Shown here one piece after another: positions 1 to 34,212 of a stretch of 34,212 nucleotides of DNA (the stretch's first letter is position 1; the number at the start of each line of letters is the position of its first letter). The stretch covers positions 1-34,212 of the forward strand of contig JAFUVE010000036.1 in assembly GCA_017483765.1 (NCBI GenBank), in the 5' to 3' direction. The DNA comes from Bacteroidaceae bacterium. GTDB lineage: Bacteria; Bacteroidota; Bacteroidia; Bacteroidales; Bacteroidaceae. The position numbers and the translations under genes are program-made. The notes under the pieces were generated by a model. The model saw only the letters and a program-made list of their open reading frames with translations. It was not told the DNA's origin and made no database searches.

Positions 1-588
1 ATTTTAATTATATCAGTGCTTTTTCTTAAGATTTTTCTCACATTCTCCAAGATTGGAATATTTAATTTTGGCGGAGGTTATGCCATGATTTCGCTGCTTC
101 AGAACGAGATCGTGAAGAAGAACCACTGGCTGACGAACGCCGAGTTTACGGACATCGTGGCCATCAGCCAGTCGACGCCCGGGCCAATCGGGATCAACAG
201 CGCCACTTACACGGGCTACACTGTGGCTATCAACGAAGGGTATCCGGAGTGGGCTGCCATCCTGAGTGCCGTCCTGGCCTCGCTGTCGGTGCTGTGGCTT
301 CCGTTTCTCGTGATGCTCTATATCAGCCGTTTTCTCATCAAGCACAGCGACTCGAAGAACGTGCATAACGTGTTTGCCGGCATCCGCCCCGTCATCGTGG
401 GTCTTATAGCCGCTGCTGCCATCCAGCTGATGACAGCGGAGAACTTCAACTCTCCCGGCGAAAGCTGGTTCGCGTTCCTCACGAGCATCATCATCTTCTG
501 CTTTGCGTTCGTGGGGGTAAGGCTGTATAAGGTGAACCCCATCCTGCTACTGGTTATTTGCGGGCTGGCAGGGCTGGCCATTTATTAG
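1..588 (+). CDS. Chromate transporter (ChrA family, half-size), 5' end cut by window
   Basis: The reading frame is open from the first base, and the first start-like codon is GTG at 16, so the true start is probably upstream of the window. About 190 residues are visible. The early FNFGGGYAM motif and the following STPGPIGINSATYTG stretch are hallmarks of the ChrA/CHR family. They are followed by hydrophobic membrane segments, the last being the C-terminal VNPILLLVICGLAGLAIY. In Bacteroidetes, CHR proteins are usually two half-length genes side by side, so the partner half is expected upstream, outside the window. The family is known as chromate/sulfate-type anion transporters of the inner membrane; the substrate here is inferred from the family name only. 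Directly after the stop come the 62-bp hairpin repeats. Confidence 0.85.
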   Translation: MLIISVLFLKIFLTFSKIGIFNFGGGYAMISLLQNEIVKKNHWLTNAEFTDIVAISQSTPGPIGINSATYTGYTVAINEGYPEWAAILSAVLASLSVLWLPFLVMLYISRFLIKHSDSKNVHNVFAGIRPVIVGLIAAAAIQLMTAENFNSPGESWFAFLTSIIIFCFAFVGVRLYKVNPILLLVICGLAGLAIY

Positions 589-605
589 TTTGAGGTTTGA
601 AGTTT

Positions 606-749
606 ATTGACATGATTTTCGGCTGCGCTCAACATAGCTCAAGCAAGCTTGGCTCTGTGTTCGCTTGCACGAAAATTATTGACATGATTCTCGGCTGCGC
701 TCAACATAGCTCAAGCAAGCTTGGCTCTGTGTTCGCTTGCACGAAAATT
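606..749. repeat. 72-bp tandem duplication carrying a 62-bp hairpin (two copies)
   Basis: Positions 606-677 and 678-749 are two copies of a 72-bp unit that differ by one base by eye. Each unit holds a 62-bp imperfect palindrome (615-676 and 687-748). The outer stem is ATTTTCG with CGAAAAT (ATTCTCG in the second copy) and the centre is CAAGCAAGCTTG. Related hairpins lie at 774-835 and 34060-34121. Confidence 0.85.
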
Positions 750-773
750 GAGATTTGAAGTTTCGCTTCGCAG

Positions 774-835
774 GATTCTGTCACGACTCAACAGTGCTCA
801 AGCGAGCGTGGCACTGTATTCGCTGCTCCAGAATC
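774..835. repeat. Diverged 62-bp hairpin repeat, third copy
   Basis: Outer stem GATTCTG (774-780) pairs perfectly with CAGAATC (829-835), and inner stem CAGTGC pairs with GCACTG. The length and central layout (CTCAAGCGAGC, then TTCGCTGCT) match the two copies just upstream, while the outer stem sequence differs. The rest of the 589-996 gene-free stretch holds short repeats and no credible gene. Confidence 0.75.
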
Positions 836-860
836 TTCGCCATCCGGATGGGTATTAAAT

Positions 861-888
861 GAAGAATGAAGAATGAAGAAAGAAGAAT
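861..888. repeat. 7-bp microsatellite (GAAGAAT x4)
   Basis: Four head-to-tail 7-bp units, GAAGAAT, GAAGAAT, GAAGAAA, GAAGAAT, lie between the hairpin repeats and the TTCTAGATT array. No coding role is visible. Confidence 0.8.
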
Positions 889-913
889 TGGCCATGCGGA
901 CGGGGGGTAGATG

Positions 914-958
914 TTCTAGACTTACTAGATTTACTAGATATTCTAGACTTTCTAGAAT
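914..958. repeat. 9-bp tandem array, consensus TTCTAGATT (5 units)
   Basis: Five contiguous 9-bp units of the form T(T/A)CTAGAnn, followed by a T run. It lies 38 bp beyond the stop codon of the minus-strand DUF2442 gene. The same family recurs at 13625-13705 and 16434-16478, each time just beyond a minus-strand stop codon. Confidence 0.85.
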
Positions 959-996
959 TTTTTTCTGAGCGTTGAGTGGGAGAATTAGATGTTTTT

Positions 997-1398
997 TTAG
1001 ACAGCAATCAACTCTCTGCCTATCTGATGAAAGGTTTCCTTTACTATTTGAAGCCGTTCATCACTGATCTTTTTTATTCCGCTGACGTATTGCGCCATCA
1101 AACTTTGGGATATTCCCATTCTCCTGGCAATTGATGACACATTCAATTCCGGGTGTTCCATGAACAACCGATATAATTCTGTGGTTTGAGGCTTTTCAAG
1201 AAACCCCTCAAAGCTGAGGTCTTCGTCCAGCTCAGGCCAGTGAATCCCGAATTCGTCCGTTTTGAAGTTCTCCAGTTGTGCCTTGTCTGCATATTTCAGA
1301 CGAGGATAGTCGGCGAATTTCTCGCAGTATTCCTGCCCTTCTTTTGTGCGAATCCAAATAGCTTTCTCTGTAGTCCAAACTCGTTCTATGTTTATCAT
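997..1398 (-). CDS. DUF2442 protein with C-terminal helix-turn-helix, probable antitoxin
   Basis: A 133-residue protein. The N-terminal half (about 1-70) has the look of DUF2442, including the HWPELDEDLSFEGFL stretch near residues 53-67. The C-terminal part (about 80-133) reads as an XRE/HTH-type DNA-binding region: SSIARRMGISQSLMAQYVSG at 88-107 fits a helix-turn-helix with its recognition helix. It is the second gene of a pair: the DUF4160 gene ends 15 bp upstream on the same strand. DUF4160 and DUF2442 genes are commonly found together and are suspected toxin-antitoxin pairs. By that reading this is the antitoxin and autorepressor, acting in the cytoplasm. The 16-bp palindrome in the shared promoter is its likely operator. 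Function is inferred from context. Confidence 0.7.
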   Translation of the reverse strand: MINIERVWTTEKAIWIRTKEGQEYCEKFADYPRLKYADKAQLENFKTDEFGIHWPELDEDLSFEGFLEKPQTTELYRLFMEHPELNVSSIARRMGISQSLMAQYVSGIKKISDERLQIVKETFHQIGRELIAV

Positions 1399-1413
1399 AT
1401 GTCTTATCCTCCT

Positions 1414-1656
1414 TTATTTTTTATTATTGTTGAAAAACGTATTCCAATGATTGCTTATGTTCTCTTCGTTTTCTTCTATAATTGATTCAATCATTTTCAG
1501 TTCTGATGACTTGAATCCATGATTGTAAACCAATGATACGGGAAAGAGATTGAATTTTGCCGCAGCACCACCCCTTGTTACGTGAATGTGAATGGGCATA
1601 TGGTCGTTTGCATAGAAAAAGAAACGATATCCAAATAGTGTAAAAATAGTTGGCAT
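1414..1656 (-). CDS. DUF4160 protein, probable toxin partner
   Basis: An 80-residue protein starting at ATG 1656 (MPTIFTLFGYRFFFYANDH). A longer frame back to a TTG at 1701 is rejected: it would cross the promoter, and DUF4160 proteins typically begin MPT with the conserved FFFYxNDHxPxHxHV motif. Here that motif lies near residues 12-26, and a tryptophan-containing C-terminus (HWNTFF) follows. It leads a two-gene unit with the DUF2442 gene, and the 5' leader is very short (about 10 nt from the predicted start point). DUF4160 has no activity that I can name with certainty. The toxin role is inferred from gene order and autoregulation-like promoter architecture. Confidence 0.7.
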   Translation of the reverse strand: MPTIFTLFGYRFFFYANDHMPIHIHVTRGGAAAKFNLFPVSLVYNHGFKSSELKMIESIIEENEENISNHWNTFFNNNKK

Positions 1657-1670
1657 ATTAGGTTTTTCTG

Positions 1671-1702
1671 CAAATATAGGTAATAAATTTATTACATGCA
1701 AA
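1671..1702 (-). promoter_or_regulatory. Bacteroidetes promoter of the DUF4160/DUF2442 pair with embedded palindromic operator
   Basis: On the minus strand, TTTG (1699-1702) is followed by a 20-nt spacer and TATATTTG (1671-1678), an exact fit to the Bacteroidetes -33/-7 pattern. The spacer contains GTAATAAATTTATTAC (1680-1695), a perfect 16-bp palindrome placed where a bound repressor would block polymerase. Confidence 0.75.
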
Positions 1703-1741
1703 TTTTTTTTGAAAATTATTTTTTTTATTTTTAATATCGCT

Positions 1742-1769
1742 AAAAAAAGCCCGGCTGTTGGCCGGGCTT
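1742..1769 (-). terminator. Intrinsic terminator of the 1999-residue gene
   Basis: Perfect 9-bp stem AAGCCCGGC (1747-1755) / GCCGGGCTT (1761-1769) with a 5-nt loop. On the minus strand it is followed by a run of seven T. It lies 31 bp beyond the stop of the large secreted protein. Confidence 0.9.
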
Positions 1770-1800
1770 CTTTATGATAGAATCAAAAGATTCGTGATCG

Positions 1801-4800
1801 TTACTTGCGGATGATGAGCTTCTTTCCGTCTACGATGTAGATTCCACCGTTGACAACAGTGCTAACCTTGCGTCCGGAGATATCGAATACCTTACCGTTG
1901 CGCAGAGCCTCGTCGAGGTTGGTAGCGAAGCTGTTTGCATCCGTGTTGATGCGGTTGATACCTACAGGCACATCCTCGATGGTCACCTTGAAGTTCTTCA
2001 GGTGAGCGTTCTCAACCGTGTAGAAGAACTCGAATCCGTCCTCATCTACTGGCTTAGAAGTGTAAGAGTAGTTGTATGTCTTACCTTCAGTAGTAGTGAT
2101 AACAGAGTTCATGACGATCTTGCCCTCCTCGTCCATGCCGAGCGTAGCCTCGACGTGAGAGTTGTTCATGTCGGTCATGAATGTGCTCCAATCGTAGTCG
2201 TTCTGGAGAGTAGTAGCATCGTAAGAAGAGCCCCATCCGTAGTTGTCGCAACGGATAGCTCCGAACTCGTCATCACCAGCACCGTATTTACCAATGTTCG
2301 GCTTCTGAGTGACGTAGAGCCAGTTGTGCCAGTTTTCTCCACCGTCGTTGTAGTTGTCGAAGGAGATGAATGCGGTCTGTCCCTTAGTCAGGTTGTAGAA
2401 GTCAGAGAAGTCCTGCCACCAGCCTGTGCTGTTGTCTTCAGCACCGATAGAAGTAGGATCGTCGAATACAGCCTCCACCTTGACGTCAGCAGCCGGCATG
2501 GTGAATGAGTAAGTTCCGTCTTCATTCTGAGTGAGCTCGAGGTCAATGTCTGTAGCAGCAGCCATAGCCATTCCACTGAGCTTGACGCCTGCGCCAGTAT
2601 CCTCAGTTCCGTCTTCCTGCGTGTAGAACGCACGGATGCTCTTGAGGTTGTAGCCTTCATCCGGAGTAACGGTGAGCGTCACGGTCTTGCCTTCAGCAAC
2701 TCTTGTGTAGTCAGCCTCAACAGTACCGTTTGCAGTCTCAGCGATGTCAACGTTGTATCCCTGCGGGAAGTTCACGTCGATCTCCACGAGCACAGCGTCA
2801 GTCTCGTTAGCGTATGCCCAGTAAGTCTTCACTACGTCGACACCACCGTTGATGTTGTAAGTGAAGTACTTTCCGTCGGCAGTAGTGAGGTCAGTGCCTT
2901 CCTGGATCTTCACACTTACCGGTGATTTCGGGTTTCCGGTCCAGTTAGCGTGGTCACCTTCAGCATTACGCCATCCGTCGAATGGAGCCCAGTTAGCCAC
3001 GAAGCTTCCGTCAGATGGATTGTATCCGTAGATTTCCATAGCCTCGTCGCCGAGAGTCTTGAATCCGAGTGTGCTGACAATCTGTGTGATTTCGTCCTCG
3101 GTGAGCTCAACAGTCTTCTTGGTGTAGTCACCTTCCTCAGCCGTGTACTCAACATCCTTGACGATGGTAGCCACGATGTTGCGCTCAATTGGAGGAACAG
3201 GCACATACTTGAGTGTGAATGTCACCTTCTGCTCAGCGTTAGTAGTCGTGTTGATGAATACGAGCGTTCCAGTGTACTCAGCCGGCTCTTCGGTATTGCC
3301 AGGATATCCGCCCATGTAGAAGATGTTGGCATTTTCGGCATCGTCCTGGAGGTAGAAGTAAGCGTCGGTACTCCATCCCATAGCATTGCCTTCAGCGTCG
3401 CGCCATCCGTCGGTATCACCACGTACGTTGTCGGCACGCGTTCCGTCAGGATATTCAGCCACGACCTTGATACCCGGAGGCACAGCGCCAATAAGCTGGT
3501 AGATAGCATCGATGTCCACCTCAACCGGTATTCCTTCGTAGTAAGATCCGCAGAAGCTCTCCACAGTGTAAGCTGTCGGGTCGAACGGATTGAGGATGAT
3601 GCTCTCGATAGTACCTTCAGATGAACCCCATCCAGTCTTGATGGCGTTCAAGTGAACATATTCGTACTCAGAGAGGTCAACGTCAACATATCCTTCCTCT
3701 CCAATCGTTGGCTGGAGTTCAGTCCAGATAGTAGTGTCTTCCTGACGGTTGAACATCACTCTGAACTGCATACCCGGCGTACCGGTGATACGCATAGTCT
3801 GAGCGCCAGTGATGTCAGCATAGTCCGTGTTGGTCACGTTTCCGCTTCCGTATACGGTCTTTCCAGCACCAAAGTTACCAGGTATAGGATCAGCATCCCA
3901 GTAAGGATTCTCGTTGTTGACCTTTGCATAGTCGTCGAATCCGTTCCATCCCTTGAACATATCCTGAGTGAGAGGCGTGTTCTTGTACTCGCCCGGCTCG
4001 TTCTTGGTCGGTTTCTCCTTGAAGATAGCGATAACAGTCACGTTTCCAGCCGGCATAACGAATGAGTATCCGGTCTCAGTCTCCGTGGTAGCGATATCCT
4101 CTTCGCCGAGATCCATAACCTTCTCGCCAGTCTCCTCATCAGTAGACCATGTGAAGGTGTTGACAGTGATTTCGTCGAACTCGAATCCTTCGTCCGGAGT
4201 GAGTGTGATGTTCACTGTGGTGCCTTCTACAGCCGTAGTGACGTCAGTTGTAGCTGTACCGTTCTCAGCCTGTGCCACGATTTCATATTCCTCAGGCACA
4301 GCCTCGACCATCATGTCCTTGAACGAGAACCAGCTTACGTTGCTTCCGTTTCCTACGTTGAATGTGATCTTGAGGTTACCCTCATCGTCCGCATTACCGG
4401 TAGCAGTGAATGTTCCGATGTGGAATGTGTAGTTGTTTGCAGCATTTCCAACGACTGTGGTCTCTCCGTTCGTCACGTCAATTCCGTCGCCGTCGCCTAC
4501 AGTGAGTGTGATACCCTCCTCAGCCGGAGTGGTTCCAGTGTCGTAAACACGAGCGAGAACAGTAGCAGTGTAAGCCTTACCAGCCTCGAGACCCGTCATA
4601 GTAGCTTGGATGTTTGTTGCTCCAAGAGAGTTGCCGTCGCCAGTCCAGTACTCGAAGAACGGGTTCGGGAATGAGCCGTCGTTTCCTTCAGTACTCCACG
4701 TGTTGATGTAGAGGCTCTTGGTGTAGTCAGCAGCCTGCTCGCCACCGATAGTCCATGCAGAGAGGAGTACGTCGTCGATGTTGTTAGCAGAATGCCATCC

Positions 4801-7800
4801 TGTGCTGTACGCCAGGTCGGAAGTAAGCGTAGACATGATGGCCTCGTCGAGTGTGCCCTCGTCGTAAGCCTGTTTCCACGTGCCATAAACGGCGTCGTAA
4901 GCCTCCTGGGTGTAGACGTTGGTCTTGTCGAGAACGGCAGCCATCTTGTTGAAGTACTCGCTTGCAGCGGCATACTTGTTGGCCTTGACTGCAGCAGCGT
5001 TGATTGCGTCGATAGCAGCCTGATACTCTTCAGCCGTGTCGTAGAGCTTGTTGTTGTCTGCAACAGTCTGAGCCACCTCGTCCTTAACGGCCTGAGGAAT
5101 GTCCTGCTCAGCAGCCTGCTCAGCAGCAGCCACGGCAGCAGCGAGTGCGTCCTTCGCATTAACGGTTGCAGTCACGCCCTTGAGCTGGATGATGTGCCAG
5201 TTGGTGGACTGAGAAGTCTTGGTCATCGCCAGTTTCACCTCTCCGTTGGAGCCCACCTCAACACCGTCGATAACAACGGTCTCAGGACCGTCAGGGTTGA
5301 AGTTGTCGGCATACCAGATAGCGATTTCGTCGCCGTAAGTTCCTTCAGAAGTTGTAGCAGTGAGGCTTACACCTGTGTTCTCAGTGATTTTGTCTCCTGC
5401 ATTATACTCAGAGTTTGTAGCTGTGGTGAGGTCACCAGTGAAAGCCATAGAACCGAATCCACGGTTGAATGTGAATGCAGCAGCACCGTAGAGCTCAATC
5501 TTGTATGTGCCAGGAGCGAGTCCTTTAACAGTCTGATAGAGCATGTCGCCCGTGTTGGCGCAGCCGGCTCCGTCATAGAATTCACAGCATGCCACTGTTG
5601 CACCAGTGTTGGTGGTCACCTGAGGAGCTGCCCAACCAACAGCTGCTGCCGTTGTGCCTGCTTTCGGTGTTCCATCGTCGTTGAACTGTGTGTTAGGTGT
5701 ACACCAGTTGCTTGCATTGGTCAGTGCAGCGAACGAGCTGGTCATGTCGGTCTCGAGCATGATGACCTTCTCCTCGAACTCAGCAGTCACAGTGACGGCG
5801 CTTGCCGGCATGGTGAATGTGTTGTCCTCAGCGATGGTCACAGTGTTGCCATCAGCGTCGACAGCGGATACAGACTTGAAGTCGTAACCTGTAGCCGGAG
5901 TGATGGTGAGTGTAACCTTGTCAGCTTCGAATGCCTGTTCAGCCGGGTCGGAAGTAACGGTACCGTTCTCAGCATTGATCGTGATGGCATAAGCCTTCTC
6001 GAATGTAGCAGAAACAGTGACGTTCGCCTGCGGCATGGTGAAAGTGTAGTCGTCAGCCACCGGCACGTCGATTTCCTCGGTTGTGACGATGTCCTCAGCA
6101 CCTTCCTCAGTTGCCGGAGTGACAGTAGTCTTGGTGTAAGACGCTTTCACTTCCTTTGCAGCATATCCTTCGGCAGGCTCCACTGTGAGGGTCACCTTGT
6201 CTCCGAACTTAGCCTCAGTGAGGTCAGCGCTTACAGATCCGTTCTCAGCCTCGTTGACCGTGACTGTGTAGCTGTCGAGCTCACCAGTCTTCTCGAGAAC
6301 AACATAGTCGAGATAAGATGTAGAGTTCCAAGTTCCGTTGTTTACGATGGCGATACCGTCGCAAGCCGGGATAGAAACGTCCTCGAGCACTTTCTCGATG
6401 TTCTCAGTTCCTGCGTTCTGCCAAGTCACAACAGCTCCAGTGGGGTTAGGTGTGCCTCCAGAGATATAGGATATTCCCATATCCTCACCTCCGCTGCGGC
6501 GTGCCTTACCCACGATGGTCACCTTGTACTTACCCGCTTCGATAGGCTCATTTGCTGTGAAGCGGGTGCTGGCAGCATGTCCCCATGCAGAACCATTTGA
6601 ATATGTTGTTCCTCCAGCAGTTGTAGCAGCCGCCTTTGATGCCGTCATCTTCTCAATCTCAAAGAAATATGAGATGTCGCTAGGCATGTAGTCAGCCACG
6701 AAGTTCTGGTCCATGTTGCTGATTTCCATTCCGTACTCGGCGTTGACATTTTCATACCAATATCCGTCAGAGCCCTTCATGTACTTGCTCCAGTATACGG
6801 TAGTTGTCTCGTCGTCGAAGAGTGTGCCTTCAGCCAGGTCTACCGTCTCCTCGTCTCCGATAGCCGCCTTGACGGTGTAGTTGAAAGTAGGAATTTCCTG
6901 GAACGTGACGGTCACGACCGTGCTTCCGTCCGCAGCGATGGTTGCCCCTTCCGAGTCGTCAGACACGTACTCGTACTTCTTGGTGCCGTCCTCGTTCTTG
7001 AACTTCGCTTTGTCGGCGTCAAGCAGTGTGATGGATTCTCCCACGTCGCTTGTACGTACGTCAGCCTCCTTGATTTCTTCTCCGTCGCATACATATTTGA
7101 CGGTGTAGTTGGCCGTCGGCACGTTGTAGTCGCCTTCAGTTGTTGTGATGAGCAGGTTGTCGAATGAGTCAGCACGGTCTGTGTTCGTGCCCACTCCATA
7201 AGCGAAATGCTCAAACTTGGCGATAGGGTTCGTGTTGGTCATTGCAGCCGTGAACGTTGCAGTCGCATTCAGATTTGAACAAGTCACAACGGTTGTGATG
7301 AGCTTCTGCTTGTAGTCCACAGTGATTTCGAAATGCGTAGCGCGGTCATAAATAGGCTTATTGCTGTTATGTGCGCCAATGAGTCCGCTCATGTCGATGT
7401 TGAGCGTGTTGGCATTCTGTCCTTTTCCGTCCCAACGCGCGTGCTGGAAAGTTGCGATGTATTCGCCTTCAGCGTCAACAAGACGGAAACCAGAACCCAT
7501 GTTCTGCTTGTTTCCCCATGCCTTGTCGAATGAGATTTTCACCACGTCCTTTCGGCCAGCATACTGCTCCTCAGGTATAACTACGGTGTTGGTCTCATCT
7601 ACCGTGCGAAGGACTTCTTGGTCGACGTAGGATGATCCGCTGATGCTAGTTTGATTGACAGCACCTGTGATGACACCTCTGACCGGTGCAGTGCTGAAAT
7701 CAATATCCGCATTCGTTGTCACGTCGCCTGTATCAGCGAATGCTTTAGGGCAGAACAACGTGAGCGCCACCAACATCATAAAAGAATAAAACTTCTTCAT
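1801..7800 (-). CDS. Giant secreted repeat protein (1999 aa) with T9SS sorting tail
   Basis: A signal peptide is clear (MKKFYSFMMLVALTLFCPKA, cleavage near AFA-DTG). There are at least four bacterial-repeat modules of the InlB/Flg_new kind, each with xENGxV, a TPxxGY turn and a closing FTMPAxxVTVxAxF strand, near residues 508-600, 601-676, 1170-1263 and 1682-1781. A helical, alanine-rich FIVAR-like region lies near 877-990. Galactose-binding-like beta stretches fill the rest. The last 30 residues (VFDISGRKV, then GGIYIVDGKKLIIRK) match the type A T9SS C-terminal sorting domain. I see no catalytic motif. It is likely exported across the outer membrane and attached to the surface or released, as an adhesin or glycan-binding scaffold. 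It has its own promoter, a leader of about 270 nt, and a terminator. Confidence 0.8.
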   Translation of the reverse strand: MKKFYSFMMLVALTLFCPKAFADTGDVTTNADIDFSTAPVRGVITGAVNQTSISGSSYVDQEVLRTVDETNTVVIPEEQYAGRKDVVKISFDKAWGNKQNMGSGFRLVDAEGEYIATFQHARWDGKGQNANTLNIDMSGLIGAHNSNKPIYDRATHFEITVDYKQKLITTVVTCSNLNATATFTAAMTNTNPIAKFEHFAYGVGTNTDRADSFDNLLITTTEGDYNVPTANYTVKYVCDGEEIKEADVRTSDVGESITLLDADKAKFKNEDGTKKYEYVSDDSEGATIAADGSTVVTVTFQEIPTFNYTVKAAIGDEETVDLAEGTLFDDETTTVYWSKYMKGSDGYWYENVNAEYGMEISNMDQNFVADYMPSDISYFFEIEKMTASKAAATTAGGTTYSNGSAWGHAASTRFTANEPIEAGKYKVTIVGKARRSGGEDMGISYISGGTPNPTGAVVTWQNAGTENIEKVLEDVSIPACDGIAIVNNGTWNSTSYLDYVVLEKTGELDSYTVTVNEAENGSVSADLTEAKFGDKVTLTVEPAEGYAAKEVKASYTKTTVTPATEEGAEDIVTTEEIDVPVADDYTFTMPQANVTVSATFEKAYAITINAENGTVTSDPAEQAFEADKVTLTITPATGYDFKSVSAVDADGNTVTIAEDNTFTMPASAVTVTAEFEEKVIMLETDMTSSFAALTNASNWCTPNTQFNDDGTPKAGTTAAAVGWAAPQVTTNTGATVACCEFYDGAGCANTGDMLYQTVKGLAPGTYKIELYGAAAFTFNRGFGSMAFTGDLTTATNSEYNAGDKITENTGVSLTATTSEGTYGDEIAIWYADNFNPDGPETVVIDGVEVGSNGEVKLAMTKTSQSTNWHIIQLKGVTATVNAKDALAAAVAAAEQAAEQDIPQAVKDEVAQTVADNNKLYDTAEEYQAAIDAINAAAVKANKYAAASEYFNKMAAVLDKTNVYTQEAYDAVYGTWKQAYDEGTLDEAIMSTLTSDLAYSTGWHSANNIDDVLLSAWTIGGEQAADYTKSLYINTWSTEGNDGSFPNPFFEYWTGDGNSLGATNIQATMTGLEAGKAYTATVLARVYDTGTTPAEEGITLTVGDGDGIDVTNGETTVVGNAANNYTFHIGTFTATGNADDEGNLKITFNVGNGSNVSWFSFKDMMVEAVPEEYEIVAQAENGTATTDVTTAVEGTTVNITLTPDEGFEFDEITVNTFTWSTDEETGEKVMDLGEEDIATTETETGYSFVMPAGNVTVIAIFKEKPTKNEPGEYKNTPLTQDMFKGWNGFDDYAKVNNENPYWDADPIPGNFGAGKTVYGSGNVTNTDYADITGAQTMRITGTPGMQFRVMFNRQEDTTIWTELQPTIGEEGYVDVDLSEYEYVHLNAIKTGWGSSEGTIESIILNPFDPTAYTVESFCGSYYEGIPVEVDIDAIYQLIGAVPPGIKVVAEYPDGTRADNVRGDTDGWRDAEGNAMGWSTDAYFYLQDDAENANIFYMGGYPGNTEEPAEYTGTLVFINTTTNAEQKVTFTLKYVPVPPIERNIVATIVKDVEYTAEEGDYTKKTVELTEDEITQIVSTLGFKTLGDEAMEIYGYNPSDGSFVANWAPFDGWRNAEGDHANWTGNPKSPVSVKIQEGTDLTTADGKYFTYNINGGVDVVKTYWAYANETDAVLVEIDVNFPQGYNVDIAETANGTVEADYTRVAEGKTVTLTVTPDEGYNLKSIRAFYTQEDGTEDTGAGVKLSGMAMAAATDIDLELTQNEDGTYSFTMPAADVKVEAVFDDPTSIGAEDNSTGWWQDFSDFYNLTKGQTAFISFDNYNDGGENWHNWLYVTQKPNIGKYGAGDDEFGAIRCDNYGWGSSYDATTLQNDYDWSTFMTDMNNSHVEATLGMDEEGKIVMNSVITTTEGKTYNYSYTSKPVDEDGFEFFYTVENAHLKNFKVTIEDVPVGINRINTDANSFATNLDEALRNGKVFDISGRKVSTVVNGGIYIVDGKKLIIRK

Positions 7801-8069
7801 AAAGTAGTGTTTTTGTTAATTAAAATAAGTCTGCGCTCCGGCTTGTCTGCGCTGACATTTTGTTTTAAGGCGGGCACAAGCGTTACAGTGTGCCTCTTTT
7901 TTGTGTTTTGGTCGGAAATGCAAGCCGTTTTAGTCTCCCAGTCTTAGTGGTAAGACCACTCCCGACATCAGTTAGTCTTAGTTTTTTCTGGAAATTAGTT
8001 GTTTTTTTAGATTTTTAGTTAGTATTCGTTTTATTTAAATCAGCTTAGATTTCTCTAAATAGTAAAAGA
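7801..8069 (-). promoter_or_regulatory. Long structured 5' leader of the 1999-residue gene
   Basis: From the predicted start point near 8069 to the ATG the leader is about 270 nt. It contains two mutually exclusive hairpins sharing bases: GTCTTA/TAAGAC (7941-7946 with 7951-7956) and AGTGGT/ACCACT (7946-7951 with 7955-7960). It also holds a GGCACA/TGTGCC pair and a repeated 8-mer (GTCTGCGC on the plus strand near 7830-7850). No known riboswitch class is recognised. Confidence 0.4.
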
Positions 8070-8074
8070 ATGTG

Positions 8075-8106
8075 TAAAGTTATGAAATTTATTTAAAAAA
8101 AACAAA
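8075..8106 (-). promoter_or_regulatory. Probable promoter of the 1999-residue gene
   Basis: On the minus strand TTTG (8103-8106), a 20-nt spacer, and TAACTTTA (8075-8082) give a one-mismatch fit to the Bacteroidetes TTTG-N20-TAnnTTTG pattern in an A/T-rich stretch. Confidence 0.55.
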
Positions 8107-8164
8107 CTTTATGCTTTTTTTTTGTTTTTTATGCTGATTTTGTATATTTTGGTGTGTTTTTTTT

Positions 8165-8336
8165 GTTGGCTCGGTTTTTTATGAAGACGAGAAGACAAGA
8201 AGACGAGAAGACAAGACGATAGTCATCTGACGGACATACATAAAGTAATCAATGGTCTTTACACCCCCTTCGGTTCCCCCGTTATCGGGGGACAGAAACC
8301 CTACAGTTAACAGAAGGTGAGGCAAGTTATTTTTTT
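8165..8336 (+). mobile_element. MITE-like repeat element, copy A (172 bp)
   Basis: The right end GAGGCAAGTTATTTTTTT (8319-8336) is intact, while the left end (GTTGGCTCGG) is a decayed form of GTTGCCTCG. The core GAAGACGAGAAGACAAGACG is shared with copies at 10083-10193 and 21054-21186, and TGACGGACATACATAAAGTA is shared with the 21-kb copy. A perfect CCCCCG/CGGGGG hairpin (8276-8291) is private to this copy. A 13-codon frame, ATG 8181 to TAG 8222, lies inside. Confidence 0.65.
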
Positions 8337-8355
8337 AACATCACTAAATTAAAAG

Positions 8356-8390
8356 TAAAAAGGGTGCTCCAACGATGGAACACCCTTTTA
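8356..8390 (-). terminator. Intrinsic terminator of guaA
   Basis: Stem AAAAGGGTG (8358-8366) / CACCCTTTT (8381-8389), extended after one mismatch by TCC/GGA. On the minus strand T-rich sequence follows. It lies about 48 bp beyond the guaA stop. Confidence 0.85.
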
Positions 8391-8436
8391 GCTATTCATA
8401 TACTCTGATTTTTTGAGAAAACAGATTTCAGATTCT

Positions 8437-10044
8437 TTACTCCCACTCAATGGTGGCAGGTGGTTTTGAAGATATGTCGTAGCAGACACGGTTGACTCCC
8501 TTGACGTGGTTGATGATGTCGTTGGACACCTGTGCCATGAAGTCGTAGGGCAGGTGTGCCCAGTCAGCAGTCATCGCGTCGGTGGATGTGACGGCGCGCA
8601 GTGCCACCGGATGTTCGTATGTACGCTCGTCGCCCATGACTCCCACGCTTCGTACGGTCGAAAGGAGTATGGCTCCCGCCTGCCATATTTGGTCGTAGAG
8701 CGATACTTCGATCTCTCCGTCGGTCATCTGAGCAGGCACTCCTGCAGCCAGCACTTTACGTGCCTCCTCTCCCGAGAGCTTCACCTTGTATTCGCGTAGT
8801 CCGCGGATGTAGATGTCGTCGGCGTCCTGGAGTATGCGGACTTTCTCCGGCGTGATGTCGCCGAGGATGCGCACTGCGAGTCCTGGTCCTGGGAATGGGT
8901 GTCGCGTGATGAGGTGCTCAGGCATACCCAGCTGTCGTCCTACCCGTCGCACCTCATCCTTGAACAGCCATTTCAGTGGCTCGCAAAGCTCGAGGTGCAT
9001 CTCCTTGGGCAGTCCACCCACGTTGTGGTGGCTCTTGATGACCTTACCCGTGATGTTGAGCGACTCGATGCGGTCGGGGTAGATGGTGCCTTGTGCGAGC
9101 CATTTGGCTCCGGTGATTTTCTTTGCCTCCGCGTTGAACACCTCGACGAAGTCGCGTCCTATGATTTTTCGCTTCTGCTCGGGGTCGGTGACGCCTTGGA
9201 GGTCGGCGAAGAACTTCTGTGACGCGTCCACGCCGATGACGTTGAGTCCGAGGCACTCATAGTCGTGCATCACGTCGCGGAACTCGTTCTTTCGCAGCAT
9301 TCCGTGGTCGACGAAGATGCAAGTGAGGTTCTTTCCGATTGCCCTGTTGAGCAGAACAGCCGCCACGGATGAGTCGACACCTCCCGAGAGTCCGAGAATG
9401 ACCCTGTCTTCGCCAATCTGTTGTTTCAGTTCAGCCACCGTGGTCTCCACGAACGATGCGGCGCTCCAGTCCTGTCGGCTTCCGCAGATGTCGACGACGA
9501 AGTTCTTGAGCAGCAGGCTTCCCTGCACCGAGTGGAAGACCTCCGGGTGGAACTGCACACCCCAAAGCGGTTCGTTCTCCGCCTGATATGCAGCGAAGTT
9601 CACCTTTGCGGTCGACGCGATTTTCTTGAATCCGTCTGGTATGGCCGTGATGGTGTCGCCATGGCTCATCCACACCTGTGAGTTCTGACAGAATCCGGCG
9701 AATAGCGGGTTGTCCTGCTCGAACCACTCGAGGTTTGCGCGTCCGTATTCCCGGCTGCCAGCCGGCTCCACTTTTCCACCGTAGGTGTAGCTCATATACT
9801 GTGCTCCGTAGCAAATTCCCAGGAGCGGGTATTTGCCTCGGATGCCGGAGAGGTCGACCTTGAAAGCCTCTTGGTCGTAGACGGAGAAAGGGCTGCCCGA
9901 CAGGATCACGCCGATGACGTCGGGGTCTTCGTGCGGGAATTTGTTGTAGGGCAGGATTTCGCAGAAGGTGTCCAGCTCGCGGACACGGCGGCCAATCAGC
10001 TGCGTGGTCTGAGAGCCGAAGTCTAAGATGATGATTTTTTGCAT
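8437..10044 (-). CDS. guaA: GMP synthase (glutamine-hydrolysing)
   Basis: A 535-residue protein, close to the usual length of about 510-530. The N-terminal class I glutamine amidotransferase domain has the nucleophile in LLGICYGAQ (Cys78) and the His166/Glu168 pair in VQFHPEVF. The ATP-pyrophosphatase domain begins with the P-loop [10 protein letters not shown] (about 218-226). The GMP-synthase C-terminal dimerisation domain ends with PPATIEWE, the standard ending. It converts XMP to GMP in the cytoplasm with ATP and glutamine, the last step of guanine nucleotide synthesis. The start ATG ([17 protein letters not shown]) is the conserved one. It has its own terminator, and no clear promoter motif was found in the 228-bp gap upstream. 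It is bracketed by two same-orientation copies of the MITE-like element. Confidence 0.97.
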
Positions 10045-10082
10045 GAATATTGTGTTTGATGATTTTTATGTAACCGTAATGA

Positions 10083-10193
10083 AATAAGTTGCCTCGTTTT
10101 CATGAAGACAAGAAGGAGCGAAGACTAGAAGACAAGACGATAGTCTGCTATGGCCAGCATTCCCATGAGACAGAAACAGAGGCAAGTTATTAT
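10083..10193 (+). mobile_element. MITE-like repeat element, copy B (111 bp)
   Basis: Left end AATAAGTTGCCTC (10083-10095) and right end GAGGCAAGTTATT (10179-10191) are inverted repeats with one mismatch. The inner ATGAAGACAAGAAG and AGAAGACAAGACGATAGTC segments match the other copies. The 42-nt frame at 10102-10143 is kept in length but interrupted by an in-frame TAG. It fills most of the gap between guaA and the DUF2264 gene. Confidence 0.7.
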
Positions 10194-10237
10194 TTGATTC
10201 ATACTCTATGGGCGGAATGGGATATCTGGTAACTTGT

Positions 10238-10265
10238 AAATTTCAAACCTCAAATTTCAAACCTC
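10238..10265. repeat. 14-bp perfect tandem repeat (2 units)
   Basis: AAATTTCAAACCTC is repeated exactly at 10238-10251 and 10252-10265, just beyond the stop codon of the minus-strand DUF2264 gene. On the minus strand it reads GAGGTTTGAAATTT. A similar TTTGAGGTTTGAAGTTT lies just after the chromate transporter stop (about 590-605). Confidence 0.8.
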
Positions 10266-10272
10266 AAATGAT

Positions 10273-11580
10273 TTACTCCCAGTAGAGGATTTGCGGGTTG
10301 ATGTCCCACTTGTGGTCCTTGGGGAAGTCGTCACCCTCCCATGCTTTCTTTGACGTCCATTTCTCGGCCGGGTCTGTCCAGAATGGGTCGTCGGCTGGAA
10401 GTCCGAGCGGCAGGAAGGCAAGTGAAGTCATGTAGAGTGAGCCGTTGTTGGTGTACCAGTCCGCCACGTTTGGATGGTTGCCGAGGAATCCGATTGTGAG
10501 AAATCCCTGCTTGTTGAAGTTGTTAGCCTGTCCGAACATCTTCTTTGCCACCGCCGTGAGTCCTGCGCGCACCTGTCCGTTTGTCAGCTCCTTAGGGAGT
10601 TGCTTTCTCCAAGCCAGCTGTGCCAGCGGCTGGAATACAGCCATACGGTAAGGGATGCTTCTTCCAACCACGGGGTATGTGCCTTCCGGAGAGATGAAGC
10701 GCTCCAGAATGACTGAATATTTCTGCATCCTCTTCCGCACGATCTCCAGACGGTTCTTCGCCCCGTTTCGCTTGTCGCCATGGCTACGCACGAGGTAGTT
10801 GTTGTTTGGCTGCTTGGCAGATACCATCTCCAGAATCTCGGTGTACATGGGCTGTATGACATATGCATTGTAGTAGTCGAATGCGAACGAAGGCCCGTCG
10901 CTGTAGAGTCCGTCGCCGATATACCATTCCTCCGCCTTGCTGACCGCCATCTTGATGCGGTATGCGTCGTAGCTTGCTCCCACATACATGAGGAACGCCT
11001 CTTCCATTCCGACGAACAAGACCCAGTTGGTGTATGGCGGGTCGTAGCGTCTGAGTCCCTGTATTTCTTTGATGTAGCGCTGCTTCGTGATGGAGTCGAG
11101 CGGCACCCACAACGCGTCGTATCCACGGTAGAGGCTCTCGACGAGATATGCTGCGTCGACGAGAGTCTGTCCTCCAGATGTCCATCCGAGGTAGTCCGGG
11201 CTTTCCGGGTCTACTGCGTTTGCATAGGCTTTCAGTGCCCACTCCCGCAACTGCTTACGCTTAGCGCCTTCGGGCGTGTTGTCGTCGGGCAGCGACAGCC
11301 ATGGTGCCAGTCCTGCCATCAGTCTGGCGAAACACTCCATATAGCTGACTTTCTTGTCGCGGTTGTCCCATGTGGGTGACAGCTCCAGTCCTCCGTTCTC
11401 TACGGTCATCATCTGCTGAAGCTTTCCTTCTGCCATGTTTTTCAGCACAGGTTCTGCCATCTGATACATGATGTCCACCCATACTTCACGGTCGGACTTC
11501 GGGTTTTCTTTCGGCTGGATGGCATGGCTGCAGAGGCTTAGTGTAAGCAGCGCAAACGTCAAAATAATTGTTTTTTTCAT
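10273..11580 (-). CDS. DUF2264 domain protein, secreted or periplasmic
   Basis: A 435-residue protein with a signal peptide (MKKTIILTFALLTLSLCSHA) and a mature part that reads as DUF2264 along its full length. Features include YMECFARLMAGLAPWL near 78-93, the aromatic-rich YDPPYTNWVLFVGMEEAFLM, GDGLYSDGPSFAFDYYNAYV, and ISPEGTYPVVGRSIPYR. The DUF2264 fold is thought to be an alpha/alpha toroid like that of glycan-active enzymes. Members in Bacteroidetes often sit near polysaccharide utilisation genes, but I cannot assign a substrate. It follows the lipoprotein gene by 43 bp on the same strand and is probably the last gene of that unit. Regulation is not visible. Confidence 0.75.
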   Translation of the reverse strand: MKKTIILTFALLTLSLCSHAIQPKENPKSDREVWVDIMYQMAEPVLKNMAEGKLQQMMTVENGGLELSPTWDNRDKKVSYMECFARLMAGLAPWLSLPDDNTPEGAKRKQLREWALKAYANAVDPESPDYLGWTSGGQTLVDAAYLVESLYRGYDALWVPLDSITKQRYIKEIQGLRRYDPPYTNWVLFVGMEEAFLMYVGASYDAYRIKMAVSKAEEWYIGDGLYSDGPSFAFDYYNAYVIQPMYTEILEMVSAKQPNNNYLVRSHGDKRNGAKNRLEIVRKRMQKYSVILERFISPEGTYPVVGRSIPYRMAVFQPLAQLAWRKQLPKELTNGQVRAGLTAVAKKMFGQANNFNKQGFLTIGFLGNHPNVADWYTNNGSLYMTSLAFLPLGLPADDPFWTDPAEKWTSKKAWEGDDFPKDHKWDINPQILYWE

Positions 11581-11623
11581 TGTTTTGTTTTTGTGGGTTG
11601 AATGAGTTGAATGGGGTGGGCCC

Positions 11624-12226
11624 TTATCGTGTTTGCTTCATGAAAGTGACTTCTTGCCTGTCGTGATACAGCAAGAGGGTGTCAGCGTTCATCGACAAGA
11701 TATGTAGGGTGTCGGTGCGACTCTGTCCGAGAGAGTCGGGCAGGGTGGAGAGAATGATCCGTCCGTCGTTGAGATACCAGTTGCAGTTGTCGTCCATGCC
11801 CACATTATTAAAATAATGGGCATAGTGGTTTTCTTGGATAGCCAGGAACGTGTTGACGCTGGTCGTGTCGCTTCTGTGTTCCCATGTCTGGAGCAGGCTG
11901 TTCAGGTTGACGATGGTGGAGGAATAAGGATGTCCGTCGACCATCAGCAGCGTCACCTCCACGGAGTCTCCCGGATTTGAAGACCCGAAGAACCGTTCGT
12001 TTCCGATTTTGATGTTGACGATGCCGCTGTCCGGCTTGATCAGCTCAAGGTTGTCGGAAGATGTACACACACCGATGGTACCGACCAGCACTTCCTTAGC
12101 CGGTATTCTCAGCAACATTCCGTTCGTACGGATATTGCCGTCGCTGTCCTCCACGGCCTCGTCGGTGCCGCATGCGCACGACATCATCAGCCCCAGAGCT
12201 ATCAGTCCTGTCAGTATCCTCAACAT
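11624..12226 (-). CDS. Uncharacterised lipoprotein (200 aa)
   Basis: The start is taken at ATG 12226, where a signal peptide with lipobox LMMSC (lipidated Cys17) begins. A longer frame to 12397 would run into the upstream transporter gene and adds a non-hydrophobic lead, so it is rejected. The mature protein has no family I recognise. It is beta-rich, with strands such as SVEVTLLMVDG and a C-terminal DTLLLYHDRQEVTFMKQ that loosely recalls lipocalin-like small lipoproteins. The gene begins 13 bp beyond the stop of the nucleoside transporter, so the two are almost certainly co-transcribed. Likely membrane-anchored in the cell envelope. No function is proposed. Confidence 0.7.
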   Translation of the reverse strand: MLRILTGLIALGLMMSCACGTDEAVEDSDGNIRTNGMLLRIPAKEVLVGTIGVCTSSDNLELIKPDSGIVNIKIGNERFFGSSNPGDSVEVTLLMVDGHPYSSTIVNLNSLLQTWEHRSDTTSVNTFLAIQENHYAHYFNNVGMDDNCNWYLNDGRIILSTLPDSLGQSRTDTLHILSMNADTLLLYHDRQEVTFMKQTR

Positions 12227-12239
12227 TCGTTTTCCGTCT

Positions 12240-13592
12240 TTAATTCTTGCTACTGGCTTTCTTTGGATTCTCGAAGAATATGGCGAAGAGGATTGCCACA
12301 GCGAGTGCGAATCCAGCGAAGATATACCAGCATGTTGGCCAGTCGCCGACGAGGAATCCCTGCTCGTTCCATGTGCAGAAACTGTTGACGATAGCACCAG
12401 CGGACAGCGTGCCTACCGTTGCTCCGATTCCGTTGGTCATGAGCATGAAAAGTCCTTGAGCTGATGCCTTAATCGACGGGTCGCACTCCTGGTCGACATA
12501 CATCGCGCCAGACACATTGAAGAAGTCGAATGCCACGCCGTAGACGATACAAGAGAGAATGAACAGTATAACACCCGGCATCGTGGGTGATCCCAGTCCG
12601 AATAGTCCGAAACGGAACACCCATGCGAGCATGGCAATGAGCACAACGATCTTGATTCCGAATCGCTTGAGGAAGAACGGTATGAGCAGGATGCAGAACG
12701 CTTCACTGATTTGGGATATGGATGTCAGAAGCGTCGCGTTGTTGGCAGCGAACGACGATGCGATGGCCGGGTCCTCACTTCCTTTGAAGCTCGTCAGGAA
12801 CGGTCCTGCAAATCCGTTGGTCACCTGCAGCGACATACCCAGCAGAGCTGAGAATCCGAAGAACAACGCCATCTTCTTTGTCTTGAAAAGCTTGAACGCA
12901 GAGAGTCCGAAGGTCTCGGCAAAGGATTTCTTCTCGTTCTTGTCGCGTTTAGCCAACTCACATTTCGGCAATACAAAACTGTAGAGGAACAACACAAGGC
13001 TCAGCACTCCTGATACAAAGAACTGCCAGAACGTGTACTGGAACTTGTAGGCGTTCTCGCCTAAAGTGAATGAGAATCCGTTGTCGTCGAGGACAGCACA
13101 GTTGACGAACCACATGGTGGCGATGAATCCGACCGTTCCCATGACCCTGATAGGCGGGAAGTCTTTCACCGTGTCCATTCCGCTGTTCTTCAGTCCTGTG
13201 AATGCGACGGTGTTGGACAGTGCCAGCGTCGGCATGTAGAAACCGATGCTGATGGTGTAGCATGTGACGAACAATGCCTTGTTAGGCAATTCCTGTCCGA
13301 CTCCAGCCTGTAGTCCCATGAACCAGCATCCGAGCATCGCGCATCCTGCAATCAGGTGGCAAAGACCCAGCATGCGCTGAGGCTGAATGTACTTGTCGGC
13401 AAGAATTCCGATGAGAGTCGGCATAAAGATGGAAACGAAGCCCTGGATGGCGTAAAACCACGAAATTTCGGCACCAAGGCCTGCACTTCCGAGGTAGTTT
13501 CCCATGCAGGTGAGGTAAGCGCCCCACACGGCGAACTCGAGGAAGTTCATGATAATCAGCTGAGTCTTCAGCCCTTTTGCGTTATTTGCCAT
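12240..13592 (-). CDS. Nucleoside:H+ symporter, MFS (NupG/XapB-like)
   Basis: A 450-residue hydrophobic protein with about 12 predicted membrane segments. The N-terminal LIIMNFLEFAVWGAYLTCMG is the typical opening of the nucleoside:proton symporter family (NupG/XapB). It is followed by the GILADKYIQPQRMLGLCHLI loop after the second helix pair and a central charged loop (AKRDKNEKKS). NupG-type proteins import nucleosides across the inner membrane with protons. It sits between a secreted metallopeptidase gene and a lipoprotein gene on the same strand, with a 13-bp gap downstream, and is likely part of a larger operon. The exact substrate cannot be read from the sequence. It is a little longer than the E. 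coli family members of about 418 residues. Confidence 0.85.
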   Translation of the reverse strand: MANNAKGLKTQLIIMNFLEFAVWGAYLTCMGNYLGSAGLGAEISWFYAIQGFVSIFMPTLIGILADKYIQPQRMLGLCHLIAGCAMLGCWFMGLQAGVGQELPNKALFVTCYTISIGFYMPTLALSNTVAFTGLKNSGMDTVKDFPPIRVMGTVGFIATMWFVNCAVLDDNGFSFTLGENAYKFQYTFWQFFVSGVLSLVLFLYSFVLPKCELAKRDKNEKKSFAETFGLSAFKLFKTKKMALFFGFSALLGMSLQVTNGFAGPFLTSFKGSEDPAIASSFAANNATLLTSISQISEAFCILLIPFFLKRFGIKIVVLIAMLAWVFRFGLFGLGSPTMPGVILFILSCIVYGVAFDFFNVSGAMYVDQECDPSIKASAQGLFMLMTNGIGATVGTLSAGAIVNSFCTWNEQGFLVGDWPTCWYIFAGFALAVAILFAIFFENPKKASSKN

Positions 13593-13624
13593 GTTGTTTT
13601 GAGAGTTTAGAGTGAAGTTTGTGA

Positions 13625-13705
13625 TTCTAAGTGTTCTAGATATTCTAGGTGTTCTAGATATTCTAGATGTTCTAGGTGTTCTAGATTTACTAGATATTCT
13701 AGATT
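13625..13705. repeat. 9-bp tandem array, TTCTAGATA/TTCTAGGTG type (9 units)
   Basis: Nine contiguous 9-bp units run from TTCTAAGTG to TTCTAGATT. The array begins 11 bp beyond the stop of the metallopeptidase gene and ends before the transporter start. It produces a spurious plus-strand reading frame of VLDILG-type repeats, which is not a gene. Confidence 0.9.
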
Positions 13706-13716
13706 TATGGGGTTCA

Positions 13717-16407
13717 TTATTCTACATAGACTTTGAAGGTGTCGATGCGGTTGTCGTGGTGGAGAGCCAGGATGTACATGCCGCGCTGGAGGGTAGCTGG
13801 TAGCTGTACTGTGGATGAGGGGCTGACCTTCTGCTCGTCGATTATGATGCCGCTGACTCCTACGAGGTGGGCCGTAACAGTCTCTGGAGAGATACCTCCG
13901 AGGTCGAGCTGCACCTGCTGTCCTGCATGAAGTACACCCGACAGGATCTTGATGACCGGCTCCCCGCCTTTTCCAGTGTCGGATTTGGCCAGGTCGATTG
14001 CGGTGGGGGTGGTGAATGTTTCGTCCTCCAACTGCTGCTCATAGAAGTACCATTTCACGTCTTTCGATGCCACCTGGTAGGCTCCTTCGCCCAGCTTGAT
14101 ACGGTAGTCCCAGTGCTTCTTTCGCTGTTCCTCGCCGGTGTAGATGTAGTCGGTGTTAGCCACGACCACGAATACGACTCTGTTAGCCGGTGCGTCGTTG
14201 TCGTCCCATGTCAGCTTCATCTTTCCGCAGGTGACCGGCTGGCTGTAAACCGTCTCGCCCTTTGCTGTTCGGTAGCAGAGTTGGGCGCGCATCTGCTCGT
14301 CTTCCGGCCTGAAGAAAATCTCACATCCTGAGTCTCCGACATGCACCGGTATGATGTTTCCACCGCTCCAACCCGGGTTGGTGATGGTGTCGGGTGCCAT
14401 CCATCCTTCTGCGTCGTTCTGCTCGAGAGTCTGGTAAGGCGTCAGTTTGAAGGGCGCCACGTCAATCCACTTGGGCTCAAACTCGGCCTTCACCGTCGAT
14501 CCGAAGTAGTTGTTGAGCAGGTTACGGCATCCGTTGGAGAATCCTCCGAAGTCCATGGTTGCAAGCCGTGCCCTGTACTGGAGTATGAGGCTACGCATGG
14601 CTTCATCTCCGATGCCTTCCACACGCTCCGCGCTGTTCCCTTTTGCTATCCCTTCGAGTACACGAGTTCGGCAGTATCTCCAAATCCATGGAACAGCTCC
14701 TTCTCCTACGCACTCTCCGAGGAAGAGCGGGAACACCTCTCCGTACTGTACACCTCCGATGAGGTTTCTCCAAGTACACACCTGTCGTCCCCCCTCGTAC
14801 ATGTTGACCCCTTCCGCGCTGGGTCCACCGAATGATCCGTCCTGCAGCCATCCCGAGTAGCACTCAATGGGCATGAATGGGCAGATGAGGTTTCCAACTC
14901 CGAGCCATCCCGGCGATCCGTATACGTTGTCGCGCTTGGCGTTCATCGCCATCTGCAGCCATACGTTTCCTCCTTCGTGGAACCACGCCGACTGCTTCAC
15001 ACCTTCCATGTCGGCGAAAAGCGCGTGTATTCCCTCGTGAATCATCGCCTCCCGCTGGTAGTCTCCGTCGTTCCATTTCCGGTCGGCGTCGTCGCGGAAC
15101 CGGCTTACGGGATAGTAAGATGCCCAGACGCAGGGCCATGTTGCTCCGTCGATGTAAGTTGAGCTTTGGTACCCGCCCTCGGTAGTCTGCGACTCGTTGT
15201 CGTTGCTGAGTCCGGAGCCGAAGACATAGACGAATGACTTCCACCCTTTTCTTGCGTTGATGTCGGGTGGCCATCCCATCTCGTCGCGGATGTAAGCGAA
15301 GTCGACGTCGTATTTCTTCATCATGTTCGTCATCGCATTGTAGTCGTTGGCTCCTACGGTCGAGTTGAGGTCGTCGCCCCAGAATACTGACCACCATTCG
15401 CCTTCCACCACGTTAGCCGCCTTTCCGTTCTTCTGCTTGAATGAGTGCACCTTCTTGGGCTGCGGGAATCCGTTGGGGTACTCGTCTCTGAAGTCGTAGC
15501 TCCAGAATGGTGTGTTCGCCTTCCAGTCGTAGCGTTCGCCCTGGTGCGCCTGAACATCCACGTAGAACTGGCAAGTCTGTGAGCGTCTGTTTCCGTTGGC
15601 ATCGGTGACGATGAGAATTGATGTGTATGCTCCAGAGCTCTCTTCCGTCACGTCGCTCAGCGTGAAGTTCTCGTCGCCGTAGACTCTCAGGCTCTTTCCT
15701 GAAGGGCCTTTCACGTTGAATCGGAGGCTCTCTCCTTCGTTCAGCGGCAGGAATCCCAATGTGATGTCGTCTCCCACGTTTGCTTGCACGCAGTTGTTTC
15801 GCTCAGCGTTTTCCCCGTTCACACTCACCATTGGATTTGCAATCCATGAGTCGATGCGGTCGGGTCTGTGGTTGAACGCCGGCATGTCGGTCTCCACCGT
15901 CTCTTTGTCTCCGATTGTCAGAGCGAAATGGAACTCGACGGTGTCCGCAGTTGTCTCGTTCACCAGAGCCTGCTTCCATGTGTATAGGTTTCCGTCCTCC
16001 ACCATTCCTTCCACCGTCGTGATGCTGAAACCTTTCGTGTCGTCGAATGCGCATGCTATGGCACGCTTTCGGTTAGCCGCGTTCACCGCCAGTCCGTTCG
16101 CGTTGACGTAGTGGCCATACGGTGTGAGCGATGATCCGTAGGTGTATCTGCCGGATGTTGGGTTCACGGAATAGAACTTCACGTTTCTGGATTTCATTGC
16201 CGCGCTGAACGATCCGTCTGCCTGGCAGTTGAGTTTCGTGCCGAGCACGTTTGCGTTGGTAGGGCATTCCGTGGGGTTGGCTTGGTTGAGCGTTCGCCCT
16301 ATCGTGAAGTTGTAGACGGTCTTGCTGCCGGCGGCCAGGGCGTTTCCGCCCGTGGCCATCGTCAGCAGACATGCCGCCAATATTGATTTTGTCAGTGTTA
16401 TTTTCAT
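13717..16407 (-). CDS. Secreted HExxH metallopeptidase-like protein (896 aa) with T9SS-like tail
   Basis: Signal peptide MKITLTKSILAACLLTMATG (cleavage near ALA-AGS). The region near 190-290 reads as Ig-like strands (VGDDITLGF, FTLSDVTEESSGAY). The central part has AMIHEGIHALF with an HExxH zinc motif at 457-461, followed by WFHEGGNVWLQ whose Glu478 is a good third ligand, giving a gluzincin-like layout. The surrounding region (YDVDFAYIRDEMGWPPD, FVYVFGSGL) may correspond to DUF6055. The C-terminal 30 residues (LQRGMYILALHHDNRIDTF) fit a T9SS sorting tail. Likely an outer-membrane-exported or surface protease or glycan-associated hydrolase. It lies 83 bp downstream of the S46 peptidase gene, same strand, with a 9-bp repeat array between. 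Catalysis is inferred from the motif. Confidence 0.7.
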   Translation of the reverse strand: MKITLTKSILAACLLTMATGGNALAAGSKTVYNFTIGRTLNQANPTECPTNANVLGTKLNCQADGSFSAAMKSRNVKFYSVNPTSGRYTYGSSLTPYGHYVNANGLAVNAANRKRAIACAFDDTKGFSITTVEGMVEDGNLYTWKQALVNETTADTVEFHFALTIGDKETVETDMPAFNHRPDRIDSWIANPMVSVNGENAERNNCVQANVGDDITLGFLPLNEGESLRFNVKGPSGKSLRVYGDENFTLSDVTEESSGAYTSILIVTDANGNRRSQTCQFYVDVQAHQGERYDWKANTPFWSYDFRDEYPNGFPQPKKVHSFKQKNGKAANVVEGEWWSVFWGDDLNSTVGANDYNAMTNMMKKYDVDFAYIRDEMGWPPDINARKGWKSFVYVFGSGLSNDNESQTTEGGYQSSTYIDGATWPCVWASYYPVSRFRDDADRKWNDGDYQREAMIHEGIHALFADMEGVKQSAWFHEGGNVWLQMAMNAKRDNVYGSPGWLGVGNLICPFMPIECYSGWLQDGSFGGPSAEGVNMYEGGRQVCTWRNLIGGVQYGEVFPLFLGECVGEGAVPWIWRYCRTRVLEGIAKGNSAERVEGIGDEAMRSLILQYRARLATMDFGGFSNGCRNLLNNYFGSTVKAEFEPKWIDVAPFKLTPYQTLEQNDAEGWMAPDTITNPGWSGGNIIPVHVGDSGCEIFFRPEDEQMRAQLCYRTAKGETVYSQPVTCGKMKLTWDDNDAPANRVVFVVVANTDYIYTGEEQRKKHWDYRIKLGEGAYQVASKDVKWYFYEQQLEDETFTTPTAIDLAKSDTGKGGEPVIKILSGVLHAGQQVQLDLGGISPETVTAHLVGVSGIIIDEQKVSPSSTVQLPATLQRGMYILALHHDNRIDTFKVYVE

Positions 16408-16433
16408 GTGTCAGTTAGTTGTTTTGGGGGGGA

Positions 16434-16478
16434 TTCTATATATTCTAAATTTTCTAGATTTTCTAGACTTTCTAGATT
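16434..16478. repeat. 9-bp tandem array, TTCTAGATT type (5 units)
   Basis: Units TTCTATATA, TTCTAAATT, TTCTAGATT, TTCTAGACT, TTCTAGATT, then a T run. The array starts 12 bp beyond the S46 peptidase stop, on the gene's 3' side. Confidence 0.85.
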
Positions 16479-16490
16479 TTTTTGCAGTTT

Positions 16491-18596
16491 TTATTCGATG
16501 GTGAGTTCTTTGATCAGTCGTTTGCCCTTGCTGTAGTTTTCGATGACAGAGAGCACGAAGCGAATGTCGACACCGATGGTGCGCTGTAGGTTGTCGTCGA
16601 AGAGGATGTCGCCCGACATGGCTTCCCAGTTACCGTCGAACGCCAGTCCGATGAGCCTTCCCTTTCCGTCGAACATACCCGATCCGGAGTTACCGCCGGT
16701 GATGTCGTTGTTCGTGAGGAAGCAGAGGTGCATGTCCTTGTCCTTCTTGTCGAGGTATTTCTTTCCGAACTTTCCTTTCTTGAGCCATTTGTAAACCGGC
16801 TCTGTCAGTTCGTAGTCCGGGTTGTTGCCCTGCTTCTCGTATTTGTCGATGATGGACTGTGAAGGCGTGAAGCACTCATATCGCACGCCCTCGTTCGTGG
16901 TGTATCCACCGACGAGTCCGTAGCTCATACGGAGCGTGAAGTTCGCATCTGGATAGTATTCCTTGTCGCTGTTCATCTCTCGCAGGGCATCTCCGAGCAG
17001 CCGTTCGTATTCCTGGGCCTCGTCGCTGCCGTACATGGCATAGAGCTGCATGATGGCCTGCAGTGCGACTCCGAACATCGGGTCAGTTCCGAGATATTCG
17101 TTGAGGTCGGTCTTCTTCTTCAGTTCCTCGGGCTTGGTGAGAATGGTTTTGCCGTAGACCATGTCGGCGAACGCCTCGATGTCTCCTCCCATCTCCTTGT
17201 CGATTTCCTTGTAGAACTCCGGCCAGTACTGTTCTGGCACGTGCTCCTTGTAGCATTTCAGCGACACGATGAACAGTTGCTTGTCTGTGGTCATGTCGAT
17301 GTCCTTATATGCTTTCTCCACTTCTTTCTTCAGGTTTGGCTTGTCCTCTTTCATGACTCCGAGGAACTGGCTGATGGCGAACTGCATGATGTCGCTTCCT
17401 GAATAGAAGCACTCTTCCCACATGGTGTATGCGTAGTCGCGTTCTTTTGTGTTCTCGTAGATGACCTTCAGCGAGTCGAGCATGGTGGCGTATTTAGCCT
17501 GTCGTGCTGCATCCTTGGCCACCCAGTCCATGATTTCCTTCTCAGTGGCTTGCTTCTCAGCTACGACGTTGAGGTCTTTGAGAGCCTTGTTCATACCGAT
17601 GGAGTTCTTCCAGTAGTTGGAGCTTTCTGCGTATTTTGATGAGTACATGATTCGCAGTGCGTCGCTTGAGTCCATCGCCTTCTTCATGACTTCCTGCTTC
17701 GCTTCTCTCGCCGTGATTCGTGGTATGTTCTCACATTCCACAGTGTGGTCGATTCCGTAGCTGCTGAGGTATCGCTCGGTTGATCCCGGGTAGCCGAATG
17801 TCATGCAGAAGTCGCCGGGCTTGTATCCTTGTGTGCTCACCACCGCATAACGCTTGGGGTGGAATGGCACGTTGTCTTTGCTGTACTCAGCCGGTTTGTT
17901 GTCCTTTCCTGCATAGATTCTGAAAACAGAGAAGTCGCAGGTCTGACGTGGCCACATCCAGTTGTCGGTGTCGCCTCCGTGCTTACCGAGACATGATGGT
18001 GGTGCGAACACGAGGCGCACATCGCTGTACTTCAGATAGATGCTGAGATAGTACTTGCTTCCTTTGTAGTAGGGGACCACAGCGGAGTGGATTCCGTTGT
18101 CAGGGTCGTCGATGGCGTCGGTCAGCACTTTCGTGACGCTGTCCACAACCGCCTCCCGCTGCTTGCGGTCCATGTCGGGAGTGACGTATTTCAGAATTTG
18201 GTCAGTCACGTCTGTGGTTCCGATGTGGAAGTCGACGTAAAGGTCCTCGTTAGGGAGTTCGTCTTCGAAGTCCTTGGCGAAGAATCCGTCTTTGAGATAG
18301 TCGTGCTGTGGGGTAGAGTGGTCCTGTATGGCCCGGTATCCGCAGTGATGGTTTGTGAAGACAAGTCCGTCGTTGCTGACCACGACTCCGGAGCAGAATC
18401 CTCCGAATTGTACGATAGCGTCGTTGAGTGACGGGTGGTCCTTACTGTAAATCTCGTCGTGGCTCAGTTCCAGTCCCATGCTCTTGAGCACGGAGTCCGT
18501 CTTAGCAGAGAGATTGCAAATCATCCACATGCCCTCGTCGGCGAAGGCAGTCAAAGATGCCATGAACAGCATGGCAGAGAATAAGATTTTCTTCAT
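16491..18596 (-). CDS. dpp7: S46 dipeptidyl-peptidase, DPP7-type
   Basis: A 701-residue protein with signal peptide MKKILFSAMLFMASLTAFA and mature start DEGMW. This is the S46 family of periplasmic or surface dipeptidyl-peptidases. All three catalytic landmarks are present: His in TNHHCGY (83-84), Asp in GGDTDNWMWPRQ (about 212), and Ser637 in TGGNSGSG. Eighteen residues past that serine (655) is Gly in AFDGNWEAMSGD. At this site (673 in Porphyromonas gingivalis), DPP7 has Gly and prefers hydrophobic P1, while DPP11 has Arg and prefers acidic P1. DPP7-type specificity is therefore predicted. It removes dipeptides from oligopeptides for uptake. It is first of a probable unit with the metallopeptidase, nucleoside transporter, lipoprotein and DUF2264 genes. 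Confidence 0.93.
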   Translation of the reverse strand: MKKILFSAMLFMASLTAFADEGMWMICNLSAKTDSVLKSMGLELSHDEIYSKDHPSLNDAIVQFGGFCSGVVVSNDGLVFTNHHCGYRAIQDHSTPQHDYLKDGFFAKDFEDELPNEDLYVDFHIGTTDVTDQILKYVTPDMDRKQREAVVDSVTKVLTDAIDDPDNGIHSAVVPYYKGSKYYLSIYLKYSDVRLVFAPPSCLGKHGGDTDNWMWPRQTCDFSVFRIYAGKDNKPAEYSKDNVPFHPKRYAVVSTQGYKPGDFCMTFGYPGSTERYLSSYGIDHTVECENIPRITAREAKQEVMKKAMDSSDALRIMYSSKYAESSNYWKNSIGMNKALKDLNVVAEKQATEKEIMDWVAKDAARQAKYATMLDSLKVIYENTKERDYAYTMWEECFYSGSDIMQFAISQFLGVMKEDKPNLKKEVEKAYKDIDMTTDKQLFIVSLKCYKEHVPEQYWPEFYKEIDKEMGGDIEAFADMVYGKTILTKPEELKKKTDLNEYLGTDPMFGVALQAIMQLYAMYGSDEAQEYERLLGDALREMNSDKEYYPDANFTLRMSYGLVGGYTTNEGVRYECFTPSQSIIDKYEKQGNNPDYELTEPVYKWLKKGKFGKKYLDKKDKDMHLCFLTNNDITGGNSGSGMFDGKGRLIGLAFDGNWEAMSGDILFDDNLQRTIGVDIRFVLSVIENYSKGKRLIKELTIE

Positions 18597-18634
18597 ATTT
18601 TTCGATTTTGGTTATGTATCACATATTTAATTAG

Positions 18635-18642
18635 CAAAGTTA
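18635..18642 (-). promoter_or_regulatory. -7 element of the dpp7 promoter
   Basis: TAACTTTG on the minus strand is an exact TAnnTTTG match, 38 bp upstream of the dpp7 start and just beyond the typA terminator. No good TTG is found at the usual -33 spacing, so it is a one-element call. Confidence 0.55.
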
Positions 18643-18674
18643 ATAAATAAAATTCTAATTAGGAAAAAAACAAC

Positions 18675-18701
18675 AAAAAAAAGCACCCGTAGGCGCTTTT
18701 T
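18675..18701 (-). terminator. Intrinsic terminator of typA
   Basis: Stem AAAAAGC (18678-18684) / GCTTTTT (18695-18701) with an inner CC/GG pair and a small loop. On the minus strand a T-rich tract follows. It lies about 110 bp beyond the typA stop. A second small GTTAAG/CTTAAC hairpin (18774-18789) sits nearer the stop. Confidence 0.75.
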
Positions 18702-18810
18702 ATTTGAAGTTGATTCGGTTTAGAGTTTAGAGTTCAGAGTGATTTTAGTTTAGTATTTGGAGCCATGAGGACTGTTAAGATTGCTTAACGTGCTCAGTCG
18801 TATCGCAGTC

Positions 18811-20613
18811 TTATTCCCTGTTGGCGCGTTTGCGCTCGAGGTGGTCGAGTATGATTTTTCTTATGCGCATGCTCTTTGGTGTCACTTCCACGTACTCGTC
18901 CTCCTTGATGTACTCAAGAGCCTCTTCAAGCGACAGTTCTACAGGCGGGATGATATGAGCCTTCTCGTCTGTTCCAGAAGCACGTACGTTGGTGAGTTGC
19001 TTTGTCTTCGTCACGTTGATGACGAGGTCGTTCTCGTGCACATGCTCTCCCACCACCATTCCGGCATACACCTCGGTCTGTGGGAAGATGAAGAACTTAC
19101 CACGGTCCTGCAGGTGGTCGATGGCGTATGCGACAGCGGTACCCGTGTCCATGGAAATCATGGAGCCGTTGGTTCGTCTGCTGATTTCCCCCTTGTATGG
19201 CTGATAGTTCTTGAATCTGTGTGCCATGATGGCTTCTCCCTGGCTTGCGGTGAGCACGTTGGTTCTGAGTCCGATGATTCCGCGTGATGGTATTTCGAAC
19301 TCGATGTTGACACGGTCTCCCTGTACCTCCATGGAGTACATCTCACCTTTACGGCGTGTCACCATGTCAATCATCTTTGATGAGAACTCCTCCGGCACGT
19401 TGATGGTGAGCTCCTCGATGGGCTCGCATTTCTGTCCGTTGATTTCCTTGTAGATGACCTGTGGCTGTCCCACTTGGAGTTCGTATCCCTCCCGGCGCAT
19501 GGTCTCCACGAGTACAGACAAGTGCAGCACACCACGTCCGCTTACGATCCACTGGTCGGTAGTTCCTTCTTTCTGAACCACTTGCAGCGCGAGGTTCTTC
19601 TCCAGCTCTTTCGAGAGGCGGTCGGCGATATGTCGTGAGGTGCAGAATTTACCTTCCTTTCCGAAGAATGGCGAGTTGTTGATTGTGAAGAGCATGGACA
19701 TAGTCGGCTGGTCGATGCTGATTGTAGGCAGCGCCTCAGGCTCTTCGAAGTCGCAGAGCGTGTCTCCGATTTCGAAGTTTGAGAGTCCGATAACGGCGCA
19801 GATGTCTCCGCTGCTCACGCTCTCAGTTGCCCTGTGTCCCATTCCCTCGAAAGTGTGGAGCTCCTTGATTTTAGTTTTCTCCTGTGTTCCGTCCCGGTGG
19901 CAGATGGTGACGTTCATTCCGCTTTTGAGTGTTCCTCTGTGTACACGTCCCACAGCGATACGTCCGGTGTATGTTGAGTAGTCGAGTGATGTGATGAGCA
20001 TCTGTGCCGTTCCTTCCAGCACCTTAGGCGCAGGGATGGTTTCGATGATGGTGTCGAGCAGGTAGTTGATGTTGTCGGTAGGTTTTTTCCAGTCTTCTCC
20101 CATCCATCCTTGCTTAGCCGACCCATAGACAACCGGGAAGTCGAGCTGCTCCTCTGTGGCGTTGAGGTTGCACATGAGGTCGAAAACCATCTCGTAGACC
20201 TCCTCTGGCCGGCAGTTGGGCTTGTCCACCTTATTGACGACGACGACGGGCTTGAGTCCGATTTCCAGTGCTTTCTGTAGCACGAATCTGGTCTGTGGCA
20301 TGGGTCCCTCGAACGCGTCAACGAGGAGGATGCATCCGTCCGCCATGTTGAGCACTCGCTCCACCTCACCTCCGAAGTCGCTGTGTCCGGGAGTGTCAAT
20401 CACATTGATTTTTACTCCTTTATAATTGATGGATACGTTTTTCGACAGGATCGTGATGCCTCGCTCACGCTCCAGTTCATTATTGTCCAATATCAAGTCG
20501 CCGGTCTGCTGATTTTCCCTGAATAAATTGCCGGCTAACAACATTTTGTCTACCAATGTGGTCTTACCGTGGTCTACGTGCGCGATAATAGCAATATTTC
20601 TGATTTCCTGCAT
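18811..20613 (-). CDS. typA: Ribosome-associated GTPase TypA/BipA
   Basis: A 600-residue protein, the normal family length. The translational GTPase motifs are all present: AHVDHGKT (11-18, G1), RERGITI (G2), DTPGHSDF (G3) and NKVD (G4). They are followed by the EF-Tu-like beta domain and the BipA C-terminal region (GEEVHENDL-like, [27 protein letters not shown]). BipA binds the ribosome and helps 50S assembly and growth under stress, in the cytoplasm. Start [20 protein letters not shown] is the conserved one. It is a single-gene unit with its own promoter (20664-20694) and terminator. The divergent plus-strand neighbour is only a pseudogene fragment. Confidence 0.97.
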
Positions 20614-20663
20614 GTTTTTACCTTAAAAATGTTTATTATGTTCTGAGTCGTAAAAAATTTTTG

Positions 20664-20694
20664 CAAAGTTACGAAGAAACGCTGAAATATACAA
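20664..20694 (-). promoter_or_regulatory. Promoter of typA
   Basis: On the minus strand TTG (20692-20694), 20 nt, and TAACTTTG (20664-20671) fit the Bacteroidetes pattern, about 50 bp upstream of the typA start. It overlaps the 5' end of a plus-strand TTG-started frame, which argues that the start of that frame is not coding. Confidence 0.7.
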
Positions 20695-20756
20695 GAAATT
20701 TGGGAAGATTAACGCTGTTCAATCTGAAAATAAAGGAATTACAAAGAAGGGCAAGG

Positions 20757-20888
20757 ATTGACTTTACTGCTGTCGATGAGTTTGAGGACGACGGTGGTTG
20801 GTACACACTCTCAGGAATCAAACTGAACGGTAAACCTCAGGAGCAGGGTGTTTATATTCACAACGGTAAAGCAGTGTTTGTGAAGTGA
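20757..20888 (+). pseudogene. Orphan T9SS C-terminal sorting tail (gene remnant)
   Basis: The last 43 codons before TGA 20886-20888 encode a T9SS tail (VDEFEDDGGWYTLSGIK, GVYIHNGKAVFVK). About 30 of 43 residues are identical to the end of the 3241-residue protein (counted by eye). The same frame extends upstream to a TTG at 20661, but that part has no ATG, crosses the typA promoter and resembles no protein. I read it as the 3' end of a lost large secreted-protein gene that has kept its stop and terminator. A perfect TGACAA/TTGTCA hairpin overlaps the stop. Confidence 0.75.
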
Positions 20889-20924
20889 CAATTTTGTCAA
20901 TTAGGTTTATGATTTTTTAATACT

Positions 20925-20959
20925 TGGCACTCGTTTTTTTTGCGGGTGCCATTTTTTTT
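20925..20959 (+). terminator. Intrinsic terminator after the orphan tail
   Basis: Stem TGGCACTCG (20925-20933) / CGGGTGCCA (20943-20951) with one G-T pair, followed by eight T. It remains from the lost gene. Confidence 0.85.
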
Positions 20960-20979
20960 GTTAATTTTTCTGAGAGGAA

Positions 20980-21012
20980 TTGCTGATTATTCAAGATTAT
21001 TTATTAACTTTG
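20980..21012 (+). promoter_or_regulatory. Candidate promoter upstream of the 3241-residue gene
   Basis: TTG (20980-20982), a 22-nt spacer (slightly long), and TAACTTTG (21005-21012), an exact -7 match. The gene starts about 330 bp further on, with MITE-like copy C in between, so either the leader is long or a nearer promoter was missed. The 20889-21339 gene-free stretch holds the terminator, this promoter, copy C and an AT-rich direct repeat. Confidence 0.5.
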
Positions 21013-21053
21013 CAAACTGATATGCTTTATGAGAGTGTTTTTTAGTAATAGTT

Positions 21054-21186
21054 AAAAAATAAGTTGCCTCGTTTTTTATGAAGACAAGAAGAAAGGAAGA
21101 CGAGAAGACAAGACGATAGTCAACTGACGGACATACATAAAGTAAGTCCCTACCGTCAACTGGATGGTGAGGCAAGTTATTTTTTT
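21054..21186 (+). mobile_element. MITE-like repeat element, copy C (133 bp)
   Basis: Left end AAAAAATAAGTTGCCTC (21054-21070) and right end GAGGCAAGTTATTTTTT (21169-21185) are inverted repeats with one mismatch. The core matches copies A and B. An inner TGACGG/CCGTCA pair could fold. The 13-codon frame ATG 21078 to TAG 21119 is intact. Confidence 0.75.
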
Positions 21187-21276
21187 CACATCACTTAATA
21201 GGGTTCATAGGGGGTAAAAGAGAAATAGCATAGAAATGGAACAAATCGAATAAGACCTAAGCCAAAGCCCCCAGAC

Positions 21277-21302
21277 TATATATTGAATCTTTATATATTG
21301 AA
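21277..21302. repeat. 11-bp direct repeat in the leader of the giant gene
   Basis: TATATATTGAA occurs at 21277-21287 and again at 21292-21302, a 15-bp step, about 40 bp before the ATG. It could be a regulator site or simple AT-rich sequence. Confidence 0.4.
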
Positions 21303-21339
21303 AATAAGTCTATTTGACAATATAGTGTTTATATAATAT

Positions 21340-24300
21340 ATGAGAAAAAAACTATTCTTTTTTTTAGCATTATTATGCTTGATTGGATTCTCGCCTGCAA
21401 GGGCGGCGTCCTTCATTAAGAGCGCAGGAAATTATAGATGCCTGCCTGTGGGAAAGAATGTATTGCAGTTTTCATTGCCTACGTTTGATTACTACAAGAT
21501 TGCAATGAACGTCCATGTCACCGAGCCGTCGTATGTGGAGGCGTCAATCGACGGAGGAAAAACGTGGAAGCATATCATTGAGTGGAAACATCCGGGACGT
21601 GACGAGGAGGATCCGACTTACATGCGTACGCTTGCTCCTGGCGAACTTGTCGTTCAGATGGCACGTTATGGGAAATCTGATGTCAGCATCAATTCCAATG
21701 ACAGTTGGAAGACTTTTTATCTCGGTGCCGACCAAGATGACGATTACCATTACACCACCACGGTGCAATGGCATATCCCATACGCTTGGCAGGGAAATAA
21801 AATCATGCTGAGATTCAGTGCACACTGGGATGACGAGGGCTCGGGTACTGTCACCGGCAATTTCGACACCTACGATAGCCCGGAACCGCCAGATGTGGCA
21901 ATCAATTTCATGGATCCCATGTTGGCATTTGATAAGGAGCATGTGGGAGAACTGATGATTCCTTACTATATGCAGGCAGTGAAGTGTACAAAAATGACAC
22001 TGAACTATACGAATGCCGCTACGGGTGAAAAAATCTCACAGGCTCAGACTCCCAATCTAACAGGATATGTTTATTTACCGATGAACTTCCCGATGAAGGA
22101 TGTCTATATTGTTGCCGACCTCGTTGATTCAGATAAAAACAATCTGACCGGCATGGAGTCGGAACACATCTCTGTGAATCCTCTCCATACACCAAAGAAT
22201 TTCACAGCCACCATGGATGAGAATGCCCGTGTCACCTTGAAATGGACTATCGAATATCCTGATTCAGGAGATATCATGGAAGATGACTACTGGGAGATTC
22301 AGCGCAATACCACCGGCGAGACTGACAACAGCGATTCCAACTGGAAAACTTTGGGAATGCTTGGCTTTGAACGTCAGTCGGGAAGTTATGAGTATCTCGA
22401 CGAGCATTTCTTCGATGAGTATGAAGGCAAGAACGTGTCATACCGAATCAGAAGATCATCTACAGCCATTTGGGACTGGGGAGAGAGCGCTGGAACCAAG
22501 ACCGTGACCATTAACGAAAAGTTGCAGTTGGCAAGTGTCAAAGAAGCCACTGTTGAAAAGGAAACCTGGACCGACGACAGCCATACAGTGACCTTCAACT
22601 GGACGATGAATGAACCTTTGTCAACAATCGACAATTCGAATGTCGCTGTTGGAGACATCGTCACAACAAACGGGCGCATATTTAAGAATCAAGAGGAAAT
22701 GAGCGACGCCCCCGATGCGGGAACTGCCGCAGGTGTGCTGATTTCTGTATCGCCTACTGTTGTCTTGGCGAATGGACCTATTCAAAATTTGATCCAGCCT
22801 GCATTTGACGGAAACAATTATACGATTTCTCTTTTAGGATGGAATCAGGATCGGTATTTTGATTTGTTCCAGCAAAAAAACATCAAAGGTTACAAGATGG
22901 TGCCACCTTATTTTAATTATTGGCATGCCATCTTCAAGGCATTTGGCGACGATTCTGGTATGAACTCGAGGTACATTCCTTCAGTAGGCGACAAGTTCAA
23001 TGCCCCGAATACCATCCATTATTTAACTTCTGATTTAGGTCTTCGTACGCAGAGATTGTATCTGGCTGGGTATGACGACAAGAGCTACATTCTCAATTTT
23101 GCTGACAAGGTTATAGAAGAGCCTGAAGACCAAGTGTTTAAGTCCGAAAATCTCTCAACCTGCTATGATTTGTTCTATAAAGAGGGGAAATCGTGTGCTT
23201 CATACGCGTTCTTTGTGCCTGACGAGAAAATTTTCACACTTTGGGATTCGAAGGCAAAACTGCAACTGGTTGTCCACATGAAATCAGACAGTGGAACATT
23301 CACCAATGTGGTTGACCTGTCGTCGGACGAAAACGCCCTTAAGAACCACACCTACACCTACTCATTGCCTCGTAAGTGTGTGGATTATGAGTTTGAACTC
23401 GTGGTCCGTCGTGGCAGCTCTTATCTGCCAATCTGTAATACATTTAAGGATGACAAGGGTAATTATCCCGACAGCCTTGCCGTCAGTGTGAAGAAAAAGG
23501 AGACGGGCGATGATGCGAAATACTGGTTCCTCAACACCGACAGTGTGAAGAATCTCAGAAGCACCGTACGGCAGAGCAGTGTGCTTCTGGAATGGGACAG
23601 CAATGGCGGTGAGCACGACTACTACAGAGTGCTCAGACGTGACAAGATGTCCGTAACACAGGACTGGGACACGCTTGTTACGAATTTGCCGCTGATGAGA
23701 TATGAGGATACCACTCCATACCCACAGCACACCTACGAATATAAAGTGGAGTCGGTGTTCCAGTGTGAGGGTATGATTGTGAATTCAGCCACCACCACCG
23801 GTGCATGTGAGCCTACAGGTATGATCAAAGGTTATCTGCGGCTTGCCGACGGAACCGGAATGGGAGGATATACTATAATTGCCATTTCGAAAACCGATAA
23901 AAAAGAATATACCACAACGACCGACGACAGTGGCTACTTCGAACTGGCGGGGCTCGAATATCAGGGCACTGGACAGTTTGAAGTCATGGTGCAGACCGAC
24001 GGCGGTTCTTTCAACGTAGATTCACAGAATCTGGAGTTCACCACGAAAAAGAACTTATTTACAAATGTCATCTTCTATGTGGATAACTACTTCGTTTATT
24101 CCGGTAATGTGTATTATGACGGCTCAAGCATTCCTGTTCCCGGCGTTGAGTTCAAGATGGACGGAGTGACCATTACAGACGCAAATGGTAATCCATACCA
24201 AACCGACAGTCAGGGAGCATTCGAGGTGAGCATCCCGAAAGGTGTCCATCAAGTGCAGGCGGTGAAAGAAGGCCATGTGTTCAAAAACGATGGGTATCTG

Positions 24301-27300
24301 CTGGTGCCAGATGCAGCCAAAGGTAAAGAGCGCGACTGGGACTGGGTGGCAAACAAGTCGGAGGTTTATCTCTGGGACTGCACAGAGGTTGTGCTCCACG
24401 GTAGGGTTATAGGAGGAAATGCGCAGGCCGGTCTTGAACTGGGCAAGTCAAGGTCTGTGAACAATCTTGGCGACAACATCAACATTGTTATGCAGCTGGA
24501 AGGTGACAATGCTTCATATATTGTCCGTGACCAGCAAAATGATTTAGTGAAGGAACGTACTGATTCTATAGCCTTTGGGCAAAATAAGCAGAATCTGACC
24601 GTGGTGCACAGCACCCTTCATTCTATCACCGTTAAGATGGATAATGAAACAGGTGAGTATGAGATGAGGCTGAGGCCGACCAGATATAAAATCACAAGTA
24701 TTTCTGCCACAGGTTATCCAACGCTTTTCCAGGAAGGAAAGGTGGGTGAAACGCTTGACCTCTCCAAGAATGTCCAAGGAGATACCGTTGTTTATAACCG
24801 CATTTATCACTCTGTGCCTACTTTGGATGTCGTGCAGTTCAATGGTAACAACGAATCGTATTATGGTGTGAAATATTCTATTGCCCAAGATAATATCGGA
24901 CAGAAAGACACAGTGATGGTGTGGAATGCCGCCGACAACAGCTATTCGTTAGGACATCCTGTGTTCATGGCCGGTTCTCCCTACGGATGGACATTACAGG
25001 CATGTGAGAAATACTATTACAACAACGACAACCATGGCAAACTTGACATCGTTAAGTTAGACACGGGAACAGTCGTGATTCGCAACAGGCTGGTCAGCGA
25101 TACTGATGAACAAGTTATTCAACTCGACAATACAGGAAAGGGCGCGTATATCTTCACACCCGACAACACCACATTTACGTTGGAGAACGATATGGCGCTA
25201 AGGGATGTAAGCATCACGCTGGAATACGACAGCACCTATTTCGATGTTAAGCCGCTTAATGGTGACCGACTTAAGGGATATGTGATGGTGACAAAGCCTA
25301 AACCACAGGGAAAGACTGTCATGGCTGCAGGAATACCAATTCTTTTCGATATTCTTAGAGACCCTCCAGGAGGCGGAAGTTCGTCGTATATTGAAGCCGG
25401 CTCGAAATTAAGCTACACTTACAATACGACTATGGACGCACAGATAGGTTTCAAACTCAGAGGTACTAATTCTGTTAAACAGTCGTACTATACAGGAACA
25501 GTTGTCGTTCCATCGTTCGGTGCAACTGGTGTGGAATACGGAACAATTGACGGAGCATATAAGAAATCCACTTTCGCCGTTGATGTCGTCTTGTCATTCA
25601 ATGGTAACTGGACATATAATTACAACATGGATGTTACAGAGCGTGTTCAGACATCAAGTGGAAAGAAATGGGTCGGACCCAAGGCCGACCTCTTTATCGG
25701 AACGAATCAGAATGTCATCCTTCAGGATGCCATTGCCGTACGCGTCGTCCCTGAAAGACAATATAAGATTCTGACGATGCAGGAAGGCGGTTCTTTCAAG
25801 ACTGAGAATGGTGTGAAGGTGTCCGTGAAAAACGCCACTGTGAAAAAACTTGCAGAAGGAAAGGATGCCAATGGCAACAAGGTTTATCTTGTCAGAGACG
25901 AGGTGATGGGTGTAAGCACCAAGGTTAATTCCACATTCATTCATTCACAGCATTATGTTGAAAACGAACTGATGCCGGCACTTATCAAGGCGCGAAACTC
26001 GCTCATCTTACCCAAAGACTCGATGGCGTTCGCTCAGCAACTGGCAAACAAAAATGGCATTCCTTATTATGTGAGCAATGTAGATCGTTCCGACCCTAAA
26101 TTCGGTGTTGACGAATATGTTCAAGTGCTTCCTGAGGGAAAAGATACGGAGATGTACACAGACAGTATCAATGCCATCAACAAGCAGTTGCTTCAGTGGG
26201 CGAAGTTCCTCATAAGAAACGAAGAGGAGAAAATCAATGTGCAGACTAAGAATCTTGTGAAGAACTATGATTTCGACGGAGCCACCTCTATACAGTACAG
26301 TGAAACGTTTACTGTGGGAGAAAACAGCACACGGCAACTGAAATGGCCGGTTGTGGGTAACGGAGGCCTTGGCGTGGGCTTAGTGGAAGGGCTGGTAGGA
26401 AAAGAACTTGTGAAAATCTTGAGTAAAGTCATTACGGAGGGCACAGAGACAGCGTACTTGCCAGAAGGAGGAAATATTCTAGATGATTCAGATAATCTGA
26501 TTGTTACTGATGTTGGTGCAGCCTCATCAGAATACACTTTGAAATTCCTTCCTGTTCTGAATGTAACTCTTAATGATAAATATGGACTATCAAAGTCAAA
26601 CAGTAAGAAAATTGGCTTCACCCTTTCTACGTCAAGCAAGTCAAGCCTCAATGTAGATGTATACCGTTTGGCTGCTAACGAGAATGAGATGGACACTGCC
26701 AATGAAGGTTTATCCAACGCATTCTATAATTTCACAGTTGAGGGACTAAAGAATATGGACAAAACTCCGATAATAGGTTATATGGAGTCAGGCAAAACCC
26801 CCGTTTATTCCAATTTTGTATTCCGGACAAGGGGCGGTGCCACATGCCAGCCATACGAGGACGAAAGGGTGACTAAGTGGTATAACCCAGGAACAGTGAT
26901 TGACGCGAAGACCAAGGCCATTGACAACCTGAAAATCTGGGCTGAGCAGACCACCGTCAGCAACGTGCCGTTCGACGAACCAGCCAGGTTTACTGTCTAT
27001 ATGGCAAATGAAAGCGACTATGCGGAAGCCTCGACCCTTATTTTCAAATATTTCCTCAGTGACACAACGAACGGCAAGGGAGCTAAAGTCTTCATTGACG
27101 GCAATCCGCTCACAGGCACAGGGGAATCAATCACGTTGTTCCCTGTAGGCACCGTAGCTAAAAAGCAGGTGGAAATCTATCCCAACTCAGATTTTGACTA
27201 TGAAAATGTGGGTATTTCGTTCTACGATCCAGATGACCCAGTAAGGATTTCAACGGTGTATCTCACTGCTCACTTCGTACCGACTGCAGGCAAGGTGAAA

Positions 27301-30300
27301 ATCTCCACGCCGGGCGATAAGTGGGTTATCAATACCGAGAGCAGTTATGACAACAAGCAGAAGATGTACTATATGCCTGTGAAGATTGAAGGCTTTAACG
27401 TGAACTACAGAGGCTTTGACCATATCGAGCTGCAATACAAACTCTCAACGCAGGGAGACAAAGACTGGGTGAACGTGTGCTCATTCTACAACGACAAAGA
27501 ACTCATGGAAAAGGCAAGTGGTGTGTGTGACATGATTCCTGACAACGGAGCCATCATTGCTTCTTTCTATGGAGAGATTGATCCTATCGAACAGTATTAC
27601 GACCTGAGGGCAGTGGTTTATTGCAGGCACGGAAACGGATTCCTTACTGCATCCTCTGATATTCTGACGGGAATCAAGGACACACGCCGGCCAGAGGTGT
27701 TCGGCACTCCGACCCCTGTCAACGGAATCTTAGGAATCGGAGATGACATACAAATCACGTTCTCCGAGCCGATTGCCGCCAACTATCTCCGCAAGGCCAA
27801 CAACTTCGAGGTGCTGGGAACGCCTGTCGGTAATGATATATCTTTATCAACATCCCTGCAGTTCTCAGGACAGTCCGTGGCATTCACAAATGGTGAATGT
27901 AACCTTACTGGAAAGAGTTTCACCATTGATATGATGGTAGATCCAGTTGACAACGGGAAGCAGATGGCTTTCTTCGTTCATGGAGGTAATAAGAGGGGAA
28001 TGTTATTCGGTGTCACCCCGGACCGCAGACTCATTGTCGAGATTAACGACCAGCCTATCATATCCGACAAGAAAGTTGAATTTAACGGGCTCCATCAAGT
28101 TGCCTTTAGCGTTCAGCAAGGTGCTGATGAAATGACGGTGAGCCTCTACGACGGAAAAATCAAGATTGGAGGCGGTACGGTGAAAGGCGTTTATGACGGA
28201 AACAGCTACATCGTTCTCGGCTATTCAGAAGCACTGGATGAGTCAACAGAATGGAACAACTTTGAGGGTAATATGCTTGAAGCCAGAATCTGGAACCGTT
28301 GTCTGAGTGCAGGGGAACTCTCCAAATACTCTCAGAAGGTGCTGACAGGATATGAGCATGGACTGATGTCCTACTACCGGCTGAATGAGGGAGAAGGGGA
28401 TTACAGTTACGACCATGCTGCAGGAGCAAACGACTTGAACATCTACGGACACACATGGAAACGGCCGCAAGGTGTCTCCATGAAGATTGACGGAACCCAG
28501 GGAATCAAGCTTGTTCCTAAACGCTTCGAACGTTCAGAGCATGAGGACTACACGCTGATGTGCTGGTTCCGAACGGATAAGAAGTCCGGAACAATCCTCT
28601 CCAACGGTGAGGCAAAGACAGAACTGATGGCCGACCAGCACTTCAACATCGGAGTAAGAGACTCCCTCTTGGTCTTCCGTTCTAACGGATATGAGGTGGT
28701 TATTCCTGACACCCTGTCCATGACAGCATGGCATCATTATGCGATGACGGTGCAGCGTTCGCGTAATGTGGCTAATATCTATCTTGACAACCGCCTTTAT
28801 GCTTCATTCCCTGCCGACAGTGTGGGTGGTATCAGCGGAAACGGACTTGCAATAGGTGCTACTTATGATGAGAATGGACAATGCAAGGATGTGCTGACTG
28901 GATATGTTGATGAAATCGGACTGTTTGCAAGCGCATTGCCTCAGAATCTGATAAAGACTTACACTACCGAGACGCCGAAGGGAACAGAGACCGCCCTCCT
29001 TGCTTACCTTGACTTTGGAATGTCGCAGAAACAGGACGATAATTCCCAGAATCTCATGCCTACTGGAGTGAGTCTTAAGCGCTATATCGATAATCAGGGA
29101 AATATCATTCAGACAGAAATCGACACCATCATTCCTTTCCCAGTGGTCAATGCCTTTGCTGACAAGAAGGTTTATGCTCCGATGGCAAGGTCAAGCCAGC
29201 TTGATAATGTCAAATACAGTTTTGTTGCCGATGGCAATAAACTGCTCATCAACCTGGATGTGCCGGATACACAGATTGAAAAGACCAATGTATATGTCAC
29301 CGTGAGGGATGTGGCCGACCTGAATGGCAACGTCATGGATAGTCCGCTCACGATGAATGTATATGTGTATCGAAACCCGTTGCGTTGGGACAAGAAACAT
29401 GAGGATGTCTCCGTTTCTTATGGTTATGGTGTGGAAATTACAGCCACTATCAAGAACCTGAGCGGAGAGAACCAGTTCTTTGAACTTAGAGACATTCCTA
29501 TCTGGATAACTCCTTCAATCACCGAAGGTACAATCGGACCGCTCGACGAGCAGAAAGTCACATTCACCGTTTCACCGTTTATCAATATCGGTACTTACAA
29601 TGAAGTGGTATCGCTTGTGGGTGAGAATGGTATGACAGAATCCTTGGCGCTCAATGTGAGAGTGACGGGTGAGGCTCCCGACTGGAAGGTAAGTTACGAC
29701 CTCAAGAATGAGAACCAGACGATGCAAATGGTTGCACGTGTGAAGATTGACAGTGTCATTGCCCAGGACAGTAACGACATTCTTGTTGCTTTCGGAGAGA
29801 ATCAGGAAGTGCTGGGCGTGGCTAATATAGATGTCGACGATACGGCAAATGCTTACGAGGCACTGGCTTATATGATTATCTATGGTCATGCTAACCGGTC
29901 AACTAAGTTGAGCTTCGGTTTCTATGACGCTTCCAACGGTAAGATTTATAAACTTGAGCCTGAAGACGGCAAAACCTACACATTCGAACGTAACGCTGTT
30001 GTGGGCACTGCCGAGAATCCTGTGGTGCTTTCTAACACATACGATGAGGTTACCACGCTTGACCTGGCCAGTGGATGGAACTGGGTATCATTCACAGCCG
30101 CTCCACTCGGACCTACAACCATTGGGGAACTCCTATACGGAGCAGCAGAATGGATGCCGGGTGACATCGTGGAGATTGTACACGGGAAGACTGCGTTTAA
30201 GTTCTTCTGTGAAGGGTCGTCTGGTTCTCGTAGATATAGGTGGACTGAGGAAGATAAAGTTGTTGAAATCAATCCGACCCTTATGTACCGGATTTTCTCT

Positions 30301-31065
30301 GTTGACAATAAAAAAGCATTTATTGGTGGTTTGCCTTGCTATTTCTCACCTATTACAGTGAAGAAAGGATGGAACCGTATCGCATACCTCTCCACGATTA
30401 ATCTCCCGATTGCTCAGGCTATGTCTGGCTATGTGACGGATGCCTCGGAGGGTGATGTGCTGAAATCCCAGGATGCTTTCTCTATTTTAAGCCGTGACGG
30501 TTCGGGCAACCTTATCTGGAAGGGCAACCTGCGCTATATGGAGACAGGAAAGGGCTATATGCTTAAACGTTTGAAAGACTCTGAGCACTCTTATTATTAT
30601 CCGCTCTACTACGGTGACAACCGCTACAGTGGTGTGAGCAACGTGGCACCAAGACACAATGTGCAGGCAACCACCATGAATATTGTGGCTAATGTGGTCG
30701 GAGTGGAGACGCTTGAAGGCGACACACTCGTGGCATACAACGGTGCCGAGCGTTGTGGTGTTGCCACAGCCGACGAAGAAGGGGCATTCTATCTGAATGT
30801 CGGAGTAGATGAGGATTTGGCTCAGAATCTATCCTTCTGTATTGAGCGGAATAACGAGGTGGTGGCTGTCACTCGTAGCAAGATTGGCTATAAGGCCGAT
30901 GCGGTCCTGGGATCGCCTGATCAGCCAACTCTGATTGATTTCGCCGATTTGGATGAATTTGCCAACGACGGCAACTGGTACACTCTCTCTGGTATAAAAC
31001 TTGCGGAAAAACCGCAGCAGTCAGGTATTTATATTCATAACGGTAAAGCACAATTTATTAAATAA
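21340..31065 (+). CDS. Giant multidomain surface protein (3241 aa) with LamG and T9SS tail
   Basis: Signal peptide MRKKLFFFLALLCLIGFSPA, cleavage near ARA-ASF. FnIII-like stretches lie near 281-400 and 736-815. Carboxypeptidase-regulatory-like beta folds lie near 827-905 and 921-990 (TDDSGYFELAGL, TDSQGAFEVSIPKG). An Ig-like Big_5 segment is near 2115 (ITFSEPI). Two LamG/concanavalin-like domains lie near 2173-2330 and 2376-2550 (FTIDMMVD; YTLMCWFRTDKKSGTILSNG). A BACON-like fold is near 2683-2780, and paired ASGWNWVSF and KKGWNRIAYLS repeats are near 2905-3090. The final 43 residues form a T9SS sorting tail (NWYTLSGIKL, GIYIHNGKAQFIK). No catalytic motif is visible. It is likely exported and surface-anchored, for glycan or matrix binding. 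The next gene starts on its stop codon (TAATG), so translation is probably coupled. Confidence 0.85.
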   Translation: MRKKLFFFLALLCLIGFSPARAASFIKSAGNYRCLPVGKNVLQFSLPTFDYYKIAMNVHVTEPSYVEASIDGGKTWKHIIEWKHPGRDEEDPTYMRTLAPGELVVQMARYGKSDVSINSNDSWKTFYLGADQDDDYHYTTTVQWHIPYAWQGNKIMLRFSAHWDDEGSGTVTGNFDTYDSPEPPDVAINFMDPMLAFDKEHVGELMIPYYMQAVKCTKMTLNYTNAATGEKISQAQTPNLTGYVYLPMNFPMKDVYIVADLVDSDKNNLTGMESEHISVNPLHTPKNFTATMDENARVTLKWTIEYPDSGDIMEDDYWEIQRNTTGETDNSDSNWKTLGMLGFERQSGSYEYLDEHFFDEYEGKNVSYRIRRSSTAIWDWGESAGTKTVTINEKLQLASVKEATVEKETWTDDSHTVTFNWTMNEPLSTIDNSNVAVGDIVTTNGRIFKNQEEMSDAPDAGTAAGVLISVSPTVVLANGPIQNLIQPAFDGNNYTISLLGWNQDRYFDLFQQKNIKGYKMVPPYFNYWHAIFKAFGDDSGMNSRYIPSVGDKFNAPNTIHYLTSDLGLRTQRLYLAGYDDKSYILNFADKVIEEPEDQVFKSENLSTCYDLFYKEGKSCASYAFFVPDEKIFTLWDSKAKLQLVVHMKSDSGTFTNVVDLSSDENALKNHTYTYSLPRKCVDYEFELVVRRGSSYLPICNTFKDDKGNYPDSLAVSVKKKETGDDAKYWFLNTDSVKNLRSTVRQSSVLLEWDSNGGEHDYYRVLRRDKMSVTQDWDTLVTNLPLMRYEDTTPYPQHTYEYKVESVFQCEGMIVNSATTTGACEPTGMIKGYLRLADGTGMGGYTIIAISKTDKKEYTTTTDDSGYFELAGLEYQGTGQFEVMVQTDGGSFNVDSQNLEFTTKKNLFTNVIFYVDNYFVYSGNVYYDGSSIPVPGVEFKMDGVTITDANGNPYQTDSQGAFEVSIPKGVHQVQAVKEGHVFKNDGYLLVPDAAKGKERDWDWVANKSEVYLWDCTEVVLHGRVIGGNAQAGLELGKSRSVNNLGDNINIVMQLEGDNASYIVRDQQNDLVKERTDSIAFGQNKQNLTVVHSTLHSITVKMDNETGEYEMRLRPTRYKITSISATGYPTLFQEGKVGETLDLSKNVQGDTVVYNRIYHSVPTLDVVQFNGNNESYYGVKYSIAQDNIGQKDTVMVWNAADNSYSLGHPVFMAGSPYGWTLQACEKYYYNNDNHGKLDIVKLDTGTVVIRNRLVSDTDEQVIQLDNTGKGAYIFTPDNTTFTLENDMALRDVSITLEYDSTYFDVKPLNGDRLKGYVMVTKPKPQGKTVMAAGIPILFDILRDPPGGGSSSYIEAGSKLSYTYNTTMDAQIGFKLRGTNSVKQSYYTGTVVVPSFGATGVEYGTIDGAYKKSTFAVDVVLSFNGNWTYNYNMDVTERVQTSSGKKWVGPKADLFIGTNQNVILQDAIAVRVVPERQYKILTMQEGGSFKTENGVKVSVKNATVKKLAEGKDANGNKVYLVRDEVMGVSTKVNSTFIHSQHYVENELMPALIKARNSLILPKDSMAFAQQLANKNGIPYYVSNVDRSDPKFGVDEYVQVLPEGKDTEMYTDSINAINKQLLQWAKFLIRNEEEKINVQTKNLVKNYDFDGATSIQYSETFTVGENSTRQLKWPVVGNGGLGVGLVEGLVGKELVKILSKVITEGTETAYLPEGGNILDDSDNLIVTDVGAASSEYTLKFLPVLNVTLNDKYGLSKSNSKKIGFTLSTSSKSSLNVDVYRLAANENEMDTANEGLSNAFYNFTVEGLKNMDKTPIIGYMESGKTPVYSNFVFRTRGGATCQPYEDERVTKWYNPGTVIDAKTKAIDNLKIWAEQTTVSNVPFDEPARFTVYMANESDYAEASTLIFKYFLSDTTNGKGAKVFIDGNPLTGTGESITLFPVGTVAKKQVEIYPNSDFDYENVGISFYDPDDPVRISTVYLTAHFVPTAGKVKISTPGDKWVINTESSYDNKQKMYYMPVKIEGFNVNYRGFDHIELQYKLSTQGDKDWVNVCSFYNDKELMEKASGVCDMIPDNGAIIASFYGEIDPIEQYYDLRAVVYCRHGNGFLTASSDILTGIKDTRRPEVFGTPTPVNGILGIGDDIQITFSEPIAANYLRKANNFEVLGTPVGNDISLSTSLQFSGQSVAFTNGECNLTGKSFTIDMMVDPVDNGKQMAFFVHGGNKRGMLFGVTPDRRLIVEINDQPIISDKKVEFNGLHQVAFSVQQGADEMTVSLYDGKIKIGGGTVKGVYDGNSYIVLGYSEALDESTEWNNFEGNMLEARIWNRCLSAGELSKYSQKVLTGYEHGLMSYYRLNEGEGDYSYDHAAGANDLNIYGHTWKRPQGVSMKIDGTQGIKLVPKRFERSEHEDYTLMCWFRTDKKSGTILSNGEAKTELMADQHFNIGVRDSLLVFRSNGYEVVIPDTLSMTAWHHYAMTVQRSRNVANIYLDNRLYASFPADSVGGISGNGLAIGATYDENGQCKDVLTGYVDEIGLFASALPQNLIKTYTTETPKGTETALLAYLDFGMSQKQDDNSQNLMPTGVSLKRYIDNQGNIIQTEIDTIIPFPVVNAFADKKVYAPMARSSQLDNVKYSFVADGNKLLINLDVPDTQIEKTNVYVTVRDVADLNGNVMDSPLTMNVYVYRNPLRWDKKHEDVSVSYGYGVEITATIKNLSGENQFFELRDIPIWITPSITEGTIGPLDEQKVTFTVSPFINIGTYNEVVSLVGENGMTESLALNVRVTGEAPDWKVSYDLKNENQTMQMVARVKIDSVIAQDSNDILVAFGENQEVLGVANIDVDDTANAYEALAYMIIYGHANRSTKLSFGFYDASNGKIYKLEPEDGKTYTFERNAVVGTAENPVVLSNTYDEVTTLDLASGWNWVSFTAAPLGPTTIGELLYGAAEWMPGDIVEIVHGKTAFKFFCEGSSGSRRYRWTEEDKVVEINPTLMYRIFSVDNKKAFIGGLPCYFSPITVKKGWNRIAYLSTINLPIAQAMSGYVTDASEGDVLKSQDAFSILSRDGSGNLIWKGNLRYMETGKGYMLKRLKDSEHSYYYPLYYGDNRYSGVSNVAPRHNVQATTMNIVANVVGVETLEGDTLVAYNGAERCGVATADEEGAFYLNVGVDEDLAQNLSFCIERNNEVVAVTRSKIGYKADAVLGSPDQPTLIDFADLDEFANDGNWYTLSGIKLAEKPQQSGIYIHNGKAQFIK

Positions 31066-31577
31066 TGAAAAAGATAATGATGATGATAGCAACCCTCGCC
31101 CTTGTGGCGATGGGTTGCTCAAAGTCGGACGACGATGATAACGGCGGCAACGGCGGTGGTAATGGTAACGGCAACGGTGGTGAGGGTGGCAACGATAATA
31201 CCACCTTGGTTATCACACCGGGCACTGATGAAAGACCGGCATGGGAATATCCTGATTATGACAATTGGGAACAGACTATGTCGGTGAGAATACTGATGCA
31301 GAATGAATTGGAGCCTTATATGACTCAGAATGACTTGCTGTGTGCCACGATGAACGACGAAGTGAGAGGACTCACTCCTCCTACAATCGAGGAGGAGTAT
31401 AACAGCCGTTTCTTTCCTTTGACCATTGGAGCGGACGGTGCGGAGGCAAGAATTTTCCTCCACTATTACTGCGACAGCTTGCACCGGATATTTACGATTG
31501 ATTGGGCTGATTTCAATGCAAACGCCATCCCGATGGGCGACGATTCTTATTTTTACAGACCCACTTTCGTGAAATGA
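31065..31577 (+). CDS. Surface lipoprotein (170 aa) coupled to the giant protein
   Basis: The ATG shares its first base with the stop of the giant gene (TAATG). The signal peptide ends in lipobox VAMGC with Cys18, followed by SKSDDDD, which resembles the acidic export signal that sends Bacteroidetes lipoproteins to the cell surface. A Gly/Asn-rich flexible linker follows (GGNGGGNGNGNGG, about 27-45), then a compact domain of about 120 residues (AWEYPDYDNWEQTMSVRILM; RIFTIDWADFNANAIPMGDD) that I do not recognise. The tight coupling suggests that it works with the giant protein, perhaps as an anchor or partner at the surface. The stop overlaps a leftover T9SS tail in another frame. Confidence 0.75.
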   Translation: MKKIMMMIATLALVAMGCSKSDDDDNGGNGGGNGNGNGGEGGNDNTTLVITPGTDERPAWEYPDYDNWEQTMSVRILMQNELEPYMTQNDLLCATMNDEVRGLTPPTIEEEYNSRFFPLTIGADGAEARIFLHYYCDSLHRIFTIDWADFNANAIPMGDDSYFYRPTFVK

Positions 31578-31659
31578 TGTGTTTGGACGCACTTATGACA
31601 ACCTGCCTTCGAAAGAGGGTATTTATATAATTGACAATCAGAAAGTATTGGTAAAATAA
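31573..31659 (+). pseudogene. Second orphan T9SS C-terminal tail (remnant)
   Basis: In the +1 frame relative to the lipoprotein gene, codons from 31573 read NDVFGRTYDNLPSKEG then IYIIDNQKVLVK and stop TAA at 31657-31659. This matches the shape of T9SS tails (GR-Y, GIYI, NQKVLVK) and resembles the end of the acid phosphatase (GRAYTI, GIIIQDNQKFLRR). A TGA directly upstream (31570-31572) closes the frame, so it cannot be translated as an extension. It overlaps the last codons of the lipoprotein gene by a few bases. It looks like the end of a deleted secreted-protein gene. Confidence 0.65.
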
Positions 31660-31664
31660 TCACA

Positions 31665-31726
31665 TAACTTTATAGGGAGGTTCTGATAATTATGTCGGAT
31701 TGATTTTTAGAACACCCTTATAGTTA
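31665..31726. repeat. 62-bp imperfect inverted repeat with GTTCT/AGAAC ends
   Basis: TAACTTTATAGGGAGGTTCT (31665-31684) faces AGAACACCCTTATAGTTA (31709-31726). GTTCTGATAATTA and TTTTTAGAAC are shared with the ends of the large palindrome at 33973-34209. It lies between the orphan tail and the 77-residue gene and could also act as a hairpin in the transcript. Confidence 0.6.
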
Positions 31727-31741
31727 ATAGTACAGTGAACG

Positions 31742-31975
31742 ATGAAAAAGAAAAATTATGTCAGACCTCTTTCGGTTGATAGACTTTTTGAATTTCCTGA
31801 GTTGATGGTGTCGATTGGAGCTTCCCGACAGGGATTCGGTGAGGCAGACACCTCAGAATGGGAGAGTCCTGATCAGGAATCCAATGAGGCTCCTGCCAGT
31901 AGAACCTTACGCGAAAATACGTTGTGGGGAGGAGGAGATAATGAGAAAAGCAATGGAGGTGTTTCTTTATGGTAA
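31742..31975 (+). CDS. Small uncharacterised protein (77 aa)
   Basis: It starts MKKKNYVRPLSVDRLFEF and ends GGDNEKSNGGVSLW. The basic MKKxYxxP opening, a short hydrophobic patch (ELMVSIG) and a long acidic, Gly/Ser-rich tail without cysteine are typical of the many short uncharacterised Bacteroidales proteins found beside surface-protein genes. No signal peptide, membrane helix or known domain is seen. It sits between the surface lipoprotein gene and the fimbrillin-like gene, same strand, and is probably co-transcribed. A precursor-peptide or accessory role is possible but not shown. A real gene is supported by its ATG, position and defined composition rather than by homology. Confidence 0.5.
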   Translation: MKKKNYVRPLSVDRLFEFPELMVSIGASRQGFGEADTSEWESPDQESNEAPASRTLRENTLWGGGDNEKSNGGVSLW

Positions 31976-32029
31976 CATTGGCTGATTGCTACATAAATTA
32001 AAATGAATATTTATAATTGGTTAAGCGTG

Positions 32030-32986
32030 ATGAAAAAAAACATATTCTTTCTTTTTGCCGCTCTGTTGACTGGTGGACTGCTGGTAAGTTGTTCAAGCGA
32101 CGATACAGATGATGAGAAATCATACGGCGGTTATGAGAAAAAAAACTATCGTCTGGAAGTGCAGGCAAACAACGGAGTGGGAACACGTACCTTGATTTAT
32201 GATGCCACTCAAAATACGATAACTCCTTCGTGGACATTAGGCGAGGAAGTTGGGGTACATACACCTGATGATAATGGATTCGGTGAAATCACAGATATTT
32301 ATCTGGGAAAAGTTGTGTCGAACCATACAGGAAACCCTACAACGCTTGTGGGAGACTTTCCTCAACTCTCTGGTAATTATTTCATGAAGGGTTCTCAACT
32401 GATTTTCACTTTCCCTAAATCCGGTCAGGGTGGAGGCACGTTCAACTATTATTCCGGACAGGACGGAACGTTGGAAACTATTGCCTCCAATTTCGACTAT
32501 GCAACCGCTACGGCAGAGGTGGAAGATTGCTTGCAGGAAGGAGATAAATTATATATTCAGTTGAAGGGAGGCAATCATCTGAATTTCATCAATCATACTT
32601 CCATCACAGCCTTTTCGTTCAAAGATGAAGAGGGCAACACGCTTGTACCGGCTACTTTTATGATTAGTGGCCAAGGACTTGTGAAAGAATACAATGTGAT
32701 TACTGATGAGTATCAGTGTTTCCTTGGCGCCAAAGAGGAACCGAGCGCGGAAAATGGTAAATGTCTGACTGTGCCAGTGGTTAATGAACTTAAGACCATT
32801 TATGTGGCGATGCTGAACAAAAATTCACAGAAGACAACATACACACTCTACTTGTCTGCAACGAAAGAGGGCTCCTCAGAATTGCTATCCTACAAATGTA
32901 GAATGAGCGCCAATTTGCAGCCAGGGAAATACTACAGCACCACTGTAAAAATGAAGGAAGTGGATAGTTGGAGCGATGCGATTTAA
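32030..32986 (+). CDS. Fimbrillin-like (Mfa-like) lipoprotein
   Basis: A 318-residue protein from ATG 32030. An ATG at 32003 would add nine residues before the signal peptide and is rejected. The lipobox LLVSC places lipidated Cys21, followed by SSDDTDDEK, an acidic stretch like surface-export signals. The mature region has fimbrillin-family marks: GTRTLIYDATQ early, TPSWTLGEEVGVHTP (W-x2-GE-x-VGV), and a C-terminal LQPGKYYSTTVKMKE strand. Fimbrillin-like proteins are outer-membrane-anchored pilin or pilus-accessory subunits in Bacteroidales. No usher or other pilus assembly gene is visible, so it may be a stand-alone or tip-type member. It lies in the same strand run as the giant protein and the acid phosphatase. 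Confidence 0.75.
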   Translation: MKKNIFFLFAALLTGGLLVSCSSDDTDDEKSYGGYEKKNYRLEVQANNGVGTRTLIYDATQNTITPSWTLGEEVGVHTPDDNGFGEITDIYLGKVVSNHTGNPTTLVGDFPQLSGNYFMKGSQLIFTFPKSGQGGGTFNYYSGQDGTLETIASNFDYATATAEVEDCLQEGDKLYIQLKGGNHLNFINHTSITAFSFKDEEGNTLVPATFMISGQGLVKEYNVITDEYQCFLGAKEEPSAENGKCLTVPVVNELKTIYVAMLNKNSQKTTYTLYLSATKEGSSELLSYKCRMSANLQPGKYYSTTVKMKEVDSWSDAI

Positions 32987-33065
32987 GGGGAAACTTAGGC
33001 TTTACTGAGATTTCGGCGATGCTTATGTTTTTTCTGATAACACAAAATGTATAATACTAAAAAAG

Positions 33066-33935
33066 ATGAAAAAAATGAAAAAAATTCTGATTTTTGCAAT
33101 GCTTCTTTCAAGCATTGCCAGCGTAAAGGCGCAAGATGAGGTTGACGCTTATTTTACAACCAAAGAAATGCCCGATATGGTAAAGTTTCTGCCTGCACCT
33201 CCCGATACCACTTCCACTCGCTTTGTGAATGACATTATGCAGTATATGTGGGGAAAGGAACAGCGGGTCGTCAATCCTGAACGGGCTGAAATCGCCAAGC
33301 GCGATGCTGTGTATGGACTTCAGACCATCATTGAGGAGTTTTCAGAGCCTTTTGGCATGAATATATCAGAGGAGGAGACTCCGGAGATTTATAAACTGCT
33401 GCGTGAGGCAACTGCCACTTGCGACAGTATCTGTACTTTGCCGAAACAGCATTATATGCGTAAGCGTCCTTTCGCGCGTTTCAACGAGCCCACGCTCGTC
33501 CCGGAACAGGAGGAATCACACCGCACGAACGGCTCTTATCCTTCTGGACACACCATCCTTGGATGGAGCTCGGCATTGTTGCTGATGGAGATTAATCCGG
33601 AGGCTGCCGACACCCTGATGGCACGAGGATATATGTATGGTGAGAGCCGTGTGATTGCCGGCTATCACTGGCAGAGCGATGTCGATGCCGCCCGCCTTGC
33701 AGCATCCGTTGCCTATGCAAAACTGCACACAAGCGATCGGTTCCTTGAGCAGATGGCAAAAGCGCGCAAGGAGTTTCAGGAGAAGAAAAATGGTGGGACT
33801 AACGGGGTGAAAGCCGTTGCGGAAGAACCAAGAAACGCGGTTAACGGACGTGCTTACACCATTATGGGAACTCCTGCTACCAGTCAGGACAGGGGAATTA
33901 TCATACAGGACAACCAGAAATTTCTAAGAAGATAA
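33066..33935 (+). CDS. Class A acid phosphatase (PAP2 superfamily), T9SS tail
   Basis: A 289-residue protein with signal peptide MKKMKKILIFAMLLSSIASV (ATG 33075 is an alternative start). The full PAP2 signature is present: K127-x6-R134-P135, PSGH at 159-162, and S194-R195-x5-H201-x3-D205, where the two histidines are the catalytic pair. It matches bacterial class A non-specific acid phosphatases (PhoN-like), which release phosphate from a broad range of phosphomonoesters outside the cytoplasm. It is about 40 residues longer than usual. The extra C-terminus (NGRAYTIMGTP, then GIIIQDNQKFLRR, about 257-289) looks like a T9SS sorting tail, which would route it to the surface. It is last in the run and is followed by the large palindrome. 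Confidence 0.9.
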   Translation: MKKMKKILIFAMLLSSIASVKAQDEVDAYFTTKEMPDMVKFLPAPPDTTSTRFVNDIMQYMWGKEQRVVNPERAEIAKRDAVYGLQTIIEEFSEPFGMNISEEETPEIYKLLREATATCDSICTLPKQHYMRKRPFARFNEPTLVPEQEESHRTNGSYPSGHTILGWSSALLLMEINPEAADTLMARGYMYGESRVIAGYHWQSDVDAARLAASVAYAKLHTSDRFLEQMAKARKEFQEKKNGGTNGVKAVAEEPRNAVNGRAYTIMGTPATSQDRGIIIQDNQKFLRR

Positions 33936-33972
33936 ACGGCCGGTTCTACTGATTCCTATTTTATTTAGGCAT

Positions 33973-34209
33973 GTTCTAATAATTAATAAATCCAAGAGAA
34001 TTATCTTTGCCTGTGTTTGTCTCTTTTTGGCATCTTTGCTCTTAAAATTGACTTCGTCGAATCATCATCGTGACTCGGCCATTTAAAAGCAAGCTTTTAT
34101 GGCTCTCGCTGCTTGATGATTTGAACCGTAGCTCGCTACGCTTCTGCGAGTTTGCGAGCAAATCTGCTCAAAAATAGTCTAAACACAGCCTAAAGCTAAT
34201 TTTTAGAAC
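33973..34209. repeat. 237-bp long imperfect palindrome enclosing a 62-bp hairpin
   Basis: The ends GTTCTAATAATTA (33973-33985) and TAATTTTTAGAAC (34197-34209) are inverted. Further in, CTTTGCCTGTGTTTGTCTC pairs well with the reverse complement of 34157-34194 (CTTTAGGCTGTGTTTAGAC). At its centre is a 62-bp hairpin (34060-34121) with perfect outer stem AATCATCA/TGATGATT and core AAGCAAGCTT. Likely a non-coding mobile or structural repeat. The right flank is cut by the window end, so target duplication cannot be judged. Confidence 0.7.
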
Positions 34210-34212
34210 CTG

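Follow-up and report, generated by a model that had tools for sequence, protein, structure and literature searches.

A REP-like, apparently mobile hairpin family with its own anatomy in Bacteroidales

REP-like mobile hairpins have been best studied in Proteobacteria. A 34,212-nt stretch of DNA from a Bacteroidaceae bacterium, referred to here as the window, contains four hairpins (H1 to H4) that raise the question of whether elements of this type also occur in Bacteroidales and, if so, how they move. An initial annotation of this DNA had claimed that all four hairpins have the same length of 62 bp, that their outer arms vary in sequence yet stay paired and that a core of CTC, AAGC(A/G)AGC and CGCT(T/G)(G/C) is kept. 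Selection on structure was suggested, as in REP/BIME elements moved by a RAYT-type enzyme or in protein-binding DNA.

All four hairpins were found where the annotation had placed them, each spanning 62 nt and containing the core elements as described (Table 1). Pairing of the varying outer arms held overall, the exception being H2, whose arms (ATTCTCG/CGAAAAT) have one broken pair. H1 and H2 form a tandem pair with a period of 72 and 96% identity and, hence, are not independent examples. In single-strand DNA folding, H1 (z = −3.0) and H4 (z = −2.5) folded better than shuffled sequences, while H2 (z = −0.6) and H3 (z = −1.2) were not clearly above the shuffles. As only H1 and H4 gave clear single folds, it is the family, rather than individual folds, that carries the case. 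A search of the window with Rfam produced no match above the gathering score. Two other types of repeat were observed in the window, namely, arrays built of TTCTAGATN-type 9-nt units (905-972, 13616-13728 and 16416-16501) and a 75-nt interspersed repeat (ATGAAGACGAGAAGAC...CGATAGTC; 8174-8248, 10095-10169 and 21071-21145) with a GAGGCAAGTTATT block nearby.

Table 1. Hairpin units and adjoining heptamers in the window
Feature	Position	Strand	Basis
Two GARRTTT heptamers (GAGGTTT GAAGTTT), array left of H1	592..605	+	Read from sequence; class A arrays counted separately
5′ leader ATTGACATG of H1 unit, G-ending, adjoins hairpin foot	606..614	+	Sequence
H1, class A hairpin (ATTTTCG...CGAAAAT)	615..676	+	Model match, 91.6 bits
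5′ leader ATTGACATG of H2 unit (tandem, period 72)	678..686	+	Sequence, repeat analysis
H2, class A hairpin, one broken outer pair	687..748	+	Model match, 86.7 bits
Two GARRTTT heptamers right of H2 (GAGATTT GAAGTTT)	750..763	+	Read from sequence
5′ leader CGCTTCGCAG of H3; other class B copies carry identical leader	764..773	+	Sequence
H3, class B hairpin (GATTCTG...CAGAATC)	774..835	+	Model match, 69.5 bits
5′ leader ATTGACTTCGTCG of H4	34047..34059	+	Sequence
H4, divergent hairpin (AATCATCA...TGATGATT)	34060..34121	+	Model match 34061-34120, 29.1 bits, E = 1.4e-5

A BLAST search with positions 606 to 860 of the window, in which 40 of 156 candidates were scored, detected at least 47 matches in the genome of origin (G000). 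A covariance model was built from 28 copies, including H1 to H3; H4 was left out of the training set and was recovered in a search of the window (Table 1). The genome-wide covariance search proposed in the initial annotation yielded at least 151 matches in G000 at an E value of ≤1, a lower bound based on the scoring of 150 of 1,588 candidates with models whose E values are rough. H4 was not among the matches listed, and the loci retrieved for these matches contained 159 rows or 153 distinct copies. Within the 28-copy alignment, 94.4% of the cells paired and two-sided change was observed in 13 of the 18 pairs. Cells with two-sided change numbered 32, compared to 4.8 ± 2.0 in shuffled alignments; four of five measures of covariation exceeded those for all 500 shuffles, the fifth exceeded those for 496 of the 500, and the true register outscored slid registers on all five measures. 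Further copies were abundant and pairing was kept, in contrast to the absence of further copies or the uncompensated decay of stems that the annotation had named as evidence against its reading.

Pairing was then quantified in 104 distinct 62-nt copies from G000 and its relatives. The outer arms were Watson-Crick paired in 694 of 728 cells and the inner pairs in 1,027 of 1,144 cells, with pair 21-41 of the inner helix being frequently unpaired, and 29 of the 35 different outer-arm pairs retained at least six of seven pairs. The unpaired CTC of the 5′ side and parts of the TCGCT of the 3′ side were among the least variable positions. G·T combinations were present in 21 cells versus 41 cells for A·C, 12 of which occurred at one pair, and this lack of a G·T preference does not favor an RNA of the hairpin strand. 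Pairing was looser (237 of 287 outer cells Watson-Crick) among 41 distinct 62-nt copies collected with a strict core pattern from named genomes and viral contigs. The length proved less rigid than had been proposed: 62 nt was the commonest value (172 of 343 model-match rows from five alignments, in which overlapping loci repeat some copies), with 60 nt (54 rows) and 61 nt (27 rows) also represented.

With about 150 copies in 3.1 Mb, the hairpins of G000 are mostly intergenic. Only 30 of the 153 copies overlapped an ORF (mechanically called, 90 aa or more), and the neighboring ORFs were at a median distance of 128 bp. Of the 104 intergenic copies located between two called genes, 62 had a gene 3′ end on their upstream side, and orientation relative to the two neighbors was mixed (+/+, 37; −/−, 27; +/−, 25; −/+, 15). 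According to local GC skew, the hairpin was on the G-rich strand at 60 loci and on the opposite strand at 34 (P = 0.0095), a bias that is confounded by gene strand.

The unit consists of a 5′ leader of ∼10 nt, usually ending in G, and an imperfect hairpin of ∼62 nt, amounting to ∼72 nt in class A. Outer arms divided the 153 copies into classes A (57 copies), B/E (27), C (17), G (15), D (7) and F (5), with 25 others, and several classes had surroundings of their own. Of the 57 class A copies, 45 had same-strand GARRTTT heptamers in the 30 nt upstream, 44 had them downstream and 38 had them on both sides, as compared to 0 upstream and 3 downstream for the opposite strand. GATTTAC-type repeats were found upstream of 15 and downstream of 7 of the 17 class C copies, and TTCACTW-type repeats were found upstream of six of the seven class D copies. 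Class A copies were never located beside class C or D repeats, and this absence is the sole internal control for these counts, which were made with loose patterns and without shuffling. Other crossings between class and array did occur; in the largest, GARRTTT preceded 6 of the 27 B/E copies. The tetranucleotide at the 5′ foot of 137 full copies was CATG in 68, GCAG in 13 and GTAG in 12. A stem of 2 to 5 bp adjoining the 5′ foot was possible in 120 of 136 copies versus 56 of 136 further upstream; as the copies are related by descent, the presence of such a small stem is suggestive only.

A further kind of surrounding was another hairpin. In a separate scan of the G000 loci, AACTTCC or AATCTCC arms were found on 18 distinct units. 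Seventeen of these were nested in a host hairpin, within its 5′ internal loop and at CGAY^T, while the eighteenth was in tandem behind another unit. The sequence preceding the nested units was CGA(C/T)T or a TGATT variant, the hosts had several kinds of outer arm and the expected 3′ junction, T^TC, could also be read in 13 of the 17. These nested copies may stem from a few events followed by duplication of the composite.

Differences between close genomes were assessed by comparing G000 with 20 stretches (313 kb) of a second genome, G012. Aligned identities were mostly 90 to 98%, with one of 75%. Orthologous places were obtained for 27 hairpin rows, equivalent to 26 sites because one locus (L124) was counted on both strands. 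Uniform scoring with a coarse rule classified 18 rows as present, 7 as absent and 2 as diverged. Among the rows scored as present, L027:1512 was shifted in position and L015:1516, L069:1501 and L020:1628 had a clearly different core; among those scored as absent, L063:2753 and two rows of L065 were within larger indels and L027:325 had a weak match. Absences were clean at L020:1512 and L073:1501, where the net difference was 65 bp each, and at L078:1501, where it was 86 bp; these values correspond to a unit of ∼72 nt less or plus heptamers. The leader ATTGACATG of H1 belongs to the stretch that is present or absent between sites of the two genomes. At L015:1516 and L069:1501, the two genomes contained different hairpins at different places of one array. 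At L128, both genomes share a class C hairpin, inside which G000 has a unit spanning 76 alignment columns that G012 lacks. No consistent target duplication was detected at the compared sites, where junctions are ambiguous by one T and by the heptamer repeats; within heptamer arrays, a 7-bp duplication is indistinguishable from array variation. These differences are probably insertions, although in a comparison of two genomes some or all could be losses.

One locus provided a caution for the interpretation of pairing. At L124, the arms are equal in the G000 copy (L124:1501-1563) but unequal, as is usual, in the G012 orthologue. It looks as if one arm was copied from the other, converting an imperfect hairpin into a perfect palindrome, which is the footprint expected of template switching, a process described as generating paired changes in RNA genes (PMC8794818, in the part of that article consulted). 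Given such arm-to-arm rewriting, some paired changes may have arisen without selection on structure, and covariation in a DNA hairpin is by itself no proof of selection. Thus, the maintenance of pairing through paired change that underlay the proposal of selection on structure was confirmed, but the step from pairing to selection was weakened. Template switching can explain some of the covariation but not the unequal unpaired bases kept in most copies.

Many, mostly intergenic copies, maintained pairing, presence or absence at orthologous sites and class-specific, mostly strand-specific surroundings were all observed. We consider it somewhat probable that the hairpins are noncoding, nonautonomous mobile elements that move in single-stranded form, much as REP and IS200/IS605 elements do. 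The moving unit would be the 5′ leader plus the imperfect hairpin, and the folded single strand would be the substrate. Recognition may depend on the conserved bases that stay unpaired, namely, the 5′ CTC and part of the 3′ TCGCT, and the leader or outer foot may select the target. The enzyme would be a Y1 HUH nuclease supplied in trans; in the text consulted, TnpAREP of Escherichia coli is described as cutting at C|T (PMC8266576). A more elaborate version, possible but on balance doubtful, is that one hairpin chassis has radiated into classes, each having its own landing address, either 7-mer arrays or the internal loop of a sister hairpin, and that a shared single-strand transposase acting in trans reads this address from the leader and outer foot. 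The hairpins would then be retargetable inserters of ∼72 nt and the 7-mer arrays would either be made by that enzyme or serve as its feeding grounds.

Genes for Y1/RAYT proteins, whose presence was another check proposed in the initial annotation, were indeed found in G000. A PF01797 search detected Y1 genes at C62 (L031) and C95 (L032), and a search with L032 detected additional long RAYTs at C78 and C103. Among the four genes examined (L031, L032, L228 and L229), a model match within the stretch was observed for L031 alone and on one side, a nested hairpin being located just 5′ of the gene. With ∼150 copies in 3.1 Mb, a single hairpin in this position is unremarkable. L031 was rejected as the dedicated enzyme, its nearest relatives elsewhere (L163 to L165) having no adjoining model match and the hairpin-rich genomes G005, G006 and G029 having no match to L031. 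A long repeat flanks this gene (L031:640-1060 and 1910-2080), with the nested hairpin in the 5′ copy and none in the 3′ copy.

The long RAYTs (L032:1210-2256, L228, L229 and relatives) are RAYT-like proteins of ∼310 to 410 aa, present several times in some genomes, and an alignment of 16 exhibited a Y1 core followed by a conserved C-terminal extension of ∼140 aa. Beyond the Y1 core, no convincing match for the extension was detected in Pfam, NCBIfam or PDB, only weak single matches. That this clade is the mobilizer, a narrower form of the single-strand reading, appears rather unlikely, even though hairpins and long RAYTs tend to co-occur. In 61 genomes, long RAYTs at an E value of ≤1e-15 were present in 9 of the 13 genomes with at least 10 hairpin matches versus 3 of the 48 others (P = 7e-6); at ≤1e-3, the figures were 10 of 13 versus 9 of 48 (P = 2e-4). 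In 151 genomes, 26 of the 45 with at least five matches were positive versus 14 of 106 (P = 5e-8), or 24 of 45 versus 13 of 106 (P = 5e-7) when RAYT matches weaker than 1e-20 were dropped. In all of these tests, the cutoffs were picked after the tables had been seen and phylogeny was ignored. Against this association, no such RAYT was detected in 19 to 21 of the 45 genomes rich in hairpins, and the long RAYTs given a repeat scan often carry other palindromes. A search for a cognate RAYT flanked by the repeats, covering 44 long-RAYT stretches from this and other genomes, detected a model match (E < 0.01) in only two: L239, with hairpins 455 and 1,480 bp downstream of the gene, and L405, with one 311 bp upstream, for both of which an association is possible. 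Nor did a repeat scan of six stretches support the hairpins as the palindromes of the long RAYTs; mostly other repeats were found, located around the gene in L032, L228, L231 and L239 and, as palindromic repeats, inside L229, with little in L236. No transposase gene stood out as repeatedly flanked by hairpins in 20 stretches of four other genomes, for which ORF starts were judged by eye. Around the hairpins at 117 loci drawn from named genomes and viral contigs, a single RAYT-like frame was present, at a distance of 2.8 kb; since genomes contain many copies, this scarcity says little either way. The proposal of REP/BIME elements moved by a RAYT was, therefore, upheld as regards multicopy, mobile-like DNA but not as regards a mobilizing RAYT.

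Mobility is not the only way to account for such a family. The hairpins could be passive quasi-palindromes, with duplication and array recombination spreading the copies and template switching keeping the arms paired in the absence of a transposase or selection. The unequal and equal arms of the L124 orthologues, the paired changes published for RNA genes (PMC8794818, as far as consulted) and the tandem units with periods of 72 in the window and 73 in L151 are consistent with this explanation, which we nonetheless regard as unlikely, since repeated correction would erase the asymmetry of the conserved CTC and TCGCT bases and passive spread alone would not generate class-specific, mostly strand-specific surroundings. 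A role as RNA, with the hairpin being kept as a terminator, a protector of mRNA 3′ ends or a small RNA, would fit the gene 3′ ends upstream of 62 of 104 intergenic copies; it is made very improbable by the mixed orientation to neighbors, the absence of an excess of G·T over A·C cells, the absence of an Rfam match in the window and the differences between close genomes at several sites. We attach equally little probability to the hairpins being DNA sites that bind a protein, such as a nucleoid protein or topoisomerase, and serve chromosome organization. The conservation of unpaired bases at conserved spacing would be expected of such sites, but matches were present in 27 of 61 genomes, several 99%-complete genomes had none, and hairpin-in-hairpin units and varying array occupancy resemble mobility rather than placement.

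Under the favored reading of single-strand mobility, the closest known systems are REP/BIME elements with TnpAREP, which similarly have many, mostly intergenic copies, an imperfect hairpin with unpaired internal bases, a leader 5′ of the foot and signs of mobility, with the nested copies described here also having a C^T-like junction. The present hairpins differ in their length of ∼62 nt, in the head-to-tail arrangement of the tandem copies, in the class-specific repeat arrays and in that no flanking cognate RAYT was found; moreover, the foot of GTAG-type REP is a minority form here, well behind CATG. As neither the GTAG foot nor the flanking RAYT was characteristic, the hairpins were not classified as classical REP. 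Atypical structures flanking TnpAY1 genes of subclass 2.6 (PMC6006769) are similar in being from Bacteroidetes, lacking a GT[AG]G consensus and having further copies elsewhere in the genome, but no RAYT was repeatedly flanked by the hairpins in our data; this comparison was by description only and drew on part of that report. IS200/IS605 nonautonomous elements appear to share mostly strand-specific placement at short target-like sequences and the lack of a consistent target duplication, while neither a pair of distinct left and right ends nor a related full-length IS could be found for the hairpins.

Three other repeat families were compared through the portions of the reports consulted. CGTC-tagged palindromic repeats (PMC3733652) are short palindromes that also occur in Bacteroidetes and, according to that paper, have no dedicated transposase, but they have a CGTC tag and stems of 8 to 9 bp in place of the other leaders and two-helix, ∼62-nt hairpin found here. 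PINSR of the Prevotella intermedia group (PMC4755523) is likewise intergenic and from Prevotella, with 177 and 184 copies in two strains, and is set apart by its description as a 188-bp repeat without terminal inverted repeats, compared to a hairpin unit of ∼72 nt. The TAACTGA repeats of Beggiatoaceae, Cyanobacteria and some Bacteroidetes (PMC4679880) also form intergenic arrays of 7 nt; the heptamer differs from those reported here, and no array-inserted hairpin is mentioned in the portion consulted. In the main texts accessible to us of open-access literature on RAYT, REP and palindromic repeats, Bacteroidetes, Bacteroidales and Prevotella, no description of this hairpin was found.

The family extends beyond G000. 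A search of relatives detected matches at an E value of ≤1e-3 in 27 of 61 genomes, and a family search detected matches at ≤1e-5 in 84 of 151 genomes, G000 being included in both. A strict DNA pattern for the core was present in at least 112 stretches of named genomes and in five viral contigs; the taxa among the pattern matches listed were Prevotella, Prevotellaceae, Bacteroidaceae, Bacteroidales, Rikenellaceae, Alistipes, Paludibacteraceae, Porphyromonadaceae, Prolixibacteraceae and others. These data indicate a real, apparently mobile, REP-like hairpin family of gut Bacteroidales with an anatomy of its own. If mobility is confirmed, REP-like mobile hairpins extend across Bacteroidales with their own anatomy and target logic, and the pairs of genomes differing by single units, including a hairpin within a hairpin, make mobility directly testable. 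The five viral contigs bearing the core (L400 to L404), which may be phage or host DNA, are from IMG/VR; the match in L402 (93.3 bits) equals that of the best copy in G000.
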